This document shows positions 1 through 44,435 of a stretch of 44,435 nucleotides of DNA, in pieces. The notes under the pieces were generated by a model. The model was not told the DNA's origin. It ran no database searches and was given only the letters and a program-made list of their open reading frames with translations. Positions within the stretch are counted from its first letter, which is position 1. The number at the start of each line of letters is the position of its first letter. Source of the DNA: a virus. The DNA lies in the IMG/VR virus record IMGVR_UViG_3300007539_000043, positions 1 through 44,435 of that record, one strand, 5' to 3'. A program made the translations under genes and the position numbers.

Positions 1-1
1 C

Positions 2-505
2 TTGGCCACAACAGTTGGGAACAACTATGTCGAACTACAGAACAGCGCTTCTGCTGACACTCTTGCTTGGCAAGCTGCTGACACAACACTCCAAGGCAAC
101 ATCGACGCTGAAGCTGCTACTCGTGCTGCTGCTGACGCTGCAATCCAGGCTGATGTTGATGCAAATGAAGCTGCCATGGCGGCTGCTGACGCTGCACTCC
201 AAGCACAAATCGATGCTTCTGCGGCAGACATCACAAACCTTACAGCGGATATGCAAGCTATGTACTTCCGTCATCAAAGAGATGATTTTGCGGTTGTCTC
301 CTCTGGTGATTATGTAGCAACCATGTCTTTTGCTATGGAACCGGGCTCCTTGCAGGTATTTGTTAACGGTCTCTTAAAGAGAGAAACCGACGATTATACG
401 TTAACACTCAGCGGCAGCGCTGCTGAATCTGTTACAGTCTTGGGTGCCGAAGCTGGTGACGATGTTGTCGTCATGGGTCAATTCCATTTCGAATTAGCTA
501 GCTAG
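2..505 (+). CDS. Tail fibre-like protein, 5' truncated
   Basis: The reading frame is already open at the window edge, so the true start lies upstream; the TTG at position 2 is only the first possible codon. The visible 167 residues begin with an alanine- and aspartate-rich stretch (about residues 15-85) with recurring Q-x-x-ID/AxxxAAD heptad-like units, typical of a trimeric coiled coil in tail fibres. A compact C-terminal domain follows (about 95-167), containing VFVNGLLKRETDDYTL and GDDVVVMGQF, a pattern common at the ends of phage fibre proteins. It is followed by a strong terminator and lies just upstream of the sheath gene, so a virion tail fibre or appendage is likely. The receptor or partner cannot be inferred. 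Confidence 0.65.
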   Translation: MATTVGNNYVELQNSASADTLAWQAADTTLQGNIDAEAATRAAADAAIQADVDANEAAMAAADAALQAQIDASAADITNLTADMQAMYFRHQRDDFAVVSSGDYVATMSFAMEPGSLQVFVNGLLKRETDDYTLTLSGSAAESVTVLGAEAGDDVVVMGQFHFELAS

Positions 506-551
506 TATTCAATTCAGATAAAAGGTTGATATTTAGAGATAAATAACTCCT

Positions 552-582
552 GGCCCTCCCATTTTTTGGGAGGGCCTTTTTT
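552..582 (+). terminator. Rho-independent terminator after fibre gene
   Basis: A perfect 9-bp GC-rich stem (GGCCCTCCC at 552-560 with GGGAGGGCC at 568-576) encloses a 7-nt loop and is followed directly by six T residues. It closes the transcript of the fibre gene ending at 505. Confidence 0.93.
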
Positions 583-587
583 CTCAT

Positions 588-605
588 ACTATTTAAAACT
601 GAAAG
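588..605 (+). promoter_or_regulatory. Putative late promoter motif, copy 1
   Basis: The sequence ACTATTTAAAACTGAAAG matches copies at 1048-1066 and 40686-40705. It lies just after a terminator and 20 nt before the start at 626. Its placement beside virion genes suggests a phage-specific late promoter; no transcription data are available here. Confidence 0.4.
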
Positions 606-625
606 ATATCATAAGGAGACAAAAG

Positions 626-1006
626 ATGTTCGAGGCAATAAAAAAATTCTTTAATTTCTCAGATAATAAACAACAAGAAGAACAACAAGAAGAACAACAA
701 GAAGAACAACAAGAACAAATAATTGAATTACCAGAACAATTAGAAGTACCGTGGAATGATATTACACACTTAAAAAACATAGAAGTGTTTACAAGAAGAA
801 CTCATGAAGAAATAAAAGAGTTTTTGTATACAGCAAAACAAACAGAAGTTTCCCTTTATAAAAAGTTAGACAGACTTGCAGAAATTCAAAAAGAAAAATT
901 AATAGAATTACATGAAAAATATAATGTTCCGCAAGATGGAAGTTATGATGTAGAATTACCAGCCACAACAGGCAGATCTGGATTTTTCAAAAAAGTAGGT
1001 AAATAG
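626..1006 (+). CDS. Small hypothetical protein with QQEE repeats
   Basis: The ATG at 626 is preferred because AAGGAG (613-618) sits at the proper distance; an upstream in-frame start would fall in the terminator. The 126-residue product begins MFEAIKKFFNF, carries four tandem QQEE-type units at about residues 16-31, and then has a helical charged region and a C-terminal segment ending RSGFFKKVGK. No catalytic motif is visible. The position between the fibre and sheath genes, with its own putative late promoter, suggests a late gene, perhaps a minor virion or assembly factor. I do not recognise the family. Confidence 0.75.
   Translation: MFEAIKKFFNFSDNKQQEEQQEEQQEEQQEQIIELPEQLEVPWNDITHLKNIEVFTRRTHEEIKEFLYTAKQTEVSLYKKLDRLAEIQKEKLIELHEKYNVPQDGSYDVELPATTGRSGFFKKVGK
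671..718 (+). repeat. 12-bp tandem repeat, four units
   Basis: Three identical CAACAAGAAGAA units and a fourth ending in CAAGAACAA encode the QQEE array. In-frame 12-bp units allow length variation by replication slippage without frameshifting. Confidence 0.9.
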
Positions 1007-1047
1007 TCTTACTTAAAATATTTAAAGTGATTTTGAAAATCTAACAA

Positions 1048-1066
1048 ACTATTTATAAAGTGAAAG
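1048..1066 (+). promoter_or_regulatory. Putative late promoter motif, copy 2
   Basis: ACTATTTATAAAGTGAAAG lies in the gap before the tail sheath gene and aligns with copies at 588 and 40686. The core TATTTATA is the reverse complement of the T4 late box TATAAATA, but no minus-strand genes exist here, so a forward-acting lineage-specific motif is more likely. Confidence 0.45.
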
Positions 1067-1110
1067 TAAACTATATTGCTTATTCTTTATAGGATTAGGA
1101 GAAACTTTAA

Positions 1111-3978
1111 ATGTCAGTTAAAAAGTTCAAGTTTGTATCGCCAGGTATTTTTCTGAATGAAGTTGATAACTCTCAGCTTCCAGCCGTGCAAGCGGACATC
1201 GGACCAATCGTAATCGGTCGCACAAGTCATGGTCCAGCTATGAGGCCAATCACAGTTCAATCACCTTCAGAATTTGTTCAGGTTTTTGGAAACCCAATAC
1301 CAGGTGGAGCGTCAAGCGGTGATATTTGGAGAACTGGCAACCAAGTAGGTCCAACCTATGCAGCATATGCGGCAATGGCATACTTGAAAGCAGGCGTTGG
1401 TCCAGTGACTATGTTTAGGGTTATTGGTGAAGAGAATCCAGCCGCAACTGACGATGGCAAAGCAGGTTGGGACTGTGGAGGAACTGAAAGCACAGACCCA
1501 GCCCAAAACTGCATTGCTTTTGGACTTTTTGTGTCTCCTAGTGGCAGTAACTTATCTGCTGGTCTAGACAATACTGGTTCTTTGGCAGCGGTTATTTACA
1601 CTACTGGCTCAATGCTTGCGCTAAATACTGACGGAGCCAATTCTTATCAGTATGCTTATTTAGTCGATTCGCTTGGAGCAAGCGGTGAATTTGGGCTTCT
1701 CGTTGGTGAATCTGCTGTCGATAAAACCACTTTCAGATTTAATTTTAATCCAAATTCAGATAAGTTTATCAGAAATGTACTTAATACAAACCCACAATTA
1801 ACCAATAGTTCTTTTGTTAATAGTTCTAGCTTGAAATTGAAAGAAAACAAGTACTGGTTAGGTGAAACTTTCGAAAGAGATTTAGAAAGAAAAGGTATTT
1901 TAACTGGCGATACTCGAGCAATTTTACTTCCATTATTTAGTGGTTCAGTGTATCATGATGACCATAGAGAATCCTTTCAATATGCAAAAACTGGTTATTT
2001 TTTCGGGCAGATGCTATCTTCTGATTATGCAAGCTATAGCATCGAAAATATGACAAGATTATTCAGAGTTATTGCGAGAGATGGCGGTCGATGGTCACAA
2101 GATAATTTAAAAATTTCTGTTGAAAATATTAAAGCTTCAACTAATAAATCTGATCCATACGGAACTTTTTCACTCGTTATCCGTGCCGCGTCTGACCGCG
2201 ATAACGTTGTCCGCGTAATAGAACAATTTACAGAACTTAATTTAAATCCATCTTCTCCAAATTATATCGCTAGGGTTATTGGAGATTCATATGAAGAGTA
2301 CGATTATGAATTACAGAGGGTCAATAGATACGGTCAATATGAAAATAATTCGAAATATGTCCGCGTCGAAATGAATTCTGATGTAGAAAATGGAATGCTT
2401 GATGATAGACTTTTACCTTTTGGTGTTACTGGTCCATTAGTTTATAAATCAGTTACAATCACAGAAGGGGGCACTCTCGCCAGTTCAACCAACCCACAAG
2501 CAGTCTTAACACTCTCTAGTTCGCTTCTCTATCCCCCTTTGTCAAGCTTGATCACCACACCAGGTAGCTGGGGCGTCCCGAGTGTTGACCAGGCAGGCAT
2601 GGAGTTGAAATTGGAATACCCAAGCACAGCAATTCGCGCAAGTGCTTCTGCTGGAAACTTAGCTGATCAAAGAGATGCTTCGTTTGGCTTACAAACAACA
2701 ATTGCCCCAGGATCTTCTAGATATGATAGTGGATATGTTGACTACCTATGGAGAATGCCAGTAGGTGTAACTGGTGAAGATTCTGTCCAGGGAGTTTACG
2801 GTGATTCTAAAGTAGAATACAGTTGGCAAGTTTCTTTGGACGATATTGTTGTGACTGGCAGTCAAAATCAAAATGTATATTGGGAAGCTGGATCTCACCA
2901 GATAGGCACATCGTTTACTGCTCTTAGCGGAGCAACCGCCTTGCTGGATCTTGGATATAACAGCATTACTGCTCCATTATATGGTGGTCATGATGGTTTT
3001 GACATCAAGGAAGCGGAGCCTTTAAGAAATAAACTCTTAACAAGCAAAACGGAAATAAATAGTGCCCCCTACAATACATTAAGGCGCGCCATTGATTCTG
3101 TGAGAGATCCAGAATTTGTAGAGTGCAACGTTATGACGATTCCTGGATTAACAGATGAATCTTTGACCAGCCATTTATTGGACGTCTGTGAAGATAGAGG
3201 AGATGCATTGGCAATCATAGATTTACCAGATGTATACACACCATTCACAGATAGTACTTTGAACTTCAAAGATAGAATTCAGAATAATCCAGCTACTGCT
3301 GTTACAGACTTGAGAGATCGTGGAATTAACAGTTCCTACGGATGTACATATTATCCTTGGGTTCAAATTAACGATACTGTCTCTAATCGACTTTTATGGG
3401 TACCACCTTCAGTTATCGCACTCGGAACATTGGCTAATTCCGAAGCAAAAAGCGACGTATGGTTTGCACCTGCTGGTTTCAATCGCGGAGGCCTTTCTGA
3501 TGGATCCGCAGGCTGGCCTGTTTTGAATGTCACAAAAAGATTGACATCCAAAGACAGAGACGCTCTTTATGAAGCAAACATTAACCCGATTGCTTCCTTC
3601 CCATCTGAAGGGATTGTAGTATTCGGACAAAAGACACTACAAGTTACGAGATCTGCTCTTGATAGAATTAACGTCCGCCGTCTCTTGATTTTAATTAAAA
3701 AGCAAGTTTCCAGAATTGCCGCTGGGGTTCTTTTTGATCAAAATACACAAGTTACTTGGAATAGATTCTTGGGTGAAGTAGAACCATTCCTTGCTGGTGT
3801 TAAATCTGGATTAGGTTTGAGTGAGTACAAAGTTATCCTTGATGAGACAACAACTACACCAGACTTGGTTGATCAGAATGTTATGTATGCGAAGATTTTC
3901 CTTAAGCCAGAAAGAGCTATTGAATTCATCGCAGTTGATTTTGTGATCACAAACTCTGGCGCGTCATTTGATGACTAA
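1111..3978 (+). CDS. gp18: Contractile tail sheath protein
   Basis: This 955-residue protein forms the contractile outer cylinder of the tail. The N-terminus (SPGIFLNEVDNSQ) is the usual sheath opening, which inserts into neighbouring subunits. The conserved C-terminal part (roughly residues 800-955) contains the FPSEGIVVFGQKTL segment, the RINVRRLLILIKKQV helix and a terminal strand ending near VDFVITNSGASFDD, all typical of T4 gp18-type sheaths. It is much longer than T4 gp18 (659 residues), so the middle (about 120-650) probably carries extra surface domains. The start has the SD AGGAG at about 1096-1100. The tail tube gene follows directly, as in T4. Confidence 0.95.
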   Translation: MSVKKFKFVSPGIFLNEVDNSQLPAVQADIGPIVIGRTSHGPAMRPITVQSPSEFVQVFGNPIPGGASSGDIWRTGNQVGPTYAAYAAMAYLKAGVGPVTMFRVIGEENPAATDDGKAGWDCGGTESTDPAQNCIAFGLFVSPSGSNLSAGLDNTGSLAAVIYTTGSMLALNTDGANSYQYAYLVDSLGASGEFGLLVGESAVDKTTFRFNFNPNSDKFIRNVLNTNPQLTNSSFVNSSSLKLKENKYWLGETFERDLERKGILTGDTRAILLPLFSGSVYHDDHRESFQYAKTGYFFGQMLSSDYASYSIENMTRLFRVIARDGGRWSQDNLKISVENIKASTNKSDPYGTFSLVIRAASDRDNVVRVIEQFTELNLNPSSPNYIARVIGDSYEEYDYELQRVNRYGQYENNSKYVRVEMNSDVENGMLDDRLLPFGVTGPLVYKSVTITEGGTLASSTNPQAVLTLSSSLLYPPLSSLITTPGSWGVPSVDQAGMELKLEYPSTAIRASASAGNLADQRDASFGLQTTIAPGSSRYDSGYVDYLWRMPVGVTGEDSVQGVYGDSKVEYSWQVSLDDIVVTGSQNQNVYWEAGSHQIGTSFTALSGATALLDLGYNSITAPLYGGHDGFDIKEAEPLRNKLLTSKTEINSAPYNTLRRAIDSVRDPEFVECNVMTIPGLTDESLTSHLLDVCEDRGDALAIIDLPDVYTPFTDSTLNFKDRIQNNPATAVTDLRDRGINSSYGCTYYPWVQINDTVSNRLLWVPPSVIALGTLANSEAKSDVWFAPAGFNRGGLSDGSAGWPVLNVTKRLTSKDRDALYEANINPIASFPSEGIVVFGQKTLQVTRSALDRINVRRLLILIKKQVSRIAAGVLFDQNTQVTWNRFLGEVEPFLAGVKSGLGLSEYKVILDETTTTPDLVDQNVMYAKIFLKPERAIEFIAVDFVITNSGASFDD

Positions 3979-4028
3979 AACAAAATTGGATACTACTTAC
4001 ATTACAGAAACAAAGGAGAAATAACATA

Positions 4029-4568
4029 ATGGCATTCTGGACAGATGCGAGATTACAAGATCCCAAAAGACAATATAGATTTTTGGTCACTCTAGGTGGC
4101 ATGTCTAATGGAGCAACGTGGTATAGCAAGACTGCAACAAAGCCCGAATTAAGCTTCACTACGGTCGAGCATAATTATTTGAATCACAGGTTTTACTATC
4201 CTGGTCGTGCAGAGTGGTCCGAAGTAACTGTTACTTTGGTTGACCCAGTTTCTCCTGATGCCGCATCTGAAACAGCAAAAATTATTCAAAATAGTGGTTA
4301 TAATCCTCCAAAGAATTCGAATGACGCAACAACTATTTCCAAAAGAAAGGCTGTTGATGCTTTGAATACTGTTGTTATTTCTCAGATTGATGATGAAGGT
4401 AATGCACTTGAAAGCTGGACTTTGAGAAACGCTTTTATCACTAATGTTTCATATGGACAGCTAGACTATTCCAGCGATGATATGACAGAAATTAGCTTAA
4501 CTATTCGTTATGATTTCGCAGAACTCAAGGCAGGTGGAGACACCTATTGGAGCCTTGGTTCACAATAA
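4029..4568 (+). CDS. gp19: Tail tube protein
   Basis: The 179-residue product matches the T4 gp19 tube family in size (163 in T4), in order after the sheath, and in sequence features: an N-terminal MAFWTDARLQDPKRQYRFLV strand, a central WSEVTVTLVDP strand and a C-terminal DDMTEISLTIRYDFA strand. It polymerises into the hexameric inner tube through which DNA passes. The SD AAGGAG precedes the ATG. It is transcribed with the sheath and the following baseplate gene. Confidence 0.93.
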   Translation: MAFWTDARLQDPKRQYRFLVTLGGMSNGATWYSKTATKPELSFTTVEHNYLNHRFYYPGRAEWSEVTVTLVDPVSPDAASETAKIIQNSGYNPPKNSNDATTISKRKAVDALNTVVISQIDDEGNALESWTLRNAFITNVSYGQLDYSSDDMTEISLTIRYDFAELKAGGDTYWSLGSQ

Positions 4569-4594
4569 AATAATATTTTAATAAGAGGTGAAAA

Positions 4595-5437
4595 TTGGCT
4601 AGAGATAATTCGAAGAGACTCAAATCTTCAAATGATCCAGTTGTAAATTCAAACACGCAAGCTCCACTAACCTTTTCTACTCCCACTGAATTTGTTGAAC
4701 TACCTTCTGGTGGGAAGTTTTATGCCGAAGGACATCCTTTGCATAACCAAGAGGTTGTGGAAATTCGTTATATGACAGCAAAAGATGAGGATATTCTTAC
4801 CTCTCAATCTTTGCTGAAAAAAGGTCTTGCGATTGATAGATTATTACAAAACGTTATTGTCAACAAAGATATAAATGTTGATGATTTGTTAATTGGTGAC
4901 AAAAATGCTATTATTGTGGCATCAAGAAAAACAGGATATGGACCAGAATATGAAACACAAGTTACATGTCCGGCTTGCTCAAAGACAAGCAAGAACGTAT
5001 TTGATTTAAATCAGTTGACAATCAAGACAGGCGAAACAGAAGATGAAGGTATCGTTTTTCAAGAACAAACTGCAACTTATTTTCTGACTACTCCAGCAAC
5101 AGGTGTAGAAGTAGAGTTAAGATTGTTGACAGGTACTGATGAGAAATATTTATCACAACTTGCTGCCAACAAGAGAAAAAGAAATCTTCCAGAATCTACC
5201 TTGACAGATCATTTACAAAGAGTTATAGTATCAGTTAATGGGCATGGTGATCCTATTTCTATTAAGTCTTTCGTAGAGAATATGCCAGCAAGAGATTCTA
5301 GATATATAAGATTAGCTTACGAACAAATATCCCCCAATGTCGATCTAGCTCAGGGATACTCATGTGGAAATTGTGGATTTGAGACGGATCGAATGGAGGT
5401 GCCGTTTACGGCAACGTTTTTTTGGCCTGGACGATAA
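4595..5437 (+). CDS. gp26-like baseplate/tail assembly protein
   Basis: The gene starts at TTG 4595 after AAGAGGTG. The 280-residue product has a strand region with VELPSGGKFY and VEIRYMTAKDEDILTS, a helical core, and two CxxC knuckles (VTCPACSK at about residue 126 and YSCGNCGFE at about 255) that probably bind one zinc ion. The architecture fits the T4 gp26 baseplate-hub family, which is related in role to tail assembly chaperones. The C-terminus ends FFWPGR. The last 74 bases overlap a second open frame (5364-5621), suggesting either frameshifting or a coupled second gene. The exact structural role is inferred. Confidence 0.6.
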   Translation: MARDNSKRLKSSNDPVVNSNTQAPLTFSTPTEFVELPSGGKFYAEGHPLHNQEVVEIRYMTAKDEDILTSQSLLKKGLAIDRLLQNVIVNKDINVDDLLIGDKNAIIVASRKTGYGPEYETQVTCPACSKTSKNVFDLNQLTIKTGETEDEGIVFQEQTATYFLTTPATGVEVELRLLTGTDEKYLSQLAANKRKRNLPESTLTDHLQRVIVSVNGHGDPISIKSFVENMPARDSRYIRLAYEQISPNVDLAQGYSCGNCGFETDRMEVPFTATFFWPGR

Positions 5438-5621
5438 ATATATTGAATCAGTTTACGAAGAGTTCTTTATATTAAAATATCATGGCGGCTGGTCTTATGT
5501 GGAAGCATACAACTTGCCAATTCCAATTAGAAGGTGGTTTTTAGAAAAACTAGTCAAACAAATGGAGATGGAAAGTAAAGCTATCGAAGAGGCTAGCAAA
5601 GGAAATAAACAAAGAAGATAA
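5364..5621 (+). CDS. Overlapping tail-assembly extension ORF
   Basis: This open frame overlaps the end of the gp26-like gene in the +1 frame. Its protein-like part begins at about 5424 (GLDDKYIESVYEEF) and ends in a helical, charged tail; it includes GGWSYVEAYNLPIPIRRW, resembling the short downstream partners of tail chaperone pairs. No ATG lies before the conserved part; only GTG 5364, GTG 5373 and TTG 5379 are available, with weak SD support. It may therefore be made as a frame-shifted extension of the upstream protein at the T run 5417-5423, or by coupled reinitiation. Its function as an assembly chaperone or gp51-like factor is an inference. Confidence 0.55.
   Translation: MEIVDLRRIEWRCRLRQRFFGLDDKYIESVYEEFFILKYHGGWSYVEAYNLPIPIRRWFLEKLVKQMEMESKAIEEASKGNKQRR
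5417..5423 (+). other. Candidate programmed frameshift site (T7)
   Basis: Seven consecutive T residues are read as TTT TTT TGG in the gp26-like frame, five codons before its stop. A +1 or -2 slip enters the downstream frame at GGC 5424. A GGAGGT sequence at 5395-5400 lies upstream and has no well-placed start codon of its own. Confidence 0.4.
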
Positions 5622-5622
5622 G

Positions 5623-5651
5623 AGAGGTCAGCTAAATGCCGACCTCTTTTT
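5623..5651 (+). terminator. Hairpin terminator candidate
   Basis: AGAGGTC (5623-5629) pairs with GACCTCT (5641-5647) around an 11-nt loop and is followed by a short T tract. It lies in the 71-nt gap between the extension ORF and the gene at 5693. Confidence 0.65.
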
Positions 5652-5692
5652 AAATCTTTAACTAATTAATATATAACGAGGAGTACCAAGGC

Positions 5693-6034
5693 TTGGAACA
5701 CTTGAATGAAGGCGATATAGCAGAAGTCGTTATTGATCTCGAGCAATTGAAAAATAATGACCAATTAAATGAAAGTTTTTTGAGAATGATGGGCTTTTGG
5801 GTTGAGAACATCATGAAAGGCATGTTTGGGGTGCCATTTGTACCAGGAAAAGTTCGTGGAAAAACTGGTGATGTAAAGGCTTTTGCTCGTGCGCTTGGCA
5901 ATGAAAAGAAATATATTGAAGCTGCCAAGAAATATGGTTTAGACAATCCGCAAACTTATAAACAAAAATCCAGACTAGAAAAAGCTATTAATGCTTTTGA
6001 GGGTAAGACAGGCATTAAGTGGCCGTTTAAATAA
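5693..6034 (+). CDS. Hypothetical protein before tape measure
   Basis: TTG 5693 is chosen because GAGGAG (5678-5683) lies nine bases upstream. The 113-residue product is mainly helical and charged, with a C-terminal segment (about 68-113) that includes NEKKYIEAAKKYGLDNPQTY and ends GKTGIKWPFK. A central hydrophobic patch (FLRMMGFWVENIMKGMFGV) might pack against a partner but does not look like a clear membrane helix. I do not recognise a named family. Its place between the gp26-like gene and the tape measure points to tail assembly. Confidence 0.7.
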   Translation: MEHLNEGDIAEVVIDLEQLKNNDQLNESFLRMMGFWVENIMKGMFGVPFVPGKVRGKTGDVKAFARALGNEKKYIEAAKKYGLDNPQTYKQKSRLEKAINAFEGKTGIKWPFK

Positions 6035-6049
6035 GGAAAAAGTTATTAA

Positions 6050-8104
6050 ATGGCTGATGAACTTGAAAAAAAACTAAAAGCTATTAGACAAGAACTAGAA
6101 GGTCTTGGCGCTGGAACCGAAGTAGGCATTGTTAAGCTAGAGGCCTATATAAAAAAATTAACTGAGAGCAGCGAGTCAATTCAAGAAAATGCAGAAGAGA
6201 TTGTCAAAGCAAGAAAACTTCTTGATGAATATACCGAGTCGACAAATAAATCCTCATCTTCTGTAGATAGATTTACAAAATCAATAGCTGGTGCGCTGGG
6301 AATTAATGCTAATTTTGATGACAGTCTTTTAGGAACAATTGCTAGTTTTGGAAAAATGGAAGGTGCTTCCGATGCCCTTGCTGAAAGATTTGGTAAGACT
6401 TTCACTGCCGCCAATATTGGGGCTAGTGTTCTTGCAAAAGTAGCAGAAACGACCGCCTTATTGACATATACGACTGATGAGGCCATTGCTTCTTTCAATG
6501 TATCTACTGGCGCTGCTAGGTTGTATGCTAATGAAATTATCTCATTAAATAACGATTTGTTTTTAAGTGGTGTCACGGCAGGTGACGCTGCAGCAGCTTT
6601 CGCCGCAATGAGCACTAATATTACAGATCTAAAAAATATCTCACCATCTTCTAGAAGAGAGATATCAGAAACTGTTGCTATCTTGAATGAAATGGGAGTT
6701 AATGCTGATACAACAACATCAAATATTCAATTTATGCAAAAATCTCTGGGGTTAGCAGTATCAGAGAGTACTGGATATCAAAGAGAATTATTTGTTCTAG
6801 CCCGAGAAATTGGAATGCCTCCAGCAGAGATGGCAGAAAATTTCAGAAGTGCCGCCCCTCAACTGGCAGCCTTTGGTAAGTCAGCAGGTAAAGTCTTTAA
6901 AGATTTACAACTCGCAGCCCGAGCATCCGGATTGGAAGTTCAAGAACTCTTAAATATCGTTGGACAATTTGATACATTCGAAGGCGCTGCTGAATCTGTG
7001 GGAAAATTAAATGCCATTCTGGGCGGACCATTCTTGAATTCTATGGAAATGGTAATGGAAACAGACCCAACCAGAAGAATGCAGATGTTATCAGATGCTC
7101 TCAATAACGCAGGAAGAAGCTTTGACGACATGACATATTATGAAAGAAAAGCAATTGCTGCAGCCGCTGGGTTAGATGATGTAAACCAACTTGCTCTTGT
7201 CATGGCTGGTAATTTCGAAGGTGCCGGAATAGAAGTAAATAAGAGCGCTAGTGAAATTCAAGAAATGGCAAACCGCCAAAAAGAATTTAGTTCCATTACA
7301 CAAGACTTAACAGAAATAATGATGTCGTTTGCTATGAGTGTCCGTCCTGTTATAACATTTGTTAAAGAATTATTGTCTGTTACTGAAAACTTTATTAGCT
7401 CTTTCAATGAAACAGGGGAAGCCATTACTGGCGCGGAGAGGAGTTTTGGCTCTTTGATGACGACCCTTGGGGCAGGATTTATTGGTATAGCAGCGGGTGC
7501 TGGGATTATCTCTGGACTAGGTACGGTTATATTCTCTATAGGATCCGCCATTGTGACTGGCACTGTTGGCCTAGCAGCAAGTATACTAGGTATAGGCACC
7601 GCCGCCGCAACAGGTGGGGCGGCAGCAAGCGTAGGTGCGGCAGGGATGCTAGCATTCGGCGCTGCTGTTTTGGGCATCGGCGCTGGTATAGCCCTGGTGA
7701 TAAGTAGTCTAGCAAAATTAAAAGAATCTTTCGCAGCTAATCCAGCAGAAGAAATGGCAAATGCTTTCAAGGGCATGGACTCAAAAATATTTGAATCTAT
7801 AGAAAGTGTCGCAAATACAAGCACAATAGAATCATTAAAAATGCTTACTGCTGAAATAGACAACATGGCCATAGCTTTAAAGAAAATAGATGAAGTAGAA
7901 AATCTAAAAGCCATAGCTGAAATGTCGAAAACCAGAGGAGCAGCAAATTTAATTATGAGAGCAAATGTCACTCAGACACCAGCAAATAATATGACACCAA
8001 TGAATCCGACGCAACAATCTGTTCCTTCACAGATTAATGTGACTTTGCAATTAGATGGTCGAGAATTGGGCAACAAAGTAATTAGCCTTGTAGACAACAA
8101 ATAG
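6050..8104 (+). CDS. Tail tape measure protein
   Basis: The 684-residue product has the profile of a tape measure, which sets tail length and occupies the tail lumen. It has a charged N-terminal coiled-coil region (about 1-75), a long alanine-rich helical middle, and a strongly hydrophobic Gly/Ala segment (about 465-565, including ILGIGTAAATGGAAASVGAA) able to insert in membranes. The C-terminal stretch ends in a beta-like segment (INVTLQLDGRELGNKVI). It lies after the sheath, tube and gp26-like genes, where tape measures sit in myovirus tail modules. T4 gp29 is somewhat shorter (590 residues). Confidence 0.85.
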   Translation: MADELEKKLKAIRQELEGLGAGTEVGIVKLEAYIKKLTESSESIQENAEEIVKARKLLDEYTESTNKSSSSVDRFTKSIAGALGINANFDDSLLGTIASFGKMEGASDALAERFGKTFTAANIGASVLAKVAETTALLTYTTDEAIASFNVSTGAARLYANEIISLNNDLFLSGVTAGDAAAAFAAMSTNITDLKNISPSSRREISETVAILNEMGVNADTTTSNIQFMQKSLGLAVSESTGYQRELFVLAREIGMPPAEMAENFRSAAPQLAAFGKSAGKVFKDLQLAARASGLEVQELLNIVGQFDTFEGAAESVGKLNAILGGPFLNSMEMVMETDPTRRMQMLSDALNNAGRSFDDMTYYERKAIAAAAGLDDVNQLALVMAGNFEGAGIEVNKSASEIQEMANRQKEFSSITQDLTEIMMSFAMSVRPVITFVKELLSVTENFISSFNETGEAITGAERSFGSLMTTLGAGFIGIAAGAGIISGLGTVIFSIGSAIVTGTVGLAASILGIGTAAATGGAAASVGAAGMLAFGAAVLGIGAGIALVISSLAKLKESFAANPAEEMANAFKGMDSKIFESIESVANTSTIESLKMLTAEIDNMAIALKKIDEVENLKAIAEMSKTRGAANLIMRANVTQTPANNMTPMNPTQQSVPSQINVTLQLDGRELGNKVISLVDNK

Positions 8105-8115
8105 GAGAGACCAGT

Positions 8116-9081
8116 ATGTCATCATTCATGGATATCAGTGATTTATACGCAAATCGATATGAAACTATTATAAAATTCACACATGTCTGGTCTGGTGAGA
8201 CGATCTCTTTTAAGGCCTTTTTAACAGCGTATTCCGATGATTATAAGACAGAGTGGAATTCAGAACAAGTATTCGGAAGAAACGATCCTATTCAAACATT
8301 CAAAAACACAACAAGAACTATAAATATAGGGTGGGACGTTCCAGCAGCAGATTTCAATGAAGCTGGTAAAAACATGAACAAGGCATCAAAACTTGTAAAA
8401 TTTCTTTATCCAAATTATAGAAAAACAGGAGAGGTTCAAACAATTGCTAAGCCTCCTTTGATGAGAGTATCATTTATGAATCTAATCCAGGGAACCAATC
8501 CCACCGGGCTATTGTGTACTATGGATGGGATTAGTTTTTCTCCAGATTTGGAAGCAGGCTGGTTTGATAGAATTGAAAACGCAGAATCTAACAAGGGGCT
8601 ATATCCAAAGTTATTAAATTTTTCAGCCAATTTGGTTATCTTACACGAAGAGACATTAGGATGGGATGAGGAAGATCAATGGGGTGCTAATGAGAATTTT
8701 CCATTCTTGCCGCAAGGGACTTATTTTTCTGATGAGACTTATTTAAATAATTTTGATAGTTCAGGAAAATTCCCCCCACTCGCAGGCGTATTCAATAATC
8801 AACAACTTACAGATGTTTCAGCAAATCAATTATCAGAAAATCAATCTCAAAATATAAGCGATGAAGATTCTCAAAAAAAGAGAATAAGTCTTGGAAGACA
8901 AACTAGAAAAGCTATCGAAGCTAGTGGAGAAGATTTCAAACAATCGGATTCATCAGAAATCGAGATTGATCAAGAGGCATCACAGGGATCTAATACTTCT
9001 GCAGATGGCCATGATATAAAAATCTTTGATCCCACGAAGGGAACCGCTGAAGTTATAAAAACATATTCAGAAAATAATTAG
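8116..9081 (+). CDS. Baseplate/tail-tube junction protein (putative)
   Basis: The 321-residue product starts 11 nt after the tape measure with GGAGAG as SD. The first 200 residues look like a beta-rich tail-tube fold: ETIISFKAFLTAYSDDYKTEW, INIGWDVPA, and a PLMRVSFMNLI/CTMDGISFSPD region like tube-initiator or LysM-bearing tail proteins. The last 90 residues are a low-complexity Ser/Gln/Asp-rich tail. By position it could be the counterpart of T4 gp48 or gp54, which cap the baseplate and start tube growth. That assignment rests on fold impression and gene order, not on recognised motifs. Confidence 0.55.
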   Translation: MSSFMDISDLYANRYETIIKFTHVWSGETISFKAFLTAYSDDYKTEWNSEQVFGRNDPIQTFKNTTRTINIGWDVPAADFNEAGKNMNKASKLVKFLYPNYRKTGEVQTIAKPPLMRVSFMNLIQGTNPTGLLCTMDGISFSPDLEAGWFDRIENAESNKGLYPKLLNFSANLVILHEETLGWDEEDQWGANENFPFLPQGTYFSDETYLNNFDSSGKFPPLAGVFNNQQLTDVSANQLSENQSQNISDEDSQKKRISLGRQTRKAIEASGEDFKQSDSSEIEIDQEASQGSNTSADGHDIKIFDPTKGTAEVIKTYSENN

Positions 9082-9091
9082 GAGAAAATAG

Positions 9092-9439
9092 GTGTCTTAT
9101 AATAGATATGGTAAATCAAATATTGTAGTAAACGACGACCCTCTTTATAAAGAAATGAGGGACGATCGTGATGTTAAACAAATAAGACAATATGTTTCTC
9201 CTCGATTTTACCGCTTGACTAGTGAGGATTTAAACTCTCTTGATACAGTTAAACACATTTGGACGAAAGGTGATAAGTTATATAAGTTAGCGCACAAACA
9301 TTATGGTGATTCTAATTTGTGGTGGGTTATAGCATGGTTCAATAACGTACCAACTGAAAGTCACATAAATTCTGGAGATCAGCTTGGGATACCATTTCCA
9401 CTGGATAGAATATTAGGTTTTTATTCGAGGGGTCAGTAG
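9092..9439 (+). CDS. LysM-like baseplate wedge protein
   Basis: The start is GTG 9092 preceded by TTAGGAG. In the 115-residue product the C-terminal half (about 58-110) fits a LysM-like fold: KGDKLYKLAHKHYGDSNLWW followed by IAWFNN and a closing SGDQLGIPFPL. T4 gp53 is a baseplate wedge subunit with a LysM domain, and other contractile tails carry a similar small protein near the hub. The gene ends at 9439 directly against the next start at 9440, indicating translational coupling. Confidence 0.65.
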   Translation: MSYNRYGKSNIVVNDDPLYKEMRDDRDVKQIRQYVSPRFYRLTSEDLNSLDTVKHIWTKGDKLYKLAHKHYGDSNLWWVIAWFNNVPTESHINSGDQLGIPFPLDRILGFYSRGQ

Positions 9440-12400
9440 ATGTCCGAGTTTATAAATAAAAAGATAAAAGAACTAGAAAATAGTCCAGCACTCAAAGCAG
9501 ATGCAGAGAGGACACACGCTAAAATATTGGATGGAAGTTGGTGGGATCTTCGATATCCCGATCAAAATTCGATAACAAACGTAAACACATGGTCACGAAT
9601 ACGAGAAGTTCCAGCACGCGACAGCGAATTTGCAGCCCTATCCCATCACAATGCAGCCTACAATTTTTGGTTAGAGAATTATCGAAATGAAGGTGCCATA
9701 CCAGAAGAAGAATTTTTGAAAAATTTTGGAATAGAGGGTCTTCCATATCCATCGATAAGAAGGCCGAATTATTTGACAGAAGAAGAGTTTTTTTATCAAG
9801 CTAGGAAATTTTGGGCGGCGTTCATAGGTATCGATGAATTTTTAACTCATGCAGGAATATACCCAACTTTTGAAGAAATTTTATTTAATGCCTACCTCAA
9901 TAGCTCCAGGTATTTAGCAATACAACAATACGAAGATGAAATCCGAAGACAACAAAATGAAAATCTAGAGGTAATCGGTCAACGCCGGTCTCTTAAAGAT
10001 GGTGTCGTCCTCGACTCCGGAGAGACAAAGATCATTGACCAAGCACGTGCAAACGAGCTTGATAGACTACAAAAAAGACTAAAAGAGGGAGTATTTGACG
10101 AATTTGATGTTGCTTCTCTTACTGGAATCGGCCTCGGTGATATAATACGTCGAGCAAGAGTAAATCAGCAAGCATTGTTATCTAACTTTTTAGAGCCATT
10201 TAAAGAAGTCAACAGGGTCAGACAAGAAGGAATTTTGTTAAAATCTCCAGGAAATCAAGAAATGTATATGCTGGATGGCAATCCTTTAGTGTTGGTCAAC
10301 AAAATGATACATAATCAGGGTGCCGATGAATTTGTCAACATTAAAACAAGTGAATTATCAAGTCTTGTCCCTATGATACGGTTATTTAAAGTTTATCGTG
10401 ATAAAGATAAAAAAACAAGACAAGTAGAGATATCCTTTGATACCTTTACGGATGTGAGAGAAAAGAAAGTTCTTGATACCCGCCGTGCCTCCTCTGTTGG
10501 AATAAAATCTTTCGATTGGAGTTTGAATGCCACAGATCCAGCAACCATCAGGGACGACATTGAAGCAAAATTAGTCTTATATTTTCAGAGTTTCGACGAC
10601 TTGACCAGAGACAATGGAGATTTTCAGTATCAAGATTTGTTAGTTAGACCAGCAGTAGATAGAAGGATGGATGAAGACATCAATGATCCAAGTTTTTATG
10701 AAATAAAAGCTGTTGTGGGTTGGCACCCCTTGGATTCAACAAAGACAATGAGTAAGAGTATGTTGGATGCTTGTACTAATCAGCAATTAGCACTTTTTTT
10801 GACCTTGAAGGATCATGAATTTAACTTTACACAACAGGGAACTTTTGAATTAACGATAACATATCGAGGAAGACTAGAACAACTGGTTCAGGATCCAAGG
10901 TTTGACGTCCTATCTAGCGAAAAGGGTAAAAATCAAATAGATAAACTTCGAGAAGAATTGAGCATGCTCCAAAAAAGATGCGAAAGTGATCGTGGTGAAG
11001 GCTATAAAAAGAGAGTGAAAGAACTAGAAGAGTTAATAGCCAATATTAAAGTGAGACAAAAAGATGAATTTGCACAATCTCTGATGACAACCATGACAGA
11101 AAACGGAAATATTCACTTGCTAACGAAATATACAATCCAAGACCTTGCTGAATTAACAGATTTTGAATATATTCCAGATAGCAAGAAGATATCTCAAAAT
11201 GATGTTTCTGATAGTTTACTATTTACTGAAATATCTAAAGAAACAGGAGATTCTAGAAACGAAAGTTTAATGAATATAAATTATGATTCCCAAACTGCCG
11301 AAGAGATTTTTGAAAAACTAGAACAACAACAAAATCAGGATGATACGGGAGTTAGAGAGATAATGCCAATTGCTTGGTTTTATTTTGGAGATTTAGTAAA
11401 GGCTGCTATAAAACATACTCTCAATATAAACAGGGTATCAGAAAGTAATAATCAAGATAATCAAATAATACAAAATCAAATAGCGAAAAATGTAAATATT
11501 TTATTGGGATCGATTACGGTCAATGAGAATAATGCCGAAATAACTGTTAATTTAGCAGACTTACCAATATCTATGAATTTGTTTACCAAGTGGTTTAATA
11601 CATATATCGTAGAACCGGAGCGCTCAAATTTACCTTTTATCCAGTTTATGAGAAGTGCGGTAAAAAATCTGGCTATTGAGAGTCTTCGTTCGCCTGCTTC
11701 AGCGAGAGTTGGATCTCCAAAAGCAGGAGTGTTTATTGATAAAAGTACTACATTCTCGATACCCAGCAATAATCCTGGAGCTAGTTCAGAGGGACAAATA
11801 GGCCAGAATCCTTTGGATAAGTTTGGTAAACCCTCGGGCGAACAATCGAGATTCATCAAAGCGGCATACGAAGAATTGGGCATTTCAAAAGATATAACCA
11901 TAATAGAAACCGCAGAATCAACTCACATAATAAAAATAGATGAGATGAATCTTCTGAATTCTTATAACATCATTGGAGACAGAACACAAGTAAAAAATAT
12001 GACTATTGACAATTCTTATCACTGTATGATGTTTTATGTGCAGACTGATGTTGGGTTCGGAAAATTAAGTGGAAACTTTAAAGACGATAGAGAAAACGGA
12101 GTACAACATTTATATATTGGAGCAGATCGCGGAATCTTGAAAGAGGCTAATTTTTCTAAAAATGAACAACCTTTCTTGAGAGAGGCGAGAACGCAGTTAA
12201 ACGGATTGAATCCCTTGGCACAATTAGCGGCAACTTACGATGTCAATCTGAAACTCGTTGGTAATACAATCTTTTGGCCAGGTCAATATGTTTATATTAG
12301 CCCAATAGGATTTGGTACTGGACTCGGAGAACCACAGACGCGCGGCTCAATATCAAATCAACTAGGCCTTGGTGGATATCATCTGATAACAAATGTTCAG

Positions 12401-12520
12401 TGCTATATAGAAAGTGGTAAATTTGAAACTTCTGTCAAAGCACTCTTCGAAACTTCTGGAGATGGTAGATCCAACATCGATAGAGAAATAGATAAAAATA
12501 AAACCTGTAAAGATAATTAA
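9440..12520 (+). CDS. Large baseplate/tail structural protein
   Basis: This 1026-residue protein is the second largest product in the tail module. It has an aromatic, charged N-terminal region (WWDLRYPDQ, about 35), a coiled-coil-like segment around 495-545 (EELSMLQKRCE, ELEELIANIKVRQK), and a C-terminal beta-rich domain (about 850-1010) with TIFWPGQYVYISP and LGLGGYHLITNVQCYIESGKF, a pattern typical of baseplate hub-like proteins. No lysozyme or protease motif was seen. It probably helps form the hub or wedge of the baseplate. I cannot match it confidently to a single T4 gene product. Confidence 0.65.
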   Translation: MSEFINKKIKELENSPALKADAERTHAKILDGSWWDLRYPDQNSITNVNTWSRIREVPARDSEFAALSHHNAAYNFWLENYRNEGAIPEEEFLKNFGIEGLPYPSIRRPNYLTEEEFFYQARKFWAAFIGIDEFLTHAGIYPTFEEILFNAYLNSSRYLAIQQYEDEIRRQQNENLEVIGQRRSLKDGVVLDSGETKIIDQARANELDRLQKRLKEGVFDEFDVASLTGIGLGDIIRRARVNQQALLSNFLEPFKEVNRVRQEGILLKSPGNQEMYMLDGNPLVLVNKMIHNQGADEFVNIKTSELSSLVPMIRLFKVYRDKDKKTRQVEISFDTFTDVREKKVLDTRRASSVGIKSFDWSLNATDPATIRDDIEAKLVLYFQSFDDLTRDNGDFQYQDLLVRPAVDRRMDEDINDPSFYEIKAVVGWHPLDSTKTMSKSMLDACTNQQLALFLTLKDHEFNFTQQGTFELTITYRGRLEQLVQDPRFDVLSSEKGKNQIDKLREELSMLQKRCESDRGEGYKKRVKELEELIANIKVRQKDEFAQSLMTTMTENGNIHLLTKYTIQDLAELTDFEYIPDSKKISQNDVSDSLLFTEISKETGDSRNESLMNINYDSQTAEEIFEKLEQQQNQDDTGVREIMPIAWFYFGDLVKAAIKHTLNINRVSESNNQDNQIIQNQIAKNVNILLGSITVNENNAEITVNLADLPISMNLFTKWFNTYIVEPERSNLPFIQFMRSAVKNLAIESLRSPASARVGSPKAGVFIDKSTTFSIPSNNPGASSEGQIGQNPLDKFGKPSGEQSRFIKAAYEELGISKDITIIETAESTHIIKIDEMNLLNSYNIIGDRTQVKNMTIDNSYHCMMFYVQTDVGFGKLSGNFKDDRENGVQHLYIGADRGILKEANFSKNEQPFLREARTQLNGLNPLAQLAATYDVNLKLVGNTIFWPGQYVYISPIGFGTGLGEPQTRGSISNQLGLGGYHLITNVQCYIESGKFETSVKALFETSGDGRSNIDREIDKNKTCKDN

Positions 12521-12524
12521 TGTT

Positions 12525-13814
12525 ATGCCGATTGATAAAAGATTTATGAATGCCAAAAATAATTTAAAAGCTTCTGAGCTTTTTGATAAAAGGCTTATAT
12601 ACAAATCCTTTGCATACTCAGAAGACGATAACCCAACTTTATTTGTCGATCTTTATCCGATAAGACAATTTATGGTGAATGAAAATTATTTGTATGGTAG
12701 AATAGACGATCTCTTTAGCCCAGTTGTACCAAGAAAAGAAAGAATGCTCCCATTGGAAACAGGAACAAGTCAGCATGCTCTTGATTTTGTTGTTTTAGCA
12801 TTCACAAACATGAAAAAGAAAATAGAAAAAGAAATTGCTGCGGGAAATATACCAACGGATACTTTCTTTTCAAGACTAGAGGTTGTTAAATCTTATGAGG
12901 ATGCCAATGTCTCATATAACCAGTGGTTAAACACAATAAGAGATTCGTTTTTGGATAACATGATAAAGAGAAATTTAAATAATAAAATTGACAACTTCGA
13001 TACATTCTTGGGAATATTCCGAGAACACCTGACCAAAGTTACCAAAGATGTATATCCAGTTACTTTCTCATCTTTTATGATGGGCAGAAAATCAAACATA
13101 AGAAATACTGGACTTGTTGTTGAAATAGCCAATAAAGACTTTTCTGAAGATGAACAGAAAATTGATTTCATCAATCAGGATTATTTTGATTATTATGTCA
13201 AGCTGGCCGAACAATATGGCTTTTTTATAGATTATGAAGCACCTTGGAGATTGGTTGCGAATATAGTTTCTAAGCCTATGAAGCGCGCCATCTCTGATTT
13301 AAATGGTGATTACACAACTTTGGGTTCCTTTTTCCAAAATTATTATCAAAAGATTGAAGGTCAAGATCTGATTATACTAAAGAATCTAGCTTTTGCAACT
13401 TACACAAATTATATCGACACTACGCCAAATTTTTCTGATGTTACTACCATCAATGGTGTAGCAAAGAAAAGGTTAATAACAAGACAACCAATCACATTTA
13501 AAAAAATGAATGAAGAATATAGTGATGTGTTTTGGATGAATTATTATATCGATATAAAGAATTCTGAAAAAAGTCTAAACTATGATAGAAATCAGATTGA
13601 TAATATAAAACGTGAAGCATCATTGACACAAAAAATAAGTACGCCAGTTGCTATTAAATATATTAATGACAATTTCAGAGATATTCCATCGATTGAAGGC
13701 TCTTTCTACTCTGATTTGATAAAGGGACAATTTTCTGTTGACAGCCAAAAGAAAACAGGTTATAATAAGTTCATACAGAAAGTAGTAAGAAACTATAGGC
13801 GCAAAACGGAGTAA
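12525..13814 (+). CDS. Putative virion structural protein
   Basis: ATG 12525 lies four bases beyond the preceding stop. The 429-residue product is soluble-looking, with many aromatic and charged residues and no catalytic motif I can name. It begins MPIDKRFMNAKNNLKASELF and ends with a basic tail, VRNYRRKTE. As the last gene of the tail block it is likely a baseplate or neck component. A strong sigma70-like promoter (13738-13766) lies inside its 3' end and reads into the replication genes, so this gene marks the boundary between modules. Confidence 0.65.
   Translation: MPIDKRFMNAKNNLKASELFDKRLIYKSFAYSEDDNPTLFVDLYPIRQFMVNENYLYGRIDDLFSPVVPRKERMLPLETGTSQHALDFVVLAFTNMKKKIEKEIAAGNIPTDTFFSRLEVVKSYEDANVSYNQWLNTIRDSFLDNMIKRNLNNKIDNFDTFLGIFREHLTKVTKDVYPVTFSSFMMGRKSNIRNTGLVVEIANKDFSEDEQKIDFINQDYFDYYVKLAEQYGFFIDYEAPWRLVANIVSKPMKRAISDLNGDYTTLGSFFQNYYQKIEGQDLIILKNLAFATYTNYIDTTPNFSDVTTINGVAKKRLITRQPITFKKMNEEYSDVFWMNYYIDIKNSEKSLNYDRNQIDNIKREASLTQKISTPVAIKYINDNFRDIPSIEGSFYSDLIKGQFSVDSQKKTGYNKFIQKVVRNYRRKTE
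13738..13766 (+). promoter_or_regulatory. Sigma70-type promoter for polymerase operon
   Basis: A perfect TTGACA (13738-13743) and a perfect TATAAT (13761-13766) are separated by 17 bp, inside the end of the preceding structural gene and about 50 bp before the polymerase start. It would give early or middle transcription independent of the late tail transcript. Confidence 0.75.
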
Positions 13815-13816
13815 GA

Positions 13817-15001
13817 TTGTTATTTCAGGCACTTGATGAAAAGAAGAAGTGTGCTGGCATTTATGTCGGTGGGGAATTGTGTTTTGGAGATATCTCGCTA
13901 GATCATTTATCCAGAACATGGTCTTATGCTTCTTTTTTGGAAGATCGAGATATCGAATACGCTAAACTTTATTGTGGCGGGTTAACGCTGCGAGAAGCAT
14001 GCCCCGAGGCTCTAAAACCACGCTGGGAGGCGATAGAAAATAAATTCAAAGCATTCATTAAATCTTTTCATACTGCGCGCGTATCGCTTAATGAGAATTG
14101 TTTTTTTGATTTGGTTCCTGATAAATATCTTTTGGAAATGTGTTATATTAAAGATGAAATTTGTCGTCATGTATTTGAAAATTACGAGAAGCCATCTGAT
14201 TATGAATATAAGCTTGAATTGACAAAGGTATTATCGAAAATCAAATCCCAGCCTTTAAAGATAAACTCAAGAAATCTATTGATGTTTAAACATAAACATC
14301 GACAGTTTGCAAAAAAATTAAATAAAATTGAACCTTATTGTAAATTCAATATCGATGGTGCCAAAACAGGGCGATTGACCACAACTCCCAGTGGGTTTCC
14401 AATACTAACTTTAAACAAAGAATATAGATCAGTCATCGAGCCTCATAATGATTTCTTTATTGAATTGGATTTCAATGCGGCAGAGTTGAGAACCCTTTTG
14501 GCCCTTCAAGGAAAAGAGCAGCCAAAAGAAGATATACATGAATGGAATGTTAGAAATGTGTTTGACAATAAATTAACCAGAGAAGAGGCCAAAAAGAATA
14601 TTTTTGCTTGGCTATATAATCCTCAAAGTCAAAACACTTCATGTAGCAATGTTTACAACCGAGAAAAAGTGGTACAAAAGTACTTCACTCAGGGCCAAGT
14701 GACGACCTTTTTTGCCAAGATTATTCCTTCCGAAGAGAGAACAGCATTAAACTATATCATTCAAAGTACGTGCGCAGAGAACGTTCTAAGACAGATGATA
14801 AAATTAGATAAGTTGCTTAAGGGTAGAAAATCTTTTATATCTTTCCCTATTCATGATTCTGTCGTAATAGATTTTTCTTTAGATGATAAGCGTATATTGA
14901 CAGAAATTATAGACACGTTTTCACAAACAGAGCTTGGTGATTTTCTTGTAAATGTGAGTGTTGGAAAGAATTTTGGAAACTTAAAAAAGATGGAGATATG
15001 A
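13817..15001 (+). CDS. Compact family A DNA polymerase
   Basis: The start is TTG 13817 with GGAG at 13808. The 394-residue product keeps the family A polymerase core: TGRLTTT (about 184-190), motif A DFNAAELR with Asp218, motif B R255-x3-K259-x3-F263-x3-Y267, a QST helix near 316, and motif C HDS with Asp347. The glutamate that usually follows motif C Asp is Ser here. There is no visible 3'-5' exonuclease domain, and the protein is far shorter than E. coli Pol I (928) or T7 polymerase (704). With a separate DnaE-type polymerase at 28947, this enzyme may do gap filling or initiation. Activity is inferred from motifs. Confidence 0.85.
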   Translation: MLFQALDEKKKCAGIYVGGELCFGDISLDHLSRTWSYASFLEDRDIEYAKLYCGGLTLREACPEALKPRWEAIENKFKAFIKSFHTARVSLNENCFFDLVPDKYLLEMCYIKDEICRHVFENYEKPSDYEYKLELTKVLSKIKSQPLKINSRNLLMFKHKHRQFAKKLNKIEPYCKFNIDGAKTGRLTTTPSGFPILTLNKEYRSVIEPHNDFFIELDFNAAELRTLLALQGKEQPKEDIHEWNVRNVFDNKLTREEAKKNIFAWLYNPQSQNTSCSNVYNREKVVQKYFTQGQVTTFFAKIIPSEERTALNYIIQSTCAENVLRQMIKLDKLLKGRKSFISFPIHDSVVIDFSLDDKRILTEIIDTFSQTELGDFLVNVSVGKNFGNLKKMEI

Positions 15002-15002
15002 T

Positions 15003-15839
15003 TTGAATATTGTTGGATTGGGTCAAGCTGGGTGTCGCATAGCTGAAGCTTTTGGTGATTATCCTCAATATAATGTGTTTAAGATAGACAATGATATTGA
15101 GGGAAAAAATTGTTATAAGATACCAAAGTGTGAAACAGCAGAAGAGTACGACCAAGTAAAGCTTCCAGGGGCATCTAAATTCCTCAAGAAGATAAAAGGT
15201 GATACCTTATTTGTCATCGGAGGCTCTGGTGCGATTTCGTGTGCTTCTTTAAAAATCCTGCATTACATGAAACAAAATACAATAAAAATATTTTATATCA
15301 AGCCTGACGTAGAGATGCTTGGAGAGACGCAAGCTTTGCAAGAAAGGGTAGTAAGGGGGGTTCTGCAAGAGTATACTAGATCTGGTGTGTTTGAGGAGAT
15401 GTATATTATATCCAATAAAAACCTAAATGATATTGTTGGAGGTGCTCCAATTATTGGGTATTACGAGAAATTAAATGAACTCCTGGTCCCAACGATGCAT
15501 ATGATAAACGTATTTAATAATGTGGAACCAGTTTTTGGAAAACAAGATAAACCAAAAGAAACACACAGGATTCTAACAATAGGTTTGTACGACATAGAAA
15601 GAGATGAAGAAAAAATGTTTTTTCAGCTTGACAATGTAAGACACAGATGTTATATTTATGGAATAAACGAAGACAAACTAAGAAATGATGGTAAGCTTTT
15701 GAATAAAATAACAAAGCAAATGAAATCGAAACCAAGTGAAAATTTAAAAATAAATTATATAGTACACTCAACAGACTATGAATATGATATAGGATATGTC
15801 ATTGAGCGCACTCCACACATACAAATTGAATCAAGATAA
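15003..15839 (+). CDS. Tubulin/FtsZ-like GTPase superfamily protein
   Basis: TTG 15003 follows the polymerase stop by one base. The 278-residue product shows the FtsZ order of motifs: an N-terminal nucleotide loop IVGLGQAGCRIA (3-14), a shortened tubulin signature VIGGSGAIS (71-79), KPDVEMLGETQALQERVVRG (100-119) in place of the P-x-x-x-EG-x-x-R region, IISNKNLNDI (135-144) in place of the usual I-P-N-D-x-L, and INVFNNVEPVFG (168-179) at the catalytic T7 loop. The C-terminal half resembles the tubulin second domain (TIGLYDIERDEEKMFFQL). The T7 aspartates are missing, so GTP hydrolysis may be altered. It could form a filament or have a nucleotide-sensing role. Confidence 0.7.
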   Translation: MNIVGLGQAGCRIAEAFGDYPQYNVFKIDNDIEGKNCYKIPKCETAEEYDQVKLPGASKFLKKIKGDTLFVIGGSGAISCASLKILHYMKQNTIKIFYIKPDVEMLGETQALQERVVRGVLQEYTRSGVFEEMYIISNKNLNDIVGGAPIIGYYEKLNELLVPTMHMINVFNNVEPVFGKQDKPKETHRILTIGLYDIERDEEKMFFQLDNVRHRCYIYGINEDKLRNDGKLLNKITKQMKSKPSENLKINYIVHSTDYEYDIGYVIERTPHIQIESR

Positions 15840-15857
15840 AAAAGTTTAACAAAAGTC

Positions 15858-15887
15858 TTGACATCCTGACTTAAAGGGTGTTATAAT
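15858..15887 (+). promoter_or_regulatory. Sigma70-type promoter of SSB gene
   Basis: TTGACA (15858-15863) and TATAAT (15882-15887), both perfect, are spaced by 18 bp in the intergenic gap before the gp32-like gene. The transcript would begin at about 15894. Confidence 0.85.
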
Positions 15888-15893
15888 AACAGA

Positions 15894-15949
15894 AGTAATT
15901 GAGAGATTACTACAAACAAAAAAACTAGCGGGACGAGAGATTTGTCGTC
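15894..15949 (+). promoter_or_regulatory. Structured leader of SSB mRNA
   Basis: The roughly 90-nt leader holds two hairpins: AGTAAT/ATTACT (15894-15899 with 15906-15911) and GACGA/TCGTC (15932-15936 with 15945-15949), separated by an A-rich stretch. T4 gene 32 mRNA has a leader pseudoknot used for autoregulation, so a similar role is possible; it is not shown by the sequence alone. Confidence 0.4.
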
Positions 15950-15981
15950 TTGACTATAGCCAAATGGCAAAAGGAGAAAAA

Positions 15982-16761
15982 ATGGGATTAGATTTAGATA
16001 AAATTCGAGCGCGTCTTGATAACGCGACTTCAAACACGAAAGCTGGAGGGTCGTTTTGGCGTCCATCCGAAGGGACGCAAGTTGTTCGCATCGTTCCTAC
16101 AAAAGATGGCGACCCATTTAAAGATTATTGGTTTCATTACAATCTTGGTCAAGAGCAACGTGGAGGATTCCTTTGTCCAAACAAAAATCATGGTGAAGAG
16201 TGCCCAATTTGTAACTTCAAAGATCAATTGTGGAAAGAGTATAACGCCACACAGGATCCAGACACCATGAAACTAGCAAAAGACATGACGCCACGTCAAA
16301 GGTTTTTCTCGCCAGTTTTAGTTCGAGGAGAAGAGTCAGAAGGTATTCGAATTTGGGGATATGGTAAAGAAGCGTACACCTCTTTACTGAATCTTGTTCT
16401 AAATCCAGAATATGGAGATATTACAGATATCGATAATGGAACCGACCTCACTCTGACCTATGGTAAGCCTCCAGGAGCAAATTTTCCAAAGACAACACTA
16501 ACTCCTCGACGTCGAACGAGTGTCTTGTGTGATGACGCAGTTGGTGGCGATGATGAGTGTAATCGACTTTTGGACAATGTTCCTAATTTTGATAATGTGT
16601 TTGTCAGTAAAACAACAGAAGAAGCACAAGAAGCACTCGATTCTTTTATGAACTCGCTCGATGGAGAAGCATCAGAATCAGATGTATATGTTCCGGCAGA
16701 CAACCCACCTCAAGAAACTTCTGGTGTTCTTGCAGCGTTTAACGAACTTACGGAAGGGTAA
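15982..16761 (+). CDS. gp32-like single-stranded DNA-binding protein
   Basis: ATG 15982 is preferred over 15964 because AAAGGAG (15969-15975) gives a correct SD spacing. The 259-residue product has a charged N-terminus (MGLDLDKIRARLDN), a core with VVRIVPTKDGDPF and WFHYNLG, a zinc-binding loop with the ligand candidates in FLCPNKNHGEECPICNF (about 65-80), and an acidic C-terminal tail (SLDGEASESDVYVPAD). This is the layout of T4 gp32, which coats single-stranded DNA in replication and recombination and contacts partners through its acidic tail. A consensus promoter and structured leader precede it. Confidence 0.85.
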   Translation: MGLDLDKIRARLDNATSNTKAGGSFWRPSEGTQVVRIVPTKDGDPFKDYWFHYNLGQEQRGGFLCPNKNHGEECPICNFKDQLWKEYNATQDPDTMKLAKDMTPRQRFFSPVLVRGEESEGIRIWGYGKEAYTSLLNLVLNPEYGDITDIDNGTDLTLTYGKPPGANFPKTTLTPRRRTSVLCDDAVGGDDECNRLLDNVPNFDNVFVSKTTEEAQEALDSFMNSLDGEASESDVYVPADNPPQETSGVLAAFNELTEG

Positions 16762-16786
16762 GTTCAACAATTAACCTCCACCCTCC

Positions 16787-16822
16787 ACCGCAGGGAGGCA
16801 CGGGTTATAGGTGCCTCATTTT
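16787..16822 (+). repeat. Twin intergenic stem-loop element, copy A
   Basis: The element begins ACCGCAGG, forms a GAGGCAC/GTGCCTC stem (16795-16801 with 16811-16817) around GGGTTATAG, and ends ATTTT. An upstream CCCTCC (16781-16786) could instead pair with GGGAGG (16793-16798), so two structures exclude each other. A related copy lies at 17291-17325. It may terminate, attenuate or mark RNA processing. Confidence 0.7.
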
Positions 16823-16839
16823 AAAATTAAGGATATATA

Positions 16840-17283
16840 ATGTCAAAAGTAGAAAAAGGAAATTATGTTAAAGTTCATTATCGCGGCGCACTCGCGAGCG
16901 ATGGTACTGAGTTCGACAATTCTCGCTCTAGGGGTGAGCCGCTGGGCTTTCAAGCTGGTGTTGGCAATCTAATTCCAGGTTTCGATAGCGCGATTTTGGG
17001 CATGTCTGTTGGGGAAAATAAGACAGTAACAATCGATCCAGAAGACGCATATGGTCCTATTCGACCAGAAGCAAAATTAGAAATCGGCAATGAACAATTC
17101 CCAGAAAATCTTGAATTAACTATTGGGATGCCCGTACCATTGACTACGCCGGAAGGGCGAGATTTCGTAGGAACAATTGAAAAATTAAATGAAAATTCAG
17201 TTACTCTTGACGTAAATCATCCGCTTGCTGGGCAGCAATTGGTTTTTGAAATTGAGTTGCTGGAGATTTCAGAACAAGAGTGA
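16840..17283 (+). CDS. FKBP-type peptidyl-prolyl isomerase, SlyD-like
   Basis: The 147-residue product is a complete SlyD/FKBP-like isomerase: KVHYRGALASDGTEFDNSR at the start of the FK506-binding half, PGFDSAILGMSVGENKTVTI, then an inserted flap, and the SlyD signature VNHPLAGQQLVFEIELLEI near the end. Such enzymes speed prolyl isomerisation and act as folding helpers in the cytoplasm. The histidine-rich metal-binding tail of E. coli SlyD is absent. It lies between the SSB and uvsX genes, and a related stem-loop precedes both it and uvsX. A role in folding replication or virion proteins is inferred. Confidence 0.9.
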   Translation: MSKVEKGNYVKVHYRGALASDGTEFDNSRSRGEPLGFQAGVGNLIPGFDSAILGMSVGENKTVTIDPEDAYGPIRPEAKLEIGNEQFPENLELTIGMPVPLTTPEGRDFVGTIEKLNENSVTLDVNHPLAGQQLVFEIELLEISEQE

Positions 17284-17290
17284 AATAAAA

Positions 17291-17325
17291 ACCGCAGGTA
17301 GGCACGGGTTTATAGGTGTCTTATT
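17291..17325 (+). repeat. Twin intergenic stem-loop element, copy B
   Basis: This copy matches 16787-16822 in order (ACCGCAGG, AGGCACGGGTT, ATAGGTG, CT, ATTT). Its stem AGGCAC/GTGTCT keeps pairing through a G-U wobble where copy A has G-C, so the structure rather than the bases seems to be kept. It lies just before the uvsX ribosome binding site. Confidence 0.65.
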
Positions 17326-17343
17326 TATTTATGGAGGATTACA

Positions 17344-18483
17344 ATGGCAAAAAAAGCAGCAGGAAAGCTCTCTTTCAATGAAATGCAAAAGTTAGTTAAC
17401 AAAAAAGCGGGTATGAATGTCGCACACAATCTCAAGAAAGAAAACCCAACACAAGTCACAAAGTGGATCCCAACAGGGTCTCGCTGGCTTGACTCAATTA
17501 TTTGCAGAGGTAAACTAGCGGGCATTCCCGTAGGAAAGATAACAGAGATTGCAGGTTTAACTGGCACAGGCAAGTCGTACATGGCTGCGCAAATTGCGTC
17601 AAATGCACAAAAGATGGGTGTTGACGTCGTTTATTTTGATTCTGAATCCGCTATTGATCCCACATTCCTTGAAAATGCTGGCTGTGATTTGGATAAGATA
17701 CTTTACATTCAAGCAGCATCTGTGGAATTTGTCTTAGAAATGATAGAAGAACTATTGGGATCAGACAATCAATTTTTGTTTATTTGGGACTCTCTGGCTC
17801 TTACACCAGCCATTTCGGATATCGAGGGAGATTATAATCCAAACTCTTCAATTGGTGTCAAGGCAAGGATTTTATCGAAAGGTATGTCAAAATTAGTGCT
17901 ACCAATTGCAGATTCTGGAGCAACATTATTAGTATTAAACCAATTAAAGGATAATATCACTCGTTCACCAAGTGAGGCGATGACTACCCCCTATGTTACT
18001 CCCGGTGGAAAGACATTACCGTACTCATATTCTCTACGAATTTGGCTGACAGGGCGCAAAGCAAAAGCTAGTTTTGTTACAGATGATAATGGGTTTCGAA
18101 TTGGTTCAGAAGTCAAAGTTAAGTTAGAAAAATCTCGATTTGGAACTCAAGGAAGAAGTTGTAATTTCAGAATTCTCTGGGGAGGAGACACGGTGGCCAT
18201 CCAGGATGATGAATCTTTATTTGACGCTGTAAAAGGATCTGATAATATCATTCAATCTGGTGCTTGGTATACAATGGTTTATGAAGATGGGTCATCAGAG
18301 AAATTTCAGGCATCTAAATGGGTTGAGAAGATGCAAGAAGATAAATTTCGACAAAGAGTTTATCAAATTATTGACGAAGAAGTGATTATGAAGTTTGATA
18401 AGCGGCTTGGAAAAGCAGAAGATTATTATGACACCGATGAAGAAAACGATTTTGTAGATGAAAACGATAACATTGAAATTTGA
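17344..18483 (+). CDS. uvsX: UvsX/RecA-like recombinase
   Basis: The 379-residue product has the RecA core: Walker A GLTGTGKS (about 72-79), a VVYFDSESA strand with the conserved acidic residue, Walker B-like FLFIWDSLAL, and LLVLNQLKDNI for loop L1/L2 sensing. The start ATG 17344 follows GGAGG. It catalyses ATP-dependent strand exchange in recombination-dependent replication, working with the gp32-like SSB encoded upstream. The acidic C-terminal tail (DTDEENDFVDENDNIEI) is common in UvsX. Size is close to T4 UvsX (391). Confidence 0.92.
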   Translation: MAKKAAGKLSFNEMQKLVNKKAGMNVAHNLKKENPTQVTKWIPTGSRWLDSIICRGKLAGIPVGKITEIAGLTGTGKSYMAAQIASNAQKMGVDVVYFDSESAIDPTFLENAGCDLDKILYIQAASVEFVLEMIEELLGSDNQFLFIWDSLALTPAISDIEGDYNPNSSIGVKARILSKGMSKLVLPIADSGATLLVLNQLKDNITRSPSEAMTTPYVTPGGKTLPYSYSLRIWLTGRKAKASFVTDDNGFRIGSEVKVKLEKSRFGTQGRSCNFRILWGGDTVAIQDDESLFDAVKGSDNIIQSGAWYTMVYEDGSSEKFQASKWVEKMQEDKFRQRVYQIIDEEVIMKFDKRLGKAEDYYDTDEENDFVDENDNIEI

Positions 18484-18490
18484 GGAAAAA

Positions 18491-18751
18491 ATGAAAACTA
18501 TCTTTAAATATGTACTATTGGCCATCGCGATCGTATATCCACCATTCGAAGAAGAAGCAGCCGCCTCGACACAAGAATATGTCGAGGTGTGCTCTATCCA
18601 AAGGATTTGGATACCACCAGGAGAGAGTGATAAGGGATACCCCTATCTTGGGTATTGGACGACGGTGAGAATCTGTGGCTTAAAGATTCTTCCAAAATTG
18701 AAAAACGAGCAAGCCGAAGAGAGAGAGGAAGAAAAAGAAGAACAAACTTAG
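18491..18751 (+). CDS. Small exported protein with signal peptide
   Basis: ATG 18491 follows GAGGAAAAA and is preferred over an in-frame ATG at 18458 within uvsX. The 86-residue product begins with a basic residue and a hydrophobic core (MKTIFKYVLLAIAIVYPP) followed by EEEAAAS, which resembles a signal peptide. The mature part has two cysteines (VCSIQR and RICGLK) that could form a disulfide, and an acidic, glutamate-rich C-terminus. It would act in the periplasm or envelope, for example in superinfection exclusion, but no specific function can be assigned. Confidence 0.65.
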   Translation: MKTIFKYVLLAIAIVYPPFEEEAAASTQEYVEVCSIQRIWIPPGESDKGYPYLGYWTTVRICGLKILPKLKNEQAEEREEEKEEQT

Positions 18752-18791
18752 ATAACTTAATTATTGCTTGTCCGACTGACTATATTATAAT

Positions 18792-19367
18792 ATGTCAGAC
18801 AAGATGCGAAAGATTAAATTTGAAAAGCTCATGAGTGAAGTTGAATTTTTGCAAAAAGATTTAGAGTATCATGAGATATTGTTCGAGGAAAAACAAGCAG
18901 AATTTGGTGAAAAGTTTCATGAAAAAATAGGATCTGGTGAAGAACTGGAGAGGACAGCCCCCAAAATCCAAGAAATTGGAGAAGAAATTGTCAATGCTAC
19001 AAAAACAAAAGCAAGCAAAAGAAGCCACGAGATCTTCAAAAAAATAGCCATAAAGACTCACCCAGATAAATTAGTTAATCTCGCCCCAGAACAAGCAAAT
19101 AAGTTAAAAGATAGCTTCCTAGAAGCATCAGATGCATTAGAGGAAGATGATCTTGCCCGTCTTTATATTATAGCAAATAAGTTAGATATAGAGATCCCAG
19201 ATGTAACAGATTCTGATCTCGATTTGATACAAAAGAATATTGATGATACTAGACAAAAGATAACCAACATTTGTGAAAGTTGGGTGTGGAAATATAGTGG
19301 TGCGGGACCGTTAGTTAAGGAAGTGATAATGGACGCCTACATAAAACACTTGTTCAACAAAGAATAA
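18792..19367 (+). CDS. J-domain (DnaJ-like) protein
   Basis: The 191-residue product has a central J-domain core: IFKKIAIKTHPDKL (about 82-95) carries the invariant HPD that stimulates Hsp70 ATPase, followed by a helix ANKLKDSFLEASDAL. An N-terminal coiled-coil-like part and a C-terminal helical region flank it; zinc-finger and substrate domains of classical DnaJ are absent. It would recruit host DnaK. The start is uncertain: a TATAAT-like box (18786-18791) touches the first ATG, and neither 18792 nor 18804 has a clear SD. A TTGCTT -35 candidate lies at 18764-18769. Confidence 0.75.
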   Translation: MSDKMRKIKFEKLMSEVEFLQKDLEYHEILFEEKQAEFGEKFHEKIGSGEELERTAPKIQEIGEEIVNATKTKASKRSHEIFKKIAIKTHPDKLVNLAPEQANKLKDSFLEASDALEEDDLARLYIIANKLDIEIPDVTDSDLDLIQKNIDDTRQKITNICESWVWKYSGAGPLVKEVIMDAYIKHLFNKE

Positions 19368-19382
19368 AACAAAGAGAAACAT

Positions 19383-20339
19383 ATGAAAAGATTAATGATT
19401 ATTGATGCTCTTAACGCATACTTCAGGGCATATATAGTTGATCCAAGTTTGTCATTGAACGGTCAGCCAATTGGTGGATACAAGGGCTTTATAAAAATAT
19501 TGCAAAAACTTTGCCGTGAAATGAAGCCTGATGAAATTGTTATTGCTTGGGACGGCGCTGGTGGATCTCAACGACGAAAGCTCGTAAACAAGAATTACAA
19601 AGAGGGACGAAAGCCAATAAGACTAAATCGCGAAGTTCATGTTCTATCAGAAGATGAAGAGATGCAAAATAAGGTCTGGCAACAAAGTCGATTAATCGAA
19701 ATGTTAAATCATATGCCTGTGATTCAGTTGATGAACGAGGGAGTGGAGGCAGATGACATTATTTCTTATGTTGTACAAATGCCAAATTATAAAGGCTGGC
19801 AAAAAGTAATCATTTCTAGTGATAAAGATTTTTATCAATTGTGTGATAACGAAACGATATTGTATCGCCCAATCCAGAAAACATTCTTAAATAAGCCGAG
19901 AATTTTGGAAGAATTTGGAATTCATCCGACCAATTTTGCTCTAGCAAGAGCCATGGCAGGAGATAAATCGGATAATCTAGAAGGTGTCCGTGGTGTTGGC
20001 TTGGCAACTATATCTAAACGGTTCCCTTTCTTTTCAGAAGAGGATACTGTTACTATTGATTCGTTGATAGAGTTTTGTGAGAATGATAATACAGGACTCA
20101 AAGTTTTTTCTTCCGTTGTGGATTCGAGAGAAGTAATAGAAGAAAATTATAAAATTATGCAGCTTTATGCCCCTTCTTTATCCTTAAACGCAAAAAAGCG
20201 TATAAAATACTCTGTCGATAATTTTGAGCCCGAATTTAATAAAACAGAGATTATCAAAAGAATGGCTAATGACGGGTTTGGAGAATGGGACACCTCATCT
20301 CTATTTTCCACCTTCAAAAGAATCTCAAATAAATCTTGA
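19383..20339 (+). CDS. 5'-3' nuclease, RNase H/FEN-like
   Basis: The 318-residue product is a PIN/FEN-family 5' nuclease like T4 RNase H (305), removing RNA primers and flaps from lagging strands. Conserved acidic metal-binding residues appear in LMIIDALNAYFR (about 4-15), EGVEADDIISYV (about 119-130), IISSDKDFYQL, and MAGDKSDNLEGVRGVG with the helix-three-turn-helix. The stop TGA at 20337-20339 lies inside the -35 box of the helicase promoter. It sits with UvsX, helicase and polymerase genes in one replication block. Confidence 0.9.
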   Translation: MKRLMIIDALNAYFRAYIVDPSLSLNGQPIGGYKGFIKILQKLCREMKPDEIVIAWDGAGGSQRRKLVNKNYKEGRKPIRLNREVHVLSEDEEMQNKVWQQSRLIEMLNHMPVIQLMNEGVEADDIISYVVQMPNYKGWQKVIISSDKDFYQLCDNETILYRPIQKTFLNKPRILEEFGIHPTNFALARAMAGDKSDNLEGVRGVGLATISKRFPFFSEEDTVTIDSLIEFCENDNTGLKVFSSVVDSREVIEENYKIMQLYAPSLSLNAKKRIKYSVDNFEPEFNKTEIIKRMANDGFGEWDTSSLFSTFKRISNKS

Positions 20340-20364
20340 CAAGACAAAACATTAATGGTATATT
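20336..20364 (+). promoter_or_regulatory. Sigma70-type promoter of helicase gene
   Basis: TTGACA (20336-20341) and TATATT (20359-20364) are spaced by 17 bp. The -35 box overlaps the TGA stop of the upstream nuclease gene. Confidence 0.8.
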
Positions 20365-20385
20365 GACAAACAACTGGGAGGATTG

Positions 20386-21741
20386 GTGTCAAAAGAAGAT
20401 TTTAGTCAATATGGGAAAGACTTTCAAGAAACTTTTTGTCAACTAGTTCTTATCGATCGTCCTTTTGCGGATCAGATGTTTGAGGTATTAGATATTAACT
20501 TTCTTGAGTTAAAATATCTGCAAGTGTTTATCGAATTAATAGCGAATTACAGAGATAAATATTCAGTACACCCAACAGAAAAAATCATGACTTCTATTCT
20601 GAGAACGGAGATAGAAAATCAGAATGATTCAGTACAACAGCAAATTAGAAATTTCTTTGCAAGAATATCAAAAAGTGATATTGAGGAAGCAGAATATATA
20701 AAAGCAACTTCATTAGATTTTTGTAGGAAACAGAAACTAAAAGAAGCAATGATGAAATCTGTCAAATTATTACAGAGATCTTCATTCGATGAAATAGCAG
20801 AAGTAATAAATGGTGCTTTGAAGCTTGGATCTGATTCTAATTTCGGACATGATTATATTAGGGATTTTGAGCAGAGATTTGTTTATAAAGCTCGTAATCC
20901 AGTCGCAACAGGATGGGAGGAAATAGATAACATCACTCGCCAAGGTCTTGGCATTGGGGAGCTTGGGGTAGTTGTCGCACCAACTGGAGCAGGAAAGTCG
21001 ATGGCTCTTGTCCATCTTGGAGCAGAGGCCGTAGTTGCTGGAAAAAAAGTAGTATATTACACTCTTGAATTATCTGAAACTGTTGTTGGATCTAGGTTTG
21101 ATAGCTGCATTACGAATGTTCCTTTGGGAGATTTAAGAACATACAAAGAAGAAATCTATGAAAAGCTTCAGAATATCGAAGGAAAATTGATCATTAAAGA
21201 ATATCCTACAAAATCTTCGAGTGTTACAACTTTAAAAAATCATATTGACAAATTAATAAATCGAGGATTCAAGCCAGATGTGATTATAGTCGACTATGGT
21301 GATCTTTTAAGACCAACATCAACTTTAAGAGAGAAAAGACACGAATTGGAGACTATTTATGAACAGTTGCGAGGTTTAGCTCAGAGCTACAAATGTTGTG
21401 TATGGACTGCCTCTCAAACAAATCGTTCTGGTCTTAATGCCGAGGTTATCACTATGGAGTCAATATCGGAAGCTTTTAACAAATGTTTTGTCGCAGACTT
21501 CATTTTTTCAATCTCCAGGACTGCCGAAGATAAAATAAATAACGAAGGTAGGATATTTGTTGCGAAAAATCGCAACGGGATTGATGGAGTTGTATATCCA
21601 ATTTATATGGATACTTCAAACGTCACAATAAAAGTTCACCCAAGCACTGGTGAAACTATTGGTGAAGTAAAAGTTGAAGCTAGGAAAAGACAAGAAAAGA
21701 AAATGAAAGAAAAATATAGCAAATGGAAGGGAAAAAATTAA
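20386..21741 (+). CDS. Replicative DnaB/gp41-like helicase
   Basis: GTG 20386 is preferred over TTG 20383 because GGAGG (20377-20381) would be too close to the latter. The 451-residue product has an N-terminal helical domain and a RecA-like motor: Walker A VVAPTGAGKS (about 197-206), VVYYTLELSE with the catalytic glutamate, and Walker B VIIVDYGDLL (about 301-310). A late arginine-rich segment (AKNRNG) fits the DnaB arginine finger region. It would unwind the fork as a hexamer, like T4 gp41. Its stop overlaps the RNR ATG as TAATG. Confidence 0.9.
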   Translation: MSKEDFSQYGKDFQETFCQLVLIDRPFADQMFEVLDINFLELKYLQVFIELIANYRDKYSVHPTEKIMTSILRTEIENQNDSVQQQIRNFFARISKSDIEEAEYIKATSLDFCRKQKLKEAMMKSVKLLQRSSFDEIAEVINGALKLGSDSNFGHDYIRDFEQRFVYKARNPVATGWEEIDNITRQGLGIGELGVVVAPTGAGKSMALVHLGAEAVVAGKKVVYYTLELSETVVGSRFDSCITNVPLGDLRTYKEEIYEKLQNIEGKLIIKEYPTKSSSVTTLKNHIDKLINRGFKPDVIIVDYGDLLRPTSTLREKRHELETIYEQLRGLAQSYKCCVWTASQTNRSGLNAEVITMESISEAFNKCFVADFIFSISRTAEDKINNEGRIFVAKNRNGIDGVVYPIYMDTSNVTIKVHPSTGETIGEVKVEARKRQEKKMKEKYSKWKGKN

Positions 21742-23978
21742 TGTCAATTAACACACTGCAAGAATACACAAGAATAGCAAAGTATGCTAAATATCTCCCA
21801 GAAGAAAATAGGCGAGAAACCTGGAAAGAACAGGTTAATCGAGTTTTTAATATGCATCGAGAGGTGTTCGCCGATTATCCAGAAGTAATGGAATATATCG
21901 ACGAAGCAGAGGCTTCTGTGATTCGTAAAGAAGTACTTGGGTCACAGAGAATTTTACAATTTGGTGGAGATCCCATAATCAAGCATAATGCGAGAGTGTA
22001 TAATTGTGCTTTCGGTCACATCAATAGAACAAAAGCATTTTCGGAGTTGATGTATCTTCTTCTGTGTGGTTGTGGTGTGGGTTTTTCAGTGCAAACTCAT
22101 CATGTTGAACAACTCCCTCCAATCTGTAGACCATCCAGCATTCTTGAAAAAACATATACAATTGAAGATTCTATCGAAGGTTGGGCGGATGCCATTGATG
22201 TTCTCATCACTAGCTATTTTGGTGGTAATGTAGAATTTGATGAGTATATCGGAACAAAAGTTATTTTTGATTATTCCAGTATCCGGCCAGCCGGATCTCC
22301 GTTGAGTTCTGGGTCAAAGGCTCCTGGACCAGATGGATTAAAAAGATCTATTGAAAAAATAAGAGAAGTTTTAAATAATAGAATTGGTGATAATAAGAGA
22401 GTCAGAGTTAGGCCAATCGATGTGTACGACATCATAATGCACTCTGCTGACGCTGTGATTTCTGGTGGTGTTCGTCGATCAGCTACGATCGCATTGTTTT
22501 CGCCAGAAGATGAGGAAATGGCAAAGGCAAAAACTGGAAATTGGTTTATAGAAAACCCACAGCGAGGGCGCTCTAACAACAGCGCACTTTTGATCCGCGA
22601 TAAAACAACCAAAGAGCAATTCAAGCAATTGATGGGGTGGGTGCAAGAATTTGGTGAGCCAGGATTTGTGTGGGCAGAAAGTACAGAGATGGGCTTCAAT
22701 CCGTGTGTCGAGATCGGTCTATATCCGGTGGACGAAGAAACTGGTGAATCAGGTTGGCAGTTCTGTAATTTGGCAGAAATAAACGGTAAAAAAGCCACAA
22801 CACCAGAAAATTTTTATAGTGCATGTCGAAGCGCTGCCATCATAGGGACATTGCAGGCTGCTTATTCTAGTTTTCCATATTTATCGGAAGCTACAGAACG
22901 CATAACCAAGAGAGAAGCACTCTTGGGTGTCTCAATTACCGGAATGATGGACAATCCAGATGTCTTATTTGATCCGCAAGTTCAGCGTAACGGCGCTAAA
23001 ATAGTTAAAGAAACTAATAAAATTATTTCAAAAATAATTGGAATCAATCAGGCAGCAAGAACAACTTGCGTCAAGCCTGCTGGTTCAACTTCATGTATAC
23101 TTGGTACTGCTTCTGGTATTCATCCTCACCATGCTAAAAGATATTTCAGGCGTGTCCAAGCGAATACGCAAGAAAACCCAGTCAATCATTTTAAGAAATT
23201 CAATCCTCGTGCGGTTGAAAAATCAGTATGGGATCCGAATGGTGTGACAGAGGTTATAACTTTCTTGTGTGAGGTTCCACAGGGTGCTAAGACAAAGAAT
23301 CAAATTGACGCACAAAAGTTACTAGAAAGTGTTAAGTTAACGCAACAGAATTGGGTTAAATATGGAACCAATGTTGATTTGTGTGTTAAATCGTGGCTTT
23401 CTCACAACGTGTCAAACACTATCCATGTTCGATCCGGAGAGTGGGGAGAGATAACTGATTATATTTTTAGAAATAGAAAATATTTTGCTGGTATCTCTTT
23501 GATACCTAATTCTGGAGATAAGGATTATCCGCAAGCTCCTTTTTGTGCGGTTCCATACCCAAATGATATTTTGAGAGAATATGGTGCTGGATCCTTTTTC
23601 GCCTCTGGCATTATCGAACAAGCCTTGCATTCATTTCCTACGGGCCTGTGGGCTGCATGCGACTGCCTACTTGGAGTCGGTGAGCCGCTTCACGAGGCTA
23701 ACATGGTAAAGCAGAACTGGGCAAAGGCAGCAATTAAGTTTGCTGATAGTCACTTTGAGGGTGACGTTAGAACTATGACTTATTGTCTTAAGGACGTCTA
23801 TAATTTGAAGTTATGGGAGAAGTTATCCCAAGAATATCAAGACGTAGATTGGACTTTAATGAGTGAAATTGAAGACAATGTAGATTTTCAGCAGGATTCA
23901 GCTTGCGCTGGTGGTGCCTGCGAAATGCCAGCAGAATACTTAGAAGCTCTACGGAGCACAACTAACTTGGAGGAATAA
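21741..23978 (+). CDS. nrdJ: Class II (B12-dependent) ribonucleotide reductase
   Basis: ATG 21741 overlaps the helicase stop and has AAGGGA upstream; an earlier in-frame ATG at 21723 is less likely. The 745-residue protein resembles the monomeric Lactobacillus-type ribonucleoside triphosphate reductase: Cys89 in VYNCAFG, radical cysteine and base in NPCVEI (Cys322, Glu324), FCNLAEI (Cys342), a phosphate loop KPAGSTS, and a C-terminal shuttle pair CAGGAC (about 722 and 727). No class I small subunit is present in the window. It makes dNTPs without oxygen using adenosylcobalamin supplied by the host. A long insertion (EGWADAIDVLITSYF) fits the monomer's allosteric domain. Confidence 0.92.
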   Translation: MSINTLQEYTRIAKYAKYLPEENRRETWKEQVNRVFNMHREVFADYPEVMEYIDEAEASVIRKEVLGSQRILQFGGDPIIKHNARVYNCAFGHINRTKAFSELMYLLLCGCGVGFSVQTHHVEQLPPICRPSSILEKTYTIEDSIEGWADAIDVLITSYFGGNVEFDEYIGTKVIFDYSSIRPAGSPLSSGSKAPGPDGLKRSIEKIREVLNNRIGDNKRVRVRPIDVYDIIMHSADAVISGGVRRSATIALFSPEDEEMAKAKTGNWFIENPQRGRSNNSALLIRDKTTKEQFKQLMGWVQEFGEPGFVWAESTEMGFNPCVEIGLYPVDEETGESGWQFCNLAEINGKKATTPENFYSACRSAAIIGTLQAAYSSFPYLSEATERITKREALLGVSITGMMDNPDVLFDPQVQRNGAKIVKETNKIISKIIGINQAARTTCVKPAGSTSCILGTASGIHPHHAKRYFRRVQANTQENPVNHFKKFNPRAVEKSVWDPNGVTEVITFLCEVPQGAKTKNQIDAQKLLESVKLTQQNWVKYGTNVDLCVKSWLSHNVSNTIHVRSGEWGEITDYIFRNRKYFAGISLIPNSGDKDYPQAPFCAVPYPNDILREYGAGSFFASGIIEQALHSFPTGLWAACDCLLGVGEPLHEANMVKQNWAKAAIKFADSHFEGDVRTMTYCLKDVYNLKLWEKLSQEYQDVDWTLMSEIEDNVDFQQDSACAGGACEMPAEYLEALRSTTNLEE

Positions 23979-24257
23979 ATGTTTCAGCCGTGCAATAAGT
24001 ATATCTTAATCGAGAGAGAATCAAAAGGCAGCGAATCTGAAAGTTTGATTGCGTTGCCAGAAGGTGTTTTCAAAAATGAAAGTGAATATGAGAGGGTCAG
24101 GGTTTTATCAGTGGCTAATGAAGTAAAACCACCCATCTCACAGGATCAAGATATTGTCGTAATGTCCAGAATGATAGAAGAGGTAGAGTTTGATAATAAG
24201 ACTGTCTATTTAATTTTAGAAAACTACGTTCTTGGAATAGTGGGGGTAGATAAATGA
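23979..24257 (+). CDS. GroES/gp31-like co-chaperonin
   Basis: The ATG directly follows the RNR stop and has GGAGG upstream. The 92-residue product matches GroES in length and layout: an opening FQPCNKYILIER strand, a possible mobile loop around SLIALPEGVFKN, a YERVRVLSVANEV strand, a DIVVMSRMIEEVEF strand and the closing YLILENYVLGIVG. It would cap host GroEL, as T4 gp31 does for capsid folding. Identification is by pattern; the classical GroES signature is one residue short at PCNK. It is translationally coupled to the next small gene by ATGA. Confidence 0.62.
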   Translation: MFQPCNKYILIERESKGSESESLIALPEGVFKNESEYERVRVLSVANEVKPPISQDQDIVVMSRMIEEVEFDNKTVYLILENYVLGIVGVDK

Positions 24258-24397
24258 AAAAACATGAATTGCTAGAGTTAATAAGAGAATTAATTAAAGA
24301 AGAGATTGAGAAGTCGGAAACATTGTTGTCGACTCCAAAGACGCTAAGAGTTGAGAAGCTAATAGAAAACAAAATTAAAAAACTATTAACAAAATAA
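24254..24397 (+). CDS. Small helical protein, 47 aa
   Basis: ATG 24254 overlaps the preceding stop (ATGA), with GGGGGT as SD. The 47-residue product (MKKHELLELIRELIKEEIEK at its start) is almost wholly charged amphipathic helix and ends KIKKLLTK. Such a peptide could dimerise as a coiled coil or bind a partner. No family is recognised. The coupling to the GroES-like gene and the tidy stop before the next SD support it as real although very short. Confidence 0.6.
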   Translation: MKKHELLELIRELIKEEIEKSETLLSTPKTLRVEKLIENKIKKLLTK

Positions 24398-24409
24398 CAA
24401 GAGGTTAAA

Positions 24410-24676
24410 ATGAGACATTTAGGGAAAGCGGTTGCTCAAAAGTATGGAGATTCTTTGAGAGTCGGAGTTATCGTTGATCAAATGCGTCATGCTAATGGTT
24501 GGTCGTATGTTGAAGTTGCTTGGGTCGATGATCATGTGTTTCTCTCAACAGAAGAAGATACATCAAAATTAACAAAGAGATTTTATCGAATTGATGAAGT
24601 TTTCTTTTTTGATCCTTCCTTGGTTGCTTCTTCGGTTAATAAACTGAGGAGTAAGATTAGGATGAACAAATTCTAA
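24410..24676 (+). CDS. Hypothetical 88-aa protein
   Basis: The ATG has AAGAGGT upstream. The 88-residue product is beta-rich and soluble-looking (LRVGVIVDQMRHANGWSYVE, VAWVDDHVFLS, FYRIDEVFFFDP) and resembles small SH3-like phage proteins; no function is known to me. Its last codons (SKIRMNKF) overlap the start region of the next gene: ATG 24662 lies in this frame with GAGGAG (24646-24651) ten bases before it, and a -1 step there enters the long downstream frame. Confidence 0.65.
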   Translation: MRHLGKAVAQKYGDSLRVGVIVDQMRHANGWSYVEVAWVDDHVFLSTEEDTSKLTKRFYRIDEVFFFDPSLVASSVNKLRSKIRMNKF

Positions 24677-25566
24677 AACACTCCCTGAGAATCGATAAGC
24701 ATACTTATGATGTCGACCAAATTGTTATTGGAGGAGGTCTAAATGCTTTATTATATTCTTATTTTACTGGGTATCCTTGTATTTTTATTGAGCCTCGCAT
24801 TCCCTTTAGATTTGATGAATGCGAGGCACGGTTTGATTTCGATTTCTTACATCTTGAAACAAAAAATCTACAAGCTGCTTGGCAAAGACTAGTAGTATTA
24901 TTATCTTTGTCAAACCAGTTGCCGTTATCCGATAAAGCGACATCATTAACGGTACAAGATAACTTATTGAAAGTCGTAACGAAAGACTCACGACTGGCTA
25001 GATTTGAATTCAATAAATTGATTATCTTTGATGATGAAAAAATAAATGGTCTCCCTCTCTTAAAGAAAGAGAAGCTTGAGAAGATTAAAGTAATTGATTG
25101 GTTCGATGTAAAGAGTGGTATGGAACACGAACACGAAAAATTCAAGACAGATTCAGAATTTGTATCAGAGGTTATTTTTTATCCATCTGATCGTTTTGGA
25201 ATCCAGAAAGGTAGTAGGATCCGCAAAGATCTGGTGGCCATCTCGTATTTGGACGAGAATCAGATAAATGATTTTGATTTTTCAGGTACGATGGCCAAGT
25301 TCAAGATTGTCAATATGATGAAGGAAAATGGGATAAAAGGAGCCAGAAACGGAAGAGACACCTACAACCCAAATATATACAGATATTATTCCCCGAAAAT
25401 AGAGCACATGGAGAGAGAAAAGATACCAGAAGTTAATCGTGTGTACCATAAAGATAAAAGATTTGAATTCAGAAAAGATTCACCAGAAAAGATTCTCGAA
25501 AATTTTTTTTGTGATCCTTGCACATACGCTTCGAAAATAAATAAATTTTTCCTTGACATAGAATAG
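24661..25566 (+). CDS. Rossmann-fold protein with displaced 5' end
   Basis: The frame is open from 24661 to 25566, but has no ATG/GTG/TTG before TTG 24907. The portion before 24907 is clearly protein-like: YDVDQIVIGGGLNALLYSYF then CIFIEP forms the beta-alpha-beta dinucleotide-binding fold, with GGG and a closing acidic residue as in FAD/NAD enzymes. A start only at 24907 would discard this. ATG 24662, with a good SD, joins this frame after a -1 shift at AAC AAA, giving MNKILKHSLRIDKH. The gene is therefore frameshifted, affected by a base error, or uses an unusual start such as CTG 24685. It may be a flavoprotein; the substrate is unknown. Confidence 0.6.
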   Translation, partial: DEQILKHSLRIDKHTYDVDQIVIGGGLNALLYSYFTGYPCIFIEPRIPFRFDECEARFDFDFLHLETKNLQAAWQRLVVLLSLSNQLPLSDKATSLTVQDNLLKVVTKDSRLARFEFNKLIIFDDEKINGLPLLKKEKLEKIKVIDWFDVKSGMEHEHEKFKTDSEFVSEVIFYPSDRFGIQKGSRIRKDLVAISYLDENQINDFDFSGTMAKFKIVNMMKENGIKGARNGRDTYNPNIYRYYSPKIEHMEREKIPEVNRVYHKDKRFEFRKDSPEKILENFFCDPCTYASKINKFFLDIE

Positions 25567-25581
25567 AAGTGATGATAGAAT
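25553..25581 (+). promoter_or_regulatory. Sigma70-type promoter of CPBP protease gene
   Basis: TTGACA (25553-25558) and TAGAAT (25576-25581) are spaced by 17 bp, overlapping the last codons of the preceding gene and reading into 25607. Confidence 0.75.
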
Positions 25582-25606
25582 AATATTATAAGCCAGAGAG
25601 GTTATC

Positions 25607-26101
25607 ATGAAAAGGTTGTTGAATTTTGTTAAAGATCTTTTTGCATTTCGTAAATTTAATAAAGTCGATTTTGCGCTTACTGTTATCTTAACTTTTCTGA
25701 CTGCAGCATTCGCAACGTGGTTGGTGAACTTTTTAATTGATTATTATCCGGAAAGTGTTCCCCAACATCTTGATTCTGTAAATAAGCTTTTAAGAGAATC
25801 GGGAGGCCCACTGCTATACTCTTTTCTTATTAGTGTGTGCCTTGTTGCTCCCGTTCTTGAGGAATTGATTTTCCGAGGTGCTTTATGGTGGGTGGTGGAG
25901 AAACTATCATCTCCTAATATCGCTCTTGTGGTTACGAGCATCTTATTTGCTTTGGCTCATGTTGAGTTGCTGCATGTTGTGGCGGTCTTTCCTCTTGGTG
26001 TTCTCTTTGGCTTCTTGCGCTTGCGTACCAAATCTGTTTGGCTCCCGATGTTCGCCCACTTTTTAAATAATACGATGGCCTCATTAAGCTTGGTATTCTG
26101 A
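25607..26101 (+). CDS. CPBP-family intramembrane protease
   Basis: The 164-residue product is a multi-span membrane protein with the CPBP (Abi/Rce1-like) motifs: EELIFRGALWW (about 86-96, the glutamate pair and arginine), FALAHVELLH with the first histidine (about 112-121), and FAHFLNNTMAS with the second histidine and asparagine near the end. Hydrophobic spans occur at about 22-42, 67-85, 100-115 and 120-137. Such enzymes cleave or bind substrates within membranes and include bacteriocin-immunity and abortive-infection proteins. It has its own promoter and SD (GAGAGG). A role in host takeover or exclusion is inferred. Confidence 0.85.
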   Translation: MKRLLNFVKDLFAFRKFNKVDFALTVILTFLTAAFATWLVNFLIDYYPESVPQHLDSVNKLLRESGGPLLYSFLISVCLVAPVLEELIFRGALWWVVEKLSSPNIALVVTSILFALAHVELLHVVAVFPLGVLFGFLRLRTKSVWLPMFAHFLNNTMASLSLVF

Positions 26102-26124
26102 ATCTTAAATGACTACTTATACAC

Positions 26125-26322
26125 ATGGGACACCTAGAAGAAGTCGGAGAGACCTATTTTGAACATATGAGGCATGCCTTTAATCTAGGTTCCGTGCTAT
26201 TATTGTCATCAATGGGGCAATTCTTACATAGTATTTTCCCGAATGTAAAACCGCCTTGTGGATCTGATGTCGATTCTTTAATTAAATTTTTGGAATCCAA
26301 AAAAGCAGGAAACAGAAAATAG
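26125..26322 (+). CDS. DUF6356-like small protein
   Basis: The 65-residue product begins MGHLEEVGETYFEHMRHAF, then has a hydrophobic segment (LGSVLLLSSMGQFLHSIFP) and ends in a lysine-rich tail. The order L-E-x(n)-Y-x-x-H-x(n)-A, hydrophobic helix, H-x-x-FP resembles the DUF6356 family, small proteins often found in marine bacteria and phages. The SD is weak, so the start at 26125 rests mainly on family resemblance and position. Function is unknown, perhaps membrane-associated. Confidence 0.55.
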   Translation: MGHLEEVGETYFEHMRHAFNLGSVLLLSSMGQFLHSIFPNVKPPCGSDVDSLIKFLESKKAGNRK

Positions 26323-26330
26323 GAAAGTAA

Positions 26331-27215
26331 TTGAGTTCTTTTCACTTAACTGGGATAATTCCGGTAGCAGGCCAGCCTCTTGATTTTAAAATGGATTGGC
26401 ATGATTCGCTAATGCCCATCTCGCCAGATTATCTCGCTGTCGAAAGGGCAGTGTTGGAGTGTGCTTGGGCTGGCTGCGAAACGATATGGATTGTTGCGAA
26501 TGACGATGTATCTCCCCTCGTACGGCATAGAATTGGAGAATGGGTACAAGATCCAGTTTGGATTGGTCGCCGTCATGATCCCTACCCATCACAAACCAGA
26601 AAACAGATTCCAATATTCTATGTTCCAGTAAGAGCAAAAGATGTTGGAAAAAGAGATTGCTTATCGTGGTCTGTGTTGCATGGTGCCGTAACAGCGTTTG
26701 AGATTTCTGCTCGCCTTAGCAGGTGGGTGATACCGAGAAAGAATTACGTGGCCTTTCCTTACGGCGTTTATGATCCGGAAATCTTGAGAGAACACAGAAA
26801 AACAATTTCAAGTGAAAAATCTTTTATGCTATCTTATAGCGGGAAAACTGTCAAAGATGGTGAATATCTTGGATTTACGTTCGGCAAAGAAGACTTTATA
26901 AATTGTCGCAGAGAAATTAGAAAAGGCACCGGAGAGTATAATTCAAAAGTATTAGAGGATGGTCTATTTCCTAGAGAGAGATTGCCAAAAGAAGAAAGAT
27001 TCTCTGCTCGATACTTTTCTCTTGACAAAATTTTTAAACCTGTTATAATAGATAAAGAAAATAAAGTTGAAGTCCCTTGGTATCACAACATAGACTCTTG
27101 GGACGGATACTGCAAGTATCTGGGGTCGGAACACAGAGAGTTAGTCCAAAGACCTCACCCAATATTTATGAAATACCACGAATGGAATGAAATAGGAGTT
27201 GATGATGAGAAATGA
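26331..27215 (+). CDS. Nucleotidyltransferase-like hypothetical protein
   Basis: TTG 26331 follows AGGAAAG by a good spacing. The 294-residue product opens with FHLTGIIPVAGQPLDFKMDW and then YLAVERAVLECAWAGCETIW, which resemble the beginning of sugar-phosphate nucleotidyltransferases (GIIPVAG and a helix leading to GCETIWIV), although the usual GxGTR loop is altered. Later segments (SWSVLHGAVTAFEIS, YVAFPYGVYDP) fit the family known in marine T4-like phages, for which no function is established to my knowledge. The C-terminus ends NEIGVDDEK within a direct repeat copied downstream at 28720-28745. Confidence 0.6.
   Translation: MSSFHLTGIIPVAGQPLDFKMDWHDSLMPISPDYLAVERAVLECAWAGCETIWIVANDDVSPLVRHRIGEWVQDPVWIGRRHDPYPSQTRKQIPIFYVPVRAKDVGKRDCLSWSVLHGAVTAFEISARLSRWVIPRKNYVAFPYGVYDPEILREHRKTISSEKSFMLSYSGKTVKDGEYLGFTFGKEDFINCRREIRKGTGEYNSKVLEDGLFPRERLPKEERFSARYFSLDKIFKPVIIDKENKVEVPWYHNIDSWDGYCKYLGSEHRELVQRPHPIFMKYHEWNEIGVDDEK
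27022..27049 (+). promoter_or_regulatory. Internal sigma70-type promoter before R-M cassette
   Basis: TTGACA (27022-27027) and TATAAT (27044-27049) are spaced by 16 bp inside the 3' part of the upstream gene, 156 bp before the endonuclease start. It could drive the endonuclease-methyltransferase pair separately. Confidence 0.55.
27184..27209 (+). repeat. Direct repeat flanking R-M cassette, left copy
   Basis: This 26-bp sequence includes GAAATAGGAGTTGATGATG and matches 28720-28745 with two substitutions. It spans the end of the nucleotidyltransferase-like gene and the start of the endonuclease gene. Confidence 0.9.
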
Positions 27216-27864
27216 CGCTTGGCGCAAAATGTGTGAAGAATTTAACAATTCCCCAATTAAAAATAGGATAAAGAAGCTCCCCTGCCAAGATTCAGCGAAA
27301 GGGCAAACTTTGCTTGCTTTCTGGGAAAACAAAAACAAAGTAGTCACAAAGAGGTATATGGAGGTTACAGTATATGGTCGACTGGGTCGACCTACAAAAG
27401 ATCTCCAGTCTGTGCGCCACCTTGGAAAACAGAACGGTTTTGATATTTTACAACATCCTTGCAAACATAATGGAAGGCAATTAAGGCGTGGTGAATACGT
27501 CTTCACCGGATTTAATAAGACGAATGAATATTGGGAAGCCTCAAGAAGAAATGAGTCTGATCTAGATTGGGTCTCTTTGAAGAAGGAATATGGCAATCGC
27601 TGTGCAACTTGTGGGAGCAAAGAGGGACAAAAGCACTTCAAAACAAAAGAGCCGACAAGGCTAGAGAAGGGGCACATGGATCCATCAAAGCCAATGAGTA
27701 ACAAAAACATCATCCCACAATGTTCATACTGCAATCGGCTTTATAGAGACAAATTTAAGTTTGATAGGCACGGAAATATCAAATCCCCAACACCGCAGGC
27801 AATCTTGGGGTTGACAGAAGAAGAAAAGAGGGAAATATACAATCTATTGGAAAGGTGGCTTTAA
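27205..27864 (+). CDS. HNH endonuclease, putative restriction enzyme
   Basis: ATG 27205 is preferred because AGGAG (27194-27198) is six bases away; TTG 27199 and ATG 27202 are too close. The 219-residue product has a zinc-bound HNH module in its C-terminal third: CATCGS (about Cys133, Cys136), KGHMDPSKPMSNKNIIPQ with the central histidine and asparagine, and CSYCNRLYRDKFKFDRHG with two more cysteines. This layout suits type II restriction enzymes of the HNH class. The N-terminal 120 residues (KRYMEVTVYGRLGRPTKDLQ) may read DNA. Its stop overlaps the methyltransferase ATG (TAATG), so the two form a tight pair. Confidence 0.75.
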   Translation: MRNDAWRKMCEEFNNSPIKNRIKKLPCQDSAKGQTLLAFWENKNKVVTKRYMEVTVYGRLGRPTKDLQSVRHLGKQNGFDILQHPCKHNGRQLRRGEYVFTGFNKTNEYWEASRRNESDLDWVSLKKEYGNRCATCGSKEGQKHFKTKEPTRLEKGHMDPSKPMSNKNIIPQCSYCNRLYRDKFKFDRHGNIKSPTPQAILGLTEEEKREIYNLLERWL

Positions 27865-28763
27865 TGGGGGGTGAAATATTTTTGGGAGATTGTTTGGAAA
27901 TTTTGGACGAAATAGAGAATAATTCGGTTCATATTGTGGTGACAGATCCTCCGTATGGTATTTCTCAACTAAATAAAGATTGGAATAAGGAAAAGATCGA
28001 TAAGTCAATAAGTAAATCAGTAAAAAGTACAGTGGGCTCAATACCGGTTGGAATGAATTTCAACCCCAAGCACTCCAAAGAATTGGGGCTCTTCTTGAAT
28101 AAGGTGGCCAAAAAGATATGGCAAAAATTGATGCCCGGATCCTTTTGTCTTGTATTTTCGCAGCCTCGTTCCGTGCATCGTGTTGCAGTCGCCTTCGAGG
28201 ATGCCAACTTTGAATTTAGAGATCAATTAATATGGGATTACGGCTCCGGCCAGGGAAAAGCCCAGGGGATGCAAAACTTCATTAAGAAAGCTAAATATAT
28301 ACTGGAACAAGATAAAGACCTGATAACAGAAAAACTAAATGGGTTTAAAACAGCCCAACTCACACCTACCTACGAATCAATACTTCTCTTTCAAAAGCCA
28401 AAAGAAGGAACAAGTGTCCAGAATTATCTTAAATATAATACTGGCTTGGTTGATTTCCGTAATGGAAGTCGGAAAAATCGCCTTAAACACAGCAAGCCTT
28501 CAAAGAAGGAGCGTATCGATGCCGGAAAACACCCAACACTAAAGCCGGTTTCTTTGATGGAAGATTTGCTAAAAATATTTTCTAGATCAGGAGATACTGT
28601 ACTGGATCCGTTTTGCGGCTCTGCAACCACCGGAATAGCTTGTCAGAATACTGATAGAAACTATATTTTGATCGAAAAATGCGAAAATTATTATAAAAAT
28701 GCCAAACATAGGCTAAAGAGGAACGAAATAGGAGTAGATGATGAGTCTGATGAAGTTGACTAA
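27864..28763 (+). CDS. DNA methyltransferase (beta class, DPPY)
   Basis: ATG 27864 overlaps the endonuclease stop and follows AAAGGTGG. The 299-residue product has motif IV VTDPPYG near residue 29 and motif I LDPFCGSATTG near 247, the order of beta-class amino-methyltransferases that make N6-adenine or N4-cytosine in DNA using S-adenosylmethionine. A variable middle (about 60-190) would carry target recognition. It should protect the phage genome against the HNH partner. Its C-terminus NEIGVDDESDEVD copies the end of the gene before the cassette, because the repeat overlaps both. Confidence 0.88.
   Translation: MGGEIFLGDCLEILDEIENNSVHIVVTDPPYGISQLNKDWNKEKIDKSISKSVKSTVGSIPVGMNFNPKHSKELGLFLNKVAKKIWQKLMPGSFCLVFSQPRSVHRVAVAFEDANFEFRDQLIWDYGSGQGKAQGMQNFIKKAKYILEQDKDLITEKLNGFKTAQLTPTYESILLFQKPKEGTSVQNYLKYNTGLVDFRNGSRKNRLKHSKPSKKERIDAGKHPTLKPVSLMEDLLKIFSRSGDTVLDPFCGSATTGIACQNTDRNYILIEKCENYYKNAKHRLKRNEIGVDDESDEVD
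28720..28745 (+). repeat. Direct repeat flanking R-M cassette, right copy
   Basis: This matches 27184-27209 at 24 of 26 positions, including one synonymous difference in the shared NEIGVDDE coding frame. It overlaps the end of the methyltransferase and the start of the next small gene. Confidence 0.9.
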
Positions 28764-28926
28764 AAAACAATTGATTGCCTTGGTGGACAGTTTGAATAAC
28801 AAGATAGCCCAATCAAGACTTTCGGCAGGACGCTTGCGAAGTGATATTTTCAAGATGAATATCGACAGAGATTTGAAATACGATATTATTTCTCGAATTG
28901 ATAAACACATTGATGAATTGCTTTAA
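28741..28926 (+). CDS. Small helical hypothetical protein, 61 aa
   Basis: ATG 28741 is chosen over 28738 because GGAG (28731-28734) is six bases away. The 61-residue product is a charged helical protein (LTKKQLIALVDSLNNKIAQ and a LKYDIISRIDKHIDELL end) without a recognised family. It begins within the right-hand direct repeat. In the inferred ancestor it would have followed the nucleotidyltransferase-like gene directly, sharing that gene's end as its ribosome binding region. Confidence 0.65.
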   Translation: MSLMKLTKKQLIALVDSLNNKIAQSRLSAGRLRSDIFKMNIDRDLKYDIISRIDKHIDELL

Positions 28927-28946
28927 TTTTACTGGAGTTAATTAAC

Positions 28947-31900
28947 ATGAAAAGCAAGATCCCATTTGTAGGTTTGCACGCGCATTCTGTTGCTGGTTCT
29001 ATTTTTGATGCTCTTGGTTATCCACAAGAACATATGGACTTTGCATACGAAAACGGTATGGACGCTCTAGCTCTAACTGATCACGGAAACATGAATGGCC
29101 TTCCGCATCAAGTTTTGCACGCCAAAAAAATGAAGAAGGATGGCAAAGAATTTAAACCTATTTTTGGTTTGGAGGCTTATTTTATTCCGTCGCTAGATGA
29201 TTGGAGGGTCGAATATGAAGCGGCCAAAGAGGACAAGAAGCGCCGGAAAACCCTGAGTACGGAACGGACAGCGACAACAGTCGAAGATGAAGAGGCATCC
29301 AAGAAAGCAGTTCGAAATATCCTGAATCGCCGTCGTCATTTAATTCTTCTGGCACAGGACCAAGAAGGGTTAAATAATCTGTTTTCTTTAATATCAGAGT
29401 CATTCGGTCCAGACAATTATTATCGCTATCCTCGCGTAGATTACAATACTCTAAAAAAGTATTCTAAGGGGATCATAGCGGCATCCGCTTGTCTTGGTGG
29501 GGTTTATGCTGGTAATTATTGGGAAAATCGCGAGAAAGGGCCAGAGGCAGTCCTGGAAGCTATGCGTGAGACCACAAGAAACATGCTGGAGGTCTTTGGG
29601 GATAGGTGGTATGGAGAACTGCAATGGAACAATATCCCAGAACAACATGAGTTAAATAATTACATTATTCAAATGCATAAAGAATTTGGCATTGAATTGA
29701 TTTCAACATCTGATTCTCATTATCCTAATCCTAGAGCATGGCGAGATAGGGAACTGTACAAGAAACTAGGATGGCTGGGCAAATCAAAGCCAGACTATGA
29801 AACAACAGAACTTCCAGATGGTGTTGAAGAGATTGGATATGAATTGTATCCAAGAAACGGCGATCAGATGTGGGAGGCTTACCAATTATATTCTAAACAA
29901 TGTGAGGTTGAGTATGATGATGACTTGGTAATGAAGTCGATTACGAACACCTATAGGATTGCACACGAGCGTATTCAGGACTTTCTCCCTGATAACGAAG
30001 TGTGTCTTCCTGATTTTGTTATTCCTCCTGGTGAAACTGCCGATTCTGCTTTGAATAAGTTTTGCTTTGAAGGATTGCGATCGAGAAACTTGGCATCAAA
30101 GCCTGTTTATATTTCACGTCTCGAAGAGGAATTGCGTGTAATTTCTGATCGTGGTTTCTCAAAATATTTCTTGACAATGAAAGAGATTAGCGACAAAGCC
30201 AACGACATTATGCTGGCAGGCCCAGGCCGGGGATCTGCTGCGGGGTCTTTGGTCGCGTATGTTTTGGGAATTACGCAAGTAGACCCACTTAAATATGGAT
30301 TACAATTTTCTCGTTTCTTGAGGGCAGATGCGAAAGACTATCCAGATATCGATTATGATGTAGCCGACAGTATGGAGCTTAAAGAAGAATTGATTGATCA
30401 GTGGGGAAAAGACAAGGTTGCTCCAATCTCAAACTGGAATACATTACAATTAAAGAGTCTCGTTAAAGACATCTCAAAGTTTTATGGAATCCCATTCAAA
30501 GAGGTCAATGAAGTTACGAGTATCATGATCAAGGAAGCAATTGGCCCAGCTAAATTAAGACATGGTATAAAATCTGGTGTATATTCTCCAACTTTTGAAG
30601 AAGTGATGGAATTTAGCACGACATTGGGTAGCTTTCTCAATAAGTATCCTCATGTGAAGACGCACGTCGAGGCTCTTTGCGGCCAGGTGAGGTCGTGTTC
30701 TCGTCACGCGGGAGGAGTTGTAATTGGTGAAGATCTAAACAAGCGCATGCCTTTGATCAACTCAGGAGGAGTAACTCAAACTCCTTGGTCAGAAGGTCAG
30801 AACGTCAGACATCTTGAGCCAATGGGGTTCATCAAATTTGATGTTTTGGGCCTATCTACATTGAAGATGATCGATGGCGCGATTCGACACATTCTCAAGA
30901 GAAATTGTGGAATTGAAAATCCTACTTTCTCTGATGTTAAAGCTTACTATGACAAACATCTTCATCCAGATGTTATTGATTTCACGGATCAAAATGTTTA
31001 TAAAAATATCTTTCACGAAGGAAAGTGGGCAGGTGTTTTCCAATTTACGGAGGCAGGTGCTCAAAGATTCTGCCAGCAAGTGAAGCCAACGAGTTTAATC
31101 GACTTAGCTGCCATTACCTCCATTTATCGCCCTGGGCCACTCGGTGCTAATGTACATGAAGAGTATGTAGATATGAGAGAGAATCCGCAGCGCCTGAAAT
31201 TCTTCAATGAAGACCACAGGGAAGTGACAGAAGAGACATATGGATTCCTTATTTTTCAGGAACAGATCGCTATGTTGGCCCACACTCTTGGGGATAACAT
31301 CTCTCTCGACGAAGGTAATATGCTGAGAAAAGTGTTGACCAAAAAGGGAACAGGGAAAGAAGCAGAAGTAAAAAATAATTTACATTCAAAGTTTATTAGT
31401 GGCTGCGTGAAAAAGAATATGAATGTAGCAGTCGCAGAAAGATTGTGGGATACGTTCGAGTATTTCTCTGGATATGGATTTAATAAATCTCATGCAGTAT
31501 CATACTGTATCATTTCCTATCAGTGTGCCTGGTTATTGAATTATTATCCTTCAGAATGGATGGCAGCTTTCCTGGATAAAGAGCCGGAGACAAGAAAAGA
31601 AAAGGCAATCAACATTGCTAAGTCTACTGGGTTTAAAATTCGTGACCTCGATATTAACTCTAGTGGTCGTGTCTGGGAAATTTCCGAGGATGGTAAAACT
31701 CTGATTCAGCCTCTATCCTCAATTAAGGGATTGGGTGATGCAGCAATAGATCAGATTATCAACAATCGCCCCTTTAACAATATTGAAGAATTTCTGTTCA
31801 GTGAAACGATTGTTTATTCAAAGCTAAATAAGAAGGCCCTGGACGTGCTTTGCAGGAGCGGTGCCTTGGAAAGTTTGATGGATGATCGATTTACTGGCGG

Positions 31901-32369
31901 AAGACATTTCTGGGCTGCAATTTGTGTTGATAGGCCTCGCAAGCCAAAGCATCTAATTGAAAATATAGAAGAATACGCTCCAGAAGGTGACTTTTCTGAC
32001 GAAGAGAAGATCGCATATTTGGTTGAATTAACTGGCGTATTCCCGTTTAATCGAGTCATGAAGGAAGAGATCTACGAACAATTAAATCAAGCCTTTATCC
32101 CACCGATCGCCAATTATGACCCGGAACTCTGCGAGGTTGTTTGGTTTATTCCTAGAAGTGTTATTCCGAAAAAGACAAAGAAAGGAAAAGATTATTGGAT
32201 TATTGAGGCTATTGATGATACAAATACATTAACTCGGATTAGATGTTGGGGTGTACAATCTTATGATCGAATCCACGTCAATAAGCCATATATGGCCAAG
32301 TTAGATTACAATGAAAAGTGGGGATTCTCAACTCGCAGTTTGCGCAAAAGTTTTAGAATTTTATCTTGA
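28947..32369 (+). CDS. dnaE: DNA polymerase III alpha subunit (DnaE-like)
   Basis: The 1140-residue product is close in size to E. coli DnaE (1160). It has an N-terminal PHP domain with metal-binding histidines (LHAHSVAG at about 10 and LALTDHGNMNG at about 41), the C-family palm with GPGRGSAAGSLVAYVLGI and YPDIDYDVAD (about 468, catalytic aspartates), SCSRHAGGVVIGE, helix-hairpin-helix segments, and a late OB-fold-like part (VVWFIPRSVIPKKTKKGK). It is likely the main replicase. T4-like phages normally use a family B polymerase, so the C-family enzyme is unusual. Its stop TGA lies in the next promoter's -35 box. Confidence 0.95.
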   Translation: MKSKIPFVGLHAHSVAGSIFDALGYPQEHMDFAYENGMDALALTDHGNMNGLPHQVLHAKKMKKDGKEFKPIFGLEAYFIPSLDDWRVEYEAAKEDKKRRKTLSTERTATTVEDEEASKKAVRNILNRRRHLILLAQDQEGLNNLFSLISESFGPDNYYRYPRVDYNTLKKYSKGIIAASACLGGVYAGNYWENREKGPEAVLEAMRETTRNMLEVFGDRWYGELQWNNIPEQHELNNYIIQMHKEFGIELISTSDSHYPNPRAWRDRELYKKLGWLGKSKPDYETTELPDGVEEIGYELYPRNGDQMWEAYQLYSKQCEVEYDDDLVMKSITNTYRIAHERIQDFLPDNEVCLPDFVIPPGETADSALNKFCFEGLRSRNLASKPVYISRLEEELRVISDRGFSKYFLTMKEISDKANDIMLAGPGRGSAAGSLVAYVLGITQVDPLKYGLQFSRFLRADAKDYPDIDYDVADSMELKEELIDQWGKDKVAPISNWNTLQLKSLVKDISKFYGIPFKEVNEVTSIMIKEAIGPAKLRHGIKSGVYSPTFEEVMEFSTTLGSFLNKYPHVKTHVEALCGQVRSCSRHAGGVVIGEDLNKRMPLINSGGVTQTPWSEGQNVRHLEPMGFIKFDVLGLSTLKMIDGAIRHILKRNCGIENPTFSDVKAYYDKHLHPDVIDFTDQNVYKNIFHEGKWAGVFQFTEAGAQRFCQQVKPTSLIDLAAITSIYRPGPLGANVHEEYVDMRENPQRLKFFNEDHREVTEETYGFLIFQEQIAMLAHTLGDNISLDEGNMLRKVLTKKGTGKEAEVKNNLHSKFISGCVKKNMNVAVAERLWDTFEYFSGYGFNKSHAVSYCIISYQCAWLLNYYPSEWMAAFLDKEPETRKEKAINIAKSTGFKIRDLDINSSGRVWEISEDGKTLIQPLSSIKGLGDAAIDQIINNRPFNNIEEFLFSETIVYSKLNKKALDVLCRSGALESLMDDRFTGGRHFWAAICVDRPRKPKHLIENIEEYAPEGDFSDEEKIAYLVELTGVFPFNRVMKEEIYEQLNQAFIPPIANYDPELCEVVWFIPRSVIPKKTKKGKDYWIIEAIDDTNTLTRIRCWGVQSYDRIHVNKPYMAKLDYNEKWGFSTRSLRKSFRILS

Positions 32370-32394
32370 CACGAGATATAGTGTATGCTATATT
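32366..32394 (+). promoter_or_regulatory. Sigma70-type promoter after dnaE
   Basis: TTGACA (32366-32371) and TATATT (32389-32394) are spaced by 17 bp and the -35 box overlaps the dnaE TGA stop. It would drive the small gene at 32420, the UV endonuclease and probably adenylosuccinate synthetase. Confidence 0.8.
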
Positions 32395-32419
32395 AATAAA
32401 GTAATCAGAGGAGGTTACC

Positions 32420-32605
32420 GTGAAGTTTACAAACGTAATGACAAAAATAGAATTTAGTGAAGAAGACTTGCGTATTGCCTTGGCTGACTACGTGGATCTG
32501 AATCATAATCGACCAAAGCTGGCCGAGAGTATTCGAAATAATAATTTCAAAGTTTCTCGCTCTAAAAATGGTGCTTTCAGTCTAAAAGTTTTAGCTACCA
32601 AGTAA
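32420..32605 (+). CDS. Small hypothetical protein, 61 aa
   Basis: GTG 32420 follows the strong SD GAGGAGGT. The 61-residue basic product (MTKIEFSEEDLRIALADYVD, then ESIRNNNFKVSRSKNG) has a short helix followed by strands, a shape compatible with a small nucleic-acid-binding or regulatory protein. No family is recognised. It is the first gene of the transcript from the promoter at 32366 and is followed 12 nt later by the UV endonuclease gene. Confidence 0.7.
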   Translation: MKFTNVMTKIEFSEEDLRIALADYVDLNHNRPKLAESIRNNNFKVSRSKNGAFSLKVLATK

Positions 32606-32617
32606 AAGGGGGTCGAC

Positions 32618-33559
32618 ATGCAGAATCTTGGATATGCGTGTATCAACATGGGCCTCTCGGAGCGCCCCAAGAAAAGTCGAGTGACAACAAATCGTTCAAT
32701 GATAAAGAGGACATTCCAAGAGAAGGGAGTACCATATGCGTCAGAATTAGCGCTGCAAAATGTACGTGATCTTTATGAGATTGTTAAATGGAATTATGAT
32801 AATGATATCTTCTTCTATCGCATGTCTTCGGATATTTTTCCTTGGGCATCAGAATATGATATCAAAGAACTGCCGGATTATGAGAAAATACATAAAAAAC
32901 TTTCTCAGGTTGGTGAGTTCGCACGATCTGTTGGGCAGCGGTTGACAATGCACCCAGGTCCATTCAACAAGCTTACTTCTCCTTCCGAGAGGGTTATAAA
33001 AAACACTGTTCGTGATTTGGAAGTTCATGGAGAAATTATGGATATGCTTGGTCAGCCAAAAACTCCATGGGCAAAAATAAATATTCATGTGGGTGCTTCA
33101 TACAATGACAAACCAATGGCAATTGATAATTTCTGTAGGAATTTTGAATTACTATCTGAATCTGTCAAAAGTCGATTGACGGTTGAGAACGATGATCGTG
33201 ACTCTTTATATTCAACTCAAGAATTAGTTGACAAGGTTTACAGTAGGATTGGGACTCCTATTGTCCATGACATTCATCATCATCTGTTCACTAATCGCGG
33301 TATGTCGCAAAAAGAAGCACTGGGTTTGGCGGTATCAACATGGGGAAACGTAAAGCCAGTAGTTCATTATTCAGAATCGCGAGCAGAAGAGTATGGAGAT
33401 TCAAAGATTAAACCACACGCTCATTCAGATATGATTAGAAATTATATCGATACTTATGGTTATGATGTTGATATTATGATTGAGGCAAAACACAAAGAGC
33501 GCGCCCTTCTTGAATATCGTGAAAAATACAATAACCAAAAACTATTACTTGCAAGTTAG
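32618..33559 (+). CDS. uvsE: UV damage endonuclease (UvsE/UvdE)
   Basis: The 313-residue product matches UV damage endonucleases of the TIM-barrel class. MQNLGYACINMGL opens the fold, and metal-binding histidines and acidic residues appear in LTMHPGPFN, INIHVGASYNDK, LTVENDDRDS, IVHDIHHHLF and VVHYSESR. It nicks DNA 5' of pyrimidine dimers and starts excision repair without UvrABC. The SD GGGGG precedes ATG 32618. It would protect phage DNA during infection in sunlit water. Confidence 0.93.
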   Translation: MQNLGYACINMGLSERPKKSRVTTNRSMIKRTFQEKGVPYASELALQNVRDLYEIVKWNYDNDIFFYRMSSDIFPWASEYDIKELPDYEKIHKKLSQVGEFARSVGQRLTMHPGPFNKLTSPSERVIKNTVRDLEVHGEIMDMLGQPKTPWAKINIHVGASYNDKPMAIDNFCRNFELLSESVKSRLTVENDDRDSLYSTQELVDKVYSRIGTPIVHDIHHHLFTNRGMSQKEALGLAVSTWGNVKPVVHYSESRAEEYGDSKIKPHAHSDMIRNYIDTYGYDVDIMIEAKHKERALLEYREKYNNQKLLLAS

Positions 33560-33567
33560 GAGAAAAT

Positions 33568-34569
33568 ATGCTTAAGGTTGATGTCATCGTCGGTGTACAG
33601 CATGGCGATGAAGGAAAGGGAAAAGTAACTCACCATTTACTGAAGTCTGGCGAATATACTCACTGTGTTCGCTATAATGGTGGATGCAACGCGGGTCATA
33701 CAATTTATCATGAAGGAAAGAAATTTGTAACTCATCACATTCCTGCTGGTGTATTTTTCGGAGTAAAGAGCATAATTGGTCCAGGGTGTGTTGTAGATAT
33801 TAATAAATTTTTATTTGAAATTAAAATGTTAGAGGATGCCGGACTACCAGTGAGAGAGAACGTGTTCATTGCTAAGAATGCCCACATCATTCAGGAGCGT
33901 CATTTGTGGGGGGATTCTGGCGAGACCAGGCTTGGTACAACGAGGACTGGCAATGGACCTTGTTACAGTGATAAATATAGTCGTTCTGGAATTAGGGCAC
34001 AGGATGTCAACAAATTGAAGCCCTATCTTATTGACATGTATGAAGAATTTCATATCAATAATAATGACGCAGTTGTTTTGTGTGAGGGTGCGCAAGGCTT
34101 CGGATTGGACATCGATTGGGGTAATTATCCTTATGTCACCAGTAGTCATTGTACAACTGCTGGTGCTATGTTGAATGGCTTCCCTCCCAAATCTATCAGA
34201 AACGTTTATGGAGTGGCTAAGATTTACGAAACATACGTTGGATCAAAAAGTTTTCAGCCAAAAGATGATATCTTCTGTAGAATCCAGAAAGCCGGAAGCG
34301 AATTCGGTGCAACGACTGGGCGCAAGCGACAATGTAATTGGATGAACTTAACTTCCATTCGTCGTGCTATCGATATTAACGGAGTAAATTGCTTAATTAT
34401 TAATAAAATCGATGTGCTCGAGGAAGTTGGTCAGTGGGCAGTTGAGGTTGGTGGCACTGGAAATGGTTCACTTTTGGTGTTCGGGAGCGGAGAGGAATTA
34501 GAAGACTACATTTCTGAATATCTACATGGTATAAAGGTTATATTCTCTGGAGATCCAGAAAGGATTTAA
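33568..34569 (+). CDS. purA: Adenylosuccinate synthetase (PurA family)
   Basis: The 333-residue product has the PurA phosphate loop HGDEGKGKV (12-20) with catalytic Asp14, GGCNAGHT with the second catalytic histidine (His44), TTGRKRQCNWMN (about 249) for IMP and aspartate, and NKID (about 280), a guanine-binding motif. It converts IMP and aspartate with GTP to adenylosuccinate. Length is nearer archaeal PurA than the 430-residue bacterial enzyme. Phage PurZ enzymes, which make 2-aminoadenine precursors, lack the loop aspartate as I recall; this one keeps it, so ordinary PurA is favoured. The closeness to archaeal-type forms leaves room for a PurZ-like variant. Confidence 0.88.
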   Translation: MLKVDVIVGVQHGDEGKGKVTHHLLKSGEYTHCVRYNGGCNAGHTIYHEGKKFVTHHIPAGVFFGVKSIIGPGCVVDINKFLFEIKMLEDAGLPVRENVFIAKNAHIIQERHLWGDSGETRLGTTRTGNGPCYSDKYSRSGIRAQDVNKLKPYLIDMYEEFHINNNDAVVLCEGAQGFGLDIDWGNYPYVTSSHCTTAGAMLNGFPPKSIRNVYGVAKIYETYVGSKSFQPKDDIFCRIQKAGSEFGATTGRKRQCNWMNLTSIRRAIDINGVNCLIINKIDVLEEVGQWAVEVGGTGNGSLLVFGSGEELEDYISEYLHGIKVIFSGDPERI

Positions 34570-34571
34570 TT

Positions 34572-34823
34572 GTGACGAGGAAGATTAAATTTCCATGCCT
34601 GGACCTACATGGTGAATGTCATGACAGGGCGGATCATTTGATAGAGAAATTCATTACAGATAATTTTGATGAACTTCCAATAAAAATAATAACCGGGAAG
34701 TCGGAGCACTTCATTAGGAAAACCAAAGAATATGTTGAAAAATATGATTTGTTCTGCTACAAAGAGAACTATACAAATTATGGCTGCTGGGTGATACTCG
34801 AAAGACCGTGGCCAAAAAAATAA
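34572..34823 (+). CDS. Smr-domain protein
   Basis: GTG 34572 lies two bases after the purA stop. The 83-residue product is a nearly bare Smr domain: LDLHGECHDRADHLIEKF (about 9-26) carries the conserved LDLHG motif, and IKIITGKSEHFIRKTKEYV holds a changed form of the usual GxG loop. Smr domains nick branched DNA or cleave RNA, and small stand-alone forms occur in phages. The loop change makes activity uncertain. It could act in recombination or in RNA decay. Confidence 0.8.
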   Translation: MTRKIKFPCLDLHGECHDRADHLIEKFITDNFDELPIKIITGKSEHFIRKTKEYVEKYDLFCYKENYTNYGCWVILERPWPKK

Positions 34824-34831
34824 AAAACACC

Positions 34832-34860
34832 TTGACTTTGCTGGCAAGAAATATTATAAT
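34832..34860 (+). promoter_or_regulatory. Sigma70-type promoter of second R-M pair
   Basis: TTGACT (34832-34837) and TATAAT (34855-34860) are spaced by 17 bp, directly before the gene at 34883 and its SD GGAGGA. Confidence 0.82.
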
Positions 34861-34882
34861 AACATTATAGGAGGACATCAAT

Positions 34883-35515
34883 ATGTCACTTTATGAAAAG
34901 GTAGTAGAAGTTTATCGCGTTGCAAAAAATTATTCACAATCTTATGAAAATGGCAATAGATCCTCGAAAAGAACTGATAAGTTAAATGATGCATTCATCA
35001 ATAAAGTCGTGCAGCCAATTTTTTCACAAGATAAAGGATATACAATAAAAACAGAACATTCAATTGCGTGTGCCTATGGTGATACATTCAAGATGGATGT
35101 CGTTGTATACAAGAAAGATAAAATTGTAGCGATGTTTCCATTGAAGGCAATAGAGAGGAGCTACAATAAAAATAGGTTTAATTTTGCCAATACGATCGTA
35201 GGAGAGGCATATCGAATTTGGGGGAAGCCGGGAATTCCAGATAGAGAAAAGACACTGGTTGCTGCAGTAGATTGGATTCCATATGAAGTGATGGTAGGCA
35301 AAGAAAAGACAGAAAGGACAAAATTAGCCAGAATTTCTTCTGAAAATCTTACAAGGATGGCTGCTAGTTTTGGGTATCCAAATTCAAAACACATTAGTGT
35401 GAAGATCCAATTTGATTATGACGAAATGAGCAATAAGATAACAAACATCGACAAAGGCTCAGTAATAAAGTTTATGAAAGAGTTGGAAGAGTGGGAAGAT
35501 AATTTTGAACAGTGA
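34883..35515 (+). CDS. Putative restriction endonuclease (PD-(D/E)xK-like)
   Basis: The 210-residue product is not a known family by eye, but FKMDVVVYKK (Asp at about 75) followed after 14 residues by MFPLKAIERSYNKN resembles a restriction nuclease core, with the usual acidic residue of the (D/E)xK motif replaced by proline and the lysine kept. FANTIVGEAYRIWG fits the helix that follows in such enzymes. It overlaps the methyltransferase downstream by 11 bases and shares its promoter, the layout of a restriction-modification pair. Function is inferred from that context and the partial motif. Confidence 0.5.
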   Translation: MSLYEKVVEVYRVAKNYSQSYENGNRSSKRTDKLNDAFINKVVQPIFSQDKGYTIKTEHSIACAYGDTFKMDVVVYKKDKIVAMFPLKAIERSYNKNRFNFANTIVGEAYRIWGKPGIPDREKTLVAAVDWIPYEVMVGKEKTERTKLARISSENLTRMAASFGYPNSKHISVKIQFDYDEMSNKITNIDKGSVIKFMKELEEWEDNFEQ

Positions 35516-36941
35516 AACAGATAAATTTTATGAATATGAAAAAGGGATTTCCAAGAAAAAGAAGGTTGAATACGGAATTGTTTATACTCCGCCCGAGATA
35601 GTGGATTATATAAATGATTCTGTTTTGGCGAAATGGAGCGGTGTAGAGCCACCAAGAGTAGTTGATCCTTGTTGCGGAACCGGAATTTTTTTGCATGATA
35701 TGGCAAATAAGATTTCGAAGAGATGGAATCTTGATTTGGCACAGGTGTATAAAGAATATATTCATGGGTTTGAGAAAGATGTTGAAGCTGCAAAATTGTG
35801 TCAAGATTTACTAAAATGCCCGAACATACAAGTAACAGAATCATCTCTAAAAGATGATCTTGACTCTTATGATATTATCGTGACTAACCCTCCGTACATA
35901 AGGATTCAGAATCTGGATTCAGAAACCAGAGATTTTATAAAGGAAAACCATCCGGTAGCAGTTGGCGACACAGATATTTATATAGCTTTTTTGGACAAGC
36001 TACATGATACTGGAAAAATTGTTGGGCTAATTTGTCCAAATAGTTGGATAAGAAATAAGAGTTCATATCTGATCAGAGATAAATTCTTTAATAGCCAGAC
36101 ATTGTGTGAGGTGATTGACTTTGGGTCAGAGATGGTTTTTGATAATGCTCAAGTATATACATCTATTTTGATATTCAATGAGGCGACAGATAAATTAAAT
36201 TATAAAAATAATTTGCTACACTCTCCATCTCTTGTTTCTTATTCGGAAAGTTCGCCATCAGAAATATATCTTGGATTAGAAAAGTCACAAGACGATGGGA
36301 TCGATATTTTTGAATTCTGTGATTTTAAGATAGGGTTGGCTACGTTGTGTGATGGGTTGTTTTTTTGTGAATCGATAAAAGAAAATGGAAAATACACAAC
36401 TGTCAAAAATAAATTCGGACAATATGAAATAGAGACTGCGATACTCAGGAAATGTGTCAAGGCTAGTAAAATACAAAACAAATCTGATAACACATATATA
36501 GTTTTCCCATATGATGAAGCTGGCAGCCTTATCTCGGAAACTGATTTGTACAATAAATTCCCAAAGGCTCATGACATGTTATCATCTCACAAAGATAAGT
36601 TATTATCAAGAGATAAGGGAAAAATCAATAAAGAAAAATGGTATGGGTTTGGGAGAGATCAGGGGTTAAAAAACAGCGGAGAGAAGATATTATTGCCACC
36701 TTTCCAGAAGGATACCATCAAAGTTCTCGAGAGCCAGAAGGATGAGTATTATATATCTGGATATGCAGTTATGCCAAAGAGCGGTTTCACTATTGATCAA
36801 GTTAAAACATTTTTAGAAAGTCAAGAGTGTTATGACAAAATTAAACATAAAGCTAAAAGTATGTCGAATGGGTGGATAGGCCTTTCAAAGAACACTTTTA
36901 AAAACATAAAAGTATCAAAACAATTTTATGTTTCTGCTTGA
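35505..36941 (+). CDS. N6-adenine DNA methyltransferase (gamma class)
   Basis: TTG 35505 starts within the previous gene, with GGGAAGA upstream. The 478-residue product has motif I VVDPCCGTGIFLHDMA (about 51-66), an acidic residue in HGFEKD, and motif IV IIVTNPPYIRIQNLD (about 124-138), in the order of gamma-class enzymes such as TaqI and Eco57I types. It methylates adenine N6 using S-adenosylmethionine. The C-terminal half (about 230-478) would hold target recognition, with SGYAVMPKSGFTIDQV and GWIGLSKNTF as in related enzymes. It probably protects phage DNA against the gene product upstream. Confidence 0.9.
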   Translation: MNSETDKFYEYEKGISKKKKVEYGIVYTPPEIVDYINDSVLAKWSGVEPPRVVDPCCGTGIFLHDMANKISKRWNLDLAQVYKEYIHGFEKDVEAAKLCQDLLKCPNIQVTESSLKDDLDSYDIIVTNPPYIRIQNLDSETRDFIKENHPVAVGDTDIYIAFLDKLHDTGKIVGLICPNSWIRNKSSYLIRDKFFNSQTLCEVIDFGSEMVFDNAQVYTSILIFNEATDKLNYKNNLLHSPSLVSYSESSPSEIYLGLEKSQDDGIDIFEFCDFKIGLATLCDGLFFCESIKENGKYTTVKNKFGQYEIETAILRKCVKASKIQNKSDNTYIVFPYDEAGSLISETDLYNKFPKAHDMLSSHKDKLLSRDKGKINKEKWYGFGRDQGLKNSGEKILLPPFQKDTIKVLESQKDEYYISGYAVMPKSGFTIDQVKTFLESQECYDKIKHKAKSMSNGWIGLSKNTFKNIKVSKQFYVSA

Positions 36942-36966
36942 CAAATTATAAAAAAAATATTATAAT
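36938..36966 (+). promoter_or_regulatory. Sigma70-type promoter of third R-M operon
   Basis: TTGACA (36938-36943) and TATAAT (36961-36966), both perfect, are spaced by 17 bp. The -35 box contains the methyltransferase TGA stop (36939-36941). Confidence 0.85.
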
Positions 36967-36994
36967 ATTATCACAAACAATAAAGGAGTAGCCA

Positions 36995-37306
36995 ATGGCA
37001 ACTGGGTTCGAAATTTTTGAAAACGTAGTAGAAATTCACCAAGAAGTTGAAGATGTTGATATGTCTTCAAAAGAAGAGAAGATGCTAGAATATGTTCGAG
37101 AACTTCAGAAGATCGAAGATCAAATGGAGCCTCTGAAAGAAATGAAGCGTCAACTAAAAGCTGATTTCAAGGAGGCTGATTGGCTTACTGGAGATGAAAT
37201 CTCTATGACAGTTAAAGCATATCGAATGATGAAAACAAAAGATTTTGATTTCGATGAATTTGCAAAAGTTTATGAATCACTCGCAAAGATTACTGGGAGG
37301 GCATAA
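36995..37306 (+). CDS. Hypothetical coiled-coil protein, 103 aa
   Basis: The first gene of the operon has AAAGGAG as SD. The 103-residue product is charged and mostly helical, with a coiled-coil-like centre (LEYVRELQKIEDQMEPLKEMKR, about 31-52). It has no visible DNA-binding helix-turn-helix, so it is not an obvious control protein. The stop and the next start overlap as TAATG, coupling its translation to the nuclease-like gene. Function is unknown. Confidence 0.7.
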   Translation: MATGFEIFENVVEIHQEVEDVDMSSKEEKMLEYVRELQKIEDQMEPLKEMKRQLKADFKEADWLTGDEISMTVKAYRMMKTKDFDFDEFAKVYESLAKITGRA

Positions 37307-37776
37307 TGAGTCATAAGGTTCAATATGATAAGGTTTATTCATTTGACCTTGCTGGTAAAGTTAGCTTTGGAACTCTGACAGAAAAAGAATGTTTTGAGAT
37401 CTTGTCTGACGGTCGACCCTCTTCACACTTTCTGGAAGTTCAACTGACAAAGTGGTTCCCAGAGCTAGAGCATATCAAGGGATGTAAAGATCATGACCAT
37501 GTTATTAAGACTGGTACAAAACTCGTGAAGATCGATGCCAAGAACTTTACAAAAAGCGGTGGATGTAAATTTATGCCATCAAGCATGCTGGGAATAGGGC
37601 GGACATTCAACGAGAAAGAGTTCAAGAGACACGCGAATGAAATAAACTATGCTATTTGTGACATTACTCGACTGCCTATTGTGAAGGTAGTATTCAAGAA
37701 GGGGGACGTCCTAGCTGAACAATATCCGAAGGGACAGATCGGCAAGAAGCAAAGGAGTGTAATCTTTAATGAGTAA
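37306..37776 (+). CDS. Putative restriction endonuclease, PD-(D/E)xK type
   Basis: The 156-residue product contains KGCKDHDH (about 58-65) and, about a dozen residues on, KIDAKNFTKSGGCKF (about 75-89), which fits an Asp-x(n)-DxK nuclease core followed by a conserved FMPSSMLGIGR segment. I associate this segment with small restriction-type nucleases in phages and prophages, without being able to name the family. It overlaps the methyltransferase at 37769 by eight bases, like the other two pairs in the window. Nuclease activity and the target site are inferred. Confidence 0.55.
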   Translation: MSHKVQYDKVYSFDLAGKVSFGTLTEKECFEILSDGRPSSHFLEVQLTKWFPELEHIKGCKDHDHVIKTGTKLVKIDAKNFTKSGGCKFMPSSMLGIGRTFNEKEFKRHANEINYAICDITRLPIVKVVFKKGDVLAEQYPKGQIGKKQRSVIFNE

Positions 37777-38728
37777 GGGGCTAGATAAATTTTATACTAA
37801 AGAATCTGTCATTCTAGATCTGATTGACATGCTAGAGATGGATAAGTATGATATTTTCATAGAGCCTTCCGCTGGGGATGGTGCTTTTTTGAAGCACCTC
37901 CCAAAAAGCAAAACAATTGCCATGGACATCCAGCCAGATGTGCCAGAGATATTCGAGGAGGACTTCTTCAATTTTAGGCCCAGCCCTGAGCAACACTCTT
38001 CAAAAAGTATTATTACAGTAGGCAATCCCCCGTTCGGAAAAAATTCTAGTTTGGCAATCAAGTTCTTTAACCATGCTGCAAAATATTCAGAGTGTATCGC
38101 TTTTGTTTTGCCTAGAACTTTTCGTAAGCCATCAGTGATAAATCGCCTGGACGCATCCTTCTATCTAGAAAGAGAGAAAGTCTTAGAGAGTAAATCTAAT
38201 TCTTTTTATCTGCCAACAGGGGAAGACTACGATGTACCTACTGTGATACAAGTCTGGAAAAAATATGACAATGATAAGACTCGAGAGAAAATTAACACTG
38301 TCAGCACTCACAAAGATTTTCAATTTTTATCGCCAATAAAGGATAATATGTTAGCTACTGCGGTTTGCGATTTTAGGCCCTTTGTTGCATGTTGTGTGAA
38401 TCCCGAATTGTGCAAACTAAAAACAAAGCAAGAAGTGACGCCAGAAAATTATAAGCTTTTAGTAGAGGAAGCTGATTTTTGTATACGAAGGGTTGGAGCT
38501 TCGGCTGGAAAAGTATATAAAGATTTCAGGCAGAAGAAGCGCGACTGGAAAAGTCACTACTATATAAAAGAAAATATAACGGGTGTTGATTCTATTATGG
38601 AATTGATTAAGTGGGATTATTCTGGTAGCCCGAAATATGATATAGCCGGAAATCCTAGTATTTCTAAAAATGAACTTATAAATTTTTATATTAAAACAAA
38701 AAACAAATTGGAGACTGAAGAACAATGA
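37769..38728 (+). CDS. DNA methyltransferase-like protein (NPPF)
   Basis: The 319-residue product has motif I FIEPSAGDGAFLKHLP (about 30-45) and motif IV VGNPPFGKNSSLAIKFFNH (about 84-102), an amino-methyltransferase arrangement. FVLPRTFRKPS follows as in related enzymes. The rest has no recognised domain and may read the target. NPPF in place of NPPY occurs in functional adenine methyltransferases. The start overlaps the preceding nuclease-like gene with AGGAG upstream, and its stop overlaps the dUTPase start as ATGA, so all five genes from 36995 to 40327 form one operon. Confidence 0.82.
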   Translation: MSKGLDKFYTKESVILDLIDMLEMDKYDIFIEPSAGDGAFLKHLPKSKTIAMDIQPDVPEIFEEDFFNFRPSPEQHSSKSIITVGNPPFGKNSSLAIKFFNHAAKYSECIAFVLPRTFRKPSVINRLDASFYLEREKVLESKSNSFYLPTGEDYDVPTVIQVWKKYDNDKTREKINTVSTHKDFQFLSPIKDNMLATAVCDFRPFVACCVNPELCKLKTKQEVTPENYKLLVEEADFCIRRVGASAGKVYKDFRQKKRDWKSHYYIKENITGVDSIMELIKWDYSGSPKYDIAGNPSISKNELINFYIKTKNKLETEEQ

Positions 38729-39297
38729 TTTTAGAATATTACAGGGTTCGTGAAGACGCTATTCCGCCAACACGGGCAAACCCATCAGACGCAGGTTTAG
38801 ATGTACACTACAATCCAGACGGCAAGTATGATAGAGAGACAGTTTTATTGGGACCAAATCAGAGTGCCATTTTTTCTACTGGGCTTAAATTCGGTATTCC
38901 ACATGGCTATATGCTGGAGGTAAAAAATAGAAGTGGGAATGCAGCCAAGAAGAAACTTTTGGTAGGTGCTTGTGTTATTGACTCTGGATATGATGGAGAA
39001 ATTTTTGTAAACTTACACAACGTAGGTAACGAAACACAAATCATTGAAAGAGGAGATAAGATTGCCCAGTTGGTGCTAGTCCCAGTAGTTCACTTTCGGG
39101 CACTTGAAACACCAAATGATAATCTCTATAACTGGTATCCAATCACTATTAGTGACCGAGGGGATGGTGCTCTTGGGTCAACGGACCAGCCAAAAGCTAA
39201 AACTGCTCCGACGCCTGCTTCCAATCAGGCGGCATCTGTTGATGTATTTTCTGTTCCTAGAAATTGGGAATTAGGAGACTCACATGAAAATCGCTAG
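38725..39297 (+). CDS. dut: dUTPase
   Basis: The 190-residue product contains the five trimeric dUTPase motifs: SDAGLDVHYN (1), KNRSGNA (2), VIDSGYDGEIFVNLHN (3), RGDKIAQLVLVP (4) and RGDGALGSTD (5). It hydrolyses dUTP to dUMP, preventing uracil incorporation and feeding thymidylate synthesis. A C-terminal extension of about 40 residues after motif 5 (proline- and alanine-rich, ending [11 protein letters not shown]) is not part of the usual enzyme. It overlaps the next gene by 14 bases. Confidence 0.93.
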   Translation: MILEYYRVREDAIPPTRANPSDAGLDVHYNPDGKYDRETVLLGPNQSAIFSTGLKFGIPHGYMLEVKNRSGNAAKKKLLVGACVIDSGYDGEIFVNLHNVGNETQIIERGDKIAQLVLVPVVHFRALETPNDNLYNWYPITISDRGDGALGSTDQPKAKTAPTPASNQAASVDVFSVPRNWELGDSHENR

Positions 39298-40327
39298 TTC
39301 TCTGTCTTTTGATGATGTGCTATTGCTTCCGCAATACTCTTCGATTGTTTCTCGTTCGGAGGTTGACATTTCCAACTCCTTATCAGAGGAATGTCGTTTT
39401 GATATCCCAGTGATATCTTCTCCCATGGATACCATAACAGAAGAGAAAATGGCGACCGCAATGTCTTCTCTTGGCGGCCTCGGTGTTGTGCATCGATATA
39501 ACACAATCGATGAGCAAGTAAATATCATGAGGAAGATAAAAGATAAAAATCCTTCTTCACCGACTGCAGCAGCAATAGGAATTTCAGGTGACTATCTCGA
39601 ACGCGCCGCAGAATTGGTGAACAATGGTGGAGTATCAATTTTATGCCTAGATGTTGCTCATGGTCATCATGTCTTAATGAGGGAGGCCCTTCATAAAATC
39701 AAGCGATCTTTTGGAGAAGAAATTCATATCATGGCTGGAAATGTTGCAACACGTATTGCTTTTGAAGATCTAGCTAACTGGGGAGCAGACTCTATCCGCG
39801 TCGGCATCGGCGGAGGATCGATTTGCTCGACTCGTATCCAGACTGGACATGGCGTTCCAACCTTTCAGTCAGTGAGTGATTGTTATTATGCTAATACAGA
39901 TAGGGATGTAAAGTTAATCGCTGACGGCGGAATAAAGACTAGTGGCGATATCGTAAAGGCTCTTGCAGCAGGTGCAGATTTTGTTATGGTTGGATCATTG
40001 TTAGCCGGTACAACAGAGACACCAGGTACGGTTTATCACGGTAATAATCCAAGCATGCGTCCTTACAAGAAATATCGTGGCATGGCATCTGCCGAAGCAC
40101 AAAGATCCTGGCGAGGAAGAACAAGTTCCTTGGAAGGTGTGTCTGTTACTGTGCCTTTTGTGGGCGGAGTTGACAGAGTTATTAATGAATTGGTTGTTGG
40201 TATACGCAGCGGATTGTCTTATAGTGGTTCAAGAGATATCCTAGAGTTACAATCTAACGCAGAGTTTATTACACAAACGTCTGCTGGCCTGATGGAAAGT
40301 AGAACGCATATTAAATATAGGGATTGA
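39284..40327 (+). CDS. IMP dehydrogenase/GMP reductase family protein
   Basis: The 347-residue barrel has [13 protein letters not shown] at the start, the catalytic loop GGGSICSTR with the active cysteine, [21 protein letters not shown] and [10 protein letters not shown]. It lacks the CBS domains of most IMPDHs and has the same length as E. coli GMP reductase. The flap between GMAS and VPFVGGV is short, as in GMP reductase, without the Arg-Tyr pair of IMPDH, yet the C-terminus (QTSAGLMES) looks like IMPDH. It therefore either oxidises IMP to XMP or reduces GMP to IMP. The latter would supply PurA encoded at 33568. Confidence 0.85.
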
Positions 40328-40330
40328 TAA

Positions 40331-40657
40331 GTGGAATACGGAAAGTTAGAAAAGCGTATCAGTTTTATGGATACGGATAAAAGAAACGCTGATCTAATAG
40401 TAAGATTGAAGCACGACAGTCTAACTAAAACAAAGTTTTTCCGTGCTATATTAACAGGATATTTGGAGAATGATCCACTGATAAGGGAATTTATCGAAGC
40501 GATTAAAGAAGAGAACGCCTATCAAAGCAGAAAAAAATCAAAAATTAATAAAGAAATGATAGATGAAGGAATAAATAACGTTAGAAAAATTGGATTGAAT
40601 GACAAAGAGATAGAAAATATTTTTGATATGCTAGAGAAAGAACATCCAGATTTATAA
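40331..40657 (+). CDS. Ribbon-helix-helix-like protein
   Basis: GTG 40331 follows the previous stop by three bases. In the 108-residue product the N-terminal KRISFMDTDKRNADLIVRL then LTKTKFFRAILTGYLEND (about 8-47) has the strand-helix-helix pattern of ribbon-helix-helix DNA-binding proteins. The rest is charged helix with a basic stretch (QSRKKSKINKEM). It may regulate transcription or bind DNA. It ends the operon, just before an A/T hairpin and a putative late promoter. Confidence 0.6.
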   Translation: MEYGKLEKRISFMDTDKRNADLIVRLKHDSLTKTKFFRAILTGYLENDPLIREFIEAIKEENAYQSRKKSKINKEMIDEGINNVRKIGLNDKEIENIFDMLEKEHPDL

Positions 40658-40658
40658 A

Positions 40659-40680
40659 ATTTTTTGTTTTTTCAAAAAAT
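40659..40680 (+). terminator. A/T-rich inverted repeat, weak terminator
   Basis: ATTTTTTG (40659-40666) and CAAAAAAT (40673-40680) form a perfect 8-bp stem around a T6 loop at the junction between the metabolic operon and a late gene. The low GC content makes termination uncertain. Confidence 0.4.
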
Positions 40681-40685
40681 AAAAT

Positions 40686-40705
40686 ACTATTTATAATTGA
40701 TAAAG
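40686..40705 (+). promoter_or_regulatory. Putative late promoter motif, copy 3
   Basis: The motif at 40686-40705 begins ACTATTTATAA and ends GATAAAG, aligning with copies at 588 and 1048. It lies 36 nt before the acidic protein gene at 40742. Confidence 0.45.
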
Positions 40706-40741
40706 AGCCAACTTTATAGTTTGGCAACAGGAGATTTAAAA

Positions 40742-41350
40742 ATGAGCAAAAAACTCTTAAACGAGCAAACTATTCAGAGATTTGGTAAGTTGGCAAACTT
40801 AGATTCCTCTCTTACTTCTAATTTCTTGAACAACACTGCTGCTAGCTTGGAAGAAGAAGCAGAAGAAGAAGTCGAGGCAGAAGAAGAAGTCGATATGGAA
40901 ATGGACGACGAAGCAGAAGAGGCCGACATGGACATGGATATGGACATGGATCTGGACATGGATATGGGCGATGAAGCGGAAGCTGCCAATGCTGACGAAT
41001 TAGTAGCCTCTATCGCTCGTGATTTAGAAGCTTTGGCTGCCCTGGCGGGAGCCGCTGTTGAAGTTGTCGGTGATGAGGAGGCAGAAGATGAGATGGCTCT
41101 CGAAGAGAATTCCGAAGAAACTATTGAAGAAGCAACCGAAGAAGATACCCTTGAAGAAGCCACTGAAGAAGCCATTGAAGAAGCCACTGAAGAAGCCATT
41201 GAAGAGGCCACTGAAGAGACTATCGAAGAATCCACTGACGAAGAGACTCTTGAAGAAGTCGTAGAAGATGATCTCGTTGCTGAAATTACCGCACGAGTTC
41301 AAAAGCGTATCGCAGAACTTCTGAAAGCCAAAAAGCAAGCTAATCAATAA
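40742..41350 (+). CDS. Acidic repeat protein, probable late/structural
   Basis: ATG 40742 is preferred to an earlier in-frame ATG because AGGAG (40729-40733) gives correct spacing. The 202-residue product begins MSKKLLNEQTIQRFGKLANL, an N-terminus I associate with small structural or core proteins of marine T4-like phages. It then has an extremely acidic body: a DMDMDMD run (about 62-77) and EEATEEAIEEATEE-like repeats (about 125-175), ending in a basic helix (VQKRIAELLKAKKQANQ). Such charge distribution resembles T4 prohead core proteins. A scaffold or packaging-related role is a guess from composition and promoter type. Confidence 0.65.
   Translation: MSKKLLNEQTIQRFGKLANLDSSLTSNFLNNTAASLEEEAEEEVEAEEEVDMEMDDEAEEADMDMDMDMDLDMDMGDEAEAANADELVASIARDLEALAALAGAAVEVVGDEEAEDEMALEENSEETIEEATEEDTLEEATEEAIEEATEEAIEEATEETIEESTDEETLEEVVEDDLVAEITARVQKRIAELLKAKKQANQ
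41110..41270 (+). repeat. Imperfect 12-bp tandem repeats encoding EEAT/EEAI
   Basis: Repeating GAAGAAGCCACT and GAAGAAGCCATT units encode the acidic array of the gene at 40742. In-frame units could expand or contract by slippage. Confidence 0.85.
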
Positions 41351-41374
41351 ACATTCTTACTATATAAAGATTCT

Positions 41375-41416
41375 AAATACCACGATATTATTATTTTCAC
41401 ATCGTGGTATTTTTTT
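41375..41416 (+). terminator. Rho-independent terminator
   Basis: AAATACCACGAT (41375-41386) pairs with ATCGTGGTATTT (41401-41412) and is followed by further T residues. It terminates the acidic protein gene transcript. Confidence 0.88.
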
Positions 41417-41430
41417 ATTTGAGGGTTAAA

Positions 41431-41817
41431 TTGGACAGCATCATGATATTTTTCTCTGGAATTGTTTTGGGTACTTGTTTCGGGATAGCATATAGTGTTA
41501 TCAACAATTCATCTGGAAATTTAGAAGCAGCCAGGATAGCAGATCTATACTGTTTGAAACTCTTGTCAGTATCACTGGAGGAAGCTAATTATATAAAACA
41601 CACAAAACACAAGATGATGAAAAAGTTCAAGACACACTCACCAGAACATATTAAGTTGCTGAAGACTCAAGATGATTACAACGTTGGTAAGTGGAAAAAA
41701 GAAGCTATCGAAAGATTACTATCCAGACACCCAAAGAGCTATAAAAGTCTTGTGGGATATCACGATTGGGATTCAGCAGTGCGCTGGTTAAATAAAGAAA
41801 CGAAAAAAAACATTTGA
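41431..41817 (+). CDS. Small single-span membrane protein
   Basis: TTG 41431 is preferred because GAGGGT (41421-41426) precedes it; an upstream GTG lies in the terminator. The 128-residue product has one hydrophobic segment near the start (IMIFFSGIVLGTCFGIAYSV, about 4-23), followed by a soluble, basic and helical domain (YIKHTKHKMMKKF, AVRWLNKETKKNI). It is probably anchored in the inner membrane with its domain in the cytoplasm. No family is recognised. Its TGA stop is embedded in the -35 box of the next promoter. Confidence 0.65.
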   Translation: MDSIMIFFSGIVLGTCFGIAYSVINNSSGNLEAARIADLYCLKLLSVSLEEANYIKHTKHKMMKKFKTHSPEHIKLLKTQDDYNVGKWKKEAIERLLSRHPKSYKSLVGYHDWDSAVRWLNKETKKNI

Positions 41818-41842
41818 CATTCAAAAATAATTTAGGTATAAT
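41814..41842 (+). promoter_or_regulatory. Sigma70-type promoter of ClpP-like operon
   Basis: TTGACA (41814-41819) and TATAAT (41837-41842), both perfect, are spaced by 17 bp. The -35 box contains the TGA stop (41815-41817) of the membrane protein gene. Confidence 0.85.
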
Positions 41843-41863
41843 TACTTATAAAGTGGAGTAAAA

Positions 41864-42190
41864 ATGAAAATAACAGCTTGGAAAACTTCTAGAGTCGGAG
41901 AAAAATATTTTTATACTATGCAGATAGATAAAATTGAAGGCATCAGAGAAGAAAATAGATTAAAGAAATTATTTTCAAAATGGAAACTCCAAGCAGAAGG
42001 ATATAATCCGAAAGATAAGACTTCCACTTTGATCTTCTTTAGAGCGTTTGGTAGTGATGACGAGTGGATCGATTGGGCACGTCAAGTCCCATATCCTCTC
42101 GTTGAGGTAGGCAAGAGCGGAAAAGAGAAGCCATATAAACTTGGATTAAATTATATTAACTCACCACGCCGAAGGGGGGAAAATGATTAA
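41864..42190 (+). CDS. Hypothetical protein upstream of ClpP-like protease
   Basis: The ATG has GTGGAG as SD, 22 bp after a consensus promoter. The 108-residue product is basic and mixed alpha/beta (KITAWKTSRVGEKYFYTMQI, then STLIFFRAFGSDDEWIDWA), with no recognised motif. Its end overlaps the ClpP-like gene by eight bases, so the two are translationally coupled and may act together, for example as adaptor and protease. That link is only contextual. Confidence 0.7.
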   Translation: MKITAWKTSRVGEKYFYTMQIDKIEGIREENRLKKLFSKWKLQAEGYNPKDKTSTLIFFRAFGSDDEWIDWARQVPYPLVEVGKSGKEKPYKLGLNYINSPRRRGEND

Positions 42191-42764
42191 GTTACATGAA
42201 GAAGATATTGAAGAGGCAGATAGCACCAGTTCGGAAGAAGTAGTTCCACCTCCCACCGATCTTAGGATCATAGGTTTATTTGGTGAGGTCGCAGAGAAGA
42301 AATCGGAAGAAATAATCTATGCCCTGCTGTTACTAGCCAGTGATTCGAAAGAAGACATAGAACTATATATTTCTTCTCAGGGCGGCACCGCTGTTGACAT
42401 GTTTGCTATGTATGACGTGATACGATCTGTGAGAGATCAAGTAGATATCTCAACAATTGGAGTAGGAAAAGTTATGTCTGCTGCTGTTATTCTTTTGGCT
42501 TCAGGGACAAAGGGTAAAAGAAAGATTGGACGTCATTGTCGAGTCATGTTGCACTCGGTGATCTCATCTAATCAGGGCGCGCTGAAAGATCTTCGTAGTG
42601 AACTGGAAGAAGTCGAGTATACACAGGATTTGTATACAAAAGTCTTGTGCGAGGAGACAAAACTCACAAAAGAAAAGATAGACGAAATAATCTCTCAGAA
42701 CATCAACGCCTATCTGTCAGCAGAAGAAGCCGTTGAGTACGGTATTGCTGATGAGATTATATAA
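42183..42764 (+). CDS. ClpP-like serine protease
   Basis: The 193-residue product has the ClpP crotonase-type fold: IIGLFGEVAEKKSEEIIYAL, DIELYISSQGGTAVDMFAMY (oxyanion region), IGVGKVMSAAVILLASG with the serine (Ser99), VMLHSVISSNQG with the histidine (His124), and YLSAEEAVEYGIAD. At the usual third catalytic position before YLS an asparagine (Asn175) stands in place of the aspartate, so the triad is not canonical. ClpP-type phage proteases can process capsid proteins or tune host proteolysis. The first 25 residues are acidic and unstructured. Confidence 0.82.
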   Translation: MIKLHEEDIEEADSTSSEEVVPPPTDLRIIGLFGEVAEKKSEEIIYALLLLASDSKEDIELYISSQGGTAVDMFAMYDVIRSVRDQVDISTIGVGKVMSAAVILLASGTKGKRKIGRHCRVMLHSVISSNQGALKDLRSELEEVEYTQDLYTKVLCEETKLTKEKIDEIISQNINAYLSAEEAVEYGIADEII

Positions 42765-42778
42765 GGAGAAAACTAGAA

Positions 42779-43420
42779 ATGCCTGTTATCAAGGGTTTGC
42801 ACGCTAAACTATTGGCTCAAAGAGTAAAAAAGACAATGACAGAGAAAGGGTATGCCTTTTTCGAAAGCGGAAAATTTAATGTAAACATAGTAGGAATAAG
42901 ATCATCCAATAAGCGAGCCAACGAATTTGATGACATGATTCTTCTTCTTTATAAAAATAAAAAAGAAGAATGGGAGGTAATATCTTCTGTTATAACCACT
43001 GATCCAGGAGAATATTATCTCGTAGATAACCCCGTTAACAGCAAAGGGACTGCAATTTTAATACCAGATCAATATAGGGGAGTATACCAAATCGGAATTC
43101 ATGCTGAAAGTAATAAAAACTTTGCTCATGAAGCATTGTGCCAAAGAGGGGCTAAGCTTCGAGTTTGGCGTGACAATAACTTCGATAACATCTTGGATCA
43201 CAATCCAGAGTCAGTAGACGAGGGGTGGTTCGGAGTAAATATCCACCGCAGCAAATCTTCTGGTGTTGCTAATTATGTGGGAGCATACTCGGCAGGTTGC
43301 CAGGTTTTTAAAAATAGTACTGATTTTAAGTTGTTTTTGGATGTCGTGAAGCGCTCACGCGATCTATATGGTAACAGCTTTACATATACTCTTTTAGAAG
43401 AAAAAGATTTCGAGGAATAA
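42779..43420 (+). CDS. L,D-transpeptidase-like protein (putative)
   Basis: The 213-residue product is beta-rich, with NVNIVGIRSSNKRANEFDD, TTDPGEYYLVDNPVNSKGTA, and near the end WFGVNIHRSKSSG then YSAGCQVFKNSTDF. A histidine followed by an S-x-GC motif about 18 residues later is the mark of YkuD-type L,D-transpeptidases, and related phage proteins have been thought to act on cell walls. It could be the lysis or peptidoglycan-modifying enzyme of this phage, since no other lysin appears in the window. The fit is by motif only. Confidence 0.55.
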   Translation: MPVIKGLHAKLLAQRVKKTMTEKGYAFFESGKFNVNIVGIRSSNKRANEFDDMILLLYKNKKEEWEVISSVITTDPGEYYLVDNPVNSKGTAILIPDQYRGVYQIGIHAESNKNFAHEALCQRGAKLRVWRDNNFDNILDHNPESVDEGWFGVNIHRSKSSGVANYVGAYSAGCQVFKNSTDFKLFLDVVKRSRDLYGNSFTYTLLEEKDFEE

Positions 43421-43428
43421 ATAATAAT

Positions 43429-44435
43429 ATGGATGAATTGGATAAATTAATTAAAGAGAGATATAAAAAAAAGAAAGACAAGTTTAATTTTCAGGAGCTT
43501 TTAGAACTTGTTGAAGGCGTTCTTGATACAGATTATTTAATTGAAAAAGAAGATCGATCTCCAAGTATGGAGAGGGGAACCAGTGAACAAGGTGAGTATT
43601 TTTTACCAACCATAAAAATCACAGAAGCATGGGGAAAGCCAGGAACAAAAGATCGCGAAATAATAGAGCAGTTTACAAAAAAAATCCCTGGAGCCACTCT
43701 GGAAGAGAAATTGGGAAATATCAACGCAGTTATCAGAGACGCAGATCCCAACGCTAAGATACCGCAGATCTTATCTTCCATGGTCATGATCGAAATATTG
43801 AATTCTATTTTGGGAGAATTCACAGAATCTGCTGGTGGTTTCATGTTTGAGGCATTTTTAACAGGATTGTTTGGCGGACAATCGGTACAGATAGTTGACG
43901 TTAGCCAACAGGAACAAGAAACGTCTGCTACTGGAAAGCCAATCACCGATGTTGTTTTGGGAGGCCGAGAGTATTCTCTAAAGCTTTTAGGTCCGAGCAC
44001 TGGTGTCAAAGGTTCGTTTAGGAATATGGTTGAGCACTTCAAAGGTCGTGATCACATTGTGTATTTAGATGCGCGCCGATCACCGAATGGTCTAGAATTT
44101 GGAGAGTTCGTTATAACATTGGGTGATTTTGCAAAAGTATTCATTGACCCGTTAGTCAAGCAGGTTACTAGAAAGGGGGATGAAGCGTTTCAAACAGATA
44201 GTGCCTCTGAATTGAAGAAATTTATAAGCAACTTAATCAAACAGAAGAAATCTCTCAAGAAAGTGAAATTGGGGAAAAAAGGATTTATCGAAGGGAAAGC
44301 AGATACTGTCTTCCAATATTCGCCGACCGCCGAAAATTTAAGTGAAGTCAGACTAAATGAGAAAGATATGAATACATTTATTAACAAGCTTATGAAAACC
44401 GACAATGAGGAACTTCAACAGTTTGCTCCATTCAA
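43429..44435 (+). CDS. Hypothetical protein, 3' truncated
   Basis: ATG 43429 opens a frame that runs to the window edge without a stop, so the 3' end is missing. The visible 335 residues begin MDELDKLIKERYKKKKDKF, then have KITEAWGKPGTKDREIIEQF, a hydrophobic GGFMFEAFLTGLFGGQSVQI segment, ITDVVLGGREYSLKLLGPS, and a basic stretch KKFISNLIKQKKSLKKVKLG. The pattern of ITDVV followed by YSLKLL is reminiscent of a nuclease-like core, though the acidic residue of a (D/E)xK motif is Ser. I recognise it only as a protein type seen in marine phages. SD support is weak. Confidence 0.65.
   Translation, partial: MDELDKLIKERYKKKKDKFNFQELLELVEGVLDTDYLIEKEDRSPSMERGTSEQGEYFLPTIKITEAWGKPGTKDREIIEQFTKKIPGATLEEKLGNINAVIRDADPNAKIPQILSSMVMIEILNSILGEFTESAGGFMFEAFLTGLFGGQSVQIVDVSQQEQETSATGKPITDVVLGGREYSLKLLGPSTGVKGSFRNMVEHFKGRDHIVYLDARRSPNGLEFGEFVITLGDFAKVFIDPLVKQVTRKGDEAFQTDSASELKKFISNLIKQKKSLKKVKLGKKGFIEGKADTVFQYSPTAENLSEVRLNEKDMNTFINKLMKTDNEELQQFAPF

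Follow-up and report, generated by a model that had tools for sequence, protein, structure and literature searches.

The occurrence of a tubulin/FtsZ-like gene among the replication genes of an uncultured phage raises the question of whether its product truly belongs to the tubulin superfamily and, if so, what such a protein may do without the loop that normally triggers GTP hydrolysis. The gene lies at positions 15003-15839 on the plus strand (to which all coordinates within it refer) of IMG/VR virus record IMGVR_UViG_3300007539_000043, analysed here over its full 44,435 nucleotides (hereafter the window). It is an intact 278-aa open reading frame with a TTG start codon, the relatives having a start codon, mostly ATG, at the equivalent place, and its position between DNA polymerase and single-stranded DNA binding protein genes, as described in the first-pass annotation, is borne out by the flanking polA and gp32.

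Sequence searches with the window protein alone returned nothing above cut-off in Pfam, PHROGs or the PDB, and no match among 50,697 named phage records. In IMG/VR, relatives numbered 5, then 298, and then at least 560 confirmed members, with a resemblance that, at the sequence level, is far beyond chance. The family as a whole gave no convincing match in Pfam, PHROGs or NCBIfam, named phage and plasmid records yielded no relatives, and the cut-off of Pfam PF00091, which is a detection rule and not a biological feature, was not reached (best E 0.053 among 50 members); canonical tubulin exceeded the cut-off in 0 of 12 related records. The single match among GTDB genomes (L086, in the WOR-3 MAG CP070664.1) is a viral fragment with N runs on both sides inside a published bacterial chromosome scaffold, and was therefore rejected as evidence of a host; its placement is probably a scaffolding artefact. 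The gene is present in one copy per record (20/20 records), the records of large relatives reach 204 kb, and the family is very common, unnamed and derived from uncultured contractile-tailed phages. Conservation was assessed over 92 members remaining after removal of near-identical sequences, among which the minimum pairwise identity is 34% and the median 44%.

By its predicted fold, the window protein belongs to the tubulin superfamily. The AlphaFold2 model, built from an alignment of 50 family members (pLDDT 94.3, pTM 0.91; pLDDT 93-94 across five models), displays a complete two-domain tubulin/FtsZ fold in which the domains are joined by the long helix H7, with the C-terminal (activation-type) domain modelled at residues 190-270 (15570-15812) and the protein ending shortly after. 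The top Foldseek matches in the PDB are all FtsZ (E 3e-12, TM 0.64-0.74), with TubZ also among the first 50, while the BFVD viral models yielded an uncultured-phage 'FtsZ' (TM 0.79) and phage tubulin entries. Profile-profile comparison with hhalign gave weak similarity to PhuZ (P 6e-4, the best) and FtsZ (P 0.01), whereas six unrelated families of these loci, used as controls, scored P 0.11-0.54; the alignment with FtsZ runs colinearly from T1 via T4 and T6 into H7. Because this profile similarity is weak by itself, the superfamily assignment rests mainly on the predicted structure; structure prediction, a check named beforehand in the first-pass annotation, returned the tubulin/FtsZ fold. The motifs GLGQAG, GGSGAIS, SNKNL and TIGL are likewise present and map to T1, T4, T6 and S7 of this confident model.

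Equally important is the preservation of the nucleotide pocket. The T1 loop (residues 4-11, VGLGQAGC; 15012-15035), assigned from conservation and from the helix start in the model, follows the pattern GxGxAG, with G5, G7 and G10 kept in at least 95% of the 92 non-redundant members (G7 in 91/92), and Asp29 at the end of S2 is kept in 91/92. The T4 loop (residues 72-80, IGGSGAISC; 15216-15242), identified by conservation and alignment, corresponds to the FtsZ GGGTGTG, reads G-[SA]-G across the family and keeps G76 in at least 95% of members; the glycine signature is indeed shortened, reading G-G-S-G, as had been proposed. Asn138 (15414-15416), invariant in 92/92 members, falls in hhalign register with FtsZ N165 (E. 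coli numbering), the T6 guanine contact of the IPN motif. Helix H7 (residues 153-172; 15459-15518), defined by model and conservation, carries conserved Tyr153/Tyr154 and an invariant Asn158 (92/92), aligning with FtsZ F182/N186 such that Asn158 matches N186. The corresponding FtsZ/tubulin residues are established guanine contacts, and because the conserved residues fall on them by register, guanine-nucleotide binding is predicted. H7 also bears an invariant His166, for which we know of no counterpart.

The catalytic half of the site, by contrast with FtsZ and PhuZ, is missing. The first-pass annotation had read INVFNNV as a T7 loop devoid of aspartates; the absence of the aspartates stands, and the position does not, since INVFNN closes H7 in the AlphaFold2 model and was rejected as T7. 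The T7/H8-equivalent segment in the model spans residues 173-189 (15519-15569), has neither an H8 helix nor a conserved Asp/Glu pair, ranks as the 12th least conserved of 262 segments and contains a D..D pair in 6 of 92 members, whereas the T7 aspartate pair is kept in 10/10 PhuZ and 8/8 FtsZ proteins compared, where the loop is conserved above each protein's own average. A remnant of the T7 aspartate at residue 175 was also weighed and rejected, that position being acidic (Glu/Asp) in just 51 of 92 members and Lys in 17. Lacking both the T7 aspartates and H8, the protein cannot complete the intersubunit GTPase site in its standard form. The H10 segment, which together with T7/H8 would form the lower longitudinal face, is also poorly conserved, and the T3 region (residues 30-62), part of the top interface in FtsZ, is shortened and variable. 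Furthermore, the final strand stops at residue 270 and just eight residues follow it, so that the H11 helix and tail of PhuZ are absent, and the model of the window protein shows no FtsZ-type C-terminal linker and anchor peptide.

The gene neighbourhood gives an indication of function. Directly upstream (13817-15001, plus strand) lies a gene for a mini family-A DNA polymerase of 394 aa with palm and fingers motifs kept, whose stop lies 1 nt ahead of the tubulin start; its predicted structure is of high confidence and matches Pol I, its length in 119 relatives is 386-420 aa, and there is no room for an exonuclease domain beyond the polymerase core. Downstream, on the same strand, a gp32-like single-stranded DNA binding protein (15964-16761) and a UvsX/RecA recombinase (17344-18483) belong to the same module; an FKBP-type peptidyl-prolyl isomerase gene (16840-17283) sits between these two and occurs in only 25 related loci. 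Among loci drawn from 126 distinct family proteins, 117 extend far enough upstream to be informative, and in 113 of these the first recognised gene on that side is mini-polA (it was not seen in the 0.8-4.7 kb of upstream sequence of the other four); gp32 lies downstream in 121/121. Conversely, the tubulin gene follows mini-polA in 79/79 and 43/43 loci with room (122/122); as the sets comprise the best-scoring 80 matches of each scan and have some contigs in common, they do not sample all phages independently. The two genes usually overlap or lie within 5 nt, with a gap of 230-2500 nt in about a quarter of loci, and the commonest spacings of -4 and -13 nt suggest translational coupling. The linkage may nevertheless partly reflect general genome order, because unassigned genes next to the tail genes, like those at 9440-12520 and 12525-13814 in the window (possibly encoding baseplate proteins), also remain upstream of polA in relatives long enough. 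The window further encodes a second, full-length DNA polymerase, a DNA polymerase III alpha (PHP, palm, fingers; 28947-32369, plus strand) found in 14 of 20 related records; given this co-occurrence, the mini-PolA probably represents an additional polymerase and need not be the main replicase.

Taken together, the reading we favour, tentatively and with slightly less than even confidence, is a nucleotide-binding, probably non-hydrolysing phage tubulin-fold protein that works with the replication machinery, likely partnering or scaffolding the mini-PolA. From its fold and invariant contact residues, the protein would bind guanine nucleotide in the standard pocket; with the GTPase-site parts missing, it would not hydrolyse the nucleotide rapidly and would probably be stable and nucleotide-bound, acting as a monomer, a heteromer or a non-dynamic oligomer. 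Association with the exonuclease-less polymerase encoded directly upstream is suggested by the two-way gene linkage and the likely translational coupling. It is conceivable, if rather unlikely, that the phage has turned a tubulin-fold protein into a constitutive accessory subunit of its DNA polymerase, one that forms no polymer and contributes to processivity, tethering or nucleotide-state control, a role that to our knowledge lies outside the known cytoskeletal roles of the superfamily.

Among the alternatives, a static PhuZ-like cytoskeletal filament survives best, although it too appears doubtful. Such a filament would position replicating DNA and assemble with GTP in the absence of hydrolysis, as PhuZ D190A does. 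The family shares with PhuZ, the jumbo-phage tubulin (including the phiKZ TubZ), a viral origin, the tubulin superfamily and nucleotide pocket, and similar N-terminal and T4 motifs; PhuZ gives the best, though weak, profile match (P 6e-4), and the relatives include large ones of up to 204 kb. The missing T7 alone does not exclude polymerisation, because PhuZ without the catalytic aspartate continues to assemble stable filaments when given GTP; GTPase-dead PhuZ, however, upsets DNA positioning (PMC4244570). Moreover, PhuZ keeps the T7 DxxD (10/10) and requires H11 and a C-terminal tail critical for assembly (PMC7950403), all of which the family lacks, and the T7/H8 and H10 segments of the would-be lower face are poorly conserved, so that the absent tail and unconserved face argue against polymerisation of the family protein. 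PhuZ phages also carry their own multi-subunit RNA polymerase, which (PF00562) was detected in 0 of 12 related records, possibly incomplete, and in 14/14 controls; a nucleus-forming phage lineage was rejected on this ground, and the nuclear shell protein chimallin was found in 0 of 12 records in a search run without a positive control. As for the nonhydrolysing filament suggested at the outset, its PhuZ-type form is weakened by the missing C-terminal helix and tail, the unconserved T7/H8/H10 face and the lack of the RNA polymerase in relatives.

Several genes of nucleotide metabolism and repair occur elsewhere in the window, including a class II RNR gene, an IMPDH/GMP reductase gene (39284-40327), a UvdE-type UV endonuclease gene (32618-33559) and a PurZ-like adenylosuccinate synthetase gene (phrog_1211; 33568-34569), the last of which was found in 6 of 20 related records. 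As phrog_1211 also matches 14/14 control genomes (cellular PurA), the PurZ assignment is putative, and 2-aminoadenine (Z) DNA or another purine modification is possible. The class II RNR, IMPDH/GMP reductase and PurZ-like enzyme, together with the conserved pocket and the invariant His166 on H7, are consistent with a guanine-nucleotide sensor or regulatory GTPase that never polymerises and acts in phage replication or in the supply of nucleotides; its catalytic group, if any, would come from another residue or another phage protein. We consider this improbable: the activity is hypothetical, and most of the relatives examined, whose records are possibly incomplete, yielded no PurZ-like gene.

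Finally, a protein that imitates an FtsZ subunit and so caps or poisons the filaments of the host, also proposed at the outset as an FtsZ inhibitor, is very unlikely, for although the intact upper face with its conserved nucleotide-side loops and the degenerate T7/H8/H10 side are what a chain terminator would show, the T3 part of the top interface is shortened and variable, and the gene is single-copy, keeps its link to polA in 113 of 117 loci and was found in this lineage alone. Inhibitors of FtsZ are as a rule encoded by small accessory genes, and the persistence of the tubulin gene beside polA argues against such an optional host-takeover role.

Compared with known systems, and by the features tested, the family is neither FtsZ nor PhuZ. 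It resembles FtsZ, the cell-division protein of bacteria and archaea, in the two-domain fold with H7, the GxGxxG T1, the Asp at the end of S2, the IPN-type Asn at T6 and the aromatic-x-x-x-Asn/Asp on H7, but differs in identity (10-13%), in its shortened T4 glycine loop and shorter T3/H2/H3 region, in the absence of the T7 NxDxxD, H8, C-terminal linker and tail, and in the tie of its gene to phage polA. TubZ, the partition tubulin of plasmids and phage C-st, compared here by fold and description only, matches in fold and differs from the family, which lacks the C-terminal tail and the T7 catalytic pair. FtsZl1 and FtsZl2 are also divergent families of the superfamily, but FtsZl1 is cellular, bears coiled coils, lies near vWA genes, shows no recognisable elements from T6 to H7 and possibly forms no canonical filaments (PMC2875224), whereas in the phage family, set in a replication context, T6 and H7 are clear and the loss is confined to T7/H8. 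The closest viral model by fold, BFVD A0A6J5RW92 ('FtsZ Cell division GTPase', uncultured Caudovirales phage; TM 0.79), has 452 aa and 14% identity over the structural alignment, a likeness by fold alone.

The phage tubulins named in reviews fall into two groups, PhuZ and TubZ, both cytomotive (PMC7950403; PMC7824862); a survey of virioplankton PolA does not mention tubulin (PMC6302109), and in a marine jumbo-phage survey the PhiKZ-type tubulin is the only one mentioned (PMC9123017). No earlier description of the family was found in the open-licence literature consulted, and it is best read as a further group of phage tubulin-fold proteins beside PhuZ and TubZ, in agreement with the divergent new class that, of the three options first put forward, fits best. 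The family, which has hundreds of members in IMG/VR and escapes Pfam, PHROGs and NCBIfam, does without the hydrolysis loop and could test both whether the tubulin superfamily functions without GTP-driven filament dynamics and whether the tubulin fold can serve the replisome. Its gene also allows an abundant, uncultured lineage of phages to be recognised by synteny, and the polA-tubulin neighbourhood hints at a role of the tubulin fold in DNA replication.
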